A stretch of DNA of 64,000 bases from Actinocorallia herbida. GTDB lineage: Bacteria; Actinomycetota; Actinomycetes; Streptosporangiales; Streptosporangiaceae. Every line of letters starts with the position of its first letter. Within the stretch, counting starts at the first letter, position 1. The stretch covers positions 8,184,001-8,248,000 of the forward strand of contig NZ_RJKE01000001.1 of NCBI RefSeq assembly GCF_003751225.1, in the 5' to 3' direction. Position numbers and translations under genes: made by a program. A model generated the notes under the pieces. The model had not been told where the DNA came from. It did no database searches and worked only from the letters and a program-made list of their open reading frames with translations. Of this stretch, positions 1 to 64,000 are shown one piece after another.

Positions 1-261
1 GATCGGGGTGCCGGAGTCGGAGACCGAGGCACCGCGAACGAGGCCGTCCGTCGGCTGCATGGAGATGGTCTTGACCACGTTGTCACCCAGGTGCTGGGCG
101 ACCTCGAGGGTCAGGGTCTTGGTCTCGGCACCGAGGGTGACGTCGACCTTGAGGGCGTTGTTGATCGGAGGCATCGCGTCGGCGGGGAACTCCACGTCGA
201 CGACCGGGCCGATGACCCGGGTGACGCGGCCGGTGCCGATCGCTACCGCAGTTGAAGACAT
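1..261 (-). CDS. atpD: ATP synthase F1 subunit beta, N-terminal part (cut by window edge)
   Basis: The first 87 codons of the catalytic beta subunit of F1Fo ATP synthase are present; the rest lies beyond the left edge. The start ATG is preceded by AAAAGGA at normal spacing. The translation has the typical beta-barrel opening, with [15 protein letters not shown] at residues 11-25 and [10 protein letters not shown] at about 69-78. The P-loop lies outside the window. The gene follows atpG by 8 bp and is the last subunit gene visible in an operon of atpB-E-F-H-A-G-D. Identification is secure from sequence and context. Confidence 0.95.
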
Positions 262-269
262 GTTCCTTT

Positions 270-1175
270 TCACTCCCCGCGACCGGCGTCGGCGAGCGCG
301 TCCGCGCCACCGACGATCTCGCTGATTTCCTGGGTGATCTCGGCCTGCCGCGCCTGGTTGGCCTGGCGCGAGTAGAGGTTGATCAGATCGTTGGCGTTGT
401 CCGTCGCCGACTTCATGGCCCGGCGCCGCGCCGCGTGCTCGGAGGCCGCGCCCTGGAGCAGCATGTGGAAGATGCGGCTCTCGATGTAGTTGGGCAGCAG
501 CAGGTCGAGCGCGGTGTCCGCCGACGGCTCGAAGTCGTAGGACGGGAGCGGACCATTGGCGTCGCGCTCCACCTCCTCGACCTGGAGCGGCAGCAGGCGC
601 TTGACCTGGGCCTCCTGGGTGAGCATCGAGACGAACTCGGTGTAGACCACGTGGATCTCACCGACCCCGCCCTCGGCGTCCGTCTTGAGGAAGTCCTCGA
701 CGAGCCGTCGCCCGACCCGCTCGGCGCTGGCGAAGTCCGGCTGTCCGGAGAAGCCGGACCAGAACCCGCCGAGTTCACGGTCACGGAACTGGTACCAGGT
801 GACGCCCTTGGTGCCGATCACGTACGGGACCGGCTCGCGGCCCTGTTCGCGCAGCATGGCCATGAGCGCCTCGGCCTCACGGATCACATTGGAGTTGTAG
901 CCGCCGCAGAAGCCGCGGTCCGACGTGATGATCAGTACCGCCGAGCGCTTGTCCTCCGGCTGCTCGCTGAGCAGCGGATGCTTCACGCCCGACCGATGGC
1001 TGACCAGCGCGGACAGCGCCGCGGTGATCTTGTCGGCGTACGGCTTGGAGGCGGCCACGCGCTCCTGGGCCTTGGTGATCCGGGAGGTGGCGATCAGCTC
1101 CTGCGCGCGCGTGATCTTCGCGGTCGAGGAGACCGACTTGATCTTGCCGCGCAGGACTCGAAGCTGAGCTCCCAT
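270..1175 (-). CDS. atpG: ATP synthase F1 subunit gamma
   Basis: This is the 301-residue central rotor shaft of F1Fo ATP synthase, coupling proton-driven rotation to catalysis in the alpha/beta hexamer. It opens with [15 protein letters not shown] and the N-terminal coiled-coil segment containing [14 protein letters not shown], and ends with a long helical segment containing the conserved run [16 protein letters not shown] starts 3 bp after the atpA stop, with AAGAAGG upstream. Length and both terminal helices match the actinobacterial family, so the gene looks intact. Confidence 0.97.
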
Positions 1176-1178
1176 GGA

Positions 1179-2816
<1,638 letters not shown>

Positions 2817-2833
2817 GATTCCTCTCTTGCCCT

Positions 2834-3643
2834 TCAGGCGATCCGCCGGCGCACGCCGTCAAGGCGTCCGGCGATCGTGCCGTCGATTGCCTCGTCCCCG
2901 AGCTGCACGGCGATGCCGCCGAGCACGGTGGGGTCGAGTTCGATGTTCAGGTGTACCTCGCGGCCGTAGGACGCGCCGAGCGCGGCCGCCAGCCGGGTCT
3001 GCTGGTCGCCGGTGAGGGCTACAGCGGTGCGCACGAGCGCGACGAGCCGGTTGCGCCGAGTGGCGACGAGCTTGCCGTAGGCGTCGAGCCCACGTTCCAG
3101 GCTACGTCCCCGCGGGTGGGTCGCGGCCTCGAGCGCGAGGGCCAGAGTCGGTCCGCCGACCTTGCCTTCCAGCAAGGAGGTGACCAGCTCGGCCTTGCGC
3201 TCCAGGGGCACCAGGTCCCCGGCCAGCGCGTTGCGCAGCTCGGTGTCGCCCGCGATGATCCGGCCGAAGCGGAACAGGTCCTCTTCCAGCTGGTCGAGCT
3301 GACCGGCCCGCTCCGCGGCGTCGGCCAGGGCCGCCACCGCGAACTGCTCGAACGCGTCGGTCAGCTCGGCGGACGAGCTCCAGCGGCGCTGGACGATCTC
3401 GCCGGCCAGCGTCGCCGCGGCGGTGCTGACCTTGCCCTCGAGCAGCGAGCCCAGCAGGGCCGCCTTCGCCTTGGCCGAAGCCGAGGGGTCGGACAGCGTG
3501 CGCCGCAGGCCGTGCTCGCGGTCCAGCAGGTGCAGGATCTCGAACAGTTCGGCGCCCAGCACACCGGCGTCCGTGGACGCCAGGATCTCCGGGAACCGCT
3601 CGTCGACCTCCGCCAGCGCGGCCCTGGTGACAGCTCCCGCCAT
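2834..3643 (-). CDS. atpH: ATP synthase F1 subunit delta
   Basis: This is the peripheral-stalk delta/OSCP subunit (269 residues), joining the b subunits to the top of F1. The length is typical of actinobacterial delta, which carries an insertion compared with about 180 residues elsewhere; it is not fused to the b subunit as in mycobacteria. The C-terminal strand region contains [17 protein letters not shown], a delta-type signature. Two starts are possible: GTG (3646, a 4-bp overlap with the atpF stop) or the adjacent ATG (3643). I chose ATG because AAGG is 7 bp upstream of it. Either way it is translationally coupled to atpF. Confidence 0.95.
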
Positions 3644-4197
3644 CACAGGGCCTTACCGGCGGCGTTGGACGTCTCGAGCTCCTCCAGGAAGCGGTCGACG
3701 ATGCGACGCTGGCGCGCCTCGTCCTCAAGGGACTCGCCGACGACACGACCGGCCAGGTCGACGGACAGCGCGCCGACCTCGGCACGCAGGGAGGCCAGGG
3801 CCTGAGCCCGCTCGGCCTCGATCTGCGCCTGGGCGTTCTCGACGATCCGCCGAGCCTCGACCTGGGCCTGCTCCTTCATCTCAGCGATGATCTGAGCGCC
3901 CTGCTCACGAGCCTCCTCGCGCAGGCGCGCCGCTTCCTGGCGGGCCTCCGAGAGCTGGTTCTTGTAAGCGTCGAGTGTCTGCTTGGCCTCGGCCTGGGCG
4001 TCCTCTGCCTTCTTGAGCCCGCCCTCGATGAGTTCGGTGCGCTCGGCGAGGGTCTTCTGAATCCGGGGAGTCAGGATCTTGCCGACGACCAGGACGACGA
4101 CGAGGAAGGCGAAGATTCCGACGACCAGCTCGTAGGTGTGCGGAATGAGGGGGTTGTTCCCCTCCTCCGCAGCGAGCAGTGAAGCTGCTGTGATCAT
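3643..4197 (-). CDS. atpF: ATP synthase Fo subunit b
   Basis: The b subunit (184 residues) forms the membrane-anchored peripheral stalk. One N-terminal transmembrane helix (about residues 22-44, ELVVGIFAFLVVVLVVGKIL) is followed by a long charged, Ala/Glu-rich coiled coil typical of b. It is preceded by atpE and overlaps the start of atpH. A purine-rich AAAGG lies about 12 bp upstream, a rather long spacing. Confidence 0.96.
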   Translation of the reverse strand: MITAASLLAAEEGNNPLIPHTYELVVGIFAFLVVVLVVGKILTPRIQKTLAERTELIEGGLKKAEDAQAEAKQTLDAYKNQLSEARQEAARLREEAREQGAQIIAEMKEQAQVEARRIVENAQAQIEAERAQALASLRAEVGALSVDLAGRVVGESLEDEARQRRIVDRFLEELETSNAAGKAL

Positions 4198-4229
4198 GGT
4201 GTTCGCAGCCTTTCGTCAGTTGAAGCTGA

Positions 4230-4460
<231 letters not shown>

Positions 4461-4476
4461 TTACTCCTTCAGTTGG

Positions 4477-4495
4477 CCGGTGGAGGTTCCACCGG
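4477..4495 (-). other. intercistronic hairpin between atpB and atpE
   Basis: A perfect 8-bp inverted repeat (CCGGTGGA / TCCACCGG, 3-nt loop) lies in the 79-bp spacer between atpB and atpE. There is no U-run, so it is more likely an RNA-stability or processing element raising atpE expression than a terminator. The structure is read directly; the role is inferred. Confidence 0.45.
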
Positions 4496-4533
4496 TCTGG
4501 TCCATGGGGATAGAGGCCTTGTGACTTGTCGAC

Positions 4534-5328
4534 TCAGTGGTCGGCGTGCAGACCGCTGCCGATGTACATCGCGGCCAGCATGGTGAAGAGGAAGGCCTGC
4601 AGGAACTGGATGAACATCTCGAAGGCGGTCATGAGGATGGTCATGACGACGCCGAGCACACCGACGGGGGCGCCGAGGAGGGTCGGGTTCTCGATGAGGA
4701 ACCAGTAGCCCACGAGGCTGAAGAAGGCCAGGATGATGTGGCCGGCGAACATGTTCGCGAAGAGTCGGACCGCGTGCGTGAACGGCGCGAGCACGAACGT
4801 GGAGAGGTACTCGATCGGTACGAGCAGCACGTAGATCGGCTTGGGCAGGCCCGGGGGGATGAGGTTGGTGAAGTACTTCACCGGCCCCTGGTGCTTCATG
4901 CCCAGGTAGATCTTGAGGAAGTACACGCTCAGCGCGAGAACCGCGGGGAACGCGATGTGCGACGCGACCGGGAACTGGATGATCGGGACGACCGCGAAGA
5001 TGTTCCACACCCAGATCAGGAGGAACATCGACAGCAGGAGCGGCATCCAACGCTCGGCGTCCTTGCCCAGGAACGGGCGGGCGACCTGGTCGCGGACGAA
5101 GATGTAGCCCATCTCGCCGACGTTCTGCATGCCGCGCGGCACCAGCTTCGGCTTGGCGAACGCGCTCCACGCCAGGGCGCAGGTGACGACGACGCCCAGA
5201 AGGGCCATGAGGACCGGCTTGGTCAGCCATTCGGGTCCGCCGGCGAACAGCGGCGGGAAGTCGAACAGTTCAGCGCCCGGCGGCGTGAACTCGCCACCGG
5301 ATGAGGCGAGCACGACTGCAGTACTCAC
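4534..5328 (-). CDS. atpB: ATP synthase Fo subunit a
   Basis: This is the stator subunit (264 residues) forming the proton half-channels against the c-ring. It has about five to six hydrophobic helices; the essential Arg is in HAVRLFANMF, and ILMTAFEMFIQFLQAF lies in the last helix. I chose GTG at 5328 because GAGGTG lies 6 bp upstream; a longer frame upstream to 5367 adds a non-hydrophobic, Arg/His-rich stretch unlike family N-termini. First true Fo subunit gene of the operon. Confidence 0.95.
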   Translation of the reverse strand: MSTAVVLASSGGEFTPPGAELFDFPPLFAGGPEWLTKPVLMALLGVVVTCALAWSAFAKPKLVPRGMQNVGEMGYIFVRDQVARPFLGKDAERWMPLLLSMFLLIWVWNIFAVVPIIQFPVASHIAFPAVLALSVYFLKIYLGMKHQGPVKYFTNLIPPGLPKPIYVLLVPIEYLSTFVLAPFTHAVRLFANMFAGHIILAFFSLVGYWFLIENPTLLGAPVGVLGVVMTILMTAFEMFIQFLQAFLFTMLAAMYIGSGLHADH

Positions 5329-5440
5329 TTGTTCACCTCGGTGGGCACGGTGGTCCGCTCGCTGCACTCGCGCACTGTGGCGTTCCCTTCAAGCTGAGAT
5401 CGGATCAAAAACCGGCTGACCGGATGCGTGGCACCGGCGG

Positions 5441-5656
5441 TCAGCGACCGTATTTCACGTAGACCAGGTAGACGGCGAGCACCACACCGATCACCAACCC
5501 GACCGGCTTGAACAGCACCCACCCGGTCAGATAGGTGGCAAACCAACCCGCGCCGCCCCAGATGGCCATTCCCGAGAGGATGTAGCTCGGTACCGACCAC
5601 ATGGCGTCTGCGAAGCTGGGGCCCGCCTCTCTGGATGGTGCCTCGTGCTCGCTCAT
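5441..5656 (-). CDS. small AtpZ/AtpI-like membrane protein
   Basis: A 71-residue protein with a short polar N-terminus and two predicted transmembrane helices (about 23-45 and 49-68), the second ending in KYGR. Size, topology and position just before atpB match the AtpZ/AtpI-type small proteins linked to Fo assembly or c-ring insertion. It lies 36 bp after the larger AtpI-like gene. The family assignment rests on context and topology, as the sequence has no strong motif. No strong ribosome binding site is visible. Confidence 0.75.
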   Translation of the reverse strand: MSEHEAPSREAGPSFADAMWSVPSYILSGMAIWGGAGWFATYLTGWVLFKPVGLVIGVVLAVYLVYVKYGR

Positions 5657-5692
5657 CGCGTTCCGGACAATAGCAGGCTAGGTGCGGACTGG

Positions 5693-6148
5693 TCATATCG
5701 GAGTAGCCCCGTGCGACGCGCGCTCGTTGGCGTCGTCGCTGCGGGCAGCACCGGCGGGTTCATCGATATAGGGCTTTCGTGTGTCGAGGGTGATCCGGAA
5801 CTCGGCGACGATCCAGGCGACCGCGAGGGCCACCACGGTCCAGCCGAAAACCACGGTGTCGAAAACCGTGACACCCTTCACCGCCGAAACCAGGATCATC
5901 ATGGCGAGGACCTTGAGCACATAGCTGGCGAGGCCCGCGATCATGACGGTCTGCGGCGAGATCTTCGAAGCCCAGTTCACGACGTACGCGCTGAGTGAGA
6001 AGAAGGCGATCACGGCCACCGCGCCGAGTGCCGCGCCGAGCCCCCCTTCGATCCCGGCGACAAGGCTGCCGACGGCGATCGCGATGACTCCCGCGAGGGA
6101 GACGGGGAGGGCTGCGCCGGCGAAGAGGCGCTTTCCAGTCGAGTCCAT
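5693..6148 (-). CDS. atpI: AtpI-like membrane protein
   Basis: A 151-residue protein with four predicted membrane helices (about 12-32, 36-57, 68-88, 97-116) and a polar C-terminal tail. It is the first gene of the ATP synthase operon, the usual position of the poorly conserved AtpI, thought to help c-ring assembly and cation handling. GGAG lies just upstream of the ATG. A CRP-type palindrome lies 42 bp upstream. The sequence is too variable to call from motif alone, so the symbol is positional. Confidence 0.75.
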   Translation of the reverse strand: MDSTGKRLFAGAALPVSLAGVIAIAVGSLVAGIEGGLGAALGAVAVIAFFSLSAYVVNWASKISPQTVMIAGLASYVLKVLAMMILVSAVKGVTVFDTVVFGWTVVALAVAWIVAEFRITLDTRKPYIDEPAGAARSDDANERASHGATPI

Positions 6149-6189
6149 GAGGGCTCCGGGGTGGTTACGTTACGTGTTCGTCTCTACTT

Positions 6190-6205
6190 AGTGAAAGCTA
6201 TCACA
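6190..6205. promoter_or_regulatory. CRP/GlxR-like operator before the ATP synthase operon
   Basis: Read on the minus strand, the site is TGTGATAGCTTTCACT. It matches the CRP-family consensus TGTGA-N6-TCACA at 9 of 10 half-site bases. It sits 42-57 bp upstream of the atpI start, in the 111-bp gap after wecA. Actinobacterial CRP/GlxR proteins use this consensus and are known to regulate respiratory genes. The match is read directly; regulation is inferred. Confidence 0.5.
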
Positions 6206-6259
6206 AGCCTAGGGAACTCCGGCAATTACCCCCCGGGTAACCGGCATGCGAACGGCAGG

Positions 6260-7438
6260 TTACGCGTGCTGCCGCGTCCTGTCCCCGGGGCCCGCGGCCG
6301 CGGCCTCGACCTCCGCCTGGAAGGCCCTTCTGGCGATGATGCGCGGGACGCCGACCATGAGGGCCGCGCCCAGGGCGGCGACACAGAGAGTGATGAACAG
6401 CACGAGCGCCTGCCAGGTCGGCGGATCCGGCGGCACGAACGACATGGCCACCATGCAGGCGCCGACCAGGCCGACCCAGCCGTACATGATGAGCACCGAG
6501 CGGCGGTGGGAGTGGCCGAGGCGCAGCAGGCGGTGGTGCAGGTGCTGCTTGTCCGGCGCGAAGGGCGACAGGCCCTGGTTGGTGCGCCGCCAGACCGCGA
6601 GCAGCATGTCGGCGAACGGCACGACGGTCACCATCGGCACGAGCAGCAGCGGCAGCCAGAGCGGGAAGATCAGGTACTTCTCGGCGATCGCGGTGTCGAA
6701 CAGCGCGATGAGCTGGATCGTCGCGGCCGACAGCAGCAGGCCGATGAGCATCGAGCCGGTGTCGCCCATGAAGATGCGGGCCGGGTGGAAGTTGTGCGCG
6801 AGGAAGCCCGCGCAGATCCCGACGAGCACCGCGGCGATCATCGCGGGGCCGATGAGCAGCGGGATGTCGACGACCTCGGCGAGCCGGTAGCCCAGCAGGA
6901 ACAGCGCGAAGGCGGCGATGCCGACGACGCCCGCGGCCAGGCCGTCGAGGCCGTCGATGAAGTTCACCGCGTTGATCGTGGCGACCACGATGAAGACGGT
7001 CAGGGGCACCCCGTAGACCGGGGAGAGCGCGAGCGAGCCGCCGTCCAGGCGCGGGAGCGCGCTGAGCTGGACACCGTTCATGATGAGGATGCCGGAGGCG
7101 GCGATCTGCCCGGCGAGCTTGGTCAGCGCGTCGATGTCCCACAGGTCGTCGGCGATGCCGAGCAGCACGATGAGGGCGCCGGAGAGGATGACCGCGTTGG
7201 CGGTCTTGGTCTCGATGAAGACCTGGGTCATGTGCGGCAGCGCGCGGGCCATCACCAGGGCGCCGAGGAGGCCGCCGAACATCGCCAGGCCCCCGATGCG
7301 CGGGGTGGGCACCTTGTGCACGTCGCGGTCGCGGACCGCGGCCTGGGCGCCCATGGCGATCGCCAGGCTCTTCACCGGGGAGACGAGCAGGTAGGTCACG
7401 GCGATCCCGGTGAGGATCACCAGCAGATACTCCCGCAC
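6260..7438 (-). CDS. wecA: WecA-type undecaprenyl-phosphate GlcNAc-1-phosphate transferase
   Basis: A 392-residue, roughly eleven-helix enzyme of the MraY/WecA family. It transfers a HexNAc-1-phosphate from a UDP-sugar to a polyprenyl phosphate and so starts cell-wall linker or polysaccharide synthesis. Signatures are VPTPRIGG (about residues 43-50), the Mg-binding DD of GIADDLWDID, the NFIDGLDGLAAG motif, the GDTGSM motif and the WecA-type HLHHRLLRLGHSHRR cytoplasmic loop. The start is GTG with GGGGGTGA upstream. Lying before the atp operon is conserved in actinobacteria (the rfe position). Confidence 0.93.
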   Translation of the reverse strand: MREYLLVILTGIAVTYLLVSPVKSLAIAMGAQAAVRDRDVHKVPTPRIGGLAMFGGLLGALVMARALPHMTQVFIETKTANAVILSGALIVLLGIADDLWDIDALTKLAGQIAASGILIMNGVQLSALPRLDGGSLALSPVYGVPLTVFIVVATINAVNFIDGLDGLAAGVVGIAAFALFLLGYRLAEVVDIPLLIGPAMIAAVLVGICAGFLAHNFHPARIFMGDTGSMLIGLLLSAATIQLIALFDTAIAEKYLIFPLWLPLLLVPMVTVVPFADMLLAVWRRTNQGLSPFAPDKQHLHHRLLRLGHSHRRSVLIMYGWVGLVGACMVAMSFVPPDPPTWQALVLFITLCVAALGAALMVGVPRIIARRAFQAEVEAAAAGPGDRTRQHA

Positions 7439-7610
7439 GCCGTCACCCCCGTTCCGCCTGATCTGCCCCTGTGCCTGATGTGACGTCCGCCGTCCGGCTC
7501 CGGTTGGCGGCGCGGCCTCACGATCAGGACACCTTACGCCTTCCGATCGTCCTGGATGTGCTTTCCACGGCCTTCGTCCTCGTCACATCTCCCGCCCGTC
7601 CCGAAGGCGG

Positions 7611-8696
7611 TCAGTAGACCTGGCGGGTCTCCCCGCACGAGACCGGCTCGAACGCCCACTGGTCGCCCCTATGACTCTGCGTACCCACACAGGCACGATA
7701 GAAGAGATGGCCGGACAGCTTGTTGACCGCCATCCGACTGGTCCAACGGCCGGAGCTGTCCCTGCTGTTCCAGTACGTCCAGGTGTCTATGCGCCGGCCG
7801 TCCTCGTCGGTGAAGGTCACGATCACCCCGGGCAGCCTGCGGTCCTCCGCCAGATCCCGGATCCGCAGCAGCGTCCGGGCCTCCCCGCCGCCTCCCCTGC
7901 GGCGCGCGCGCTCCGCCTCTCCCCAGGGCTCGGCCGACACCTCGGGGCCTCCCGGGAACTCCTTGGCCGAGAACGGGACGGGGCCGCCACGGCCCTTCCG
8001 CCCGCTCACCGCGCCGAATCCGAGCGGGCCGCCCAGGTCGTTGGCGAAGCGGGAGCCCAAGGGCAGGGGGGCCTCGCGCTGCGCGCCCGGAAGAACGGTG
8101 CCGACCGGAGCCCGGTAGACGGTGACGGTCCGGCCGGGGCGCAGGACGGTCCTGCCGCCTTCCTTCTTGATCAGCACCTCGCGCGCCCACAGCCCCTCGG
8201 TGAACGCCGAGGTGAAGGACTTGGGGAAGCGGTAGGAGATCACGCCGTCCGCGGGCGCGCCCGTGCCCTTGCGCTTGCGCGGCTCGAGCACCCGGCAGCC
8301 GTGGCACGCGGGCCGGTCCCGCGGCGTCGCCTCGGCCATCCGGGGACCGCGCAGCCTGCCGGGACCCGGCGCGGCGGGGTCGCCGACCGGGTGGAAGACC
8401 GGCGAGTGGTGCTCGTCCCAGGCCTCGCCCGTGGCGAACTGGACCCCCGCCGTCCAGCCGTCCCGCCTGCGGTCGGTGAGCGTGAAGCGGACGGTGACGG
8501 CGTCCTCGGTGATCTGGTACTCGCCGGTCGCCCGGATCTGCCGGAAGGCCGCGCCCTCGCCGTCAGCGGTCTTGAACCCGCCTTCGGCGAGGACGGTCTG
8601 GGGCGCCCGCTCCTCGGCGAGACCGGGCACGCCGAGGAGCGCGAAGCCCAGCGAAAGGGCCCCGCAGACGAAAAGCACGGTGGTGACGCGTGGCAT
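7611..8696 (-). CDS. secreted protein, larger member of a local paralogous family
   Basis: A 361-residue protein of unknown function. The N-terminus is a Sec signal peptide (hydrophobic run about 5-24, cleavage near GLAEE). The region about 40-105 resembles the two smaller downstream-numbered neighbours: a beta-rich segment with the pattern DGWTAGVQFATGEAWDEHH. A middle stretch has CHGC, and the C-terminal part has Cys residues in RACVGT and PVSCGE that may form a disulfide. GGGAG lies 9 bp upstream of the ATG. The gene interrupts the conserved Sua5-wecA neighbourhood. Confidence 0.75.
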   Translation of the reverse strand: MPRVTTVLFVCGALSLGFALLGVPGLAEERAPQTVLAEGGFKTADGEGAAFRQIRATGEYQITEDAVTVRFTLTDRRRDGWTAGVQFATGEAWDEHHSPVFHPVGDPAAPGPGRLRGPRMAEATPRDRPACHGCRVLEPRKRKGTGAPADGVISYRFPKSFTSAFTEGLWAREVLIKKEGGRTVLRPGRTVTVYRAPVGTVLPGAQREAPLPLGSRFANDLGGPLGFGAVSGRKGRGGPVPFSAKEFPGGPEVSAEPWGEAERARRRGGGGEARTLLRIRDLAEDRRLPGVIVTFTDEDGRRIDTWTYWNSRDSSGRWTSRMAVNKLSGHLFYRACVGTQSHRGDQWAFEPVSCGETRQVY

Positions 8697-8798
8697 CCGT
8701 GGCGCTCCCGGCGGTCATCGCGGAATCGGGCCCCGGCATCGTATCCGCGGGCGCCGCGCCCGTTCCGGGGAATGCGCGACGCAGGGCGCGCGGATTTT

Positions 8799-9242
8799 TC
8801 AGAAGAGTTTCTGCCAGGCCCCGTACTTACGGCCCTTGGTGGTGCTCGTGGCTTTCAGCGCGACCTCGCGGACCTGGAAATGCGTGGCGGCGGTCGCCCA
8901 GAAGAGGCCGTAGTTCATCGTGAACGGCCCGTCCATCGGCTTGCCGTTCGCGCGGACCCGGAAGTAGACCTCGGACTCGGTCCAATTCTTCCCGTTCCAG
9001 GCCCGGAACTGCACCCCCGGTGACCAGCCGTTCTTTCCGAAGTCGTGGAGCACGCCCTTCGCCGACACCGAGGCGTCCTCGCGGGTGTATGTGCCGTACG
9101 CCTTGACGGACTTCAACGGCTTGGTCTTCCCCTCCGCGGTCACCCACTTCTTCGTCACCTTCGCGCTCGGCGCCGCCTGGACGGGAACCGTCCAGGTCGT
9201 GCCCAGTACGACGGCCAGCGCCAGCACCGCGATGCGCCGCAT
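8799..9242 (-). CDS. small secreted protein, paralog A
   Basis: A 147-residue protein with a clear signal peptide (MRRIAVLALAVVLG, cleavage near VQAAPSA). The mature part is basic and beta-rich, with WSPGVQFRAWNGKNW and ending YGAWQKLF. Start chosen at ATG 9242, with GAGGGGG upstream. It is closely related to the next gene (9594-10064): both open MRRIA, share PGVQFR.W, and end YGAW.KL. Function unknown; an extracellular binding or inhibitor role is possible but unsupported. Confidence 0.8.
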   Translation of the reverse strand: MRRIAVLALAVVLGTTWTVPVQAAPSAKVTKKWVTAEGKTKPLKSVKAYGTYTREDASVSAKGVLHDFGKNGWSPGVQFRAWNGKNWTESEVYFRVRANGKPMDGPFTMNYGLFWATAATHFQVREVALKATSTTKGRKYGAWQKLF

Positions 9243-9490
9243 GTCCGCGCCCCCTCTGATGATCGCCCGCCCGATTTCCGAAAGGGGACTGTACCGAGCA
9301 CCGAATGCGTGGACTTTTGGCCCGGCCACCGAAGAATGTCGGTCGGATAAACATTCGGTGTCCGCCGAACCTCCCGGGCGCCCTCGGCATCTAAGCCGCC
9401 CCCGCCCACCGCGGGAACGGCCCCGCACACGTCCGGGCCCCTCACCTGAGGCGACTACGCAGAGCCAGAGGCCGCTGACAGGCCTTTTCC

Positions 9491-9502
9491 GGTTGCATGT
9501 GA
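9491..9502. repeat. upstream element copy 1 (GGTTGCATGTGA)
   Basis: This 12-bp sequence is identical to the copy at 10316-10327. It lies 249 bp upstream of the paralog A start, against 252 bp for paralog B. A shared operator or duplication remnant is inferred. Confidence 0.45.
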
Positions 9503-9537
9503 GGTCGGTCATAATCTCCAGGACGGTGCGCAAAAGA

Positions 9538-9568
9538 AGGCCCGGCACCTCGGGAAGGTGCCGGGCCT
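9538..9568 (-). terminator. intrinsic terminator of secreted paralog B
   Basis: A perfect 13-bp stem (AGGCCCGGCACCT / AGGTGCCGGGCCT) with a 5-nt loop is followed on the minus strand by TCTTTTG. It lies 25 bp after the stop of the gene ending at 9594. Confidence 0.85.
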
Positions 9569-9593
9569 GGGAGCTCACCGATGAAGGGGGCTC

Positions 9594-10064
9594 CTAGCGG
9601 AGCTTCTTCCAAGCGCCGTACTTCGCGCCCTTCAGGTCGGCGGTGATCTTAAGAGCACCTTCCCGCACCTGGAGCTTGGTCCCCGTGGTGGTCCACAGGG
9701 CGTCCTTCGAGTTGAACTTGTACACGCCGTCGACCGGAGTGGAGTAGTTGCTCGTCACGAAGAGCACCTTGGACTCGTGCCACTGGCCGTCACGCCAGAC
9801 GCGGAACTGGACGCCGGGCGCCGTCCCGTTCTTGGAGAGGTCCTGGATGTACCCCTTGACGACGAACTTCTTCGTCTTGGTGTTGTAGCTGAACTTCCCG
9901 CCGGCCTTGACCGCCCGGAAGATCGCCTTGTTGCCCTTGTTGGTGACCCAGCTCTTGGTCACCTTCTTCGCCCCGGCGGGGGCGGCTCCGGCGGGGGTCG
10001 CGGCCAGGACCATGCCACCGCCCAGGGCGACGGCGGTAGCGGTAACCGCAGCGATGCGCCGCAT
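9594..10064 (-). CDS. small secreted protein, paralog B
   Basis: A 156-residue protein with a signal peptide (MRRIAAVTATAVALGGG, cleavage at about AGAAPAG) and a basic, Lys-rich beta-type mature domain. It contains TAPGVQFRVWRDGQW and ends KYGAWKKLR. AAGGAG lies 8 bp before the ATG. Clear paralog of the 8799-9242 gene and more distantly of 7611-8696, so a local duplication. No enzymatic motif is visible and no family name is recognised. It has its own terminator, so it is probably monocistronic. Confidence 0.8.
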   Translation of the reverse strand: MRRIAAVTATAVALGGGMVLAATPAGAAPAGAKKVTKSWVTNKGNKAIFRAVKAGGKFSYNTKTKKFVVKGYIQDLSKNGTAPGVQFRVWRDGQWHESKVLFVTSNYSTPVDGVYKFNSKDALWTTTGTKLQVREGALKITADLKGAKYGAWKKLR

Positions 10065-10414
10065 GTGATCACTCCTTGATCTGATCTCTCGCCTACTCGG
10101 GGTCGGACTGTAGCGGTTTGCCAAAGATCAGGTTTATGCGCCACATACGCGGAGAATGCGCCGTGCCGAAATCTGCCGATTTTCGGAACCGACCGGCGCC
10201 CTCCCGCATCGAAGCAGGGATGCTCCGGAGGGCCGCACGACGCTGAGTGACGGTTCGCGGCGACCCCCACCAGGGACAATGCACACCGCATTCGCATGAT
10301 CACTGACATGCGTCAGGTTGCATGTGACCTTCTTCACAGTTTGCCGATACGCGGGGTTTCCCGTTTCGTCGAACGGGCTGCGAGCTGCGCTGCGTCCGCG
10401 AGAGACTGCGCCCG
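10065..10414. other. divergent intergenic region
   Basis: This 350-bp gap separates divergent genes. It contains the second GGTTGCATGTGA copy and a TACAGTCC element about 40 bp before secreted paralog B. No convincing gene is seen. Confidence 0.5.
10316..10327. repeat. upstream element copy 2 (GGTTGCATGTGA)
   Basis: This is the second copy of the 12-bp element, 252 bp upstream of the paralog B start. On the minus strand it reads TCACATGCAACC followed by a GA-containing stretch in both copies. Confidence 0.45.
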
Positions 10415-11356
10415 GTGATGAAGCGACGCCCCTCCCCCACCGGCCTCATGACGGCGGCCACCCTGGTCTTCCTCGCGATCCTGCCCGTGCTCTTCCGCGG
10501 CCAGCAGTCCGCCGAGGCCGCCGTCCCGGAGTTCGACGCGCTCCTGACCGTCACGGAGGACGGCACGGTGCACGTCCGGGAGACCTTCACCGTCGACTAC
10601 GCCGAGAGCGGCTCCACGGGGATCCTCCGGCGGCTGCGCGAGCGGGAGGGCGACCTGGTCCACCGGATCGAGAACGTCACGGTGACCAGCCCGACCTTCG
10701 CGCCGGTCAACCTGACCGACCGCGAGTTCATGCACGAGCGGCAGCTGCGGATCGGCGCCGGACCCCCCGTCTCCGGCCGTCACACGTACGTGCTGGACTA
10801 CGACGTCGTCGGGCTGGTGCGGACGCACGGGCCGCGGGACGAGCTGCTGTGGAACGCTCTCGGGCCCGGCTGGGCCCATCCGCTCGGTGAGGCGACGGTC
10901 CGGATCCAGGGGCCCGCGGTCTTCGCCGCGGGCTGCCTCGCCGGGCGCTCGGGCGCGCAGACCACCTGCGCGGGCGGTCCGGACGGCCCGGGGAAGGCGG
11001 CCTTCCACCAGTCGGCGCTGCGCCCCGGCGAGGGCATGGTCGTCCGCGCGGCGTTCGCCTCGGGCGCGCTCGCGCCGGCCGCCGCCGTCACCGCGCCGCC
11101 CCATCTGGGGTTCACGCCTTGGGGATGGCTCGTCCTGCTGTCGGCGGTGCCGCTCGGCATGGTCCTGCACGGCCGCAGCCCGCAGTGGCTGCGGCACGCG
11201 CTCGGCGTCGCGGGCGGCGGGATCGTGGTCTGGGACCTCGCCGACGACGTCATCGCGGGCGGCCCATGGCAGGCCGCCGCCGACGACAAGCTGCTGTGCG
11301 GGCTGATGCTGCTCGCCCTGGCCCGGGTGGCGACCCGGCGTACCGCGCAGGAGTGA
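10415..11356 (+). CDS. DUF2207-like membrane protein
   Basis: A 313-residue protein. A signal/anchor segment (about 10-30) is followed by an extracytoplasmic domain with the DUF2207 pattern: FDALLTVTEDGTVHVRETFTV, then GILRRLRERE. Two or three C-terminal helices (about 232-250, 260-276, 288-303) end at a basic tail. DUF2207 proteins are predicted membrane proteins of unknown role; this one lacks the long C-terminal cytoplasmic part of larger members. The start is GTG or the next ATG; the ribosome binding site is weak. It is the only plus-strand gene within the conserved minus-strand block. Confidence 0.75.
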   Translation: MMKRRPSPTGLMTAATLVFLAILPVLFRGQQSAEAAVPEFDALLTVTEDGTVHVRETFTVDYAESGSTGILRRLREREGDLVHRIENVTVTSPTFAPVNLTDREFMHERQLRIGAGPPVSGRHTYVLDYDVVGLVRTHGPRDELLWNALGPGWAHPLGEATVRIQGPAVFAAGCLAGRSGAQTTCAGGPDGPGKAAFHQSALRPGEGMVVRAAFASGALAPAAAVTAPPHLGFTPWGWLVLLSAVPLGMVLHGRSPQWLRHALGVAGGGIVVWDLADDVIAGGPWQAAADDKLLCGLMLLALARVATRRTAQE

Positions 11357-11389
11357 ACGGACGGGCCGGGAAGCCCGGCGCCCGCGTCC

Positions 11390-12298
11390 TCAGCGCTCCT
11401 TGGCGGCGGTCCCCGTGTCGTCGGCCGGGGAGCCCTCGCCGGGCTCGGCCGCGGCGCCCTTGACGAGATCGACCGCGCCTTCGGCGTCCTTCTCGTCGGC
11501 GGTGGCCTTCACGAAGTCGACCGGGCCCGCTTCGTCCTTCTCATCGGCGTTCTCGCCCGGGGCGCCGAACTCCTGCTGGAGCGCCTCGGCGGCCGCGGCC
11601 TCCTCGACGGCGAGGGCGTCGTCGGTCAGCTGGTCGTCCTCGTCGCCGAGGAGCTCGTCGCGCAGCAGCACCCCGCACACCGAGCGCAGCCGGGCCTCCG
11701 GGACCGCGCCGCGGCGCAGCAGCTTCGGCAGGGTGCCGGTGAGGTCGACGATGGTGGAGGCGGCGCCGCCGCTCGACCGGCCGTCGTTCAGGTAGACCGA
11801 GACCTTGTCGCCGAGCATCGCCTCGGCCTCTTCGATGGTCCGCGCGGCCGGGTGCCCGCTCAGGTTCGCGCTGGAGACCGCCAGGGGGCCGGTCTCCCGC
11901 AGCAGTTCGAGGGCGAGGTCGTGCAGCGGCATCCGGACCGCCACGGTGCCCTTGGTGTCGCCGAGGTCCCAGGCGAGGCTCGGGTTGGCGTGGCAGACCA
12001 CGGTGAGCGCGCCCGGCCAGAACTCGTCGATGACGTCCTGGCCGTACGGGCCGAGGTCGTCGATCAGCGCGGTGGCCGCGCGGACCGAGCCGACGAGCAC
12101 GGGCGGCGGCATGTCGCGGCCCCGGCCCTTGGTCTCCAGCAGGAGCCGCACGGCGGAGGGGGTGAACGCGTCCGCGGCGATCCCGTACACGGTGTCGGTC
12201 GGCATCACGACGACCTCGCCGCGGCGGAGGCACGACGCGGCGTCCGCGACGCCCCGGGCCCGCTCCAGGGGGTCCGAGCAGTCATAGTGTCGGCTCAT
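11390..12298 (-). CDS. Sua5/YciO/YrdC-family threonylcarbamoyl-AMP synthase with acidic tail
   Basis: This 302-residue protein is predicted to make threonylcarbamoyl-AMP from Thr, bicarbonate and ATP for tRNA t6A37 modification. The catalytic domain (about 1-210) has MPTDTVYGIAADAF, KGRGRDMPPPVLV and SSANLSG. From about residue 215 an acidic, low-complexity tail replaces any known domain. The tail has two copies of a roughly 17-residue unit beginning DEKD (about residues 252-285, PVDFVKATA and AVDLVKGAA). It starts 5 bp before prmC ends, in the conserved prfA-prmC-Sua5 order. Confidence 0.9.
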   Translation of the reverse strand: MSRHYDCSDPLERARGVADAASCLRRGEVVVMPTDTVYGIAADAFTPSAVRLLLETKGRGRDMPPPVLVGSVRAATALIDDLGPYGQDVIDEFWPGALTVVCHANPSLAWDLGDTKGTVAVRMPLHDLALELLRETGPLAVSSANLSGHPAARTIEEAEAMLGDKVSVYLNDGRSSGGAASTIVDLTGTLPKLLRRGAVPEARLRSVCGVLLRDELLGDEDDQLTDDALAVEEAAAAEALQQEFGAPGENADEKDEAGPVDFVKATADEKDAEGAVDLVKGAAAEPGEGSPADDTGTAAKER

Positions 12299-12303
12299 GG
12301 GGA

Positions 12304-13170
12304 CTACTCCATCGAGGTGGTCAGGCGGGCCGTGACGTACCGGTCCCGGTCGGTGAGGTCGCGGCGGTTGCGCACGTCGCGCCAGCCGTGCTCCTCGGCG
12401 AAGATCCAGTAGACCGGAGCCCCCTGGAGATCGCTGTGCTCGACCGCCACGAATCCGCCGGGACGCAGCAGCCTGCGGGCCGTGCGCTCCACCGCGCGGA
12501 CGGCGTCGAGCCCGTCGTCGCCGCCGCCCCACAGGGCAGGCGCCGGGTCGTGCTCGCGCACGTCGACCGGAACATACTCCCACTCGCTCATGGGGATGTA
12601 CGGCGGGTTGCTGACGACGAGGTCGACCCTGCCGTTCAGCTCGGGCAGCGCGGATCCGAGGTCGCCCCGGTGCAGGGTCACCTGGCCGCGGGCGTCGAGG
12701 TCGGCGATGTTCTTGGCGGCGTGGCGGTGGGCGTCGTCGTCGAGCTCGACCGCGTGCACCCTGGCCTGCGGGACCTCCTGGGCGATCGACAGCGCGATCG
12801 CCGCGGAGCCGGTGCCGAGGTCCACCACGACGGGGTCGGCGACGTCCATCTCGCGCAGCCGGTCGATGGCCCAGCCCGCGACCACCTCGGTCTCGGGGCG
12901 CGGCACGAAGACACCGGGGCCGACCGTCAGCTCCAGATAGCGGAAGTAGGCGCGGCCGGTGATGTGCTGGAGCGGCTCACCCGCCTCACGGCGGGCCACC
13001 CCTTCCCAGAACCGGGCGTCGAAGGCGCTGTCGGGGAGCGTGTGCAGCTCACCCCTGCCCACCCCGTGCACGAAGGCGGCCAGCTCCTCGGCGTCGGCGC
13101 GCGGCGAAGCCACCCCGGCTTCGGCCAATCTTGCCGTGGCGCGCGCGATCTCGTCGAGAAGCAAGTTCAT
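12304..13170 (-). CDS. prmC: peptide chain release factor N5-glutamine methyltransferase
   Basis: PrmC (HemK), 288 residues, methylates the Gln of the GGQ motif in release factors using SAM. The N-terminal helical domain is followed by the Rossmann methyltransferase with VVDLGTGSAAIALSIAQ (about 116-132) and the catalytic NPPY in VVSNPPYIP. Its ATG overlaps the prfA stop by one base, so it is coupled to its substrate's gene. Confidence 0.95.
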   Translation of the reverse strand: MNLLLDEIARATARLAEAGVASPRADAEELAAFVHGVGRGELHTLPDSAFDARFWEGVARREAGEPLQHITGRAYFRYLELTVGPGVFVPRPETEVVAGWAIDRLREMDVADPVVVDLGTGSAAIALSIAQEVPQARVHAVELDDDAHRHAAKNIADLDARGQVTLHRGDLGSALPELNGRVDLVVSNPPYIPMSEWEYVPVDVREHDPAPALWGGGDDGLDAVRAVERTARRLLRPGGFVAVEHSDLQGAPVYWIFAEEHGWRDVRNRRDLTDRDRYVTARLTTSME

Positions 13171-14225
13171 TACTGCTGAATTTCGTCCAGCCGGCGTTCC
13201 ATGTCGGCGTCCACCAGGGCCTTGATGACGGCGGACAGGTCTCCGTCCATCACCTGGTCGAGGTTATACGCCTTGAAGCCCACGCGGTGGTCGGAGATCC
13301 GGTTCTCCGGGAAGTTGTAGGTACGGATCCGCTCGGAGCGGTCGACCGTGCGCACCTGGGCCTTGCGTTCGGCCGACGCGGCGGCCTCGGCCTCCTCCTG
13401 GGCGACGGCCAGCAACCGGGAGCGCAGCACCCGCAGCGCCGACTCCTTGTTCTGGAGCTGGCTCTTCTCGTTCTGGCACTGCACGACCGTGCCCGTCGGG
13501 ATGTGCGTGATCCGCACCGCCGAGTCCGTCGTGTTGACGGACTGGCCGCCGGGACCGCCGGAGCGGAACACGTCGATCCGCAGGTCGTTCGGGTCGATCT
13601 GGATGTCGATGTCCTCGGCCTCCGGGGTGACCAGCACGCCCGCCGCCGAGGTGTGGATGCGGCCCTGGGACTCGGTGACGGGCACCCGCTGCACGCGGTG
13701 CACCCCGCCCTCCCACTTGAGCTGCGACCAGGCGCCCTCCTTGGCCTTGACGGCCATGGTGACGCTCTTGAACCCGCCGAGGTCCGACAACTGGGAGTCG
13801 ATCACCTCGGTCTTCCACCCGATCCGCTCGGCGTACCGGCTGTACATCCGCAGGAGGTCCCCGGCGAACAGGGCCGACTCCTCGCCGCCCTCACCCGCCT
13901 TGATCTCGACGATCACGTCCTTGTCGTCGTTGGGGTCCCGCGGCACGAGCAGGCGCTTGAGGCGCTCGTTGAGCTCCTCTATCCGGCCCTCGAGCGCGGT
14001 GGCCTCCTCGGCGAACGCCTTGTCCTCCGCGGCCAGCTCACGGGCCGTCCCGAGGTCGTCCTCGGCCTGCTCCAGCTCCCGGTACGTCTCGACGATCGGG
14101 CGCAGGTGGGCATAGCGCTTGCCCAGGTCGCGCGCCTTCTTCTGGTCGGCGTGCACGGCCGGGTCACCGAGCGCCAGCTCGATGTCGGCGTACTCGCGAA
14201 GGAAGTCATCGAGGTCGAAGATCAC
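13170..14225 (-). CDS. prfA: peptide chain release factor 1
   Basis: RF1 (351 residues) recognises UAA/UAG stop codons and triggers peptide release. It carries the RF1-type PVT recognition tripeptide (in [12 protein letters not shown]) and the universal GGQ in [14 protein letters not shown]. Length and domain order match the family. It follows rpmE after a 103-bp gap with a hairpin and is coupled to prmC. Confidence 0.97.
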
Positions 14226-14277
14226 CGGTCAGCTCTTCTCAAGGCTTGCGTTCGGACGAAGGGGGACACCAATGAGC

Positions 14278-14319
14278 GGAGCCCGGCGACGGCTGCGATC
14301 ACAGCCGCGGCCGGGCTCC
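14278..14319 (-). terminator. terminator-like hairpin after rpmE
   Basis: A 10-bp outer stem (GGAGCCCGGC / GCCGGGCTCC) encloses an inner CGGCTG/CAGCCG stem, starting 10 bp after the rpmE stop. There is no U-tract, so termination may be partial, letting prfA be read through or use its own promoter. Confidence 0.6.
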
Positions 14320-14328
14320 CGCCGACCC

Positions 14329-14550
14329 CTACTTGTCCGCGGCCTTCTTCTTGCCGAAGCGGGCCTCGAACCGGGCCACGCGGCCGCCGGTGTCGAGCAG
14401 CTTCTGCTTGCCCGTGTAGAACGGGTGGCACTGGCTGCACACGTCGGAGCGGATCTGGCCGCTCTCCACGGTGCTGCGGGTGGTGAAGGTCGCCCCACAC
14501 GTGCAGGTCACTTCGGTGACCACGTAGTCGGGGTGGATGTCGGGCTTCAT
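14329..14550 (-). CDS. rpmE: 50S ribosomal protein L31 (zinc-binding form)
   Basis: L31, 73 residues, opens with [16 protein letters not shown]. Four Cys (positions 16, 18, 38, 41) form the CxC...CxxC zinc site, so this is the C+ form used under zinc-sufficient conditions. AAGGAG lies upstream of the ATG. It is separated from rho by the two-component system, unlike the usual rho-rpmE adjacency. Confidence 0.96.
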
Positions 14551-14662
14551 GGATGGATCTCCTTCGAGACGGCGCCGGATCGACCGAGACGTCCGCGGCC
14601 GGGAACCGGAACCTGTGGGCACCTCCAGTATGACGGATACCCGAACATGCCGGGACCAGCGC

Positions 14663-15298
14663 CTATTCCCCGCCTCTGAGCTGGGCCAGAACCGCCTGGA
14701 CCCGTCGATGGACGTCCCGCGAGGGCGCCAGGCCGAGCTTGGCGAAGATCGCCGAGATGTGCTTCTCGACCGCGCCCTCGCCGATGAACAGGGCATGCGC
14801 GAGGCCCGCGTTGGACAGGCCCCGCGCCATCAGGCCGAGCACCTCGCGCTCCCTGGGCGTCAGGTCCCGCAGGGGGTTGCGGCCGAGGAGCTGGGTGACG
14901 ACCTCGGGGTCGATCACCGTGCCGCCCCCGGCGACCTCATGGACCGCCGCGGTGAACTCGGCGACGTCGGAGATCCGCTCCTTGAGCAGGTAGCCGACGC
15001 CCCTGGCGTCCCCGCCGAGCAGCTCCGCGGCGTACTGCTCCTCCACGTACTGCGAGAGGACCAGCACCGGCGTCGGCCGGACCGCCAGCGCCGCTCGCAG
15101 CCCTTCGTCCCCGAACCCGGGCGGCATCCGGACGTCGGTGATCGCGAGGTCGGGGCGGTGCTCGGCGACCAGGGCGACGAGGGCGTCGCCGTCCCCGCAG
15201 GCCCCGACGGTCTGGACGCCCTCGTCGGCGAGCAGCCGGACAAGGCCCTCCCGCAGGAGGACCGAGTCTTCGGCGATCACGACGCGCATGGGTCCCAT
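14663..15298 (-). CDS. NarL/LuxR-family response regulator
   Basis: A 211-residue two-component regulator. The receiver domain (1-125) has acidic ED at 10-11, the phospho-acceptor Asp in LAITDVRMP and the Lys in YLLKERI. The LuxR-type HTH begins at [15 protein letters not shown] (about 146). Its start is 1 bp after the stop of the partner kinase gene, so the two form an operon. The target is unknown. The pair interrupts the rho-rpmE neighbourhood. Confidence 0.93.
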
Positions 15299-15299
15299 T

Positions 15300-16595
15300 T
15301 CACCAGGAGCAGGGCAGGATCGCCCGCACGACCGTCGGTCCCCCGGCGGGGCTGTCCACCGCGAGGGTCCCGTCGATGGTCGCGGCCCGGTCGGCGAGTC
15401 CGGCGAGGCCGCCGCCCGGGGCGAGTGCCGCGCCGCCGCGCCCGTCGTCGCGGATCTCCACGACGACCACGTCGCCCTCCCTGCGCGCCTCCACCGCGGC
15501 CTGCGCCGCCCCGGCGTGCTTGGCGACGTTCGTCAGGGCCTCGGCAACGGTGAAGTAGGCGATCGACTCGACGGCCGCCGGCGGCCGCTCGGGCAGGTCC
15601 ACGGAGATCCGCACCGGGACCGGGCAGCGCCCGGCCAGCGCCGACAGCGCGGCCTCCAGGCCCCGGTCGGTGAGGATCGCCGGGTAGATCCCGCGGGCGA
15701 GGTCGCGCAGTTCCGCGATCGCGGCGCGGGCGCCGTCGTGCGCCTGTGCGATGAGCTCCCGTGCCTGCTCGGGATCGCTGTCGATCTTCGCGCGGGCCCT
15801 GCCGATGTCCATCGCGACGCCGAGGAGCCGCTGCTGCGCCCCGTCGTGCAGGTCGCGCTCGATCCTGCGCCGCTCGGCCTCCGCCGCGTCGACGCCGCGC
15901 GCCCTGCTGGCCTGGAGCTGGGTGGTCCGGGCGACCAGCGCCTGCTTCTCGGACGGCCCCAGCAGCAGCTTGGCGAGCGCCACGTGGGCGACGCCGACCG
16001 CCTTGACGACGTAGAGGACGACGATGAGGAGGACGATCCCGAGGAGGGTGTAGGGAAGCCCGTCGTACCAGGAGTCGATCCGCGGCTCGTAGTTCCCGAA
16101 CTCGGGCACGAAGCCCTCATTGATCTGCCCGCCTACGGGGGCGAGGATCAGCGCGGCGGTCAACGCCCACAGCACCATGGAGCCGACGAAGTAGCCGAAG
16201 GCCAGCGGAATCCTGATGATCTGGAAGGCGAGGTCCTTCCAGGTGGCCGGGTCGCCCAGGATGGTCTTTCCCTTGGCCGTCAGCGAGCCCTGCGGGAGCT
16301 GCCGGTACGGGTCGGGGATGCGCGTGCCGAACGCGGCGCCGATGAGCCGCCGGTCGAGTATCGAACCGCCGCGCAGCAGCACCAGCAGCAGCGCCCAGAC
16401 CAGCAGCCCGACCCAGATGATCGTGGTCGCGGCGGCCAGCGGGACCCCGGCGGCCAGGATCACGAACCAGCCGAGGCCGAGCACGGAGGTGAGCGGGAAG
16501 TACAGCGCGGCCTTCCAGACCGTCGCGTCCCGCAGCAGGTCAAGGGGCTTGGGGACGGCGACGAGGTTCGGCTGACGTCCTGCGGGGTCGGCCAT
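15300..16595 (-). CDS. HisKA_3-type sensor histidine kinase
   Basis: A 431-residue membrane kinase partnered with the adjacent NarL-type regulator. The N-terminal sensor has about four to five hydrophobic helices in two groups (about 20-70 and 130-215). The dimerisation/phospho-acceptor helix has ERRRIERDLHDGAQQRLLGV (His in DLHDG). The HATPase domain carries EALTNVAKHA and the G-box GGGLAGLADR. The start is ATG 16595, 8 bp after GAAGGAG; the adjacent upstream GTG is also possible. The stimulus is unknown. Confidence 0.92.
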   Translation of the reverse strand: MADPAGRQPNLVAVPKPLDLLRDATVWKAALYFPLTSVLGLGWFVILAAGVPLAAATTIIWVGLLVWALLLVLLRGGSILDRRLIGAAFGTRIPDPYRQLPQGSLTAKGKTILGDPATWKDLAFQIIRIPLAFGYFVGSMVLWALTAALILAPVGGQINEGFVPEFGNYEPRIDSWYDGLPYTLLGIVLLIVVLYVVKAVGVAHVALAKLLLGPSEKQALVARTTQLQASRARGVDAAEAERRRIERDLHDGAQQRLLGVAMDIGRARAKIDSDPEQARELIAQAHDGARAAIAELRDLARGIYPAILTDRGLEAALSALAGRCPVPVRISVDLPERPPAAVESIAYFTVAEALTNVAKHAGAAQAAVEARREGDVVVVEIRDDGRGGAALAPGGGLAGLADRAATIDGTLAVDSPAGGPTVVRAILPCSW

Positions 16596-16726
16596 CACGG
16601 GATCTCCTTCTCTCTCGATGTCCTCAAGGCTCCCGGAACCGAAGTGCCCGCACCATGGGGCGGCCCTCCGTCCACAGGGTGGGGATAACCCCCGGGCGCG
16701 TCGAGAAGGGTAGCCGGGCAAAGCGC

Positions 16727-16756
16727 GAGGCCCGCGCGGTGAACCGTGCGGGCCTC
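16727..16756 (-). terminator. terminator hairpin of rho
   Basis: A 14-bp stem with one G-U wobble (GAGGCCCGC... / ...GCGGGCCTC) and a very short loop lies 39 bp after the rho stop. The minus strand then reads GCGCTTTGCC, a weak U-tract. Probable intrinsic terminator. Confidence 0.65.
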
Positions 16757-16794
16757 GGGCCGTGCTCGTCCGAAGATCGGAGCGTGATGCGGGA

Positions 16795-18702
16795 TCAGTC
16801 GTGCGCGACGGTCGTCTTCTGGACCTGGAGCAGGAACTCCGCGTTCGACTTGGTCTCCTTCATCTTCTCCAGGAGCAGCTCCAGCGCCTGCTGGGTGTCC
16901 AGGGCGTGCAGCACCCGGCGCAGCTGCCAGACGACGCGCAGCTCCTCGGGGGCCATGAGGATCTCCTCCTTGCGGGTGCTGGACGCGTCGACGTCCACCG
17001 CGGGGAAGATGCGCTTGTCGGCGAGCTGGCGGGAGAGCTTGAGCTCCATGTTGCCGGTGCCCTTGAACTCCTCGAAGATGACCTCGTCCATCCGGGAGCC
17101 GGTCTCGACCAGCGCGGTGGCCAGGATCGTCAGCGAGCCGCCGTTCTCGATGTTGCGGGCCGCGCCGAAGAACCGCTTGGGCGGGTACAGCGCGGTGGAG
17201 TCCACACCACCGGACAGGATGCGGCCCGAGGCGGGCGCGGCGAGGTTGTACGCGCGGCCCAGACGGGTGATGGAGTCCAGCAGCACGACGACGTCGTGGC
17301 CCAGCTCCACGAGGCGCTTGGCCCGCTCGATGGCGAGCTCGGCGACCGTGGTGTGGTCCTCGGCCGGACGGTCGAAGGTCGAGTGGATGACCTCGCCCTT
17401 CACCGACCGCTGCATGTCGGTGACCTCTTCGGGCCGCTCGTCGACCAGGACGACCATGAGGTGGCACTCGGGGTTGTTCTTGGTGATGGCGTTGGCGATC
17501 GACTGCATCACCATCGTCTTGCCGGCCTTCGGCGGGGAGACGATCAGACCGCGCTGACCCTTGCCGATCGGGCTCACCAGGTCGATGATCCGGGTCGTCA
17601 GGATGTTCGCGTCGGTCTCCAGCCGGAGCCGCTCCTGCGGGTACAGGGGGGTCAGCTTGGAGAACTCGACGCGGCCGCGGGCCTGCTCGGGCTCCATGCC
17701 GTTGACGGTGTCGAGGCGGACCAGCGCGTTGAACTTCTCGCGCCGCTCGCCGTCGCGGGCCTGGCGGACCGCGCCGGTGATGACGTCGCCCTTGCGCAGG
17801 CCGTTCTTGCGGACCTGGGCGAGGGAGACGTACACGTCGTTCGGGCCGGGCAGGTAGCCGGTCGTACGGACGAACGCGTAGTTGTCGAGGATGTCCAGGA
17901 TGCCCGCGACGGGGATGAGCACATCGTCGTCGGAGACGACGGGCTCGGCCTCGTAGCGGTCCCGGCCGCCGCCGGTGCCGCGGCCCCGGTTGCGCTCACG
18001 GAAACGGCGCCCGCGACGCGAGCCGCGCTCGTCGTCGTGCTCGCCGCCCTGCTGGCCGCCGCCCTGGCGGTCGCCGCGGTCCTGCTGGCGGTCGCCCCGG
18101 TCCTGCTGCTGGCGCTCGCCCCGGTCCTGCCGGTCGCCGCGGTCCTGGCGCTCACCGCGGTCCTGGCGCTCGCCGCGCTCCTGCCGGTCGCCGCGCTCCT
18201 GCTGCTGGCGCTCGCCCCGCTCGCCGCGCTGGCGCTCGCCGCGCTCACGGCCGCTGCGGGTGCGCTGGCGGCCCTCACGCTGACGCTCGCCGCCCTCGGC
18301 GTGCTCCTCGCCGGACCGTTCCGCCCTGCCGTCGCCCTTGAGCTGCTCGACGGGCTTGTCCTGACGGGGCTCCTGCTTCACTTCGGCGCGCGTCTCGACC
18401 TGCTCGGCCTCCTCACGCGGGGCCGCGACACGGGCGCGGCGGGTGCGGGTCGGCTCGGCCGTGACCTCGGCCTTCGTCTCGGGCTTGGCCGCCGCCCCCG
18501 CGGCCGCACCGCCCTGCTTCTCCTGAATGGCAGCGATGAGCTGGCTCTTGCGCATCCCGGTGGTGCCGCTGATGCCGAGCTGCGACGCGAGGGTCTTGAG
18601 CTCGGGCAGCACCATCGCGGACAGCCCGGTGCCGCGACGGGCGCGCTTGGGCGCGGGCGCGTCGGCCGGCGCTTCGTTGAGCAGTTCGCTGGATTCGCTC
18701 AC
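16795..18702 (-). CDS. rho: transcription termination factor Rho with RGD/Q-rich insert
   Basis: Rho, 635 residues, is the hexameric RNA-dependent ATPase of factor-dependent termination. The N-terminal Rho_N domain (about 30-62, MVLPELKTLASQLGI) is followed by a 200-residue insert of Arg/Gly/Asp/Glu/Gln repeats (about 70-255) typical of actinobacterial Rho. Then come the RNA-binding domain and the ATPase with SPPKAGKTMVM and LLDSITRLGRAYN. GTG starts 6 bp after GGGAAGGA. The insert makes the DNA at 18064-18247 highly repetitive. Such inserts are thought to bind RNA and widen target choice. Confidence 0.97.
   Translation of the reverse strand: MSESSELLNEAPADAPAPKRARRGTGLSAMVLPELKTLASQLGISGTTGMRKSQLIAAIQEKQGGAAAGAAAKPETKAEVTAEPTRTRRARVAAPREEAEQVETRAEVKQEPRQDKPVEQLKGDGRAERSGEEHAEGGERQREGRQRTRSGRERGERQRGERGERQQQERGDRQERGERQDRGERQDRGDRQDRGERQQQDRGDRQQDRGDRQGGGQQGGEHDDERGSRRGRRFRERNRGRGTGGGRDRYEAEPVVSDDDVLIPVAGILDILDNYAFVRTTGYLPGPNDVYVSLAQVRKNGLRKGDVITGAVRQARDGERREKFNALVRLDTVNGMEPEQARGRVEFSKLTPLYPQERLRLETDANILTTRIIDLVSPIGKGQRGLIVSPPKAGKTMVMQSIANAITKNNPECHLMVVLVDERPEEVTDMQRSVKGEVIHSTFDRPAEDHTTVAELAIERAKRLVELGHDVVVLLDSITRLGRAYNLAAPASGRILSGGVDSTALYPPKRFFGAARNIENGGSLTILATALVETGSRMDEVIFEEFKGTGNMELKLSRQLADKRIFPAVDVDASSTRKEEILMAPEELRVVWQLRRVLHALDTQQALELLLEKMKETKSNAEFLLQVQKTTVAHD
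18064..18247. repeat. degenerate short tandem repeat within rho
   Basis: Degenerate 12- to 24-bp units encode (D/E)RG(D/E)RQ hexapeptides in Rho. On the opposite strand the same units give a spurious hydrophobic Leu/Ala/Val-rich frame. Confidence 0.75.
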
Positions 18703-19001
18703 AAAGGGTCCTTCCCAGGGAGCGGGTGTGGGCCGATAGGAGGCCGATCTACCCGATATTTCGACTCGGCGGGGGCGCCGAATCCGGCGATCAATTCGCC
18801 ATGCGGAATTTCCGAAGACAGCCAGATGATCGCGTACTCGTCCCCAAGCCGAAGGGAATCAGAAGTGGAGAGCCTGGTGCACGGGCGCATCAGCAGTGGA
18901 TATGCCGATGGGCCTACGGCCCCGAGCAGTGGAAACCCGAGCGGGGCATCTGGTGCGGCTTCCAGCCTAACACCACCACGGCGCACTTGTATTCCCTGAG
19001 G
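18703..19001 (-). other. rho leader region
   Basis: This 299-bp stretch between the thrB stop and rho probably carries the rho promoter (TTAGGCTGG, minus strand, as a -10 candidate) and a long leader. A 95-codon frame (18986 to 18699) ends in a 4-bp GTGA overlap with the rho start, but has no ribosome binding site. Autogenous control of rho through its leader is known in other bacteria; here it is only a possibility. Confidence 0.4.
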
Positions 19002-19913
19002 TCAGCGTGTTCGCGAGTCGCGCGGCTGCACGCGGGCACCGAACGGGCTGACGTTCAGCCGGTGCATATCCCAGCCATTACCCGCCTCGGTTTCGGGCCA
19101 ACCGGGAGTAGGCCACCCGAACGCCAGAACTGTAGGACCGGCCCCGGAGATCACGGCCGGTACTCCCGCCCGACGGAGCCGTTCCACCAGCGCCGCGGAG
19201 CCCGGCATGGCGGGCGCACGATACGACTGGTGCAACCTGTCCTCGGTCGCGTCCAACAGCACGTCGTAGCCCAGTTTGCTGGTCAGTGCCGCGATGAGCA
19301 AGGCCGCGCGGGCAGAATTCGCCGCGGCGTCGGCATGGGACACCGTCTCGGGCAGCAGTCCCCGGGCACGCTCCGTGGCGAGGCGCTGGTCGGGGACGAA
19401 GACCGTGACGGGCACGTCCACGTCGAGCCGGACGAGCCTGGTGCCCGTGTCCTCGCCGGTCCAGGCGATGGTGAGACCACCGGCCAGGCACGGCGCGACG
19501 TTGTCGGGGTGGCCCTCGATCTCGGTGGCCAGCGCCAGTGCGTCGTCGTCGGAGAAGCCCTCGCTCGCGGGGTGCAGCGCCCGCGCGGCGGTGATCCCGG
19601 CGACGATCGCCGCCGAGGACGAGCCCATGCCGCGGCTGTGCGGGATGCGGTTGACGCAGGTCAGCCGCAGGCCCCGCGGGTCCGGGGCGCCGCCGATCCG
19701 GGACCAGGCGAGCCGGAACACCTTGACGATCAGATGCTCTTCGCCGAGGTCGGCGAGATCCGCGCCCTCGCCCTCGATCACGATCTCGACGCCGGTGCCC
19801 GCGAGTTCGACGGTCACCTCGTCGAAGTAGGTCAGGGCGAGGCCCAGGGAGTCGAAGCCCGGCCCCAGGTTCGCACTGGTGGCCGGTACTTCGACGGTCA
19901 CACTGTGGTTCAT
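19002..19913 (-). CDS. thrB: homoserine kinase
   Basis: ThrB (303 residues, GHMP kinase family) phosphorylates homoserine for threonine synthesis. It has [18 protein letters not shown] (about 10-27) and the ATP-binding [12 protein letters not shown]. The ATG overlaps the thrC stop by 4 bp (ATGA), so it is coupled. Last gene of the hom-thrC-thrB run, ahead of rho. Confidence 0.96.
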
Positions 19914-20965
19914 GCGAGCCCGAGCGCGGTGGCGGCCTCGTGCGCGTCCACCCGGACGGTGGTCGGCTTCGGGGCGCCGGAGATGGCCCAGTCGGGGTCC
20001 TTGAGGCCGTTGCCCGTGACGGTGCACACGATCTTCAGGCCGGACTCGATCGCGCCCTGCTCGCGCGCCTGGAGCAGGCCCGCGACCGACGCCGCCGAGG
20101 CGGGCTCGACGAAGACGCCCTCCTCGCGGGCGAGCAGCCGGTAGGCGGCGAGGATCTGCCGGTCGGTGACCGAGCCGATCGCGCCGCCGGACTCGTCGCG
20201 GGCGGCCGAGGCCAGGTCCCAGGACGCGGGGTTGCCGATCCGGATCGCGGTCGCGATGGTCTGCGGGTTGCTGACCGGCGCGCCCGTGACGAACGGGGCG
20301 GCCCCGCTCGCCTGGAAGCCCATCATCCTGGGGCGCCCGGTGGACACCCCGTCGGCCGCGTACTCCTTGTAACCCATCCAGTAGGCCGAGATGTTGCCCG
20401 CGTTGCCGACGGGCAGGCAGTGCACGTCCGGGGCGTCGCCGAGCGCGTCGACGATCTCGAACGCGGCGGTCTTCTGGCCCTGGAGCCGGTAGGGGTTCAC
20501 CGAGTTCACCAGCGCGACCGGGTAGTCCACCGCGAGCTTGCGCGCCAGCTCCAGGCAGTCGTCGAAGTTGCCGTCGACCTGCAGGAGCTTGGAGCCGTGC
20601 ACGAGCGCCTGGGCCAGCTTGCCCATCGCGATCTTGCCCTGCGGCACCAGCACCGCGCAGGTCATCCCCGCGCGCACCGCGTAGGCCGCGGCCGAAGCCG
20701 AGGTGTTGCCGGTGGACGCGCAGATGACGGCCTTGGCGCCTTCCTCGGCGGCCTTGGAGATGGCCATGGTCATGCCGCGGTCCTTGAAGGACCCGGTCGG
20801 GTTCAACCCCTCGACCTTGAGGTAGACCTCGCAGCCGGTCAGCTCGGAGACCCGGCGCGCGGGCACCAGGGGGGTGTTGCCCTCGAGCAGCGTGACCACG
20901 GGAGTCTTCTCGGTGACCGGCAGCCGGTCACGGTATTCCTCTATCAGCCCGCGCCAAGCGCTCAC
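19910..20965 (-). CDS. thrC: threonine synthase
   Basis: ThrC (351 residues, PLP fold type II) converts O-phosphohomoserine to threonine. The PLP lysine is in [14 protein letters not shown] (about residue 61), and the phosphate-binding [12 protein letters not shown] follows later. The start is GTG with AGGAGG 8 bp upstream. It is separated from hom by 320 bp, so it may have its own promoter. Confidence 0.96.
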
Positions 20966-21285
20966 GGCTTTCCTCCTGATGAGTGCCGCCGATACGGCGG
21001 CGTCCGACTTGCCCCCAAGGGCACACCCGAACCGGGGAGTGACCTGCCTTTATGGAAGGCGAGTCTAAGGCCTGTTTCAAAGTAGGTGTCGAACCAGTCC
21101 GCCGCCTGGCGGTGTCCGTCCGGTGCGGTCCCATGGGGTCCCGCTCCGGGGTCGGCGCCACCGGCGTCGCGGTACCAGGTGTCCAGGCGGCGGTCCTCGA
21201 TCGTCGACCGGGCCCGGGCCCGGACGAGGTGGCCGGCGATCGTGCGGGCACGGGCACGCCGGGCCTCCGTACGCCCGGCCTGTGA
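20966..21285. other. gap between hom and thrC
   Basis: This 320-bp gap holds a small hairpin just after the hom stop (GCCGGGC/GCCCGGC, 21258-21279, 8-nt loop). I see no gene, leader peptide with Thr codons, or recognisable riboswitch. The thrC promoter probably lies here. Confidence 0.4.
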
Positions 21286-22569
21286 TCAGATGTCGCCCTC
21301 GACCCGCATGACCGAGGCGACCTCGCGTACGGACGCGTGGCTGCGGAGGGACTCCACGGTGGAGCTCAGGGCCGCGTCGGTGGCGCGGTGGGTGACGATG
21401 ACGAGGCGGGCGTCCTCGCCACTGCCCTCCTGGCGGACGGCCTGGATGGAGACGCCGTGGCGGGCGAACTCCTCGGCGACCTGGGCGAGGACGCCCGCCT
21501 GGTCGGCGACGTCGAGCTGGACGTAGTACCGGGTGACGGTGTCGCCCATCGGCAGGATCGGCAGCGCCGCGTAGGTGGTCTCCACCGGGCCGGACGCGCC
21601 GTTCACCCGGTTGCGGGCGACCGCGACGATGTCGCCGAGCACCGCCGACGCCGTCGGGGCGCCGCCCGCGCCGGCGCCGTAGAACATGAGGCTGCCCGCC
21701 GACTCGGCCTCGACGAACACCGCGTTGTAGGCGCCGCGCACCGAGCCGAGCGGGTGGGTCCTGGGGATCATCGCCGGGTGGACCCGCACGGCCACGCCCC
21801 GGTCGCCGTCCCGCTCGCAGATCGCGAGGATCTTGACGACGCAGTCCATCGCCTTGGCGCCCGCGACGTCCTGGGCGGTGACGTCGGTGATGCCCTCGCG
21901 GTGCACGTCGGCCGCGGTCACTGGGGTGTGGAAGGCGAGCTGGGCGAGGATCGCCGCCTTGGCGGCGGCGTCGAACGCCTCGACGTCGGCGGTCGGGTCG
22001 GCCTCCGCGTAGCCGAGCGCCTGCGCCTCGGACAGCGCGTCGGCGAACCCGGCGCCGTGCGTGTCCATCTGGTCGAGGATGTAGTTGGTGGTGCCGTTGA
22101 CGATGCCGAGCACCCGGTGGATGCGGTCGCCGACGAGGGACTCGCGCAGCGGGCGCAGCAGCGGGATCGCCCCGGCCACCGAAGCCTCGTAGTACAGGTC
22201 CACGCCGAACTCGCGGGCCGCGCCGAACAGGGTCTGGCCGTCCTCGGCCAGCAGCGCCTTGTTCGCCGACACCACCGACTTGCCGGATTTGAGGGCGCCG
22301 AGGATGAGGGATCTGGCGGGCTCGATCCCGCCGATCACCTCCACCACGATGTCCACGTCGGCGCGGGTGGCCAGGCCCATGGCGTCCGTCGTCACGAGGT
22401 CCGCGGGCACGCCTTCGCGCACCCGGTCGGGCCTGCGGACCGCGATGCCCGCCAGCTCGACCGGCGCGCCCACGCGCGCCGCCAGGTCGTCGGACTGCTC
22501 AAGCAGCAGCCGGACCACCTCGGTGCCGACGACGCCGCACCCCAGCAAAGCCACCCGCACCGGTTTCAC
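21286..22569 (-). CDS. hom: homoserine dehydrogenase
   Basis: Hom (427 residues) reduces aspartate semialdehyde to homoserine. It has the Rossmann motif [12 protein letters not shown] at the N-terminus, the signature [11 protein letters not shown], and a C-terminal ACT domain ([20 protein letters not shown]), which usually gives threonine feedback inhibition in Gram-positives. GTG overlaps the lysA stop by 4 bp (GTGA). Confidence 0.96.
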
Positions 22570-23960
22570 GGCTGTCCAACCTCCATGTCGAGCCTCAAAA
22601 GATCGGCGACCGTCTCCCGCCGGACGATGACCCGCGCCGCGCCGTCCCGCACCGCCACCACGGCGGGCTTGGTCACGTGGTTGTAGTTGCTGGCCATCGA
22701 CCGACAGTAAGCGCCCGTGGCGGCGACCGCCACCAGGTCCCCGGGCGAAATATCTTCGGGCAACCATAGGTCACGCACGACAATGTCCCCGCTCTCGCAG
22801 TGCTTGCCGACAAGTCTGCACAGCGTGGGGTCCGCGACGGACTCGCGGCTGACGAGCCCGGCGGTGTACTCCGCGCCGTAGAGGGCGGTCCGGAGGTTGT
22901 CGCTCATACCGCCGTCGACGCTCACGTACGTGCGGATGCCTTCGACGTCCTTGATCGTGCCGACCTCGTACAGGGTGATCCCGCCGGGGCCCGCGATCGC
23001 GCGGCCGGGCTCGACCGTCAGCTTCGGGACGGGCAGGTCGTAGGCCTTGCACTCGCGGGCGACGATGTCGCGCATGTTGTCGGCGATGAGCTTGGCGTCG
23101 ATGGGCTCGTCGCCCTCGACGTAGGCGATGCCGAAGCCGCCGCCGAGGTCGAGCTCGGGCAGGACGACGCCGTGCTCGTCGCGGATCGCCACGAGCAGTT
23201 CCGCGACGCGGTGGGCGGCGACCTCGAACCCGTCGGTCTCGAAGATCTGCGAGCCGATGTGGGAGTGCAGGCCGGCCAGCTCCAGCTGGGGCAGCGCCAG
23301 GATGCGGCGGACCGCCTCCAGGGCCGCGCCGGAGCCGCGCGAGAACCCGAACTTCTGGTCGTCGTGGGCGGTGGCGATGAACTCGTGCGTGTGCGCCTCG
23401 ACGCCGGTGGTGACCCGGATCATGACCTTGGGCCGCAGGCCGAGGCGCTCGGCGTGGAAGCCCAGCCGGGCGATCTCCTCGAAGGAGTCGACGACGATCC
23501 GGCCGACGCCCGCCTCCAGGCCCATGACGAGCTCGTCGGCGGACTTGTTGTTGCCGTGCATGGTGATCCGCTCGGGCGGGAACCCGGCGGCCAGCGCCAG
23601 GGCGAGCTCGCCGCCCGTGCACACGTCCAGGCCCAGGCCCTCCTCGGCCAGCCAGCGCACGACGGCGCCGCACAGGAAGGCCTTGCCCGCGTAGTGCACG
23701 CTGCCGTCGGAGAAGGCCGCGGCGTACTCGCGCGCGCGCTGGCGGAAGTCTTCTTCGTCGACGACGTACAGCGGGGTCCCGAACTCGGCGGCCAGGTCGC
23801 GCACGTCGACGCCGCCGACGCTCAGGGCGCCCGCCTCGCGGTGGGCGGTCCGCGGCCACACCAGGGGGGCCAAGTCGTTCAGGTCGGCCGGGGCCGGCGA
23901 CGGGTGCTCTTCGGGCAGGACGTTCTCGTGCCTGCCGCCCGCCGGGTGAACTCTGCTCAC
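22566..23960 (-). CDS. lysA: diaminopimelate decarboxylase
   Basis: LysA (464 residues) decarboxylates meso-DAP to L-lysine with PLP. It has YAGKAFL (PLP lysine, about residue 91), HSHIGSQ, the [11 protein letters not shown] region and CESGD with [12 protein letters not shown] near the C-terminus. GTG overlaps the stop of the DALR-domain gene by 4 bp, and its own stop overlaps hom, so three genes are translationally coupled. Confidence 0.97.
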
Positions 23961-24607
23961 AATCTCTCTCTTGGGGTCTCTCCGAGCCTGCGCAGCCCGT
24001 TGCTCAAGGTGACGCGCACGGCCCCGGCGAGTATCACCCGGGCGCCGTGCGATGGGGTCGGCTCCTCGCGGAAGGTCTCGTGGACGTCGTGGTAGGCGTC
24101 GGCGATACGTTCCAGCTGGAGCACCGGTTTTCGGTGCCCGTCGAACCCCGCCAGCAGGCCGAGCAGCTTCCGCTCGCCCGGCGCGGTGAGCGCCGCCGGG
24201 TCGCCCTGCGGGACGCCCAGGTCGCGGGCGCGGCGCACGACGGCGCAGGCGCGCTCGTGGGCGAACCTGACGCGGAAGCCCGGGTTGTCGAACGTTCTGG
24301 GGAGGTCCGGCCATTCCGCCGTGATCGCCGCACCCGTGCCGTAGTCCGGGTCCCGCGTGATCGCCTCGGCGATCCGCCCCGGCGCGCGCAGCCGGACGGC
24401 GAGCAGGCCCGCACCCCGTGTCTCGACATGTGAGATGTCGGGGTGCTCGGCGACGCGTCCCGCGATCGGCTCAGCGGGGAGCCGGTGGCGGGCCGCGACG
24501 GGAGAGACGTAGGTGTCTTCCCAGGTGATCGCCGCGGTGGGCACGGTGACTCCGGTCACGGCGCGCACCGCCGTGACGATCACCGCGTCGAGGTCACCGG
24601 GAGTCAC
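23957..24607 (-). CDS. DALR anticodon-binding domain protein (ArgS-like without catalytic core)
   Basis: A 216-residue protein. The first roughly 95 residues resemble the ArgRS N-terminal additional domain. The rest is a DALR-type anticodon-binding region ([14 protein letters not shown], then [18 protein letters not shown]) ending in the ArgRS-like [18 protein letters not shown]. No class I HIGH or KMSKS motif is present, so it cannot charge tRNA alone. It occupies the slot where argS precedes lysA in other actinobacteria. Likely a trimmed argS relative kept for another role (tRNA binding or regulation). Confidence 0.85.
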
Positions 24608-24668
24608 GGTCCCGAGGGTAGCCGACCAGCATGTGGACGACCCAACCGTTATCCGGAGCGGTCCCCGC

Positions 24669-25094
24669 CTAGGACGGCGGCCGCGGCCCGGGCGGCCGCG
24701 GGGCCTGCTCCGCCGGCCGGTCGGCCGACAGGCGGCGGACCGTGCGGATCAGCTCGGCCGGGTCGAACGGCTTGGTGACGTAGGCGTCGACGCCGATCTC
24801 CATGCCCCGGTCCAGGTCGCGCTCCTGCGCCCGCGCGGTGATCATCACCACCCGGATGTGCGCGGTGTCGGGGTCCTCGCGCAGCCGGACCGCGGTGATC
24901 CACCCGTCGAGGCGCGGCATCATCACGTCCAGCGTGATCACGTCAGGGGAGACCTCACGGACCTTGTCCAGGCAGTCCCGCCCGTCGACGGCAGTCGCCA
25001 CGTCGAACCCCTCAAGCTGGAGGTTCACCGCGATGAGCTGCCGAATCACCTCGTCGTCATCGACGACCAGCACCCGCCCGAGCTTCTCGACCAC
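24669..25094 (-). CDS. stand-alone response regulator receiver protein
   Basis: About 141 residues, a single REC domain with VVDDDEVIRQL, the phospho-acceptor Asp in VITLDVMMPRLDGW, T/K residues in MITARAQE and VTKPFDPAEL, then a Pro-rich tail and no output domain. The GTG at 25094 is the best start, though with no clear ribosome binding site. No kinase gene is adjacent. Such orphan receivers act by protein contact. Confidence 0.88.
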   Translation of the reverse strand: MVEKLGRVLVVDDDEVIRQLIAVNLQLEGFDVATAVDGRDCLDKVREVSPDVITLDVMMPRLDGWITAVRLREDPDTAHIRVVMITARAQERDLDRGMEIGVDAYVTKPFDPAELIRTVRRLSADRPAEQAPRPPGPRPPS

Positions 25095-25200
25095 AGGGCT
25101 GAGGCTAGCCTTACCCGGGTCCGCGGCGCACTCGAAACGAACCCGTGCGCGCCCCCGCCTGAACCCTGGTACTGTTGATTCCCGTCGCGCAAGTGACAAA

Positions 25201-25272
25201 GCTCCCGTAGCTCAGGGGATAGAGCGTTGCCCTCCGGAGGCAAAAGCGCAGGTTCGAATCCTGCCGGGAGCG
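25201..25272 (+). tRNA. tRNA-Arg(CCG)
   Basis: A complete cloverleaf can be folded: 7-bp acceptor GCTCCCG/CGGGAGC, D arm GCTC...GAGC, anticodon stem TTGCC/GGCAA with loop CTCCGGA (anticodon CCG, reading CGG), and T arm GCAGG TTCGAAT CCTGC. The 3' CCA is not encoded. A strong terminator follows. Confidence 0.95.
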
Positions 25273-25284
25273 CAGTACCGCGAG

Positions 25285-25312
25285 AAGGCGTGGATCTTCG
25301 GATCCGCGCCTT
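25285..25312 (+). terminator. tRNA-Arg terminator with UUCG tetraloop
   Basis: A 12-bp stem (AAGGCGTGGATC / GATCCGCGCCTT, one G-U pair) closed by TTCG is followed by TTCC. It starts 12 bp after the tRNA. Confidence 0.85.
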
Positions 25313-25407
25313 TTCCGTCGTCTTCTCCGAACACACGGGAATACCCGCGCCCCTCCTGCGCGTTGCATGCCTACGGCCCCTCCGCACGCAGCGCATTCAG
25401 GAGGAGA

Positions 25408-25554
25408 ATGAACACCGTCGTCAGACGCCGCGAACAACCCGCCAATCCCGCACTCAAAACGCGCTCTTTGCGCCTTCTGGCCGTGGCCGCGCGCCTCGAC
25501 CGGAGGACCGAAAACGATCACGATGGGTCACCGGACACCGTCAGATCGAACTAA
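25408..25554 (+). CDS. possible small basic protein (48 residues)
   Basis: ATG is preceded by CAGGAGGAGA, one of the best ribosome binding sites in the window. The product opens MNTVVRRREQPANPALK and is Arg-rich, with no membrane segment or known motif. It lies between the tRNA-Arg terminator and mihF. Support is the ribosome binding site only; it could be chance, or a leader for mihF. Confidence 0.35.
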   Translation: MNTVVRRREQPANPALKTRSLRLLAVAARLDRRTENDHDGSPDTVRSN

Positions 25555-25653
25555 TCCGCTGCTCAAGTGGGCATCCGCCGGTCCTCTTCGCCATGATGGT
25601 CACTACGTCCGTGCCGACGGTGCGGACGGTTCGATCAACAACGAGGAGAAACG

Positions 25654-25962
25654 ATGGCTCTGCCGACGCTGACCCCCGAGCAGCGGGCCGAAGCTCTCGC
25701 CAAGGCCCAGGAAGCCCGCAAGGCCCGCAGCGAGCTGCTGGCGGCGCTGAAGGCTGGGACGCTCAAGCTGGCCGACGTGCTGGCCCGCGAGGACACCGTG
25801 GCCAAGAAGACCAAGGTCACCCAGGTCTTGAAGGCGCTGCCGGGTTACGGCCCCGCCAAGGTCTCCGCCCTGATCGAGAAGCTCGGGATCGACGAGAACC
25901 GCCGCGTCGGCGGCCTCGGCGAGCAGCAGCGCGCCAAGCTCCTGGCCGAGATCGGCGGCTGA
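25654..25962 (+). CDS. mihF: actinobacterial-type integration host factor
   Basis: A 102-residue nucleoid-associated DNA-binding protein, unrelated to HU/IHF of E. coli. The N-terminal helix ALPTLTPEQRAEALAKAQEA is followed by the helix-two-turn-helix region KALPGYGPAKVSALIEKLGI, which binds DNA in the mycobacterial and Streptomyces proteins. AGGAG lies 5 bp before the ATG. Usually abundant and essential or important for chromosome organisation. It is followed by a long palindromic terminator. Confidence 0.95.
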   Translation: MALPTLTPEQRAEALAKAQEARKARSELLAALKAGTLKLADVLAREDTVAKKTKVTQVLKALPGYGPAKVSALIEKLGIDENRRVGGLGEQQRAKLLAEIGG

Positions 25963-25994
25963 GGCGCCCACGTGAGCCGATAGGCCACTTGCAA

Positions 25995-26030
25995 CGGAAC
26001 CCCGCCATGCGCGCGCATGGCGGGGTTCCG
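25995..26030 (+). terminator. palindromic terminator of mihF
   Basis: A perfect 36-bp palindrome (half-site CGGAACCCCGCCATGCGC) lies 32 bp after the mihF stop and is followed by CCGTTTTCTG. A strong terminator, possibly bidirectional. Confidence 0.9.
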
Positions 26031-26167
26031 CCGTTTTCTGACCGATATTCGGACGGTTACCCCGCGCATTACCATGCAGGTGAGGGGGTGTGCGGGCACT
26101 TCGAGGAACCATAGCGAAAGCAGGAAAAAGCCCAGCCGATTCCCCGGGGCTATGCAACTCTCGCCCC

Positions 26168-26920
26168 GTGAGCAGATACACAGCGTCGCACGCCGCTGCC
26201 CCTTCGTCACGAGGGCATGTGGTCGTGGCGTCCGTCCTCCCCGTCCTCGCGTTGTCCGGCTGGGCCATCGTGGGCCTCGCCCTGCTGTCGACCGGGTCCG
26301 TGCCCCCGACCGAGCTGACCCTCGCGGCCCCACAGGCCGAGCACACCCTGCACTGGGCCGAGGTGCCCGAGCCGACGCGGGTGGCCGCGCCCCGGCTGAG
26401 CGCCCCCGAGGTGACCACCGCGGGGACCTCGACCCCGCTGTCGTCCCGGCCCGGCGCGGTCGGCGGCGTCCGGCCCGATCAGCAGGCCCCGCAAGCCTCC
26501 CAGGGGGCGCAGGACGCCGCCCCCGAGGGCCCGGGGACCGAGCCGCAGAGCGCGCCGGACAAGCCCAGGGGCGATTCTGAGGCCGCCGAGGGCCCCGCGC
26601 ACCCGGCGAGCCCCGCCGCCCCCGTGTACGGCCCCTCCGGCGCGTCGGAGGGCGCGCCCGCGCATCCCGCCGCGACCCCCGCGCACCAGGGCGCGACGCC
26701 CGCGCCGCATCCCGCCGACGGGCACGGCCAACCGCACCCGGCCGCCGCGCCCTCGGGCGGCGGCGCCGAGGCCGGCGACGACAGGACCCGGGAGACGGCC
26801 GGGGCGGGCCGTGCCCGAGGTCCGCTGCGCCACCTGATCCCGCGCGCCAAGCCCTGCGGCAAGTCGCTCCGGGCGCTGTGGCGCTGCCCGAACCTGCCCG
26901 TCAGCCTGCGCCTGAGCTGA
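26168..26920 (+). CDS. Pro/Ala-rich single-pass membrane or secreted protein
   Basis: About 250 residues. One hydrophobic segment (about 18-38, VVVASVLPVLALSGWAIVGLA) is followed by a long Pro/Ala/Gly/His-rich low-complexity region and a short basic C-terminal part with two Cys (AKPCGK, LWRCPN). Start uncertain: GTG 26168 is chosen; an in-frame GTG at 26090 follows GGTGAGGGG and would add 26 residues. No family recognised; possibly a wall-spanning protein. Confidence 0.55.
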   Translation: MSRYTASHAAAPSSRGHVVVASVLPVLALSGWAIVGLALLSTGSVPPTELTLAAPQAEHTLHWAEVPEPTRVAAPRLSAPEVTTAGTSTPLSSRPGAVGGVRPDQQAPQASQGAQDAAPEGPGTEPQSAPDKPRGDSEAAEGPAHPASPAAPVYGPSGASEGAPAHPAATPAHQGATPAPHPADGHGQPHPAAAPSGGGAEAGDDRTRETAGAGRARGPLRHLIPRAKPCGKSLRALWRCPNLPVSLRLS

Positions 26921-27061
26921 GCCCCGGCCCGTCCCCCAGGTGGCGGGCTGGTAAAGCGGGGGTGCGCATTCTCCTTATGTGGACGACGTGGGCGGTGGTG
27001 GGCGGGGTGGGTGTTTAGGATCGCAGCGTCCTTGACGGGCTCAGACGGGTCGGGGGTTGCG

Positions 27062-27583
27062 ATGGGCAGATCGCGGGTCGGGCGGCGGGTCCGACCGCTG
27101 TGGCGCTGCACAGGGCGGGCCTATGCGGGCCGGGTCTACGATCCGGCGCGGTACCGCCTCACCCCTGCCGAGCCCTGGCTGACCCTTGAGGAGCTCGCCC
27201 AGGCCGCCGATCCGGAGAACGCGGCGGCCTGGCGGCCCGCGACAGGGCTGGTCTGGGACCGCGCGGAGTTCCTCGACCAGCCGTGGGTGTCGGACTGGAT
27301 GGCCGACTGGGACGACGGCGAGTACTTCTGCGCGACGATCCTCGCCCGCTACGGCGACTTCATCCCGGCGGACCTCGCCGTGCTGGAAGCCGTCGCGATC
27401 GACTTCCAGGGCATCGAGACCGTCGGCCACGAGGCGAGCTTCGTGCACGAGAGCCACGTCAACGGCTTCGCCGGAGTGGACGACCTGCACCTCGCCCTGC
27501 ACAGCCTCTACCGCGACCAGTGGATCGTCCCGCTGACCGACGGCACCGTCGTCTCGCCCCGCCTCGCCCTCACCTCCGTCTAG
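27062..27583 (+). CDS. conserved-looking hypothetical protein
   Basis: A 173-residue soluble protein I do not recognise. After a basic N-terminus it is rich in Asp, Glu and Trp, with PWVSDWMADWDDGEYF around 77-92 and FVHESHVNGFAGVDDLHLAL around 130-149. Codon use is that of a real gene (strong GC3). The start at ATG 27062 follows GGGGG; an earlier start in the frame is possible. It sits upstream of RNase Z on the same strand, 61 bp apart, and may be co-transcribed. Confidence 0.65.
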   Translation: MGRSRVGRRVRPLWRCTGRAYAGRVYDPARYRLTPAEPWLTLEELAQAADPENAAAWRPATGLVWDRAEFLDQPWVSDWMADWDDGEYFCATILARYGDFIPADLAVLEAVAIDFQGIETVGHEASFVHESHVNGFAGVDDLHLALHSLYRDQWIVPLTDGTVVSPRLALTSV

Positions 27584-27644
27584 GCGGGTCCGGGCACCCG
27601 AAAAGGATCTGACATCCCCGGCGGCACCCGCCAGGATGAGCGTC

Positions 27645-28535
27645 ATGTCCAGACGGGAACTGATCGTGCTGGGCACCGCTGGGGCGGTGCCCACCCGGCG
27701 GCGCAATCACAACGGGTACCTGCTGCGCTGGGACGGGCAGGGCGTCCTGTTCGACCCGGGTGAGGGCACCCAACGGCAGATGTCCCACGCGGGCGCCTCG
27801 GCGACGGAGTTGCGCTGGCTGTGCGTCACCCACTTCCACGGCGACCATTCCCTCGGCGTCCCCGGGATCGTGCAGCGCCTCGGCAGGGACGGGGTCCCGC
27901 ACGACGTCCACGCGGTCTACCCGGCCGAAGGCGCCGAGTACTGGGAGCGGCTCAAACACGCGACCAGCTACTACGGCGCTCCTTCCCTCGTGGAGCATCC
28001 CGTCTCCGGGCCCGGTGAGGTCCTCCAAGGCGACGGCTTCACTGTGGCCGCCCTCCCGCTGGACCACAGCATCCCCACCTACGGCTATCGCCTCACCGAG
28101 CCCGACGGCCGGACGTTCCTCCCCGAGCGCCTGCGCGCCCACGGCATCTCCGGCCCGGCGATCCGTGAGCTGTCCGGGCCGCTTCTGGAGGAGTGCACGG
28201 TCCCCCGTCCCGGCCAGAAGGTGGCGTTCGTCATGGACACCCGGCTCTGCGACAACGTGCACGCCCTCGCCGACGGCGTCGACCTGCTCGTCATCGAGTC
28301 GACCTTCCTGGACACCGAGGCCGCGCAGGCCGAGGAGCGGGGCCATCTGACCGCGCGGCAGGCGGGCGAGGTGGCGCGCGCCTGCGGGGTGCGGACCCTC
28401 GTGCTGACCCATTTCTCCGAGCGGTACGACGAGGCGGCCGACCCTCTGTTCCTCGAGCAGGCCGCCTTCCCCGGCGCCGTCCTCGCGCACGATCTCGACC
28501 GCGTGCCCGTCCCGGCGCGGCGCGCCGCCCCCTGA
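27645..28535 (+). CDS. rnz: ribonuclease Z
   Basis: RNase Z (about 296 residues, metallo-beta-lactamase fold) removes tRNA 3' trailers, needed where CCA is not encoded, as for the tRNA-Arg here. The zinc motif is THFHGDHSLG (about 64-73); further ligands lie in MDTRLC and LTHFSERY. ATG 27645 is chosen because AGGATGA lies upstream; ATG 27636 adds three residues. It converges with the ATPase gene. Confidence 0.93.
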   Translation: MSRRELIVLGTAGAVPTRRRNHNGYLLRWDGQGVLFDPGEGTQRQMSHAGASATELRWLCVTHFHGDHSLGVPGIVQRLGRDGVPHDVHAVYPAEGAEYWERLKHATSYYGAPSLVEHPVSGPGEVLQGDGFTVAALPLDHSIPTYGYRLTEPDGRTFLPERLRAHGISGPAIRELSGPLLEECTVPRPGQKVAFVMDTRLCDNVHALADGVDLLVIESTFLDTEAAQAEERGHLTARQAGEVARACGVRTLVLTHFSERYDEAADPLFLEQAAFPGAVLAHDLDRVPVPARRAAP

Positions 28536-28571
28536 CCCTCCCTTCCGCGGGTCCCCTCCACGCCGGCCGTC

Positions 28572-30812
28572 TCAGGACTCCAAGAGGTCGAGGAGCTCGG
28601 CGAGCAGAGCGGGGACGATGTCGGGGTACCACCCTGCGGGCGGGACCCCGGTCGCCCCCAGCGCCTCCTCCAGTTCGGCGATCTCCGCGTCCGGGAACGG
28701 CCAGGCGGGCAGGCCGGTGCGCAGCCTGCACTCCCGGACGATCCCGGCGATCCGCTCGGCCTCGGGATGGGTGTCGGCGTGCAGGACGAGGGCGAGGCAC
28801 CCGGCCCTGACCCCGGTGAGGACGTCGCGGCGCTCGACGGCCCTGCGCAGCGTCCGTGCGGTGCGGCGGGCCGCCGACGGGGCGTCGCCCGACAGCCGGG
28901 CCGCGTGCGCGAACGCCTCGTCGAAGGCGGCCAGAAGGGCGGGCGCGCCGATGGCGGGGGCGCCCGCTCCCGTCGCCAGGTCCTCGCCGCGCGCCAAGGT
29001 CTCCGCGGCCTCGGGGAGGTCGCCGCCGACCATGCGCGCCCAGCCCCGGGCGAGCAGGGCGCGCGCCCCGACGAGGCCGCCCCGGGACGTCAGGGGCGCG
29101 GTCCTGGCCAGGCACTCGACCGGGTCGCCCGCGCGCAGGTGGACGAACGCGGCCTCCTCCGGGGCGGGCAGCGGCCCGGCCGCCTCGGCCTCGGCGAGCA
29201 GGTCGAGCGCGTCCTGCTCGCGCCCGAGGTGGGCGAGCGCGACCGCCAGGGACGGCAGCACCGCGGTGATCGCGCGCGGGTCGCCGGACGCGCGGGCCTC
29301 GGCCGCGGCGCCCGCGACCAGGGCCGCGGTGCTCGGGTGGGCGGCGCTCAGGTCGAGGCCGACGAGCAGGCCCAGCACCTCGGCGCGGCGGCGCAGGCCC
29401 CGCGGCTCGACCCCGAACAGGCCGAGCGCGGTCTCGTAGTGGGCCCTGGCCTCCGCGTCGTCGCCGATCCGCGCCTTCAACGCGCCCGCGCGGGCGTGCA
29501 GGAGGCCCGCCTCGTGCCGGGGCAGCCCCGCCGGGTGGTGCAGCGCCCGGAGCGTCCAGGCGAGGGCTTCGGCGGGGCCCGTGTCATCGGCCAGGTCGGC
29601 GCCCGCGGCGTCCAGCAGGTCGGCGGCGGCGCGGACCGCGGCGGGCCCGGCGTCCGGCCGCAGCGCCCAGCCCAGCGCGGCGAGGGTGTCCGCGGCGCTG
29701 GGACGGCGGCCTTCCAGGGCGGTGAGCAGGCAGTAGGCGAGCAACCTGTCGCGCAGCAGTCCCGGATCCTCGCAGCGGGCCGCGCACGACTCGGTGAGGC
29801 CGGGCCGCAGGGTGCCCGCCTCGGTGAGCAGGCCCGCGGCGGTCAGCGACTTCAGCAGCTCGGGCACCTCCCCCGCGCTGAGCGGGGCGTGCCCGCAGAC
29901 CGCGGCGACGGCGTCGGGACCGGCCGGGCCGGGGAAGACCGCCATCCGGCCCAGCAGGACCGACTCGCGGGCGGGCAGCAGGTCGGCCACCCAGTCGGCG
30001 ACCCGCTCGCCCGACGGCCAGGGCAGCCCGAACGCGGCGTGCAGGTCGCGGCGGCGGCGCAGATGGTCGCGCAGCCGTCGCACGGAGATCCGGCCGAGCA
30101 GCGCGCCGGCGAGTTCCAGCGCGAGCGGCACCCCGCCGAGCAGTTCGGCGAGTTCGGCGCGCGTGTCCGGCTCGCCGGTCCCGTCCGGGGCCGGAGGCTG
30201 GGCGGCGTGCCTGGGAGCGGGCGGGCCGAGGAGCGCGGGCGGGCCCGGCGCCTGGCGCGGCAGCAGCAGGCGCACGGCGGCGGCGCCGTCCAGCGGCGGC
30301 ACCTGCCAGACCCGCTCGCCCTCGGTGCCGAGCGGGTCCCGGGAGACCACCACGACGTGCGCGCCCTCGCCGTCGCCCGCACGGACCGCCCGGACGACGT
30401 CCTCGACGGCCCGGCGGGCCCCTGCCGTCAGCTGCCCCACGTGGTCGAGGACGAGGAGGGCGCGCCGGTCCCGGACCGCGCCGAGCACGGTCGAGAGCGG
30501 CCCGGACGGTCCTCTGCCCAGGCGCAGGGCGGACAGGAGCAGGTCGGCGGCGGCGCCTGAGGCCGCGTCCGGAGGCAGCGCGGCGCAGTCGGCGAACGCG
30601 CAGCCGTCCGGGTAGCGCGGGCCGAGCAGCCCGGCGAGGCCGCGGGCGAGGGCGGACTTGCCCATGCCCGCGGGCCCGGTGAGCGTCAGTGCGCCGTAGG
30701 CGGGCAGCAGCCCTGCCAGCTCCCGCAGCTCTGCGTCTCTGCCGACGAGGCCGCGGCGGGAGGCGAGCAGCGGAGAGGTGTCGAGGGTGTCGCGCAGTCT
30801 CAGGTCGAGCAT
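28572..30812 (-). CDS. NB-ARC/AfsR-like ATPase without DNA-binding domain
   Basis: A 746-residue protein. The N-terminal STAND-type ATPase has the P-loop TGPAGMGKSALARG (46-53 core), Walker B ALLVLDHV and a GGVPLALELAGALL motif. The C-terminal half is Ala/Leu-rich helical repeats, TPR-like. SARP and LuxR relatives carry an HTH; none is visible here, so it may act by protein contact. GGAG lies 7 bp before the ATG. It starts 38 bp after the spherulin-like gene and may belong to the same transcript as the polysaccharide cluster. Confidence 0.8.
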   Translation of the reverse strand: MLDLRLRDTLDTSPLLASRRGLVGRDAELRELAGLLPAYGALTLTGPAGMGKSALARGLAGLLGPRYPDGCAFADCAALPPDAASGAAADLLLSALRLGRGPSGPLSTVLGAVRDRRALLVLDHVGQLTAGARRAVEDVVRAVRAGDGEGAHVVVVSRDPLGTEGERVWQVPPLDGAAAVRLLLPRQAPGPPALLGPPAPRHAAQPPAPDGTGEPDTRAELAELLGGVPLALELAGALLGRISVRRLRDHLRRRRDLHAAFGLPWPSGERVADWVADLLPARESVLLGRMAVFPGPAGPDAVAAVCGHAPLSAGEVPELLKSLTAAGLLTEAGTLRPGLTESCAARCEDPGLLRDRLLAYCLLTALEGRRPSAADTLAALGWALRPDAGPAAVRAAADLLDAAGADLADDTGPAEALAWTLRALHHPAGLPRHEAGLLHARAGALKARIGDDAEARAHYETALGLFGVEPRGLRRRAEVLGLLVGLDLSAAHPSTAALVAGAAAEARASGDPRAITAVLPSLAVALAHLGREQDALDLLAEAEAAGPLPAPEEAAFVHLRAGDPVECLARTAPLTSRGGLVGARALLARGWARMVGGDLPEAAETLARGEDLATGAGAPAIGAPALLAAFDEAFAHAARLSGDAPSAARRTARTLRRAVERRDVLTGVRAGCLALVLHADTHPEAERIAGIVRECRLRTGLPAWPFPDAEIAELEEALGATGVPPAGWYPDIVPALLAELLDLLES

Positions 30813-30849
30813 TCCCGGCTCCGTATGGGTGCGTGGCTTCCGTCGGCGG

Positions 30850-31578
30850 TCAGCCGCCGACGAGCCGTTCGAAGTAGGACGGCAGGCCGTCGTAGGGGTT
30901 GGCACCGGCGCGGTCGGTGATGTAAAGGACGCCGGTGTTCCGGCGGCGGGCGAGGGCGGTGACGACCTCCAGGTCTTCGGGGCGGCAGCCGTAGACGAGA
31001 TGGCAGAAGCGGCCCGGGTCGCTGAGCAGCGTCCAGGCGGGCGGTTCGGCCGACGGGTAGGCGGTGACGGGGCCCTCGAAGGTGACGAGGACGTCGGCGA
31101 GGGCCAGGTAGGCCGGATCCGGGTAGGTGCCGTGGTTGAACACGACGAGCCCGGCTCCGGCGTCACGGGCCTTGCCGGTGACGCGGTGCATGTAGGCCAG
31201 GCCGTCGACGCCCGCCGGGACCTGGTCGAAGAAGACGTCGGTGACGCCGTACCAGCGCCGGTAGCGCTTGAGATCCGCGAGGACGAGTCCGGCGTCGCGG
31301 CGGCCGTAGGAGACGTCCACGTACGCCGCGACGGTCCCGCGCCGCGCCGCGATCCGGTCCCGCGCGCGGGCGAAGACCGGGTCGGGCGCGGTGCCGGGAC
31401 CGCTCGCGACGTTGAGCACGACGCAGCGCAGCCGCGCGTCGCACACCCGCTCCCACAGGCCGGGCCGCACGTGCGGCGCGAAGTAGGCGGGGACGATGAC
31501 GCGCGGCCCGAGGGCGCAGGCCGGCGACGGCACGGCCGCCGCCGACATCGCGCACAACATGTTGCGCCTGCTCAGCAA
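30850..31578 (-). CDS. secreted spherulin-4-like (GH135/GH114-like) hydrolase
   Basis: A 242-residue protein with a Tat-like N-terminus (LSRRNMLCAMSAAAV, signal cleaved near SPACA). It is followed by a TIM-barrel-like domain opening PRVIVPAYFAPH and containing the acidic motif GVTDVFFDQVPAG, typical of spherulation-specific family 4 proteins. Fungal Sph3 of this family cleaves galactosaminogalactan. Start TTG 31578 is chosen: GGGAG is upstream and it creates the twin Arg; ATG 31560 is the alternative. It overlaps the preceding reductase gene by 7 bp. Confidence 0.8.
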   Translation of the reverse strand: MLSRRNMLCAMSAAAVPSPACALGPRVIVPAYFAPHVRPGLWERVCDARLRCVVLNVASGPGTAPDPVFARARDRIAARRGTVAAYVDVSYGRRDAGLVLADLKRYRRWYGVTDVFFDQVPAGVDGLAYMHRVTGKARDAGAGLVVFNHGTYPDPAYLALADVLVTFEGPVTAYPSAEPPAWTLLSDPGRFCHLVYGCRPEDLEVVTALARRRNTGVLYITDRAGANPYDGLPSYFERLVGG

Positions 31579-32417
31579 GGGCTCTCCCAGAGGTCCCTGA
31601 CGGAGGTCGCCAGGGGGGTCACGGGGGTCCAGCCGAGTGCGGCGGTGGTGGTGCCGAGGTCTGCGCGCTGCCAGGGCACCGCGGCCGACCTCGCCGAGCC
31701 GTCGCCGTCCTCGGCGAGAGTGCGGCCGGGGACGAGGGCGAGCAGGGAGCGCACCAGGTCGCGGGAGACCGTGGCGGTGCCGCTGCCGACGTTGAGGATG
31801 CCGGTGGCGGCCCTGGCCGCGGCGGCGAGCACCGCGTCGGCGACGTCCCGGACGTCGACGTAGTCGCGGACCGCGCCGAGCGGCCCGGTGCGCACCTCCG
31901 AGGCGCCGTCGGCGAGCTGCCCGGCTACCCCGCCGAGCAGCGACGCCCGGGGCGCGCCCGGCCCGATCGGGTTGAACACCCGCAGCACGACCGAGCCGGG
32001 CACGCTGAGGGCGAGTTCGGTCCCGGCGAGCTTGGTCATCCCGTAGGCGCCGACCGGCCTGGGCGCGGTCGACTCGGACACGGGCACGCCCTCGGTGACC
32101 CGCCCGTACTCGGCGGCCGAGCCGACGTGCACGAGCCTGCCGCCCTCGGTCCGGACGGCCTCGGCCAGCGCCGACACCAGGGTGACGTTCCCCGCGACGA
32201 GGTCGGCGGGCGTGCCGGAGACCGCGCCCGCGCAGTTGACGACGGCGCTCGGCCGCAGCCGCCTGACGAGTTCGCACATCGCGTCGTGGGAGGGGTCGAG
32301 CTTCACGTCGGCGGCGTCCTCGGTGCGGGAGGCGGTGACCACCTCCCAGCCCGAGGCGCGGTCCGCGACGTGCCCGCCGAGGAACCCGGTGGCGCCGAGC
32401 AGGAGCATCCGCCTCAT
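31572..32417 (-). CDS. NAD(P)-dependent sugar epimerase/reductase (extended SDR)
   Basis: A 281-residue extended SDR with the nucleotide-binding LLLGATGFLGGHVA and the catalytic YGMTK (YxxxK) in GAYGMTKLAG. The tail is shorter than full epimerases, resembling RmlD/reductase-like members. ATG overlaps the NTase stop by 4 bp. Likely makes or modifies the nucleotide sugar used by the PelF-like transferase; substrate unknown. Confidence 0.85.
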   Translation of the reverse strand: MRRMLLLGATGFLGGHVADRASGWEVVTASRTEDAADVKLDPSHDAMCELVRRLRPSAVVNCAGAVSGTPADLVAGNVTLVSALAEAVRTEGGRLVHVGSAAEYGRVTEGVPVSESTAPRPVGAYGMTKLAGTELALSVPGSVVLRVFNPIGPGAPRASLLGGVAGQLADGASEVRTGPLGAVRDYVDVRDVADAVLAAAARAATGILNVGSGTATVSRDLVRSLLALVPGRTLAEDGDGSARSAAVPWQRADLGTTTAALGWTPVTPLATSVRDLWESPC

Positions 32418-33127
32418 CCGCGGCTCCCGAGCAGGGCCGGGCGCAGCGCGTCGAACTCGGCGTTGGCGCGGTCGTAGTCGTCGGGCCGCCCGATGTCGAG
32501 CCAGTAGCCCTCGAAGGCGAAGTCGAGGGGGCCCTGCCCCGCGGCGAGCTGGTCGAGGACGAGCTCGTCGAAGCCGAGCGGCAGGCCCGGGGTGTACCGG
32601 TCGAGCACCGCGCGGTTCAGCGCGTAGACGCCCATGCTCACGCGGTAGTCGAAGCTGGGCTTCTCGGCGAACTCGGTGATCCGGCCGGCGGTGGTGGTGA
32701 GCACGCCGAAGTCGATCTTGACCTCGCGGCGGTAGGTCGCGACCGACAGGTGCGCCCCCGCCGCGCGGTGGGTGGCGAGCAGCTCGCCGTAGCGCAGGTC
32801 GGTGAGGATGTCGCCGTTCATCACCAGGAAGTCGTCGGGCAGCTCGCGCATGGCGAGCAGCGGGCCGATGGTGCCGAGCGGCGAGTCCTCGGGCGCGTAG
32901 TCGACGCGCAGGCCCCAGCGCTCCCCGTCGCCCACGTAGGAGCGGATCAGGTGGCCGAGGTGCCCGATGGCGAGGGTGACCGAGGCGAAGCCCTGCGCGG
33001 CGAGCTGGTGCAGGACGATCTCCAGGATGGAGTACTGGTCGCCGATCGGGACCAGCGGCTTCGGCAGCGTCGTGGTGTACGGCCGCAGGCGGACGCCCTT
33101 GCCCCCGGCGAGGATGACAGCGTGCAT
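32414..33127 (-). CDS. sugar-1-phosphate nucleotidyltransferase
   Basis: A 237-residue NTP transferase with the signature AVILAGGKGVRLRPYTTTLPK split by one residue context, KPLVPIGD, and the metal-binding Asp in FLVMNGDILTD. Length is close to the RmlA/RfbF-like short class. It probably activates a hexose-1-phosphate with NTP. Flanked on both sides by SDR sugar enzymes and coupled to the downstream one. Confidence 0.9.
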   Translation of the reverse strand: MHAVILAGGKGVRLRPYTTTLPKPLVPIGDQYSILEIVLHQLAAQGFASVTLAIGHLGHLIRSYVGDGERWGLRVDYAPEDSPLGTIGPLLAMRELPDDFLVMNGDILTDLRYGELLATHRAAGAHLSVATYRREVKIDFGVLTTTAGRITEFAEKPSFDYRVSMGVYALNRAVLDRYTPGLPLGFDELVLDQLAAGQGPLDFAFEGYWLDIGRPDDYDRANAEFDALRPALLGSRG

Positions 33128-33180
33128 GTGACGGGCCTTTCGCAGATCAGAGAAGTTCGGACGCGACGTGAGGGGCGTGG

Positions 33181-34167
33181 TCAGACGGCGTAGACGCCGG
33201 GGCGGTACCGGTCGAGGTTGCCGGTGAGCCACGCGGCCGTCTCGGCGAGGCCGTCCCGCAGCGTGTGCTCGGGCCGCCAGCCGGTGGCCTCGCGCAGCCG
33301 GGTCGAGTCGCAGACCAGCCGCATCACCTCCGACGCGTCGGGCCGCATCCGCTCGGCCTCGCTGACGAACCGGACCTCGGGCCTGCCCATGGCCTCGGCG
33401 ATCGTCGCGGCGAGGTCGCCCATGGAGATCTCACCGCCGACGCCCGCGTTGAACACCTCGCCCTCGATCCCGGGGGCGACCATCGCGGCGTGGAAGGCCG
33501 ACGCGGTGTCGCGCACGTACGTGAAGTCGCGGGTCGGGCTGAGCGCGCCGACCTTGATCTCCGTCATGCCCGCCGCGATCTGGGAGATGACGGTGGGGAT
33601 GAACGCGCGCGCCGACTGGCGGGGGCCGAAGGTGTTGAACGGCCGCAGCGTCACCACGGGCAGGCCGAAGCTGGCGTGGTAGCTCTCCACCAGCTTGTCG
33701 GCGGCCGCCTTGGACGCCGCGTACGGGGACTGCGTCTGGATCGGGTGGGTCTCGGCGATGGGGACGGTCCTGGCCGTCCCGTAGGTCTCGCTGGTGGAGG
33801 TGTGCACCATGCGCGGCGTCCGGTGCTCCTTCACCGCCTCCAGCACGTTGAGCGTGCCGGTCACGTTGGTGTCGACGTAGCTGCGCGGGGCCCGGTAGGA
33901 GTACGGGATCGCGATCAGCGCGGCGAGGTGGAGCACGGCGTCGGCGCCGTCCACGAGCGCGCCGACGGACCCGGGGTCGCGCACGTCGCCGAGCTGCACC
34001 TCGACCTGCGTGAGGACGTCGGGGGCGAGGGTGTCGAGCCAGCCCCAGGAGCCCTGGGAGTTGTACTGGGCCATGGCCCGCACCCGGTGGCCACGTGCCA
34101 CGAGGTGCTCCACGAGATGGGAGCCGATGAAGCCGTCGGCTCCGGTCACCGCGACGAGGTTCTGCAT
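33181..34167 (-). CDS. NAD-dependent epimerase/4,6-dehydratase (LegB-like SDR)
   Basis: A 328-residue extended SDR with the Rossmann motif VTGADGFIGSHLVEHL (about 7-22), HTSTSETYGTA and the catalytic YAASK. FNTFGPRQSARAFIPTVI and the C-terminal half resemble LegB/GDP-mannose 4,6-dehydratase-type enzymes that make 4-keto-6-deoxy sugars; a UDP-HexNAc 4-epimerase role is also possible. It follows the membrane protein by 45 bp. Confidence 0.87.
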   Translation of the reverse strand: MQNLVAVTGADGFIGSHLVEHLVARGHRVRAMAQYNSQGSWGWLDTLAPDVLTQVEVQLGDVRDPGSVGALVDGADAVLHLAALIAIPYSYRAPRSYVDTNVTGTLNVLEAVKEHRTPRMVHTSTSETYGTARTVPIAETHPIQTQSPYAASKAAADKLVESYHASFGLPVVTLRPFNTFGPRQSARAFIPTVISQIAAGMTEIKVGALSPTRDFTYVRDTASAFHAAMVAPGIEGEVFNAGVGGEISMGDLAATIAEAMGRPEVRFVSEAERMRPDASEVMRLVCDSTRLREATGWRPEHTLRDGLAETAAWLTGNLDRYRPGVYAV

Positions 34168-34212
34168 GTACGAGTCCGTTCTTCGTCTTTGAAGTGCGTC
34201 ATCTGAGGGGTC

Positions 34213-35592
34213 TCACCGGTGCGTCGTGGTGCGCCCGAGCACCACGACCGCGTAGGCGAGCAGCGCCGTGAAGAGCAGGACGGCGCCGTGGAGCTGGACC
34301 GCGCCCGGATCGGGCGCGGCGGTCATGAGGACCGCGGTCTCGGCGAGCAGCGCGCCCGCGCACAGCCCGACCGGGGCCGCGGTGCGGCCGAACGACTGGA
34401 GCATCAGCGCGACGACCAAGGCCCCGCCGAGGAGCAGGAAGCACACGAAGACCCGGCCCTCCCCCGACGTCGGGCCGGCGATCCCGATGGCGGTGCCGAG
34501 CAGCAGCGCCAAGGCCAGGAGGAAGCGGGCGAGCAGGTCGCCGAAGGCGCTCCGCGCGCCCGCCGCGAAGGCCCGCGGGGTGCCCGAGGTGTGCAGCAGC
34601 CCGTGGCCGCGCGCCCGGAACGCGGTGAGCAGCCATTCGGCGGGGCCCATCGCCACCGACAGCGCGACCATGGCGGCGCTGGTCGCCGGGGCCGGGGCCC
34701 CGTAGCCGCCGTAGGCCGCGACGATGGTGAAGGTGAGCAGGCCGCCCGCGAGCAGGCCGAACGCCGCGTAGGGCACGGCCCTGGCGGCCATCACCCAGCT
34801 CACGCCGGGGTCCTCGCCGCCGCGGGTCCGCTCGAGCGCCAGCGCGGCCACGGACAGCCCGGTGAGGGCCCAGCCGAACACCTGGAACTGCCAGGCGAGC
34901 CCGGCGAGGGTGACCGCGGTGCCCGGCAGCAGGCAGACCAGCAGCCATAGCTCGGCGCCCATGACGAGCGCGGCGGTCGCGGCCAGCAGATAGAAGCTCT
35001 GCGCGCAGGCGACGGCGATGATCGCCGGACCCGATCCGACCGCGATCCCCAGTGCCGCCGCCACGAGGGACAGCAGCGGGGTGCCTACCAGGACGCCCAA
35101 GGCGAGGATTCGCCTGCGCGCCCCGTCCGTCCGGGAGTAGGCGATGGCCGCCACGCCCTGGGAGACGGGCCAGCACAGGACGAGCGAAAGGGTGAGCACG
35201 AGACCACCGGAGCGCTGCCCGAGCAGGGGGCCCGCCGCGACGTAGCCGAGGCCGGGGAGCCCGAACAGCACCCCGCGCAGGAGATAACGCAGAGCCGTCT
35301 TCCACAGGGGTCCTTCGGCGGCCCACGGGTTGTCGTGGGAGATCGGCCGCGGGGGCCGCCGGACCGAGGTGTCGTAAAGCCGCTGGGCGAGGGTGAACAC
35401 GTCGTCGAATCCGTATCGGTGGGCCGCCCTGTCGCCGAAGCCTTCGGCCTCCAGGGCCGCGGTCACCTCCAGCGGGTCGACGGCGGAGGCCAGGAGACCG
35501 GGAAGGCCCTCGGGCAGTTCCGTCTCGTCGGGGACGAGGCCGTCGGGCAGGTCGTCGCCCAGGTCGTCGAAGCGGGTGAGCACCTCGGTCAT
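34213..35592 (-). CDS. polytopic membrane protein of the polysaccharide cluster
   Basis: A 459-residue protein. About 120 polar residues at the N-terminus (rich in Asp/Glu/Leu) precede about 10-12 membrane helices. No named family is recognised. PelG, which follows PelF in Pel operons, is also polytopic (MOP-like), but no PelG-specific motif is seen. The ATG overlaps the PelF-like stop by 4 bp, so it is coupled. Likely an exporter or polymerase partner; inferred from position only. Confidence 0.75.
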   Translation of the reverse strand: MTEVLTRFDDLGDDLPDGLVPDETELPEGLPGLLASAVDPLEVTAALEAEGFGDRAAHRYGFDDVFTLAQRLYDTSVRRPPRPISHDNPWAAEGPLWKTALRYLLRGVLFGLPGLGYVAAGPLLGQRSGGLVLTLSLVLCWPVSQGVAAIAYSRTDGARRRILALGVLVGTPLLSLVAAALGIAVGSGPAIIAVACAQSFYLLAATAALVMGAELWLLVCLLPGTAVTLAGLAWQFQVFGWALTGLSVAALALERTRGGEDPGVSWVMAARAVPYAAFGLLAGGLLTFTIVAAYGGYGAPAPATSAAMVALSVAMGPAEWLLTAFRARGHGLLHTSGTPRAFAAGARSAFGDLLARFLLALALLLGTAIGIAGPTSGEGRVFVCFLLLGGALVVALMLQSFGRTAAPVGLCAGALLAETAVLMTAAPDPGAVQLHGAVLLFTALLAYAVVVLGRTTTHR

Positions 35593-37064
35593 GCGCCCAC
35601 CGGCTCTCGCGCGGCGGGCGGCCGGGCGCCGGCCAGTTCCGCGTAGACCGTGCGGAAGGAGGCGACCGCCTGGTCGACGGTGAAGTCCTCCAGCGCGCGG
35701 CGCCGCGCCGCGCCGCCCATGCTCCTGCGCCCAGCCCGGTCGCGCAGGAGCCCCAGGGCCGCCTCGGCCATCGCCGCCGGATCGCGCGGCGGCACGACCA
35801 GGCCGCACTCCCGCCCCCGGGAGTCCGGCCCGACCGCCTCGGCCACGCCGCCCACGTCGGTGGAGACCGTGGGCCTGCCGCAGGTCATCGCCTCGATGAG
35901 GGTGTAGGGGAAGCCCTCGGAGATGCTGGAGAGCATCACCACCGTCCCCGCCGCGTAGGCGTCGCGGATGTCGTCCACCCGCCCCTCGAAGGTGACGGCC
36001 TCGGCCGCGCCGAGCTTGGCGGCCAGCGCCTCGCACTTCGCGCGGTATCCGGCGTCGCCGCCCCCGAACAGCCGCAGGACCGCCTCGGGGACCTCCTTGC
36101 GGACCAGGGCGAACGCCCGGATGAGGGTCTCCAGGTCCTTGATCGGGTCGATCCGCCCGGCCCAGCTCAAGGTGGGCACGGCGGGTTCCGGCCCGGCCGG
36201 GGGGAACGCGCCGGGGTCCACCCCGTTGTAGATGGTCCGGATGGCCTCGGGACGGGCGCCGCAGCGCACCTCCCAGCGCTGGTTGTAGCGGTTGCCGGGG
36301 GTGATGAGGTCGGCCGTCCGGTAGCCCTCGGCGCACAGCAGCCGCAGGAACCGCAGCATGAGCGCCTTCACCGGCCAGGTGTAGCCGCGGGCGTAGCCGA
36401 GGTAGCGCTCCCGCAGGTAGATGCCGTGCTCGGTGAGGCAGATGGGCGTCCCGTGCGCCCACTTCGCCGCGAGGGCGGGCAGCACCGCGACGCCGTTGGA
36501 CACGACGTGCGTCAGGTCGTCCTTCGGCTGGGGAAGGGCCAGCGGGCGCAGCGCGTGGTCCAGCAGGGAGACCGCGGTGAGCGCGTCGTGCACGCTCGGG
36601 CGGATCCCTTCGGGCATCGCCTTGCGCGCCCACTCCTCCATCAGCCAGACGACGGGTCCCTCGTCACCCAGGGCAGGCACGAGTCCGGGACCGAGGTCGA
36701 ACAGGGCACGCAGGACCCCGTCGAACTCGGCGGTCTCCGCGGTGTCGGCGGCGCGGCCGCCTGCTCCCCCGGGCGCCTCCGCGCCCCGTGCCGTCAGCGC
36801 CAGCAGGGCACGGAAGGCGTCGGCGAAGGAGCGGGCCGCCTTGCCCGCCCGCCGCCTGCCGCGCGGGGCCGGGCCCCACAGCGCGAAGGGCTCGACGCGG
36901 ACATGCGCGGGCGGGTCCCACACCCGCTTCTCCAGGCCGGTGCCGGTGAGCGCGACGACCCGGAAGTCGTGCTCGGGCATGCCGCGCACGAGCTGGTCGC
37001 ACCACACGCTCACCCCGCCGAACGCGTGCGGGTAGGTGCCCTCGGTGACAAGGGTGATCTTCAT
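35589..37064 (-). CDS. PelF-like GT4 glycosyltransferase
   Basis: A 491-residue cytoplasmic GT-B enzyme. The opening VTEGTYPHAFGGVSVWCDQL is characteristic of the PelF-like (DUF3492) N-terminal domain. The GT4 C-domain has LSWAGRIDPIKDLETLIRAF and the donor-site E...E motif in SISEGFPYTLIEAMTCGRP. PelF uses UDP-GlcNAc/GalNAc to polymerise Pel, and a related domain occurs in fungal Gtb3. Coupled by ATGA overlaps to both neighbours. Confidence 0.88.
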   Translation of the reverse strand: MKITLVTEGTYPHAFGGVSVWCDQLVRGMPEHDFRVVALTGTGLEKRVWDPPAHVRVEPFALWGPAPRGRRRAGKAARSFADAFRALLALTARGAEAPGGAGGRAADTAETAEFDGVLRALFDLGPGLVPALGDEGPVVWLMEEWARKAMPEGIRPSVHDALTAVSLLDHALRPLALPQPKDDLTHVVSNGVAVLPALAAKWAHGTPICLTEHGIYLRERYLGYARGYTWPVKALMLRFLRLLCAEGYRTADLITPGNRYNQRWEVRCGARPEAIRTIYNGVDPGAFPPAGPEPAVPTLSWAGRIDPIKDLETLIRAFALVRKEVPEAVLRLFGGGDAGYRAKCEALAAKLGAAEAVTFEGRVDDIRDAYAAGTVVMLSSISEGFPYTLIEAMTCGRPTVSTDVGGVAEAVGPDSRGRECGLVVPPRDPAAMAEAALGLLRDRAGRRSMGGAARRRALEDFTVDQAVASFRTVYAELAGARPPAAREPVGA

Positions 37065-39046
37065 ACCGTCGCCGCACCTACCGTGAGGGTGACGGCGCCC
37101 GTCTGGTAGGCCGAGCGCTCACCCGCGTACTTCTCGCCGAAGACGACGAGGTTCAGCAGCCCCGTCCTGGTGCCCTCGGGCACGGTGACCGGCACCTGGA
37201 CGCCGGAGGGCGCGCCGGAGACCTTGACCTTGCCGTCCTGGAGGTAGGCGGTGACCTGCTTGCTCGCGGCGCGCCAGGCGGCCTGCCGCTTGAGCTCCGC
37301 GCCGTTGTCGCGCATCCGCTGGTTGACCAGCGGGCTGTTGGCCGCGAACAGCGCGCCGTAGTCGGCGAGCACCCGGTCGAGCAGCGGGTAGAGGATGCGC
37401 TCCTCTGCCATGTTGGACTGGTGCACGTAGTGCGGCCGCGGGTCGTTGCGGAGGATGTGCGCGAGGGTGATCCTGGCGTCCAGCGGCACGATGTGCCCCA
37501 GGTAGCCGGTCGCGGGGTCCAGCGGGTCGATGCAGGTCATGATCTGCGGGTTGTCCTCGCAGATGCCGCTGCCGCCGTCGGCCCTGGAGGTGTAGATCCA
37601 GTTGTACTCGTCGGCCATCTCCGCGGCGGTGCCCACGTTGAAGTAGTTGGCCATCGGGTAGCGCGGGACGGTCAGGGCGGCGCCGACGGCGCGCTGGTCG
37701 AAGTCGCGGGAGGCGTCCGAACCGAGCCACTTCACGCCGGTGTCGGCGGCGGCGAGGGCGAGGTTGGGGTTGTCCTCGGGCTGCTGCGGCAGGATCTTGA
37801 GGCCGGAGTGCTCGCCGGTCACCAGTTCGTCGGCCTGGAGCGCGAAGCCCTGGCCGGCGGCCCAGGTCCGGTTGTCGGCGATCTGGGCCTTGAGGTAGGC
37901 GCGGGTCTGCCACACCGGCTTGCCCTGGGCGTCCTTCTTGCACGCCCAGGGGCTGACCGTGAAGTCCTGCTCGCATCCGAGGTAAGTGTGGTCGAGCGTG
38001 TGGTTGGCCCAGCGGAACTTCGTCCGCTGCTGCTTGAACGCGGTCAGCAGGGGGTCGCCGCCCTCGTTCGCCACGATCTCCTTGCTCGTGCCGCCGTTGA
38101 AGTACAGGTCCAGGGGGAACGCGCGCTGCGCCTGCCAGTCGACGGCCGCGGTGACGTCTGCGGGGGTCATCCGGATGTCGGGGGTGGTGACCGAGGGGTC
38201 CGTGCAGTTCTCGCCGGGGGTGCAGTTCTGGTCGCCGCTCCACCTCGCGTCGCGGGCGAAGACGTCGTCCACGTGGACGCTGAAGTACTGCCGGTTGATG
38301 CCGAGGTGGACGCCCTTGGTGAGCCACGTGACGAGGCCGTGGCCGAGCGCGCGGAACTGGGTCTGGTACTGGTTGGCGCTGAACGTCAGCACCATCTGGG
38401 ACCTGGTGCCGCTGCTGTACACCCCGGCGAGGGTCTTGCCTCCGGAGGTGAGGTAGGGCTCGAAGTGCGCTCCCGCCGCGTCGGGGAGCGGCGTGGCGGG
38501 GTAGCCGTAGGTCTCGGGGACGGAGGGCGCCAGGTTCTCGAAAGGCACGCCGCCCTTGAGGTAGCGGAAGGCGCCGGCCTTGGCGGTGGCCGTCAGCTCC
38601 GCGGTGGTGCCGTCCAGCTCCCCGGCGCTGGAGGGGTAGTCCAGGCCGACGTCGGGGGTCGGGTACACGTACGAGCTGATCTGCCGGACGCCGAACTGCC
38701 GCTCGAACTCGGCGAGCGCGGTCATCTCGGCGGCGTCGCCGAACGGGGCCGCGTTCGGGAGGACGACGCCCTGGTACTTGGCCCGCGCCGCGCCGCCGAC
38801 GGTGTCCTGGAGGAACGCGCGGGTGATGGCGGGACGGCCTGGCGCGCTCAGGTCCACGAGGTCGTAGGGGACGCCCTCGCTGTCGAGCTGGGCGGCCATC
38901 GCCGCGACGGACGGGCTCGACCCGTCGGTCACCACGAGGACCTTGAGGTCGATCCGCGGCCCCGCGGCCTGGGCGGCCGTGGGCAGGGCCACGAGGCCCG
39001 CGGTCAGTGCGAACACCGACAGGACCCGTATGCCGGGACCTTTCAT
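37061..39046 (-). CDS. secreted polysaccharide deacetylase-like protein (Agd3/PelA-like)
   Basis: A 661-residue protein. Signal peptide (about 1-27, cleavage TAAQAAG), then an N-terminal alpha/beta domain (LKVLVVTDGSS), a beta-rich middle, and a NodB-type deacetylase region with VHVDDVF (about 257-263) and the metal motif NHTLDHTY (H at about 348 and 352). A beta-sandwich-like tail follows. The architecture fits Agd3 (CE18)-type partial deacetylases of galactosamine polymers. GGAGGAG lies 5 bp before the ATG. First gene of the cluster. Confidence 0.82.
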   Translation of the reverse strand: MKGPGIRVLSVFALTAGLVALPTAAQAAGPRIDLKVLVVTDGSSPSVAAMAAQLDSEGVPYDLVDLSAPGRPAITRAFLQDTVGGAARAKYQGVVLPNAAPFGDAAEMTALAEFERQFGVRQISSYVYPTPDVGLDYPSSAGELDGTTAELTATAKAGAFRYLKGGVPFENLAPSVPETYGYPATPLPDAAGAHFEPYLTSGGKTLAGVYSSGTRSQMVLTFSANQYQTQFRALGHGLVTWLTKGVHLGINRQYFSVHVDDVFARDARWSGDQNCTPGENCTDPSVTTPDIRMTPADVTAAVDWQAQRAFPLDLYFNGGTSKEIVANEGGDPLLTAFKQQRTKFRWANHTLDHTYLGCEQDFTVSPWACKKDAQGKPVWQTRAYLKAQIADNRTWAAGQGFALQADELVTGEHSGLKILPQQPEDNPNLALAAADTGVKWLGSDASRDFDQRAVGAALTVPRYPMANYFNVGTAAEMADEYNWIYTSRADGGSGICEDNPQIMTCIDPLDPATGYLGHIVPLDARITLAHILRNDPRPHYVHQSNMAEERILYPLLDRVLADYGALFAANSPLVNQRMRDNGAELKRQAAWRAASKQVTAYLQDGKVKVSGAPSGVQVPVTVPEGTRTGLLNLVVFGEKYAGERSAYQTGAVTLTVGAATV

Positions 39047-39128
39047 AGAGTCTCCTCCGTAATCAGCTTGTTGCCGTGTGTAGCGTCTTTCATCCGGCAC
39101 ATGCCGTGGGGGAGAATCGGGTCCCGTT

Positions 39129-39806
39129 TCATGAACGGGCCGGTCCTAGGACCCGCCATCGGGCGACGGCGTGCTCGCGGTCGTCGGCCTTCAGACGGCG
39201 GTAGATCTGGTGGACGTGGTTCTTCACCGTTTTCTCGGATATGTAAAGCTCGCTGGCTATGCGGCGGTTCGACCAGCCGCGGGCGATCAATTCCATGACC
39301 TCCGCTTCGCGCGGCGTCAGGCTGTGGCCGAATCCGCGGGTCCGCCCCGGCGCCTCCGGTGACCCTCCGTGCAGCCAGTCGACCAGGGCGGTCGCCACCG
39401 GCGGCGACAGGTAGCCGCGGGACTGCGCGGCCGCCGCGACCGCCTCGGCCAGCTCCGCCGCACCGAAGTGCCCATGCGCCAGCACCGCGTGAGCGCCCGC
39501 GCGCAGCGCCCTGACCAGCAGCGCCGGACTCTCCTCCGGGGCGAGCACCACGACCTTGTGCACGGCGGCGAGGCGCTCCACCTCGGCGAGGCCGCGCGGC
39601 CCTTCGAGCCCCACCACCACGACCGCGGCCTCCCCCTCTTCCTCTTCCCCGTCCCCCTTCTCCTCGCCGCCGCCCTCCCGGACGGGCCGGGCGGCACGGT
39701 CGGCGACCAGCTCGATCCCGGCGGCCCCGCGGAGCAGGGCGGCCACCCCCAGCTCCAGCACGGGATTGCGCTCCACCACCCGGACCCCGACCGCGACAGA
39801 TGACAT
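39129..39806 (-). CDS. LuxR-family transcriptional regulator
   Basis: About 225 residues. The N-terminal part is a degenerate receiver-like domain (VRVVERNPVLELGVAALL) with an inserted Glu/Gly-rich acidic loop (about 48-62). It lacks the usual phospho-acceptor Asp (VVVVGLEGPRG), so phosphorylation is unlikely. The C-terminal HTH has SLTPREAEVMELIARGWSN. ATG 39806 is chosen; the frame continues up to 39884. It lies 82 bp before the deacetylase on the same strand and is the likely local regulator. Confidence 0.82.
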   Translation of the reverse strand: MSSVAVGVRVVERNPVLELGVAALLRGAAGIELVADRAARPVREGGGEEKGDGEEEEGEAAVVVVGLEGPRGLAEVERLAAVHKVVVLAPEESPALLVRALRAGAHAVLAHGHFGAAELAEAVAAAAQSRGYLSPPVATALVDWLHGGSPEAPGRTRGFGHSLTPREAEVMELIARGWSNRRIASELYISEKTVKNHVHQIYRRLKADDREHAVARWRVLGPARS

Positions 39807-40011
39807 GTCCCCCACCGAACGTCCTTGTCCACTGAGCCCACCCGGCTCGTCTCGTTCACCGAAAGTCACCGGTCCGGCACCCATCGTCCCCCAAGTGCCT
39901 GCGATCCCCCCGGTAACAATCCAAGTCAGTCCGGGTCACTCGGGAAAATGCCTGACTCGTTATGAAATGCCGGTTCCACCGTCGGTAATGAGCTGGACAT
40001 AATGACCGCTT

Positions 40012-42090
40012 GTGATTTCGCGAAGCGCCGTCGTGGCATTTATCGCCCTGCTCGGAGTGCCGCTCGTGGCGGTCTCCGGCTCGTCGGCCGCCGCGCCGGG
40101 GCCGTGCGGCGGCATCTCCGCGCGGCCCTGGTGCGACCGGGACCTGAAGCCCGACAAGCGCGCCCGCCTCCTTCTCAAGGCGATGACACTGGAGGAGAAG
40201 ATCGGGATGATGGCGGGCGACGACGCACTCGGCCCGCTGCAGACCCAGAACAACGCGAACGCGCATGAGGGGACCGTCCAGGGCATCGCCAGGCTCGGCG
40301 TGCCGACCGTCCGCATGGCCGGGGGCGGCCCCGCCGGGATCAGACAGGGCGAAGGCACCGCGATGCCCGCCCCCATCGCCCTCGGCGCGTCTTTCTCCCG
40401 AAGCGACGCCGCCCGCTACGGCCGGGTCGTCGGCGACGAGGGCAGGCGCAAAGGCAACGACATCATTCTCGGCCCCGCCCTGGACATCATGCGGCTCCCC
40501 AACGCGGGCCGCTCCTACGAGGCATACGGCGAGGACCCCTACCTCACCGCCGAACTCGGCGCCTCCTGGATCACGGCGGCCCAGGGGCGCGGCGTCATGG
40601 CGATGGTGAAGCACTACCCCGCCAACAACCAGGAGACCGACCGCTACACGATGAACGCGGTCGTCGGCACCCGCGCGCTGCGCGAGATCTACCTGCCCCC
40701 GTTCGAGAAGGCGGTCCGCGCCGCCGACGCCGCGGCCGTCATGTGCGGCTACAACAAGGTCAACGGCAAGGCGTCCTGCGCGAACGGGACCTTCCTCGGC
40801 AAGGTGCTGCGCGGGAACTGGGGCTTCCAGGGCTTCGTGGCCTCCGACTGGCTCGTCGGCGCGAAGAACACCGTCGCCTCCGTGCAGGGCGGCATGGACG
40901 TGGAGATGCCCATCGGGCTCGTCTACAGCAAGGACAGGCTGACCGACGCCCTGCGCGACAAGAAGATCACCGCCGGGCAGATCGACGCGCGGGTGCGGAA
41001 CTACCTGCGCACCCTCTTCGCGTACGGCGTCTTCGACCGCGCGGCCTACCCCGACCAGCCGCAGACCATCGACGTCGGGGCGCACGACCTGACCGCGCGG
41101 TCGATCGCCGAGGACGGCATCACCCTGCTGAAGAACGACGGCGTCCTGCCACTGGCGCAAGGCGCGAGCCTCGCCGTCATCGGCTCGGCCGCCGGGGAGT
41201 ACATCAGCGGTATCGGCTCCTCCCAGGTCACCCCGCGCGACCCCGTCACGGTCCTTGCGGGCCTCCAAGCGCGCGCAGGCGGGCCCGTCACTTACGCCGA
41301 CGGGTCCGACCTCGGCCAGGCCGCCGCGACGGCACGCGCCGCCAAGGTCGCCGTGGTCGTCGTCGCCGACCAGCGCGAGGAGGCCGCGGACCTCAAGTGC
41401 CTCAAGCTGACGTGCGGCGCCCCCGACCGGGAGAACCAGGACGCGCTCGTGCGCGCCGTCACCGCGGCCAACCCCGACACCGTCGTGCTCCTCCAGACCG
41501 GCGGCCCGGTGCTCACCCCCTGGCGCGGACGGGCCGCGGCCGTCGTCGAGGCCTGGTACCCGGGCGAGCGCGGCGGGAGCGCGGTCGCCCGCGTCCTGTA
41601 CGGCGACGCCGAGCCCGGCGGACGGCTTCCCGTCACGTTCCCCGTCAAGGACGTCAAGGCCGCCAAGGGCGGGACCGTCCGGTACACCGAAGGGCTCCAG
41701 GTCGGCTACCGCCGCGTCAACGCGCGCAAGACGCCCGTCGCTTATCCCTTCGGTCACGGCCTGACGTACACGACGTTCAAGTACAGCGGCATCAAGGTGA
41801 AGGGCGACCGGGTCCAGGTGACCGTCACCAACACCGGGGCCCGCGCGGGCACCGCGGTCCCGCAGCTCTACCTCACCTTCCCGCGGACCGCGGGCGAGCC
41901 GCCGCGGCAGCTCAAGGGCTTCACCAGGCTCGAGCTGAAGCCGGGCCAGGCCCGCCGCGTCACCTTCACCCTCGACAAGCGCGCCCTCTCCGTCTGGAAG
42001 GGCGGCTGGAAGGTTCCGCACGGCTGCTTCACCCTCGAAGTCGGAGCGTCCAGCCGGGCCCTGCCCTTGGCCGCCCCGCTGTGCCGCTGA
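40012..42090 (+). CDS. secreted glycoside hydrolase family 3 protein
   Basis: A 692-residue beta-glucosidase/beta-xylosidase-type enzyme with a signal peptide (about 1-27). The N-terminal barrel has the KHYPANNQETDR motif and the nucleophile Asp in FVASDWLVG (about 279). The second domain (about 370-560) and a C-terminal fibronectin III-like domain (RQLKGFTRLELKPGQ) complete the GH3 architecture. It likely releases sugars outside the cell, fitting the nearby nagA. The start GTG has no strong ribosome binding site. Confidence 0.92.
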   Translation: MISRSAVVAFIALLGVPLVAVSGSSAAAPGPCGGISARPWCDRDLKPDKRARLLLKAMTLEEKIGMMAGDDALGPLQTQNNANAHEGTVQGIARLGVPTVRMAGGGPAGIRQGEGTAMPAPIALGASFSRSDAARYGRVVGDEGRRKGNDIILGPALDIMRLPNAGRSYEAYGEDPYLTAELGASWITAAQGRGVMAMVKHYPANNQETDRYTMNAVVGTRALREIYLPPFEKAVRAADAAAVMCGYNKVNGKASCANGTFLGKVLRGNWGFQGFVASDWLVGAKNTVASVQGGMDVEMPIGLVYSKDRLTDALRDKKITAGQIDARVRNYLRTLFAYGVFDRAAYPDQPQTIDVGAHDLTARSIAEDGITLLKNDGVLPLAQGASLAVIGSAAGEYISGIGSSQVTPRDPVTVLAGLQARAGGPVTYADGSDLGQAAATARAAKVAVVVVADQREEAADLKCLKLTCGAPDRENQDALVRAVTAANPDTVVLLQTGGPVLTPWRGRAAAVVEAWYPGERGGSAVARVLYGDAEPGGRLPVTFPVKDVKAAKGGTVRYTEGLQVGYRRVNARKTPVAYPFGHGLTYTTFKYSGIKVKGDRVQVTVTNTGARAGTAVPQLYLTFPRTAGEPPRQLKGFTRLELKPGQARRVTFTLDKRALSVWKGGWKVPHGCFTLEVGASSRALPLAAPLCR

Positions 42091-42179
42091 CCTCCGGCCG
42101 GGTCTCTTTCCGGCGACCGGGTGTCGGTGGAAAGGGCGTGATCGGTAGGTTGGGGCAGCTTCGAAGGTTGGAGGGCGTC

Positions 42180-42779
42180 TTGTTCGTCATCGGAAACCGG
42201 AAGGCGCGGGCCGCAGCGCTCGCCGCCGTCCTCGGCGCGGGTGTGCTCACCGGCACCGCCGCGCCCGCCACTGCCGCGCCCGCTGCCTGTGTGCTCGGCA
42301 AGTGGAAGCAGACCACCTACTCGTCCGACACCGTCGGCGTGAACTACCGCGCGAAGACCAGCGGTGCCAAGGGCGTCAAGCTGACCGTCAAGCGGAAGTC
42401 GCTCGCCTATGACTTCACCGGCTCCGCGCGGGAGAACGCCGCGATCACCGCGTCCGGCACGAAGTGGAAGGGCTGGACACAGTACAAGGGCAAGCTGACC
42501 TTCACCGCGACGGTCAAGGGCGCCAAGGCCGGCACCATGACGGCCAAGCCCAAATCCGTCAAGGGCGGCGCCACCGGGACGTCGAAGATCACCAGCCCGA
42601 CCGCGGGCGACCCGCTGACCTGGCGCCTCGCCGAGAACATCCGCGACGGAGGCTCGGAGTCGGTCTCCCCGGCCAAAGCGTCGTTCACCTGCGCCGGCAA
42701 GAAGCTGACGCTGAACTCGACGATCACCTACGGCGCCGAGAAGACGACGGTCAAACGCGTCTTCACCCGAATCTCCTGA
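42180..42779 (+). CDS. small secreted protein, tandem paralog 1
   Basis: A 199-residue protein read from TTG 42180, with GGAGGG upstream. Signal peptide about 1-32 (cleavage ATAAPAA). The mature part is basic and beta-rich, starting CVLGKWKQT and ending SFTCAGKKLTLNS...FTRIS; two Cys may pair. The next gene has the same plan. Lipocalin-like size and layout, but no motif proves it. Function unknown. An in-frame GTG at 42138 is an alternative start. Confidence 0.75.
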   Translation: MFVIGNRKARAAALAAVLGAGVLTGTAAPATAAPAACVLGKWKQTTYSSDTVGVNYRAKTSGAKGVKLTVKRKSLAYDFTGSARENAAITASGTKWKGWTQYKGKLTFTATVKGAKAGTMTAKPKSVKGGATGTSKITSPTAGDPLTWRLAENIRDGGSESVSPAKASFTCAGKKLTLNSTITYGAEKTTVKRVFTRIS

Positions 42780-42910
42780 GCCGTCCGGACGTGCGGCCCG
42801 TTGGGGTGCTTCCCGGCAGGGAGGCGCTCACGCGGCGTTCATCCGGTTCGGCTGTCGTGCCCGTCGCGTCCGCTATAGGTTGGGCGCCTGTTCCCGAGCG
42901 AGGAGTCACA

Positions 42911-43504
42911 GTGGTCCCCGTGGTCTCAGTGTTCGCACCGCGCGCGGCGCTCGCCGCCGCCGTCATCGGCCTCTGCGTCGTCGCCCCGGCGTCGGCCGCC
43001 TCCGCCGCGCCGAAGGGGTGCGTCATCGGCACCTGGAAGCAGACGGGCATGTCCGGCACGGTCATCGCCGACGACTCCTACACCGAGGTGCACGGCGGCG
43101 CGGGCGTGAAGCTGACCATCGCCCGGACGTCCGTGCGCTACGACTTCAACAAGTCGGCCAAGGAGACCACGACCGGCGAGGTCGAAGGCATCCACTGGTC
43201 CGCCTGGACGAAGTACACCAAGCTGCTCTCGTTCGACGCGACCGTCAAGGGATCCGCGTCGGGAAGCGTCCGGCTCAAGCCCAAGACCGCCGAGGGCGGC
43301 GCCATCGGGCGGAGCCAGGTCGCGAACCTGGGCCCCGAGCGGAGCTGGAAGCTGCGCACCACCTACCGCGGTGGCGGCCAGGAGAGCATCGCGCCGATCA
43401 AGTCGTCGTTCACCTGCAAGGGCAAGTCCCTCACTCTCAAGTCCGGTTTCTCCTTCGACGGACGCAAGATCACCGTCGACCGCTTCTTCACCCGGGTGCC
43501 ATGA
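42911..43504 (+). CDS. small secreted protein, tandem paralog 2
   Basis: A 197-residue protein with signal peptide (about 1-30, cleavage ASAASAAP). It shares with its neighbour the opening C.IGTWKQT, the central KYDF/RYDF-like strand and the ending SFTCKGKSLTLKS...FFTRVP. GTG has AGGAG 5 bp upstream. Its stop overlaps the nagA start (ATGA), so the two are translationally coupled. Function unknown. Confidence 0.78.
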   Translation: MVPVVSVFAPRAALAAAVIGLCVVAPASAASAAPKGCVIGTWKQTGMSGTVIADDSYTEVHGGAGVKLTIARTSVRYDFNKSAKETTTGEVEGIHWSAWTKYTKLLSFDATVKGSASGSVRLKPKTAEGGAIGRSQVANLGPERSWKLRTTYRGGGQESIAPIKSSFTCKGKSLTLKSGFSFDGRKITVDRFFTRVP

Positions 43505-44619
43505 CCGTCTACACCAACGCAAGGATCGTCACGCCCACCGGGGTCATCGGCCGCGGCTGGCTGGAGGCCGAACACGGCCGCATCACCGGGGTCGGCACCG
43601 GCGACCGGCGGGGCCGGGACCTCGCCGGGGCGTGGCTGCTGCCCGGCTTCGTCGACCTGCACGTGCACGGCGGCGGCGGGCACTCGGCCATGACGTCCGA
43701 GGCCGCGATCCGCGAGGCGGTCGCCTTCCACCGGGCGCACGGCACGACCACGACGCTCGTCAGCCTCGTCACCGCGCCCCTGCCCGACCTCGCCGAGGCC
43801 GCGGGCTGGATCGCCGACCTCACCGAGGAGGGCCTGGTCGCGGGCTGCCACTTCGAGGGCCCGTTCCTCGCGCACTCGCGCTGCGGCGCGCAGAACCCCG
43901 CGGCGCTGCGCCCGCCGAGCCTCGCCGACCTGCGGCTGCTCCTGGACGCCGGGCGCGGCACGGTCAGGCAGGTCACCGTCGCGCCGGAACTGGTGAACGA
44001 GGAGACCGGCGAGGACGGCATCGACCTCGTCCGCGAGCTGGTCTCCCGCGGCGTCGTCGCCGCGGTCGGGCACACCGACGCCACCTACGCGCAGGCCAAG
44101 GCCGCCTTCGCCGCGGGCGCGTCGCTGGTCACGCACGCCTTCAACGGGATGCGGGGGCTGCACCACCGCGAGCCCGGCGCGGTCGTGGCCGCCGCCGAGT
44201 CCGCCGGGGTGGTCCTCGAGATCATCAACGACGGCATCCATCTCGACCCGGCGATCGTCCGGATGATCGACCGGATCGCGCCCGGCCGCCTCGCCCTCAT
44301 CACCGACGCCATCGACGCGACCGGGATGGGCAACGGCGAGTACCTGCTCGGCGCGATGCGGGTGCGGGTCGAGGACGGCACCGCCCGGCTCGTCGAGAAC
44401 GGCTCCCTGGCCGGCAGCACCCTGACGATGGACGCGGCCCTGCGCAGGGCCGTCCAGGACGTCGGCATCCCCATCGAGACCGCGTCGCGCTACGCCTCGG
44501 CGGTCCCCGCCCAGGCGCTCGGCCTCGCCGATCGGGGCGCGCTCGTCCCCGGCAGGCGCGCCGACCTCGTCATCCTGGACGCCGACCTGCGGGTCGTCGA
44601 GGTCCCCGAAGCCGACTGA
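43501..44619 (+). CDS. nagA: N-acetylglucosamine-6-phosphate deacetylase
   Basis: NagA (372 residues, amidohydrolase fold) makes GlcN-6-P from GlcNAc-6-P in amino-sugar use and wall recycling. Metal and substrate motifs: FVDLHVHGGGG (about 50-60), CHFEGPFLA, VGHTDATY, HAFNGMRGLHHREPG and the catalytic Asp in LITDAIDATGM. Start ATG overlaps the stop of the secreted paralog. No nagB or nagK is adjacent. Confidence 0.95.
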   Translation: MTVYTNARIVTPTGVIGRGWLEAEHGRITGVGTGDRRGRDLAGAWLLPGFVDLHVHGGGGHSAMTSEAAIREAVAFHRAHGTTTTLVSLVTAPLPDLAEAAGWIADLTEEGLVAGCHFEGPFLAHSRCGAQNPAALRPPSLADLRLLLDAGRGTVRQVTVAPELVNEETGEDGIDLVRELVSRGVVAAVGHTDATYAQAKAAFAAGASLVTHAFNGMRGLHHREPGAVVAAAESAGVVLEIINDGIHLDPAIVRMIDRIAPGRLALITDAIDATGMGNGEYLLGAMRVRVEDGTARLVENGSLAGSTLTMDAALRRAVQDVGIPIETASRYASAVPAQALGLADRGALVPGRRADLVILDADLRVVEVPEAD

Positions 44620-44626
44620 CGGGCGC

Positions 44627-44648
44627 CCGCCCGGCCTCAGCCGGGCGG
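44627..44648. terminator. convergent terminator hairpin nagA / PucR regulator
   Basis: A perfect 9-bp GC stem (CCGCCCGGC / GCCGGGCGG) with loop CTCA lies in the 45-bp gap between converging genes. No U-run on either side. Confidence 0.6.
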
Positions 44649-44664
44649 GGCCCGAAACCCGTGC

Positions 44665-45876
44665 CTAGGCCTCGCGGCCTTCGGCGTGCAGGGTCAGCCA
44701 GACGCGGAGCGACATCTCGAAGGCCATCCGCGCCTCGGGGTCGTAGAGCTGGTCGCCGAACAGCTCCTCGAGCTGGTGCAGGCGGTACCTGACGGTCTGC
44801 GGGTGGACGTGGAGGCGCGCGGCGACCTCGGTGGCGTTGAACCCGTTCTGGAGGCAGGCCAGCAGGGTGCGGGCCAGCCTGTCGCGGTGCCGGGCGCGGA
44901 TGTCGAGCAGCGGCGCCAGGCGCGCGCGGGCGACCGTCCAGACGAGGTCCTCGTCCTTGAAGACGACGAGGCTCGGCAGGTGGTCGACGCAGCGGATGAG
45001 GCCGTCGTCGGGCACCACGCCGCGGTGCGCCAGCGCCAGCACCTCGCGCGCCCAGCGCAGCGAGTTGCCGAGTTCGGTGAGCTCGACCGTCGGGCCGATC
45101 GCCGCCGACCAGTCGCGCAGCGCCGTCTCCAGGGCCTGCCTGCGGCCCGGGCCGTCGGGGTCGGGCACGATCAGGCACGGCTCGTGCCGGTTGAGGTCCA
45201 TGAGGACGTCCGGCGGCAGCGCGGGCTGGAGGTACTCCTCGGTGCGCCGCTCGCGCAGCGCCACCGCCGCGACGGACCTGGGCGGCCGCCATCCGGCGTC
45301 GCGGGCCGCGTCGGCGATCGCCGAGGGCGAGGGCGTCTGGTCCGACAGCAGCATGTCCAGCAGCCGCCGCCTGCGCCGGGACTGCTCGCCGGCGACCTGC
45401 TCGCTCGCGGTGTGGTAGCCCGCCGACGCGGCCGAGGCGAGTTCGTCGAGGAAGAGCAGGATCGCCTCGGCCAGATCGCCGAGCGACGAGCGCGGCAGGT
45501 CGTACCGCTCGGACTCCAGGGTGATCCGGCGCAGCGCGACCCGGGCGCCGATCCGCATGGCGATCTGGAGGTCGTCGAGGCTGCGGCCGACCCGCGCCTC
45601 GCCCCAGCCGATGTAGCGGAAGACCTCGGTGAGCTTGTCGAGCGAGGCGTCGGGGTCGGTGATGAGCTGGACGAAATGCTGGAGCGCGCCCTCGACGGCG
45701 GTCCGGATGTTGGTGACGTAGGCGGGTTCCATCCGGGCGAACTCCGGGACGCCCGCCTTGATCTCCTCGATCATCTGATCGGCGACCCCGCCGATGAACG
45801 GGGCGAAGAACGCGTCCCAGTCGCCGGGAAGCTGCGGGAACGCCCTGTGCGACGTGCCGTCCAGCGTGATGGACAT
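44665..45876 (-). CDS. PucR/CdaR-type helix-turn-helix regulator
   Basis: A 403-residue regulator. The N-terminal half is a helical sensor-like region (about 20-170), the middle resembles the GGDEF-like PucR domain, and the C-terminal PucR-type HTH reads NGFNATEVAARLHVHPQTVRYRL (read in two parts: ATEVAARLHVHP, QTVRYRLHQLEELFG). GGGAGGTGAGG precedes the ATG. A TTTGTCA inverted repeat lies about 110 bp upstream. Target unknown. Confidence 0.85.
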   Translation of the reverse strand: MSITLDGTSHRAFPQLPGDWDAFFAPFIGGVADQMIEEIKAGVPEFARMEPAYVTNIRTAVEGALQHFVQLITDPDASLDKLTEVFRYIGWGEARVGRSLDDLQIAMRIGARVALRRITLESERYDLPRSSLGDLAEAILLFLDELASAASAGYHTASEQVAGEQSRRRRRLLDMLLSDQTPSPSAIADAARDAGWRPPRSVAAVALRERRTEEYLQPALPPDVLMDLNRHEPCLIVPDPDGPGRRQALETALRDWSAAIGPTVELTELGNSLRWAREVLALAHRGVVPDDGLIRCVDHLPSLVVFKDEDLVWTVARARLAPLLDIRARHRDRLARTLLACLQNGFNATEVAARLHVHPQTVRYRLHQLEELFGDQLYDPEARMAFEMSLRVWLTLHAEGREA

Positions 45877-45984
45877 GGCCTCACCTCCCGGGGGTGTCGC
45901 CTGTTTTTCCGTTCTGTTGCGGATCGCAAGTTACCGGGGCGTACGCAGCTGCGCACCACCATCACGGACAAAACCACCGAACAG

Positions 45985-46004
45985 TTTGTCAGTCAGGTGA
46001 CAAA
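45985..46004. promoter_or_regulatory. inverted repeat TTTGTCA-N6-TGACAAA
   Basis: Perfect 7-bp arms separated by GTCAGG form a 20-bp operator-like site between the TetR stop and the PucR start, 109 bp upstream of the latter. A TetR-type dimer could bind. No strong hairpin context or U-run suggests a terminator. Confidence 0.5.
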
Positions 46005-46039
46005 GCCGGGAGTCGACGGGGTCGCGGGACGGGCGCCGG

Positions 46040-46645
46040 TCAGCGGCCTCCCATGATCAGCATCGCCGCGGTGCGGACCATGGAGCTCACCTCGTCGCGC
46101 GGCCTGGCCAGGGTGGTCAGCCCGATGAGGGCCGACAGCACCAGGTGCCCGATCACCACCTCGACGTCCTCGACGGGCACGCCCGCGACCTCGTCGATCG
46201 TGTGGTCCGGGTCGATGGCGCCACCGAACCTGTCGCGGACGTAGCGGAACAGCTCGTTGCGCGCGTCATCGACGCCCGAGTCCCCGGAGGTCGCGGCCTG
46301 AACGATCGCCGAGGTCAGCGGGAGGTTGTCCGCGGCGATCCCCACCAGCGCCTCGAGCAGCCCGCTCAGCCGCTCGACCGGATCGCCGACGGCGGCCCCG
46401 GCGATGTCCTCGATGACCCGGGCCCAGTCGGCGGCGACCTCGGTGAGCAGATGGTCCTTGGAGGAGAAGTACCGGTAGACCGTCGCCCTGGCGACGCCCG
46501 CGCGGTCGGCCACGTCGTGCATCGTCACCGCGGGGTAGCCGCCCTCGCTCGCCAGCTCATGGGCGGCCTGGATCAGCCGGGCGCGCCGAGCCTGCTGGTC
46601 CTTGCTCAGAGTGCGCGTGACGGTGATCCGTACGTCGCCGGCCAA
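46040..46645 (-). CDS. TetR-family transcriptional regulator
   Basis: A 201-residue repressor. HTH at about 32-68: EGGYPAVTMHDVADRAGVA and RATVYRYFSSKDHLL. The C-terminal ligand domain ends EVSSMVRTAAMLIMGG. The start is TTG at 46645 with GGAGGTG upstream. It is divergent from the DUF6230-type trio, whose gap holds a dre-like palindrome. Effector unknown. Confidence 0.9.
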   Translation of the reverse strand: MAGDVRITVTRTLSKDQQARRARLIQAAHELASEGGYPAVTMHDVADRAGVARATVYRYFSSKDHLLTEVAADWARVIEDIAGAAVGDPVERLSGLLEALVGIAADNLPLTSAIVQAATSGDSGVDDARNELFRYVRDRFGGAIDPDHTIDEVAGVPVEDVEVVIGHLVLSALIGLTTLARPRDEVSSMVRTAAMLIMGGR

Positions 46646-46744
46646 GGTGGCACCTCCACTTTTCCAAGAACATCTTCGCGTACCGGCACCATCCCGTCAC
46701 CCCCGGCCCTGACTGTTGTCCGGACGTGACCATGCGCGCGGCTG

Positions 46745-46760
46745 ATTGGTCTAGACCATA
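46745..46760. promoter_or_regulatory. DasR-type (dre-like) operator
   Basis: ATTGGTCTAGACCATA contains the perfect palindrome TGGTCTAGACCA, the core of the DasR-responsive element (ACTGGTCTAGACCACT), matching 13 of 16 positions. It lies 100 bp before the TetR start and 162 bp before the DUF6230-type gene. DasR is the GntR-family repressor of GlcNAc use; binding here is inferred. Confidence 0.6.
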
Positions 46761-46921
46761 TCGGGCGGCCAGGTGACGCCGCTGGGTATTTACGCTGATC
46801 AACAGGCATGGGGGTCGATCTCATGACTTGCCGAAAGTAAGTACTTGGGAGTAGCTTGACGGACGCCTGACCAAGGGTGTCAGGAATCACCCCTTTAATC
46901 CCGAGTTTGGGGAACCCCCAC

Positions 46922-47533
46922 ATGAAGCATGCGGCATCCACCGCGACCGGCCGGGTCAACTGGAAGCGGTTCGGCCTGATGATGGTCCCGGCGGGCCTCG
47001 TCGTTGGCGCGTTCGGCTTCGCGACGGCCTCCGGCGCGCTCGCGTCGTCGTTCGCGATCTCCGGCAGCAACTTCACGGTCACCGCCGACGAACTGACGGG
47101 CGAGGGCTTCGTTCAGTACGGCGGCACCGTGACCCCCGCCGGCAAGAGCACCACCCCCGTCGCGGTCTCCGGCATCCGCAAGGCGACGATCAAGAACATG
47201 TGCCAGTCGGTCTCGCTCGGCCCGTTCGCGCTGCGCCTCACCGCGGGCGACGGCGGCACCCCGGTCACCGCCACCGACCTCGTCCTGGACATCTCGACCC
47301 TGACCGGCGACGCGGAGTTCGGCGACATGGAGATCGGCCGCGACGCCAGCACCCTGGACGCCGCGGGCGACATCCACGCCGACCCCAAGGAGGGCGCGGG
47401 CATGTTCGGCCAGCAGGCCGACACGGTGAAGATCACCGACCTGAAGCAGACCGCCTGGGCGACCACCGCGGGCACCTTCAACCTCCCGAACCTGAACCTC
47501 CGCTTCGTTGGAAGCGGCGATGTCTGCAAGTAG
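46922..47533 (+). CDS. DUF6230-like secreted/membrane protein
   Basis: A 203-residue protein resembling the DUF6230 family of actinomycetes. After a basic start (GRVNWKRFGLMMVP) a hydrophobic segment (about 18-41) is followed by an extracytoplasmic beta-rich domain (FAISGSNFTVTADELTGEGF) with two Cys (NMCQSV and the C-terminal GDVCK). ATG 46922 is chosen to fit the family N-terminus; the ribosome binding site is weak. First of a three-gene unit. Function unknown. Confidence 0.8.
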   Translation: MKHAASTATGRVNWKRFGLMMVPAGLVVGAFGFATASGALASSFAISGSNFTVTADELTGEGFVQYGGTVTPAGKSTTPVAVSGIRKATIKNMCQSVSLGPFALRLTAGDGGTPVTATDLVLDISTLTGDAEFGDMEIGRDASTLDAAGDIHADPKEGAGMFGQQADTVKITDLKQTAWATTAGTFNLPNLNLRFVGSGDVCK

Positions 47534-47954
47534 CGCTCCCCTCCCGAGGACGCTCGCCGGATTCCGGCAGTGGCGGCGGACACGTCCCTTCTGGGGTGGC
47601 GTGTTCGCCGTCCTGGCGGGCCTCGAACTCATCTCGATCCCCTTCGCGCCCCTGGCGCTGAGCATCCACCAGGGCATGCCGGGCGTCGCGTCCTGGCTGG
47701 CCGGGGCCCTGCTCATCACCGGCGGCGTGCTGGCCTGGGTCCACCCGGTCCAGCGGCACTTCTACGGGATCATCGCGATGCTCGCCGCGCTGGCGTCCTT
47801 CCCCACCTCCAACCTCGGCGGGTTCCTCCTCGGCCTGCTGCTGGGCGTCGTCGGCGCGGGCATGATCTTCGCCTGGGCGCCCGGCCGTGACGGTGCCGTC
47901 GACGGCGGCGCCGAGCGCGCCCGTGACGAGATCGCCCCCGGCCTCGTCTCCTGA
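47520..47954 (+). CDS. DUF6114-like membrane protein
   Basis: A 144-residue protein with four membrane helices (about 22-42, 50-72, 78-94, 98-118) after the segment FRQWRRTRPFWGGVFAVLAG, typical of DUF6114. Its ATG lies inside the end of the DUF6230-like gene (14-bp overlap), with GGAAG upstream, so the two are coupled. Probably forms a membrane complex with its neighbour. Confidence 0.82.
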   Translation: MSASSAPLPRTLAGFRQWRRTRPFWGGVFAVLAGLELISIPFAPLALSIHQGMPGVASWLAGALLITGGVLAWVHPVQRHFYGIIAMLAALASFPTSNLGGFLLGLLLGVVGAGMIFAWAPGRDGAVDGGAERARDEIAPGLVS

Positions 47955-47977
47955 CCGACGTCCTTAGGAACCTCCCC

Positions 47978-48841
47978 GTGCGCGCCAAGCCCCTGGCCCT
48001 GACCCTGCTCCCGTCGCTTCTCGCCGCGCTGTGCGCCGCCCCCGCCTTCGCGGAGGAGACGCCGCAGACGGCGACGCCCGGGACGACGGCCGCCTCCCCC
48101 GCGGCCGCTCCCACGGCGGAGACGGAGCCCTCCCCGGCTCCGTCTCCGTCGCCCTCCTCCGAGACGTCCCCTTCGCCTTCCGGCGAAGCGTCCGTTTCGC
48201 CGTCCGTCGAAGAGTCGCCCACCGAGGAGACGACCGAGGCCGCCGCCTCCCCGAGCGAAGGCGCCGGAGCCGGGGAGCAGGCCAAGGCCGCGGAGACGGA
48301 CGTCGCGAAAGACACCGAGGCGAAGGACGCGTGTCCGGAGGTCCCGAAGGACGCCGCCACCGTCACCCAGGAGCAGGCCGCCGCCTTCTACAAGGCGTGG
48401 AAGGCGGCGGACTGCACCGTCCCCGCGGCCGACACGAAGGCCGCGCCGGCCGATCCGTTCACCACCTACACCGAGGACGTCACGCTGACCGCCGACGTCC
48501 TCACCCAGACCGGGCTCACCTACGACGGCGTCGTCACCCTCCCGACGTCCACCGGGTCGGCGCGGCTGCTGAAGTTCTCGATGAGCACCGCGAAGCTCAC
48601 CGGGCTGCGCCAGACCGCGGGCGGCCTGACCCTAGGCGCCGCCGAGTTCGGGTTCTCCGGCTCCGTCGTCATGTACGCCGCCAGCATCACCGGCAAGGCG
48701 TTCGGCCTGCTGCCGATGACCCTGACGCCGGACGCGCCGCCCCCGCTCGTCCTCCCGGTGATGATGTTCACCGACGTCACCGTCACCGGAACCGCGGTCA
48801 CCGCGGCGAAGGCGACCGTGTCCGGCCTCGACCAGCGCTGA
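47978..48841 (+). CDS. secreted Ser/Pro/Glu-rich linker protein, third of the trio
   Basis: A 287-residue protein. Signal peptide (about 1-25, cleavage AFAEE), then a Ser/Pro/Glu/Ala/Thr low-complexity linker (about 26-110), then a domain (about 150-287) with CPEVPKDAATVT and beta strands (DVTLTADVLTQTGLTYDGVV) similar in style to the DUF6230-like protein. Start GTG; AGGAA upstream. It follows the DUF6114-like gene by 23 bp. The linker suggests a wall-spanning role. Function unknown. Confidence 0.75.
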   Translation: MRAKPLALTLLPSLLAALCAAPAFAEETPQTATPGTTAASPAAAPTAETEPSPAPSPSPSSETSPSPSGEASVSPSVEESPTEETTEAAASPSEGAGAGEQAKAAETDVAKDTEAKDACPEVPKDAATVTQEQAAAFYKAWKAADCTVPAADTKAAPADPFTTYTEDVTLTADVLTQTGLTYDGVVTLPTSTGSARLLKFSMSTAKLTGLRQTAGGLTLGAAEFGFSGSVVMYAASITGKAFGLLPMTLTPDAPPPLVLPVMMFTDVTVTGTAVTAAKATVSGLDQR

Positions 48842-48845
48842 CGCG

Positions 48846-50033
48846 TCAGCGCAGCAGGACGACCGCCACGGCGATCGCGATCACCACGACCACGAGCGAC
48901 ACCGCGATGACGATGGTGTGGCGCGTTCCGGAGTCGCCGGAGAGCAGCGGGGCGGGCGGCGGAGTCTGGTAGGGCTGCTGCACGTAGCCGTAAGGCGGCG
49001 GCGGCTGCGGCGGCGGGATGTGCTGCTGCTCCAGCGACCAGCCGTGCGGCTCCAGCAGGGTCCGCGCCTCCGGCTCGGCCTCCCTCCGCGCGGGCGGGAT
49101 CCGCAGCGGCCGCACCGCCGGGTCGAGCACCGTCTCCAGCGCCACGTCCTTGTCGCGCGGCCGGTCGAGGACGGTCTCGTCGTACTGGGTGGGCATCGGA
49201 TTGGGCCGGGACGTCGACACGTCCGTCAGCAGCGGCATCGCCTGGTCGCCGGTCATCCGCGCGGCGGGCTCGCGGACCAGCAGCCCCTCCAGGACGCGGG
49301 TCAGGCGGCCGGCGTTGCGCGGCCGCGGCACCGGCTCGGAGAGCGCCGCCGACAAGGCCGCCATCGCGTCCGGGCGCTCGTAAGGCGCGTACCCCTCTAC
49401 CGCGGCGAAGAGCGTCGCGCCCAGCGACCACAGATCGGAGGCCGCGGTGGCCCGCTCGCCTTGCACCCGCTCCGGCGGGATGTAAGCGGGCGACCCCATG
49501 ACCAGGCCCGTCTGGGTGAGGGTGACGTCGCCCTCCATCTGCGCGATGCCGAAGTCGGTGAGCACGACCCGCGCGGGGCTGCCGTCGGTGATGAGGATGT
49601 TCGACGGCTTCACGTCGCGGTGCAGGATGCCGCGGGCGTGCGCGGCGCGCAGCGCATCGAGGACCTGGAGGCCGATCTCGGCCGCCCGGTGCGGCTCGAT
49701 CGTCCGCTCGGCGTCGAGGATGTCCTGGAGCGAGGGCGCGGGCACCAGCTCCATGACGATCCAGGGCCGCCCCTCCTCCTCCACCACGTCGTGCACGGTG
49801 ACCACGTTCGGGTGGTTGAGGCGGGCCGAGGCCTTGGCCTCGCGGAGGGTGCGCTGCTTGAGCACGTCCTTCTCACGCTGGCTGAGCCCGGGGCCGAAGG
49901 TGACCTCCTTGACCGCGATGTCGCGGTCGAGCATGGTGTCGGTGGCGCGCCACACCGCGCCCATGCCGCCACGGCCGATCTCGCTCAGCAGTCGGTACCG
50001 GCCGCCGAGCAGCCGCCCCGGACCCTGTTCCAT
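48846..50033 (-). CDS. serine/threonine protein kinase lacking a sensor domain
   Basis: A 395-residue PknB-type kinase. Gly-rich loop GRGGMGAV, the Lys in DIAVKEV, catalytic GILHRDVKPSNIL, DFG in LTDFGIAQ and SPAYIPPE. A cytoplasmic Pro-rich linker precedes one C-terminal membrane helix (about 371-393) ending ...VVLLR, so there is no extracellular domain. GGGGGAGAGG precedes the ATG. First of three similar kinases in tandem; the gap to the next is 45 bp. Confidence 0.95.
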   Translation of the reverse strand: MEQGPGRLLGGRYRLLSEIGRGGMGAVWRATDTMLDRDIAVKEVTFGPGLSQREKDVLKQRTLREAKASARLNHPNVVTVHDVVEEEGRPWIVMELVPAPSLQDILDAERTIEPHRAAEIGLQVLDALRAAHARGILHRDVKPSNILITDGSPARVVLTDFGIAQMEGDVTLTQTGLVMGSPAYIPPERVQGERATAASDLWSLGATLFAAVEGYAPYERPDAMAALSAALSEPVPRPRNAGRLTRVLEGLLVREPAARMTGDQAMPLLTDVSTSRPNPMPTQYDETVLDRPRDKDVALETVLDPAVRPLRIPPARREAEPEARTLLEPHGWSLEQQHIPPPQPPPPYGYVQQPYQTPPPAPLLSGDSGTRHTIVIAVSLVVVVIAIAVAVVLLR

Positions 50034-50078
50034 AACGTGCCTCTCCCCCGGGCTCTGGAGAACAGGCTCACCACCATC

Positions 50079-51692
50079 TCACGAAGCACACGAATCCAGA
50101 ATATTCTGGGCGGTGGTCTTGTTCTTTCCCCAGGTCTTGCCGGGGAAGACGACGAACAGCGCAACGTGCCGGTCGTTCGAGATGAACCTGCGGTTGATCG
50201 CGCGCATCCACTTGCCGCCCTTGCTGAACCTGTGCCGCAGCTCCGCCATGGCGGTACCGCCGAGCGAGAAGGTCCGCAGGCCCGTCTGCTCGTAGTCCTC
50301 GAACTTCGCGCCGTAGCCCTTGAAGGAGTCACTCGGCGTCACGCCCGCGTCGCCGTCGGACCAGTCCCGCAGGTCGAGCTGCACGTAGGCGCCGGTCTTC
50401 GGGTCCTCCCAGGTCGCGTACTTCAGCTTGGAGTCCAGATGGGCCTGCCGCCAGCCCTCGGGGAGCGTGAGGGTGTACCCGAGCGCCTCCTGGGTCTGCT
50501 CCGTCCCGAGGATCTGGTCCCGGAACGCGTAGCCGACTCCCGCGACGAGCATCACCGCGGCGACGGCCAGCGCGAGGTGGACCCGCCATGAGGTCCGGCC
50601 CCCGGCGGGGCGCGGCCCGGCCGTCGGCGGGGACGGCGCCGCGGGCCGCTCCGCGTAAGAAGACTGCTCGCCGTACGCGGGCCGGGTCTCGGCGTTCCGA
50701 GGGGTCGGCACCGACGGCGGGGCGGGCGGCGGAGGCGCCGGACGGGCGGCCCTCCCGGGGTCCGGCATGGTGACGACCGCGGGGGCGATCGGCCTGAACA
50801 GCGACTCATAGGTGTCGCCGCTGCGCTGCGACTCGGGCACGAACCTGGGCGCCGGGGTCACCGGGACCGCCCTGGCCTCGGCGTGCGCGCGGTGCAGCAT
50901 CTCGGCGGCCGTCGCGGCGTCCAGCCGCGCCTCGGGATCCTTGTCCAGCAGCCCCGTGATGACCCGGACGAGCGGCCCCGCGCGGGACGGCTCGGGAAGC
51001 GGCTCCATCATCACCGCCGCAAGGGTCGACAGCACCTCCGGCCGCTCGAACGGCGGGGTGCCCTCGCACGCGGCGTACATCAGCATCCCCAGCGCCCAGA
51101 GGTCGGACGCCGGACCCGGCTTGAGCCCTTGGGCGCGCTCGGGCGACAGGTACGCGGGCGAACCCATGACGATGCCCGTCTGGGTCAGGGCCGCGTCACC
51201 CTCGAGCTGCGCCACCCCGAAGTCGGTGAGGATCACCCGGTCGTCGGCGAGCATGACGTTCGCCGGCTTGACGTCGCGGTGCAGGATGCCCGCGGCGTGC
51301 GCGGCCCGCAGCGCGCCCAGCACCTGCTCGCCGATCTCGGCGACCCGGTCGACCGGGAGCGGTCCGCTGGAGTCCAGCGAGTCCTGGAGGGTGCGCGCCC
51401 GCACGTACTCCATGACGATCCAGGGCACCCCGTTCTCTTCCACGACGTCGTGGACGACGACGATGCCCGGGTGGCTCAGCCGCGCCGCGGCGCGCGCCTC
51501 CCGCAGCATCCGCTTGTAGAGCACCTCGCGGGCGTGGTCCTCGAGGCCGCGCGGGGCGATGACCTCCTTCACCGCGACCTCGCGGCCGAGCACCTCATCC
51601 TTGGCCAGCCACACCGTGCCCATGCCGCCGCGGCCCAGCACCGAATCCAGGCGGTACCGCGCCCCCAGCAGCCTTCCCTCGCCCTGTGTCAT
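50079..51692 (-). CDS. serine/threonine protein kinase with extracellular domain
   Basis: A 537-residue PknB-type kinase. Kinase domain about 10-270 (GRGGMGTVWLAKDE, HRDVKPANVML, LTDFGVAQLE). A Pro-rich juxtamembrane region follows, then one membrane helix (about 372-390) and an extracellular domain of about 140 residues (ALGYTLTLPEGWRQAH to the end). A similar outer domain is in the next kinase. Likely sensing the envelope; ligand unknown. Confidence 0.95.
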   Translation of the reverse strand: MTQGEGRLLGARYRLDSVLGRGGMGTVWLAKDEVLGREVAVKEVIAPRGLEDHAREVLYKRMLREARAAARLSHPGIVVVHDVVEENGVPWIVMEYVRARTLQDSLDSSGPLPVDRVAEIGEQVLGALRAAHAAGILHRDVKPANVMLADDRVILTDFGVAQLEGDAALTQTGIVMGSPAYLSPERAQGLKPGPASDLWALGMLMYAACEGTPPFERPEVLSTLAAVMMEPLPEPSRAGPLVRVITGLLDKDPEARLDAATAAEMLHRAHAEARAVPVTPAPRFVPESQRSGDTYESLFRPIAPAVVTMPDPGRAARPAPPPPAPPSVPTPRNAETRPAYGEQSSYAERPAAPSPPTAGPRPAGGRTSWRVHLALAVAAVMLVAGVGYAFRDQILGTEQTQEALGYTLTLPEGWRQAHLDSKLKYATWEDPKTGAYVQLDLRDWSDGDAGVTPSDSFKGYGAKFEDYEQTGLRTFSLGGTAMAELRHRFSKGGKWMRAINRRFISNDRHVALFVVFPGKTWGKNKTTAQNILDSCAS

Positions 51693-51720
51693 CCGGCGGT
51701 CCCCATCGTCGGCTGGCGTC

Positions 51721-53373
51721 TCATTTGCCCTTGAAGCTCGCGTACAGCGGCTCGAGCTTCTTCATCGTCTGGTCCCAGGTGTCGGCCGGGGCCATCACGA
51801 GGATGGCGTAGCCCATGTCGCCCATGATGAAGCCCCTGTTCAGCGCGCGCATCGGGCCGCCCGCGTTGCCGGTGAAGGTGAACTCCCAGTCGGCCGAGGC
51901 GACGCCGTCGGCGCTGGGAACGGGCAGGCCGTCTCCGGTCGGCTCGATGCCCAGCAGCTGGTAGCCATTGAAGCCGCTGTGGTTCGGCTCATTGTCGTTC
52001 CAGTCCTCGATCGCGCTGTCGCCCGGGTCGGACGTCTGCCCGATCTGGACGCGTACGCCGCCGGCGCCGTCGAAGAAGTGGGCCTCGAGGCTCTGCCTGT
52101 CCGGCGCGCCGAAGTCGTCCGGGACGAACATGGAGTAGCCGGTCGGGTCCTGGTACAGCCGGAATCCGGTCGGAGGCGTCTGGGCGCTCGCGGTGGCCGA
52201 CGGAGTCTGGCTGGGCTGCTGTGTGGGCGTCCGGGTGTCACTCGGCGTCGCCGAGGGGGTCTCCGTGGCGGTCGAGACGGGCGGCTTGGCCCCCTCCTCG
52301 TCGCCGTTGAAGCTGTTCGCGAGCGCGATGCCGCCGACGATCATCACGGTGACCAGCACGATCGCCCCGACGATCAGCCCGGTCATGCGGTTGCCGGACG
52401 ACCGGGAGGCGGTGGTGGGGTCGCCGAGCATGCCGAGACCGGTGGCCGGGACGCGCTCGGCGGTGGTCGGCGCGGGATCGGCGGCGGGCTCGGAGCGCAG
52501 CGCGACGGGCCGCGCGTACTCGCCGCTGATCTTGCCGTCGCGGGCGATCTCGTCGAGCATCCGGCCCGCCTCGTGCGTGGTCAGCCGGGTCTCGGGATCC
52601 TTGTCCAGCAGGCCCTCGATGACCTGCCTGAGCGGCCCCGACTTCTCTGACGCGGGCACCTCGTCGGTGATGATCGCGATGAGGGACGCCATCGGCTCCG
52701 GCCGCTCATACGGCGACCTGCCTTCGACCATGGCGTAGAGCGTGATGCCGAGGGACCAGAGATCCGAGGCCGGACCGGCGACCTTGCCGCGCGCGCGCTC
52801 GGGGGCGATGTACGCGGGCGAGCCCATGACGAGGCCGGTGGCGGTGAGGGTGGCGTCGCCGGTGGAGGTGGCGATGCCGAAGTCGGTGAGGACCGCGCGG
52901 TCGCCCGCGGCCAGCAGCACGTTGGAGGGCTTGACGTCCCGGTGCAGGACGCCCGCCTCGTGCGCGGCGTGCAGCGCGCTGATCATCTGGCCGCCGATCT
53001 TGGCGGCCCGCCGGAAGTCGAGGGTGCCCTGGCCCTTGATCACCCGGTCGAGCGAGTCGGCCTTGATCAGCTCCATGACGATCCAGGGCCTGCCGTCCTC
53101 CTCGACCACGTCGTAGACGGTGACGACGCCCGGATGGGCGAGGCGGGCGGCGGTCCGTGCCTCGCGGAAGGTCCGCCGGTGCTGGAGATCGCGCTCCTCG
53201 TCCGTCAGGCCGTGCGGAAGGATGACCTCCTTGACCGCGACGTCCCGGCCGAGCACCTCGTCGAAAGCCTGCCAGACCGTGCCCATGCCGCCCCTGCCGA
53301 CCTGGGTGTGCAACCGGTATCGACGTGCCAGCATCCGGTCACTCGGGGTCTCGTTCGGCATAGAAGCGACCAT
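51721..53373 (-). CDS. serine/threonine protein kinase with extracellular domain
   Basis: A 550-residue PknB-type kinase: GRGGMGTVWQAFDE, HRDVKPSNVLL, LTDFGIAT, SPAYIAPERA. A single membrane helix (about 326-348) is followed by a Thr/Ser/Pro linker and an outer domain (PTGFRLYQDPTGYSMFVPDD) related to that of the neighbouring kinase. ATG 53373 or 53361 (no clear ribosome binding site for either). It is divergent from lysX across 133 bp. Confidence 0.95.
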   Translation of the reverse strand: MVASMPNETPSDRMLARRYRLHTQVGRGGMGTVWQAFDEVLGRDVAVKEVILPHGLTDEERDLQHRRTFREARTAARLAHPGVVTVYDVVEEDGRPWIVMELIKADSLDRVIKGQGTLDFRRAAKIGGQMISALHAAHEAGVLHRDVKPSNVLLAAGDRAVLTDFGIATSTGDATLTATGLVMGSPAYIAPERARGKVAGPASDLWSLGITLYAMVEGRSPYERPEPMASLIAIITDEVPASEKSGPLRQVIEGLLDKDPETRLTTHEAGRMLDEIARDGKISGEYARPVALRSEPAADPAPTTAERVPATGLGMLGDPTTASRSSGNRMTGLIVGAIVLVTVMIVGGIALANSFNGDEEGAKPPVSTATETPSATPSDTRTPTQQPSQTPSATASAQTPPTGFRLYQDPTGYSMFVPDDFGAPDRQSLEAHFFDGAGGVRVQIGQTSDPGDSAIEDWNDNEPNHSGFNGYQLLGIEPTGDGLPVPSADGVASADWEFTFTGNAGGPMRALNRGFIMGDMGYAILVMAPADTWDQTMKKLEPLYASFKGK

Positions 53374-53506
53374 ATCCAGGTTCGAAGGTGCATTTTGGCG
53401 GCGTCCCGGCGAGGAACACGCTCTGGTTGCGTTAGACGGCCGGAAGACGGCGGATGTTCGTGCGATGTCACGGACGGATTGGGTACGGCTCCCTGTCGGG
53501 GGAAAG

Positions 53507-56500
53507 ATGCGGAACGCACTGGATCACTGGCGGACTGTCGCGCCAAGCATAGTGTTCTGGTATGTCCGGCTGTCTGGTTTTCTGTCCATAATCGCGTGGA
53601 TCTCATCGGATCTCATCCAGGACCTTCTGGGCATCTGGGCGCTGCGCTGGCTGGTACTTCTCGGCTGGGCTCCCAGTCTCCCCTATGGCCTGGCCCTCGT
53701 GCTCCTGTCCTACGGCATCCGCAGACGCAAGAAGGCCGCGTGGCGGATCGTGTGCGTCCTGTTCGGCGCCGTCTTCCTGCTGTCGGTGATCGCCGCCCTC
53801 GACCCCACCGGACGGACCGGCAACGCCCTCCTCGCCGCGGCCACCGGACTGGTCTTCGCCGGGCTCCTCGCCTCCCGCGACACCTTCGACACCCTCCCTG
53901 ACCGGGCCAACAGACGCCTTGCCCTGCGCGTCTTCACCGGGTTCCTCGTCGTCGGCGTCGTCGTGGGCGGCCTTCTGGTCGCCGCCACGGACACCGACCC
54001 CGTAGGCGGGTGGTGGACCCATGTCGTCTACGCCGTCTCCCAGTCCACCTTCGGCGCCGCCGTCACCGGGCACCCTGTCGGCGTGCAGGTGCCCTCGTGG
54101 GTGGACGGGGTCCTGGGCGTCCTCGGCGGAGGCCTCCTTGTCCTCACCGTCTGGGCACTGTTCAAGCCCGCCCACGGAGAGGCCATTCTCACCTTCGAGG
54201 AAGAGCTGACCGCCCGAAGACTGCTCGCGGAGTACGGCGAAGAGGACTCCCTGGGGTACTTCGCCCTCCGGCGGGACAAGGACGTGTGCGCGGCGCCCCA
54301 GGGCAAAGCCGCGGTCTCCTACCGGGTGGAGGGCGCGGTCTGTCTCGCCAGCGGCGACCCGCTCGGCGACCCCGACCACTGGGACTCCGCCATCGCGGCC
54401 TGGCTCGCCATGTGCCGCGCGCACGCCTGGATCCCCGGCGTCCTCAGCGCGGGCAGGCGCGGCGCGGGCGCCTATGCCCGGCACGGCCTGCGCGCCCTGC
54501 TCCTCGGCGACGAGGCGGTCCTCGACCCCGCGGCGTTCCGGCTGACCGGCCACGCCATGCGGCAGGTGCGCCAGGCGGTCCGGCGGACGCGGCGCGCGGG
54601 CTACACCGTGCGCGTCCGGCGGCACGCCGGGATCGACCCCGGCGAGATGGCGGGGCTCGTCGCCGACGCCGACCGCTGGCGCGACGGGGCGACCGAGCGC
54701 GGCTTCTCCATGGCCCTGGGCCGCCTCGGCGACCGCGCCGACGGCAGGTGCGTCATGGTCGAGGCGTTCGACCGCGACGGGACGCGCAGGGGCCTGCTCA
54801 GCTTCGTCCCGTGGGGCCGGGCCGGCCTCTCCCTCGACCTCATGCGCCGGGACAGGACCGCCGACAACGGGCTGACCGAGCTCATGGTGGCGACCCTCGC
54901 GGCCGAGGCGCCCTCCCTGGGCGTCCGGCGGATCTCGCTCAACTTCGCCGTCCTGCGCTCGGTCTTCGAGCAGGGCGGGGAGCTCGGTGCCGGACCCGTC
55001 CTACGGCTGGGGTACTGGGTGATGTCCTTCGCGTCGCGCTTCTGGCAGCTGGAATCGCTCTACCAGTCCAACGCCAAGTACCGGCCCGAGTGGGTGCCCC
55101 GGTATCTGTGCTTCGTCACGTCGCGCGACGCCGTCCGGATAGGACTCGCCGCCGCGCGGGCCGAAGGGTTCGTGCCCACCTTGCGCAAGCCTCCCCTGGC
55201 CGTCGCCGCCGCGTCGCCCGAGCTGCTCGCCGCCATCGACGAGGTGGAGGAGGCCGCGGAGGCCGCGCGCGCTCCTTCGCGCAGGCTGTCGGACGAGGAG
55301 GAGGCCAGGCACGGCAAGCTCGCCGAAGCGCGCGCGCTGGGCATCGAGCCCTACGCACGGACCTATGGGCGTTCTCACACGGCGCACGCCCTGCGCGAGC
55401 TCTTCGACGGGCTGGAACCGGGGACGCGCACGGGGGCCGTCGCGGAGGTCGCGGGCCGGATCACCCGGCTGCGCCGGCACGGCGGGCTGTGCTTCGCCGT
55501 CCTCCGCGACGAGACCGGGGACGTCCAGGTCCTCCTCACCGCCGCACTGCCGTCGTATGCCGCCTGGAAGGCCCTCATCGACGTCGGGGACCGCGTCGGG
55601 CTCCGGGGCGAGGTGATCTGCTCGGACACCGGCGAGCTGACCGTGTCGGCCGCCTCGTGGACGCTGCTGGCCAAGTGCCTGCGCCCGGCGGGCCGCTCGG
55701 TGAAGGCGGGGCGGCGCGGACCCGTCACGGACGTCGGCCTCCTGCGGCTGCGCGCGGCGGCCGTCGGCGCGGTCCGTGACGCGCTGCGCGCCCGGGGCTT
55801 CCTCGAAGTCGAGACGCCCATGCTGCACCGCGTCCACGGCGGCGCCGCCGCCCGTCCGTTCCGCACCCGTCTGGGCGCCCATGACCTGCCGCTCTATCTG
55901 CGGATCGCGCCGGAGCTGTACCTGAAGCGGCTGCTGGCCGGGGGCGCGGGCCCGGTCTTCGAACTGGGCCGCAGCTTCCGCAACGAGGGCCTGTCCGCGC
56001 GGCACAGCCCCGAGTTCACGATGCTGGAGGCCTACGAGCCCGGCGGGACCTACGACACGATGGCCGACCTCGTCCGGCACCTGGTCGTCGAGGCGGCGCG
56101 GGCCGCGCTCGGCACGAGCGTGCTGGACCGTCCCGGCCTCTCCTGCGACCTCGCCGAGCCCTGGCGGACCGTGACCGTGCACGGCGCGGTCTCCACGGCG
56201 CTCGGCGCCGAGATCGACCCGGGCACCCCGGCCGCCGACCTCCTCGGCCACGCCGCGGCGCACGGCCTCGCCGCCGACCCCGACTGGAGCGCGGGCCGCC
56301 TCGTCGTGGCGTTGTTCGAGCACCTTGTGGAGGGCGCCCTCACCGGGCCCACCTTCGTGCGCGACTTCCCCGCCGAGACGGTGCCGCTGGCCAGGCCGCA
56401 CGCCCGGGATCCGCGCCTCGCAGAGAAGTGGGACCTCATCGTGGGCGGCCTGGAGGTGGGCACCGCGTTCTCCGAGCTGATCGACCCGGTGCTCCAGCGC

Positions 56501-57133
56501 GTCCGCCTCACCGAGCAGTCCTTGCTGGCCGCGGGCGGCGACCCGGAGGCGATGGACCTGGACGAGGACTTCCTGCGCGCCCTCGAGTACGGCATGCCCC
56601 CGGCGGGCGGCCTCGGCCTCGGGATGGACCGGCTGATCATGACGCTCACCGGCCGTCCCATCCGCGACGTCGTCGCCTTCCCGCTTCCGGGCCGCGGGCG
56701 TGAACCGCTCTTAGGCGTCGGCTTTGCGGGCCACCCACAGCGCCCAGATCAGGAGGGGGATCTGGAGTGGCAGCCTCGCCTGCGCGATGAGGCGCAGAGG
56801 CAGCGGCTTGTCCTTCCAGTCGCGCGCCATCCGCACGTTCGCGGGGAACACCGCGGCGAACAGCCCGGCGGCGGCGAGCCCGCCGAGCCTGCGGGTGCTC
56901 GGGACGGCCACCGCGGCGGCCACCGCGAGTTCCGCGATCCCGCTCAGGTGCGTCCACGAGCGCGGTGTGCCGGGCAGGCCCTTGGGGATGATGGCGTCGA
57001 ACTGCCTGGGCGCGATGAAGTGCAGCGCCCCCGCCACGGCGAGCAGCGCGCTCAGCCGCAGCGCCGGGGTCTGGGAGCGGTCGGCGGTCTCTGTCATGGG
57101 GGCAAACTAACCCACGAGTCACTTAGTGGATAG
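53507..57133 (+). CDS. lysX: bifunctional lysyl-tRNA synthetase / phosphatidylglycerol lysyltransferase (LysX)
   Basis: LysX charges tRNA-Lys and transfers lysine to phosphatidylglycerol, giving resistance to cationic peptides. N-terminal membrane helices (about 1-220), then the DUF2156 transferase domain (about 240-560), an OB-fold (GRITRLRRHGGLCFAVLRDE) and the class II LysRS core with motif 2 FELGRSFRNEG and motif 3 GLGLGMDRLI. ATG 53507 follows GGGGGAAAG. Homology ends near 56700 (VVAFPLPG); the frame then runs 140 more codons antisense to the DoxX-like gene, probably by a lost stop or an indel. Confidence 0.92.
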   Translation: MRNALDHWRTVAPSIVFWYVRLSGFLSIIAWISSDLIQDLLGIWALRWLVLLGWAPSLPYGLALVLLSYGIRRRKKAAWRIVCVLFGAVFLLSVIAALDPTGRTGNALLAAATGLVFAGLLASRDTFDTLPDRANRRLALRVFTGFLVVGVVVGGLLVAATDTDPVGGWWTHVVYAVSQSTFGAAVTGHPVGVQVPSWVDGVLGVLGGGLLVLTVWALFKPAHGEAILTFEEELTARRLLAEYGEEDSLGYFALRRDKDVCAAPQGKAAVSYRVEGAVCLASGDPLGDPDHWDSAIAAWLAMCRAHAWIPGVLSAGRRGAGAYARHGLRALLLGDEAVLDPAAFRLTGHAMRQVRQAVRRTRRAGYTVRVRRHAGIDPGEMAGLVADADRWRDGATERGFSMALGRLGDRADGRCVMVEAFDRDGTRRGLLSFVPWGRAGLSLDLMRRDRTADNGLTELMVATLAAEAPSLGVRRISLNFAVLRSVFEQGGELGAGPVLRLGYWVMSFASRFWQLESLYQSNAKYRPEWVPRYLCFVTSRDAVRIGLAAARAEGFVPTLRKPPLAVAAASPELLAAIDEVEEAAEAARAPSRRLSDEEEARHGKLAEARALGIEPYARTYGRSHTAHALRELFDGLEPGTRTGAVAEVAGRITRLRRHGGLCFAVLRDETGDVQVLLTAALPSYAAWKALIDVGDRVGLRGEVICSDTGELTVSAASWTLLAKCLRPAGRSVKAGRRGPVTDVGLLRLRAAAVGAVRDALRARGFLEVETPMLHRVHGGAAARPFRTRLGAHDLPLYLRIAPELYLKRLLAGGAGPVFELGRSFRNEGLSARHSPEFTMLEAYEPGGTYDTMADLVRHLVVEAARAALGTSVLDRPGLSCDLAEPWRTVTVHGAVSTALGAEIDPGTPAADLLGHAAAHGLAADPDWSAGRLVVALFEHLVEGALTGPTFVRDFPAETVPLARPHARDPRLAEKWDLIVGGLEVGTAFSELIDPVLQRVRLTEQSLLAAGGDPEAMDLDEDFLRALEYGMPPAGGLGLGMDRLIMTLTGRPIRDVVAFPLPGRGREPLLGVGFAGHPQRPDQEGDLEWQPRLRDEAQRQRLVLPVARHPHVRGEHRGEQPGGGEPAEPAGARDGHRGGHREFRDPAQVRPRARCAGQALGDDGVELPGRDEVQRPRHGEQRAQPQRRGLGAVGGLCHGGKLTHESLSG
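56711..57097 (-). CDS. DoxX-like small membrane protein
   Basis: A 128-residue protein with about four hydrophobic segments (about 13-29, 50-68, 72-88, 106-120). The LSALLAVAGALHFIAPRQFDAIIP opening (two parts: LSALLAVAGALHF, IAPRQFDAIIP) and SGIAELAVA resemble the DoxX/DoxD-like family. Its frame has typical codon use; the 3' part of the lysX frame on the other strand does not, so this is the real gene here. Weak ribosome binding site. Confidence 0.75.
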   Translation of the reverse strand: MTETADRSQTPALRLSALLAVAGALHFIAPRQFDAIIPKGLPGTPRSWTHLSGIAELAVAAAVAVPSTRRLGGLAAAGLFAAVFPANVRMARDWKDKPLPLRLIAQARLPLQIPLLIWALWVARKADA

Positions 57134-57166
57134 AGTGCGCGCCGGAACGACATTCGGGAGGGCGAC

Positions 57167-57934
57167 ATGCGGACGGGACTCGAAGGCAAGACGGCACTGA
57201 TCACGGGTGCGTCGCGCGGCATAGGCAAGGCGATCGCCTTCGCCCTGGCCGAGGAGGGCGCCAACGTGGTGCTCACCTCGCGCAGGCAGGAGTCGCTGGA
57301 CGAGGTGGCCGCGGAGATCAAGGCCGCGCACCCCGGCGCGGGCGTCCTCGCCAAGGCCGCGCACGTCGGCGACGCGGCGGCGGCCTCGGCCGCGATCGAC
57401 GCGGCGATCACCGCGTTCGGCGGCCTCGACGTCCTGGTGAACAACGCCGGGGTCAGCCCCCACTTCGGGCCCCTGGTGGAGATCGACGCGGGCCAGGCGG
57501 CCAAGACCGTCGAGATCAACCAGTACGGGGTCGTGCTGTGGACCCAGCTCGCCTGGAAGGCCGCGATGGAGCGCCACGGCGGCACGGTGATCAACATCGC
57601 CAGCATCGGCGGCATGGTGACCGAGCACAACATCGGTTACTACAACGCCACCAAGGCCGCGGTCATCCACCTCACCCGGCAGTTCGCGGTGGAGCTCGCG
57701 CCCAAGGTCCGGGTCAACGCGATCGCGCCCGGCCTGGTGAAGACCAAGCTCGCCTCGGGCCTGTGGGAAGGCAACGAGGACTCCATCGCCAAGGCCCTTC
57801 CGCTCGGCCGCCTCGGCGTGCCCGAGGACATCGCGGGCGCCGCGGTGTTCCTCGCCGGAGAATGCTCGTCCTGGATGACCGGCCAGACCATGGTCGTCGA
57901 CGGCGGCTCGGTGATCCGCCCGGCGATCGCCTGA
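57167..57934 (+). CDS. SDR-family oxidoreductase
   Basis: A 255-residue classical SDR: cofactor motif TGASRGIGKAIA (about 14-25), NNAG, catalytic Ser in IASIGG and YNATK. The C-terminus is GQTMVVDGGSVI, as in FabG-like enzymes. GGGAGG lies before the ATG. It is co-directional with the LLM oxidoreductase (17-bp gap), so they likely share an operon. Substrate unknown; lipid or ketone reduction is plausible. Confidence 0.92.
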   Translation: MRTGLEGKTALITGASRGIGKAIAFALAEEGANVVLTSRRQESLDEVAAEIKAAHPGAGVLAKAAHVGDAAAASAAIDAAITAFGGLDVLVNNAGVSPHFGPLVEIDAGQAAKTVEINQYGVVLWTQLAWKAAMERHGGTVINIASIGGMVTEHNIGYYNATKAAVIHLTRQFAVELAPKVRVNAIAPGLVKTKLASGLWEGNEDSIAKALPLGRLGVPEDIAGAAVFLAGECSSWMTGQTMVVDGGSVIRPAIA

Positions 57935-57951
57935 CCCTCGAGGAGGCTCGC

Positions 57952-58899
57952 ATGAACTGGGGACTGACCATTCCGCTGCCCGGCGTCAAGCTCGCCGATC
58001 ACCGGACGCTCGTGGAGGAACTGCCCGGCCTCGGCTACACCGACGTCTGGTCGGCCGAGACCAACGGCAACGACGGCTTCACCCCGCTCGCCCTGGCGTC
58101 CCAGTGGGCGCCGGGCCTGCGGCTCGGCCCGGCGATCGTGCCGGTCTACACCCGCGGCCCCGCCCTGCTCGCCCAGCAGGCCGCCACCCTCGCCGACCTG
58201 GCTCCCGGCCGCTTCATCCTCGGCATCGGCACCTCGAGCGACACCATCGTGGAGCGCTGGAACGGCATCCCGTTCACCGAGCCGTTCGCCCGCGTCCGCG
58301 ACACGCTGCGCTTCCTGCGCCGCGCGCTCGCCGGGGAGAAGGTGACCGACGAGGCGCTCGGCGTGAAGGGCTTCAAGCTGGAGTCGGCCCCCGAGGTCGC
58401 GCCGCGGATCGCGCTCGCCGCGCTGCGCCCCGGCATGCTGCGCCTCGCCGCCCGCGAGGCCGACGCCGCCATCACCAACTGGCTCTCGGCCGACGACGTG
58501 CGCACCGTCCGCGCGGCGTTCCACCCCGACAAGGAACTCCTCGCCCGGCTGTTCGTCGTCCCGACCTCGGACGCCGAGGAGGCCCGCCGCCTGGGCCGCT
58601 GGATGATCACCTCGTACCTGAACGTGCCCGTCTACCGCGCCTTCCACGAGTGGCTCGGCCGCGGCGACGCGCTCGGCCCGATGTTCGACACGTGGGCCGC
58701 CGGCGACCGCCAGGGCGCGCTCAAGGCCATCCCCGACGAGGTCGTCGACGACCTCGTCATCCACGGCTCCCCGGCCGAGTGCCGGGCCCGCATCGAGGCC
58801 TACGTCGCCAACGGTCTCACCACTCCCATCCTGATGCTCCTCCCCAACTCCCAGCTCAACGGCTTCGACGCCGTCCGGGCCCTGGCGCCCAACGCCTGA
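57952..58899 (+). CDS. LLM-class flavin/F420-dependent oxidoreductase
   Basis: A 315-residue luciferase-like TIM-barrel enzyme opening MNWGLTIPLPGV, with LGPAIVPVYTRGPALLAQQAATL and GRFILGIGTSSDTIVERWNG, typical of F420-dependent mycobacterial-type LLM proteins. GAGGAGG lies 5 bp before the ATG. Probably F420-dependent given the lineage, but FMN cannot be excluded. A terminator follows directly. Confidence 0.92.
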   Translation: MNWGLTIPLPGVKLADHRTLVEELPGLGYTDVWSAETNGNDGFTPLALASQWAPGLRLGPAIVPVYTRGPALLAQQAATLADLAPGRFILGIGTSSDTIVERWNGIPFTEPFARVRDTLRFLRRALAGEKVTDEALGVKGFKLESAPEVAPRIALAALRPGMLRLAAREADAAITNWLSADDVRTVRAAFHPDKELLARLFVVPTSDAEEARRLGRWMITSYLNVPVYRAFHEWLGRGDALGPMFDTWAAGDRQGALKAIPDEVVDDLVIHGSPAECRARIEAYVANGLTTPILMLLPNSQLNGFDAVRALAPNA

Positions 58900-58908
58900 C
58901 CCGCCCCC

Positions 58909-58937
58909 GCGCCCGGCCCCTCACCGGGGCCGGGCGC
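58909..58937. terminator. terminator between LLM oxidoreductase and kinase
   Basis: A perfect 12-bp stem (GCGCCCGGCCCC / GGGGCCGGGCGC) with loop TCACC lies in the 46-bp gap between converging genes, so it may serve both. It has no clear U-tract. Confidence 0.7.
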
Positions 58938-58945
58938 GGCCGCCT

Positions 58946-60532
58946 TCACGCATACACCTTCACGGCTTCGCTGACGACGGCCACGGCGCCGTCGAGGCAG
59001 GCGCTCTCCTCGTCCTCGGGTTCTTTGGCGTAGGGCCGGAGGTAGGAGGTCGTGAGTATGACGTTGTGGACCCTCGTGACCACCCTGCACGTCACCGTCT
59101 TGCCGAGTCCTTCGTCGACGAAGACGCGATGGTAGGCGGCATCTCCGAGGCCGTTGCGGTTCTCCAGTAGCAACGTCCGGCCCTGCCGGCCGTCGCCGTC
59201 GTTCTGGAATTCCTGTTCATAGGACCACCGCGCCGCTCCGATGGGGTCCACGTCACCCACGACGCTCGCAACGCGCACTTCCAGTCTGAGGTAGAAAACG
59301 TCGTCGGCCGATCCGTAGGAGCACGACCCCGCCCTTGTTCCGCCGAACTCCTCTCGGCTTCCCTTGGGGACGTACTCGAGGAAGGTGGCCTCGGCCACGT
59401 GGTCGCAGGCCCCGCGCGGGAGCTCCTCCCAGACTCCGTCTCCGTCCGCCGCGGCACTCGGCGACGCGGTCGGATCCGGAGAGGTGGCCACCGCCGCGGG
59501 CGAGGACGGACCGGACCCCGCGCCCTGTTCGGGGCCCCCGGGGATCACCCAGGAGAGCAGCCCCGCGACCGCGACCGCGACCGCGACGACCACGGCCCCC
59601 CACCGGTACGCCTGCGCCCCGGCCTCCTGGCGGCGGCGGACAGAGGGCCGCCGCTCCGGCAGAACCGGCGGAACCGGCGAAGCCGACGGACGCACGAAGG
59701 CTCCAGACCCGCCCGCAGGACCGGGCTCCGGCAACGACACGGGAGGCAGGTCGCTGAGCGGGGCCGTCAGCAGCGTCAGCAGGGTGGGTGCCGAAGGGCG
59801 CCCGTCCGGGCCGTGCCCAAGGGCCGCGCCGACGGCCTCCCGCACCTCGGGCGGCATCCCTTCGGACTCGTGCAGGATCTTCCGGATCGCGCCGGGGGCC
59901 AGGTGCGACCAGTACGCGCGCCGGCCCGTCGCGGCGAAGGCGACGGTCGCGCCCCAGGCGAAGACGTCGGCGGGCGTCCCGACCCGGCCGTCGGCGAGGA
60001 GTTCGGGGGCCATGTAGGCGAGCGTGCCCGCGGCCCTGCCCGTCGTCGTGAACCGGGTGGCGTCGAGGGCGTGCGCGATCCCGAAGTCGATGACGACGGG
60101 CCGCCCCTCGGCCATGACCACGTTCTCCGGCTTCAGGTCGCGGTGCACGCAACCCGCCGCGTGGATCGCGGCGAGGGCCTCGGCGAGGCCGAGCGCGAGC
60201 GTCCGCAGCTCCTCCCCGCGCAGCGGTCCCCGATCGGCCACGAAGGCCCCCAGCGTCCTCCCCTGGACGTACCGGGTCGCGAGGTAGACCGTCTCACCGT
60301 CGCCTTCCGCCGCGACGAGCTCGGCCACGTACGGGCTCGTCACGCGGCGCATCGTCGCCGCCTCGCGGCCGAGCCTCGCCCGCACGTCGGCCCGGTCGGC
60401 GAGCTCCGGCCGCAGCACCTTGACGGCCAGCACCCGCCCGTCGACGTCGCGGCACAGGAACACCTCTCCCATCCCACCGGCACCGAGGCGCTCCAAGGGG
60501 CGATACGGACCGATCCGCTCGGGCAGCACCAT
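58946..60532 (-). CDS. serine/threonine protein kinase with DUF3558-like sensor
   Basis: A 528-residue kinase, about 1-260 catalytic (GAGGMGEVF, AVKVLRPE, HRDLKPENVVM, VIDFGIAH). A linker and one membrane helix (about 306-326) precede an outer domain with two Cys (PRGACDHV, AGSCSYGS), reminiscent of DUF3558 lipoproteins. ATG 60532 is chosen; ATG 60544 is also in frame. It is divergent from the CrtC/AttH-like gene; a KstR-like palindrome lies between them. Confidence 0.92.
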   Translation of the reverse strand: MVLPERIGPYRPLERLGAGGMGEVFLCRDVDGRVLAVKVLRPELADRADVRARLGREAATMRRVTSPYVAELVAAEGDGETVYLATRYVQGRTLGAFVADRGPLRGEELRTLALGLAEALAAIHAAGCVHRDLKPENVVMAEGRPVVIDFGIAHALDATRFTTTGRAAGTLAYMAPELLADGRVGTPADVFAWGATVAFAATGRRAYWSHLAPGAIRKILHESEGMPPEVREAVGAALGHGPDGRPSAPTLLTLLTAPLSDLPPVSLPEPGPAGGSGAFVRPSASPVPPVLPERRPSVRRRQEAGAQAYRWGAVVVAVAVAVAGLLSWVIPGGPEQGAGSGPSSPAAVATSPDPTASPSAAADGDGVWEELPRGACDHVAEATFLEYVPKGSREEFGGTRAGSCSYGSADDVFYLRLEVRVASVVGDVDPIGAARWSYEQEFQNDGDGRQGRTLLLENRNGLGDAAYHRVFVDEGLGKTVTCRVVTRVHNVILTTSYLRPYAKEPEDEESACLDGAVAVVSEAVKVYA

Positions 60533-60607
60533 GGCCCAGATCATGACATTCCATGACCACGCGGCCCACCGGTTCGGCGGGAGCGCCGCCGGGAAAGCCG
60601 ATGAATT

Positions 60608-60621
60608 TAGAACTTGTTCTA
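60608..60621. promoter_or_regulatory. KstR-like operator (TAGAACTTGTTCTA)
   Basis: The 14-bp palindrome fits the KstR consensus TnnAACnnGTTnTA at every fixed position. It is 85 bp upstream of the CrtC/AttH-like gene and 76 bp upstream of the kinase. KstR controls sterol catabolism in mycobacteria and rhodococci. The match is read directly; binding is inferred, and related TetR proteins share this motif. Confidence 0.6.
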
Positions 60622-60705
60622 CTTATGGGTCGGTCGGGATAGTGGTCCTGCGTCTTCGCGCGCCCCCGAACGCGCGAGGTCCTCGACGAGGAAAGGCCCG
60701 CCCCG

Positions 60706-61803
60706 ATGATCGGTCCCCTGGACGAGTACCCCATCCACCAGGCCCCCCTGCCCATGGCCTGGGCCGCCACCAGCGACCGCAACTTCTACGACCGCTGCTA
60801 CTTCAACGCCCACGACCGGACCGGCGACGTCTTCGTCATCACCGGCGCCGGCTACTACCCCAACCTCGGCACCAAGGACGCCTTCGTACTCGTGCGGCGC
60901 GGGAGCGCCCAGACCGTCGTGCGCCTCGGCGACGCCATCGACGGGGACCGGCTGAACCAGCGGGTCGGGCCCTACCGGATCGAGGTGCTCGAACCGCTGA
61001 AGAGGCTCCGCGTCGTCCTGGAGGAGACCGAGGGCATCGCCGTGGACCTCACCTGGGAAGGGTCCTTCGACGTCGTCCAGGAGCAGCCGCACCTCATGCG
61101 CACCGGCGGCCGGGTCACCCTCGACGCCCAGCGCTTCGCCCAGGTCGGGACCTGGAGCGGCACGGTGACCGTCGACGGTGCGGAGATCGCGGTGACGCCC
61201 GACAGGTGGGTCGGCACCCGTGACCGGTCGTGGGGCATCCGTCCCGTCGGGGAGGCGGAGCCGCCGGGACGGCCCGCCGATCCGCCCTTCGAAGGCATGT
61301 GGTGGACCTACGTCCCCATGCGGTTCGACGACTACGCGATCGTCCTGATCATGCAGGAGCAGCCCGACGGCTTCCGCACCCTCAACGACTGCACACGGGT
61401 CTGGAAGGACGGCCGGGTGGAGCAGCTCGGGTGGCCACGCGTCCAGGTCCGGTACGCGCCCGGAACCCGCACCCCCACCGGCGCGACCATCACCTGCACC
61501 GCCCCTACCGGTGAACCCGTCGTCTTGGAGGTCGAGTCCCTCCTCGCCGTCCCCATCCACGTCGGCGCCGGATACGGCGGCGACCCCGACTGGTCCCACG
61601 GCATGTGGAAAGGCCCCGACTTCGTCGAACGGGCCACCTACGACGTCACGTCCCCCGACATCGCGGGCCGCTTCATGTTCGGCGTCATCGACCACGTCGC
61701 CCGCGCCACCTGCGACGGCGCCGAAGGCTGGGGCCTCTTCGAACACGCCGCCATGGGCCGCCACGACCCCACGGGCTTCGCCGACTGGTTCGGCGTGGCG
61801 TAA
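60706..61803 (+). CDS. CrtC/AttH-like beta-rich protein
   Basis: A 365-residue soluble protein I assign loosely to the hydroxyneurosporene synthase (CrtC)/AttH-like superfamily: two lipocalin-like domains, with features such as DRSWGIRPVGE and the C-terminal FGVIDHV. Such proteins often occur with APH-like phosphotransferases in actinomycete lipid and sterol gene sets. The start follows GGAAAGG. It faces the phosphotransferase gene across a shared terminator. Reaction unknown. Confidence 0.65.
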   Translation: MIGPLDEYPIHQAPLPMAWAATSDRNFYDRCYFNAHDRTGDVFVITGAGYYPNLGTKDAFVLVRRGSAQTVVRLGDAIDGDRLNQRVGPYRIEVLEPLKRLRVVLEETEGIAVDLTWEGSFDVVQEQPHLMRTGGRVTLDAQRFAQVGTWSGTVTVDGAEIAVTPDRWVGTRDRSWGIRPVGEAEPPGRPADPPFEGMWWTYVPMRFDDYAIVLIMQEQPDGFRTLNDCTRVWKDGRVEQLGWPRVQVRYAPGTRTPTGATITCTAPTGEPVVLEVESLLAVPIHVGAGYGGDPDWSHGMWKGPDFVERATYDVTSPDIAGRFMFGVIDHVARATCDGAEGWGLFEHAAMGRHDPTGFADWFGVA

Positions 61804-61806
61804 CAC

Positions 61807-61836
61807 GGATCGCCCCGCCTCACGGCGGGGCGATCC
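61807..61836. terminator. bidirectional terminator between converging genes
   Basis: A perfect 13-bp stem (GGATCGCCCCGCC / GGCGGGGCGATCC) with loop TCAC in the 36-bp gap between the CrtC/AttH-like and phosphotransferase genes. Confidence 0.85.
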
Positions 61837-61839
61837 TCC

Positions 61840-62871
61840 TCAGGACAACTCGTCCAGCACGTTCTCCAGGACGCGGGTGGCGGTGTTGTCGTAGGGGAAG
61901 GGGTCGTCCGGGCCCACGAGGCCGTAGTGAATGAAGAGCTGGCCTATCCGGGCCATGACCGCGGCGAATTTGAGCCCGGAGAGCACGTCGTAGGGGCGGA
62001 GGTCGTCCAGGTCGCGGCCCAGGAGGCCGGCGTAGCGGGCGATCGTCTCCTCGCGGGTGGGAAAGCCCGGCAGCCCTTCGGATCCGACGGCCTCCTTGTG
62101 GTGCCGATCGAGGTACAGGTACCAGGACAGGTCCTCTTCCGGCTGGCCGAGGGTGACCATCTCCCAGTCCAGGATGGCCGTGACCTCGCCTTCGACGAAC
62201 AGGAGGTTCCCGATCCTGGAGTCGCCCCACAGCAGCCCCGGCGGCCTCTCCTCTACGGGGGCGTTCGCCCTCAGCCACTCCAGCGCCCTGTCCGCGACGG
62301 GCACCTTCCCGGAGTAGCCCCAGCTCAGATAGTGCTCCCAATAGGCGACGCGCTGGACCCACCCCGTAGGCCCGTACTTCGTCTGGTCCACGTACTCCAG
62401 GCCCTTCACGTCCTGGTGGTGGATCGACGCCATCGCGCGGAGCCCCGCGTCCCACAGGGCGCCCCGCTCGTCCGGGCCGATCTCGGTGACCCACCCTTCC
62501 TGGTGGTAGGTGGGCATGTCGGACGGCGCCCGTCCCGGGTAGGCGGCCATGACGAAGAAGGGGGCGCCCAGGAGCGAGGCGTCGGGCTCGTACCAGAACA
62601 CCTCGGGCACGAGCAGCCCGCGGGAACGGAGCTCCCGCAGGACCTCGTACTGCTCCTCGAAGCGCGGCTCGGGGAAGATCTGGTATCCCGTCGGCGCGAC
62701 CTTGGCGACGTAGTCCGCGCCGCCCGCGGTGAACAGCAGGGTCTCGGCCGAGAACCCGCTCGTCGACGGGGTCTCCAGCCGCTCCACCCGCGCGTCGGGG
62801 AGCCGGCCGGTCAGCCAGCCCTCCAGGACGGCGCGCGTCAGCTCCGGGTCGCGCTGGTCTGGGACGGGCAC
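61840..62871 (-). CDS. APH-like phosphotransferase family protein
   Basis: A 343-residue protein-kinase-like fold of the aminoglycoside phosphotransferase/choline kinase type: catalytic LLWGDSRIGNLLF (Brenner-like D...N) and AILDWEMVTLG (metal Asp). Members fused to or beside acyl-CoA dehydrogenases act in lipid catabolism; resistance to antibiotics is unlikely. GTG 62871 has AGGTGG upstream. A KstR2-like site lies 14-27 bp upstream. Confidence 0.88.
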   Translation of the reverse strand: MPVPDQRDPELTRAVLEGWLTGRLPDARVERLETPSTSGFSAETLLFTAGGADYVAKVAPTGYQIFPEPRFEEQYEVLRELRSRGLLVPEVFWYEPDASLLGAPFFVMAAYPGRAPSDMPTYHQEGWVTEIGPDERGALWDAGLRAMASIHHQDVKGLEYVDQTKYGPTGWVQRVAYWEHYLSWGYSGKVPVADRALEWLRANAPVEERPPGLLWGDSRIGNLLFVEGEVTAILDWEMVTLGQPEEDLSWYLYLDRHHKEAVGSEGLPGFPTREETIARYAGLLGRDLDDLRPYDVLSGLKFAAVMARIGQLFIHYGLVGPDDPFPYDNTATRVLENVLDELS

Positions 62872-62884
62872 GTGAACACCACCT

Positions 62885-62898
62885 AACTAGCGCTTGGT
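62885..62898. promoter_or_regulatory. KstR2-like operator (AACTAGCGCTTGGT)
   Basis: It matches the KstR2 consensus AnCAAGnnCTTGnT at all but one fixed base (T for A at position 4). It sits 14-27 bp upstream of the phosphotransferase start and 57-70 bp before the HAD gene, in their divergent 83-bp gap. Position suits repression; binding is inferred. Confidence 0.55.
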
Positions 62899-62954
62899 CA
62901 TCATTTCACCGCAAGGTAAACCCTCCCGGCCCGCCTGGGAAGGGGCACTCTAAA

Positions 62955-63602
62955 ATGCGAGAAGTGAAGATCAAGGCGGTTTTCTTCGACATCGGCGAGA
63001 CCCTCATCAACGAGGGCCGGATCTACGACGCCTGGGCGGACTGGCTCGGCGTCCCCCGCCACACCTTCCACGCCGTCCTCGGCGGGGTCATCGCCCGCGG
63101 CGAGAACCACATGAACGTCTTCGAGCACTTCCGCCCCGGCTTCGACCTCGCCGCCGAGGAGGCCGCGCGCGCCGCGGCGGGCGTCCCGAACGGCTTCGGC
63201 GCCGAGGACCTGTACCCCGACGCCCGCCGGTGCCTCGCCGCCCTGCGCCGGGCGGGCCTCCTCGTCGGCGTCGCGGGCAACCAGCCGCGCGAGGCCGCCG
63301 CCCGGTTCGCCGCCCTCGGCCTGGAATCGGACATCGCGGCGATGTCCGCCGAATGGGGTGTGGAGAAGCCCTCCCCCGCGTTCTTCACCCGGCTCTGCGC
63401 GGAGGCGTCCCTCCCCGCCTCCGAAATCCTCTACGTGGGCGACCGCGTCGACAACGACGTCGTTCCCGCCGCCGCCCACGGCCTCCAGACCGCCTTCCTC
63501 CTACGCGGCCCCTGGGCCCACGTCCAATCCCTCGCCCCCCTCCCCGTCCCCCCCACGTACGCCCTTCCCGACCTGGACACCCTGGTCTCTCTCCTCACCT
63601 GA
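62955..63602 (+). CDS. HAD-superfamily hydrolase
   Basis: A 215-residue HAD protein. Motif I is FFDIGETL (nucleophile Asp; the second position is Gly, not Asp, as in many REG-2-like HADs), motif III Lys is in WGVEKPSPAFF and motif IV is YVGDRVDNDV. Cap domain about 30-95. ATG follows GGAAGGGG with 9-10 bp spacing. It is divergent from the phosphotransferase. Phosphatase-like; substrate unknown. Confidence 0.88.
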   Translation: MREVKIKAVFFDIGETLINEGRIYDAWADWLGVPRHTFHAVLGGVIARGENHMNVFEHFRPGFDLAAEEAARAAAGVPNGFGAEDLYPDARRCLAALRRAGLLVGVAGNQPREAAARFAALGLESDIAAMSAEWGVEKPSPAFFTRLCAEASLPASEILYVGDRVDNDVVPAAAHGLQTAFLLRGPWAHVQSLAPLPVPPTYALPDLDTLVSLLT

Positions 63603-63855
63603 CACCGCCCCGCCCGGCACGGCGCCGACCTGCCACCCGACGCCGCCCGCCCTCCCCCACCCGAGCGCGAGGCGCCCAGCGGCGCTCGGGCGAGACGCCC
63701 AGCACCCCTTTCCCGCTCAGGTGGCGGCCGTGCCGTGTCGAAGATCGTTGACGATTGGACGGGATTCCCCGGCACGGGAGCCGAGCACGTCCTGCGAGTG
63801 ACGGAGCCGGACCCGTCACCGCGGCAGCCCCGCGGCACCCGCCCGGGAGAAGCCC
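63603..63855. other. intergenic region after the HAD gene
   Basis: 253 bp of very high GC with no gene I can support. TTGACG at 63750-63755 looks like a -35 box, but no matching -10 is seen. Confidence 0.4.
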
Positions 63856-64000
63856 ATGCCCTCACACAGCCCGCACCCCGCTCCGCCCGACCGCGCGGCA
63901 TCCGCACCCGGAGAGACCGGGCGAAATCACGCGCGACGCGCCCGGCTCCGCCCGGCCGACGACGGGCGCCGCCCGCGCGGGAACCTCGGGCCGCCCACCC
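63856..64000 (+). CDS. possible start of a gene cut by the window edge
   Basis: ATG 63856 with GGGAGA 5 bp upstream opens a frame (MPSHSPHPAPPDRAAS) that stays open to the window end. It is Pro/Arg/Ala-rich, like the cytoplasmic N-terminus of some membrane proteins, but no domain is reached. Low support. Confidence 0.35.
   Translation, partial: MPSHSPHPAPPDRAASAPGETGRNHARRARLRPADDGRRPRGNLGPPT

Follow-up and report, generated by a model that had tools for sequence, protein, structure and literature searches.

What kind of polysaccharide would be made by a bacterial locus that combines an Agd3-type deacetylase and a PelF-type glycosyltransferase with a nucleotide-sugar cassette is the question raised by seven genes of Actinocorallia herbida. 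They lie in a 64,000-nucleotide stretch of its genome (contig NZ_RJKE01000001.1, positions 8,184,001 to 8,248,000), referred to here as the window. The preliminary description of the window proposed a galactosaminogalactan (GAG)/Pel-like cluster of overlapping or closely spaced minus-strand genes. Our analysis confirmed all seven ORFs (30850-39046), their positions, and three 4-bp overlaps. A regulator gene is located immediately upstream of the agd3-like gene.

39129-39806, minus strand: LuxR/NarL-type regulator with GerE HTH (Pfam GerE, 1.4e-18)
37061-39046, minus strand: predicted Agd3-type (CE18/CBM87-like) polysaccharide de-N-acetylase (CBM87_Agd3 match, PDB 6nwz, AlphaFold/Foldseek)
35589-37064, minus strand: PelF-type GT4, DUF3492 + GT4 (NCBIfam PelF, Pfam DUF3492)
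34213-35592, minus strand: membrane protein with a MOP-flippase-like model (AlphaFold and Foldseek, weak)
33181-34167, minus strand: predicted LegB-like NAD-dependent nucleotide-sugar 4,6-dehydratase (TIGR04180, [ST]SE..YxxxK pattern)
32414-33127, minus strand: sugar-1-phosphate nucleotidyltransferase (NTP_transferase, PDB 8yre)
31572-32417, minus strand: second SDR, RMD/RmlD-like (best PDB match 2pk3)
30850-31560, or 30850-31578 with a TTG start, minus strand: spherulin-4/GH135-type hydrolase (PF12138, PDB 5d6t/5c5g)

Conservation of the operon

The overlaps join the agd3-like and GT4 genes (37061-37064), the GT4 and membrane protein genes (35589-35592), and the nucleotidyltransferase and second SDR genes (32414-32417). 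The remaining intergenic gaps are of 45 bp (membrane protein/LegB-like), 53 bp (LegB-like/nucleotidyltransferase) and 11 bp (second SDR/spherulin).

A scan of related loci retained the best 80 of 141 relatives. A legB-type cassette adjoins pelF in 31 fetched rows including the window (29 distinct, as L032 equals L060 and L036 equals L059), and the full seven-gene set was detected in 21 of the 31. In the others at least one gene was undetected, in some cases at contig ends, and in L153 agd3 sits elsewhere. A gene was counted as present when it scored over 40 bits (380 for legB, 120 for rmd) anywhere in the fetched stretch; the counts, which retain both duplicates, do not come from a simple gene caller, which missed several membrane genes. 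Because the gene set recurs in so many rows and is complete in most of them, it is not a product of chance: the seven genes form a true operon of conserved content, and the co-occurrence in related genomes that the preliminary description had set as a test is observed. A homologue of the LuxR/NarL-type regulator is present in 12 rows, a count that takes in the window and the two duplicates.

The polymer-processing core

The AlphaFold model of the 37061-39046 product (pLDDT 87) has the three-domain fold of Agd3 (Foldseek against 6nwz: E 5.5e-30, TM 0.70), in agreement with its earlier description as deacetylase-like, and the same structure is found by sequence search (E 1.3e-7 with the single sequence, 5.8e-21 with a profile). 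Pfam CBM87_Agd3 matches it exactly at the cut-off (27.6 bits) and is the only one of the two Agd3 families listed for it; Agd3_CE (PF25115), not among its matches, does match the Agd3 homologue of L168. Residues D260, D261, H349, H353 and H542, invariant in an alignment of 16 sequences, correspond by order and pattern to D377, D378, H510, H514 and H668 of Agd3, and the base, metal triad and acid pattern of the CE18/CBM87 family (DD, HxxxH, H) is present. R462 is no more than a candidate counterpart of Agd3 R613, and is Asp in the three aligned rows of the type-C genus. A Sec-type signal was recognized by eye. Sequence and model identify this protein as a predicted Agd3-type polysaccharide de-N-acetylase, of a family whose defining activity is the metal-dependent de-N-acetylation of alpha-1,4-GalNAc oligomers.

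The GT4 protein, described previously as PelF-like, passes the NCBIfam PelF model NF038011 (154 bits vs. the cut-off of 100), of which it is the sole match over cut-off in its genome, and contains Pfam DUF3492 (3.7e-46). As a PelF encoded next to a true PelG scores 490 bits with the same model, the window protein is a distant PelF member.

The model of the membrane protein (pLDDT 85) comprises about 12 long helices, with a helical N-terminal region ahead of the membrane part; NCBIfam gives no match to the protein, nor does Pfam below E 0.09. Its leading Foldseek matches are members of the MOP superfamily, to which PelG belongs (WzxE, 1.8e-4; MATE, 7.9e-4; MurJ), with TM of about 0.4-0.5 and E of 0.001 or less in just 2 of 406 matches, which weakly suggests a MOP-like protein at the level of fold only. 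A sequence-level PelG was considered and rejected: PF16933 has no match in the whole genome (the control was positive in Thermotoga), and hhalign of the 15-member membrane protein family against one PelG sequence found no similarity (probability 0.1%). In L168, a pelF-pelG-agd3 locus adjoined by a spherulin-4 gene, a true PelG occupies the corresponding slot. By its model, the membrane protein is probably an exporter in the position of PelG.

The spherulin-4 protein matches PF12138 (2.6e-33) and, among PDB structures, Sph3 (5d6t/5c5g), so that its proposed place within a GH135-type family stands. The window protein carries the Asp and Glu motifs of this family, which a pattern search found together in 89 rows out of 90, L155 having neither. 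The residue following the catalytic Asp is Q in 79, R in 9 and H in 1 of these 89 rows, vs. E in Sph3. We take the aligned Asp to be D166 of Sph3, and equate it with the residue printed as Asp196. Loss of the second acidic residue of Sph3 does not indicate a dead enzyme, since the published catalytic pair of GH135 consists of the Asp (printed as Asp196 in Sph3) and a later Glu (PMC12054363).

The spherulin gene may start at TTG 31578 instead of ATG 31560. The longer form gains an SRRxxL motif, which we regard as Tat-like by its resemblance to the Tat consensus. Inspection of 83 rows by eye found such a motif in the window, L060, L033 and L059 (and the duplicates L032 and L036). General secretion of the spherulin enzyme was rejected, as most of the 83 rows, judged by eye, have no signal before the domain.

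Comparison with known systems

The fungal GAG cluster, in which the gene names uge3, gtb3 and ega3 are used, shares with the window a deacetylase, a spherulin (GH135) hydrolase and a synthase function. It differs in encoding a UDP-glucose 4-epimerase, in place of which the window has a dehydratase-type cassette; the window also has a separate exporter-like membrane gene, and GH114 (Ega3, PF03537) was not found in its whole genome (control positive in 2 of 14). The GAG gene set of N. crassa has been described (PMC11356417).

Since Agd3 operons of Actinobacteria were reported in 2020, the operon core is of a known kind: those operons pair an Agd3 homologue with a cytoplasmic glycosyltransferase and a multi-spanning membrane protein; GH114 is a frequent further member, and spherulin-4 is found in some Actinobacteria (Bamford et al. 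2020, PMC7229062). The text of that paper names neither a dehydratase/nucleotidyltransferase/reductase cassette nor paired paralogous clusters, although its Fig. 8c or supplements may show such genes. The earlier suggestion of a distinct system has to be qualified accordingly. A search by title and beginning of abstract in the open-licence PMC literature found no paper describing a cassette-bearing cluster.

With the Gram-positive pelDEA(DA)FG operon (Whitfield 2020, PMC7112168) the window shares a PelF-type GT4, a membrane protein (here with a weakly MOP-like model) and a deacetylase, and the two deacetylases have a related three-domain arrangement (PMC13254593). The differences are the lack of a PelG match in the genome, a deacetylase of Agd3 type rather than PelA(DA), and the extra precursor cassette. 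PelD, the c-di-GMP receptor (PF16963), had no match in the genome of A. herbida, nor in any control genome.

The nucleotide-sugar cassette

The LegB-like/nucleotidyltransferase/SDR cassette is the less expected part of the cluster. Of all families, the first SDR matches TIGR04180 (LegB) best, although its 443 bits fall under the cut-off of 475; relatives score 450 and 463, and a LegB homologue that belongs to no such cluster scores 436. The protein has residues T125-S126-E127 and Y149xxxK153, the [ST]SE..YxxxK pattern given for GDP-mannose 4,6-dehydratase and unlike that of GalE (PMC8987622, Table 1). A profile search placed Pal and UDP-glucose 4-epimerase as the closest solved relatives of the LegB-like family, ahead of dTDP-glucose dehydratases. 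The LegB of C. jejuni acts on GDP-GlcNAc (PMC7439481). Unlike in the legionaminic acid pathway, a reductase-like SDR comes next, and the other six operon genes show no resemblance to later steps of that pathway.

The second SDR is probably an NDP-4-keto-6-deoxy-sugar reductase, as judged by its best PDB match, the GDP-6-deoxy-D-lyxo-4-hexulose reductase 2pk3 (E 1.6e-16 with the single sequence, 9.2e-40 with a profile), which is followed in the profile search by MoeE5, another GDP-6-deoxy-sugar reductase, and then by epimerases. The nucleotidyltransferase (NTP_transferase, 1.2e-39; PDB 8yre, E 1.6e-31) is nearest to GDP-mannose pyrophosphorylases, an assignment made by closest relative alone. 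In L153 it is fused with the second SDR into one protein.

One of the SDRs had been presumed to be the counterpart of the GAG epimerase. Neither qualifies as a Uge3-type UDP-Glc/GlcNAc 4-epimerase: the GalE cut-off of 262 bits is missed by the LegB-like protein (142 bits), which has the dehydratase signature, and by the second SDR (49 bits), for which GalE is nevertheless the top NCBIfam match. Nucleotide-sugar 4,6-dehydration plus 4-keto reduction fits the cassette better, and for these reasons a polymer of GalNAc alone is not the preferred product of the locus.

Proposed function and alternatives

The locus is very probably a machine for a deacetylated amino-sugar polymer, a reading supported by the Agd3 fold, PelF, the weakly MOP-like fold in the slot that a true PelG occupies in L168, and the Sph3-type hydrolase with its Asp and Glu motifs. 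The deacetylase, PelF, spherulin and recurrence elements of the original GAG/Pel-like proposal are supported; its epimerase is not, and a polymer of GalNAc alone is not favoured. It is somewhat probable that this Pel/GAG-like machine is fed with a dedicated nucleotide-6-deoxy-hexosamine; the chances that the cassette product is the backbone sugar of the polymer appear evenly balanced. While gene set, protein families, Agd3 fold, catalytic residues and conserved linkage are read from sequence and fold, the sugars, nucleotide, glycosidic linkage, export role and biological effect in the following scheme are putative. The nucleotidyltransferase would activate an amino-sugar-1-phosphate, probably GlcNAc-1-P and probably to GDP-GlcNAc, the LegB-like enzyme would convert it to a 4-keto-6-deoxy sugar, and the RMD-like SDR would reduce C4 to give an NDP-6-deoxy-hexosamine of FucNAc or QuiNAc type. 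The PelF-type GT4 would polymerize it in the cytoplasm and the MOP-like protein export the chain; the secreted Agd3-type enzyme may strip some acetyl groups, rendering the polymer cationic and adhesive, and the spherulin/GH135 enzyme may trim or clear the nascent acetylated chain. The cluster hints at a cationic exopolysaccharide, possibly a new one, in actinobacteria.

A rather unlikely alternative is a GalNAc/GalN polymer made, as in GAG and Pel, from housekeeping UDP-GalNAc, with the cassette providing another sugar, as a co-polymer residue, a branch or an end group, or with the SDRs acting as epimerases. GAG itself is a two-sugar polymer, and both SDRs have epimerases among their next-closest relatives. 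GH114, an endo-galactosaminidase family, occurs within the fetched stretch of 12 of the 31 cassette rows and speaks for GalN as a component of these polymers. Where members of the PelF, Agd3-type and spherulin-4/GH114 families have been studied, they work on polymers of GalNAc/GalN (PMC7229062, PMC12054363, PMC13254593). In the cases studied, PelF uses UDP-GalNAc and Agd3 acts on GalNAc polymers; under the scheme above, the window PelF would take a GDP sugar. However, the operon has a single glycosyltransferase, so that a branch or end group would require another one encoded elsewhere, the LegB-like SDR has the signature of a dehydratase and not of GalE, and there is tight linkage between the close LegB subfamily and polymer genes.

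This linkage also makes it improbable that the cassette serves some other glycan, of the cell wall or of glycosylated proteins, and is merely co-transcribed with the polymer genes. In a class-wide sample of 394 genomes, 18 besides that of the window have a LegB match of at least 67% identity, and all 18 keep it by polymer genes, according to gene content of the fetched stretches: in 15 it lies within 10 kb of agd3, and in the remaining three (L150-L152) beside pelF, the membrane protein, nucleotidyltransferase, rmd and sph genes, with agd3 undetected in the stretch. The nucleotidyltransferase-SDR fusion in one such cluster points the same way, while 27 LegB homologues of 50-59% identity, none of which has a detected agd3 within 10 kb, would fit a role in other glycans. 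A scavenging or antagonism locus, whose secreted Agd3-type and spherulin-4 enzymes could deacetylate and cut foreign GAG/Pel-like polymers, is the least probable, as a scavenger would have no evident use for the PelF-type polymerase, the exporter-like protein and the products of the three precursor genes encoded in the same tight operon.

Paralogous clusters in Streptomyces

Actinocorallia, Actinomadura alba, relatives from the family and a Pseudonocardiaceae have clusters with the cassette. So do certain Streptomyces genomes, in which it forms a second locus paralogous to a cassette-free one; S. lavendulae and S. bikiniensis are examples that carry both. Among 11 Streptomyces genomes picked for the cassette-free locus, a cassette cluster at a separate site is present in 6, and in the other 5 no LegB exceeds 54%; the cassette-free machine is thus retained without the cassette. 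In three trees (Agd3, 49 rows; membrane protein, 50 rows; PelF, 21 of 75 cassette-free, 29 of 31 type B and all 11 type C rows), the Streptomyces cassette-free core is the sister of the Streptomyces cassette core, so the machines are very similar, which favours the GalNAc/GalN alternative. To the first two trees 5 of the 11 type C loci were offered. The duplicates L032 and L036 were dropped from all three trees and retained in the PelF-loop counts.

The window PelF has a GGVSVW loop. In the GGVS-x-W motif, x is T in 74 of 75 cassette-free rows, V or I in all 42 rows of types B and C (40 distinct), and S in a PelF adjoining a true PelG. The sole exception at this position (20) is L048, called cassette-free by script and lying within the type-C genus. 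The pattern is suggestive, with few independent changes behind the correlation. Cassette-free-specific PelF residues were rejected as proof of a donor switch: 7 positions are specific to cassette-free and 3 to Streptomyces cassette clusters (L154, L155 and L048 omitted), counts roughly predicted by stem branches of 0.47 and 0.23, respectively.

A more speculative reading is that some Streptomyces run two paralogous Pel/GAG-like machines, one for a GalNAc-type polymer drawn from housekeeping precursors and one for its 6-deoxy analogue (poly-FucNAc or poly-QuiNAc, partly de-N-acetylated), the latter machine exemplified by the window, and that polymerase specificity was retuned at GGVS-T/V-W when the cassette was gained or lost. 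If so, the 6-deoxy analogue would represent a new class of biofilm polymer, cationic and bearing methyl groups. Single Streptomyces genomes offer a natural comparison of cassette-free and cassette-bearing machines, and the paired clusters make polymerase, deacetylase and hydrolase specificity directly testable. Neither sph nor GH114 was detected in 10 of the 75 cassette-free rows, some of the 75 ending at contig edges. In L154, a cassette-free cluster outside Streptomyces, a GalE over its cut-off is encoded upstream of pelF.

Gene organization and core proteins

Re-reading of the open reading frames in the window, which spans positions 8,184,001-8,248,000 of a genome assembled as a single contig of 9.8 Mb, confirmed the gene coordinates of the preliminary description. 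The relevant features are as follows:

39046 to 30850, minus strand: seven genes with three 4-base overlaps, a LuxR/NarL-type regulator lying just above them
37061-39046, minus strand: P0002, Agd3-like deacetylase
31578, minus strand: TTG, candidate start of the spherulin gene, six codons above the ATG
43018-44619 and 40012-42090, plus strand: NagA-like (GlcNAc-6-phosphate deacetylase) gene and secreted GH3-like hydrolase gene near the operon (by eye, from ORF translations only)

The TTG may be the actual start, since a Tat-like motif, SRRxxL, is gained with it; by eye, this motif is also present in the related loci L060, L033, and L059.

The comparison of P0002 with the fungal deacetylase Agd3 bears out the deacetylase fold suspected earlier: the AlphaFold model (pLDDT 87) matches the Agd3 structure 6nwz with E 5.5e-30 and TM 0.70. 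The sequence matches to 6nwz (E 1.3e-7 for the single sequence, 5.8e-21 for a 16-member profile) both cover mainly the N-terminal part. The DD, HxxxH, H catalytic pattern is invariant in 16 of 16 aligned sequences and fits Agd3 D377/D378, H510/H514, and H668. The second-best fold match of the model is the human heparan sulfate N-deacetylase/N-sulfotransferase NDST1 (Foldseek E 5.5e-17). Among the best 80 of 141 relatives in our scan, the nearest named one is that of Actinocorallia sp. API 0066 (80% identity).

The assignments of the glycosyltransferase P0004 as PelF-like and of P0001 as a spherulin-4 protein also held, as the former passes the NCBIfam PelF model and the latter is nearest to Sph3; of 90 related loci, 89 carry both the Asp and the Glu motif of spherulin-4 by pattern search. 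For the membrane protein P0003, a Pfam search with 15 members of its family gave nothing below E 0.09. The leading matches of the P0003 structural model, of modest scores (E <=0.001 in 2 of 406), are WzxE and MATE transporters, the superfamily to which PelG belongs (PMC13254593).

Homologs of agd3 were reported in 45 bacterial species (Bamford et al. 2020, PMC7229062). In 30 of the 35 included in the tree, the gene belongs to or neighbors an operon of predicted carbohydrate-active enzymes. Every such operon encodes a cytoplasmic glycosyltransferase and a membrane protein with multiple spans; GH114 is frequent, and spherulin-4 occurs in some Actinobacteria. Those operons share an Agd3-type protein, a glycosyltransferase, a membrane protein, and, in part of the Actinobacteria, spherulin-4 with the window; therefore, the core gene set is of an already known kind.

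A link to true Pel genes is provided by L168 (6969-16175), a locus of another actinobacterial lineage, where a GAF-GGDEF protein, PelF (490 bits), PelG (475 bits), and Agd3 (CE and CBM87 Pfam domains) are encoded together, with a spherulin-4 gene on the opposite strand. This co-occurrence connects the Agd3 and spherulin genes with true Pel genes, and the layout places PelG in the slot filled by P0003 in the window. L169, of the same lineage, contains PelF-, PelG-, Agd3-, and spherulin-like frames arranged as in L168. Both may be described as hybrid pel loci joining the Pel and galactosaminogalactan (GAG) gene sets.

The putative precursor cassette

Three genes (P0005 to P0007) lie between the membrane protein gene and the hydrolase gene. 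P0005 is LegB-like (NCBIfam, 443 bits against a cut-off of 475; next family 181, GalE 142) and contains the motifs TSTSE and YAASK. The signature [ST]SE..YxxxK is tabulated for GDP-mannose 4,6-dehydratases, and [ST]DE for dTDP/UDP-Glc and retaining UDP-GlcNAc dehydratases, while GalE lacks such an acid pair (PMC8987622); the substrate of Campylobacter jejuni LegB is GDP-GlcNAc (PMC7439481). Counter to the dehydratase signature, the best solved relatives of the family as a profile are Pal and UDP-glucose 4-epimerase. The nearest relatives of P0006 are GDP-mannose pyrophosphorylases. P0007 is nearest, as a single sequence and as a profile, to GDP-6-deoxy-D-lyxo-4-hexulose reductase (RMD), followed by MoeE5, another GDP-6-deoxy-sugar reductase, and epimerases. 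Judged by sequence, the trio reads as NDP-amino-sugar activation, 4,6-dehydration, and 4-keto reduction. In L153 (9805-11550), the nucleotidyltransferase and RMD-like protein are fused into one of 581 residues. The host is actinobacterial, its genome measures 2.2 Mb, and in this locus the cassette is followed downstream by agd3.

Distribution and cluster types

P0002 matches were found in 29 of 297 genomes of the family and 26 of 394 of the class. Among the fetched loci with pelF, three cluster types were distinguished by script: cassette-free (type A, 75 loci), with legB (type B, 31, window included), and with the nucleotidyltransferase and rmd without a close legB (type C, 11). The expected recurrence of the gene set in relatives was observed, all seven genes being present in 21 of 31 type B loci. 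In type A, agd3, pelF, the membrane protein gene, the spherulin gene, and GH114 occur together in 55 of 75 loci; neither hydrolase is present in 10, some owing to a contig end. Type C combines a distantly related agd3 with pelF, the membrane protein gene, the nucleotidyltransferase, and rmd, and GH114 occurs in 9 of 11 loci. In L049 and L157, the two examined, an NDP-sugar dehydrogenase and a further SDR of the SE type accompany the nucleotidyltransferase and rmd. Here, too, a 4-keto sugar could plausibly be supplied, and the gene set suggests yet another precursor. Three tandem agd3-like genes occur in a Pseudonocardiaceae genome (L078:5251-12361), and a 1,920-residue ORF with an agd3-like part lies near two opposite-strand spherulin-4-like genes in L047 (9221-14983).

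LegB matches of at least 67% identity occur in 18 class-sample genomes besides that of the window; in 15 of them, agd3 is on the same contig at a distance of no more than 10 kb. In the remaining three (L150-L152), LegB has pelF, the membrane protein gene, nucleotidyltransferase, rmd, and spherulin as neighbors, and agd3 was not detected within the fetched stretch. No reported agd3 lies within 10 kb of any of the 27 matches of 59% or less; since only the few leading candidates of each genome were scored for agd3, a second copy may escape. In L146 and L149, LegB homologs of 52-54% identity, away from agd3, adjoin or overlap a frame MurG-like by eye.

Predicted product

The families, the Agd3 fold, the residues, and the gene linkage are direct observations, and the product is best read as a Pel/GAG-like polymer built from a dedicated 6-deoxy-hexosamine, its sugar, nucleotide, linkage, export, and function being predicted. 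Such a polymer would be exported, partly deacetylated, and trimmed. The main alternative is a GalNAc-based polymer to which the cassette supplies a second sugar; the presence of the endo-galactosaminidase GH114 within the stretch in 12 of 31 type B loci favours it in those clusters, but a genome-wide search detected no GH114 in the window's genome.

Thr occupies position 20 of PelF (GGVS-x-W) in 74 of 75 cassette-free loci, and Val/Ile in 42 of 42 loci of types B and C (40 distinct); the residue is Ser in a PelF beside true PelG and Thr in the PelF-like protein of another locus, L171. With few independent changes, this residue is only suggestive as a specificity mark. Other clade-specific PelF residues were rejected as such marks, their number being as expected from branch length.

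History of the clusters

Eleven named Streptomyces genomes were picked for carrying a cassette-free locus (that of L104 showed only agd3 and spherulin); six also have a separate cassette cluster, and five have no LegB above 54%. In midpoint-rooted trees of three of the proteins, the cassette-free and the cassette-bearing Streptomyces loci form sister clades (PelF 100/100, Agd3 96/94, membrane protein 100/100), and other cassette-bearing lineages fall outside both. L153, L154, L155, L078, and L145 are deep, long-branched, and unsurely placed. The simplest history is duplication followed by cassette loss.
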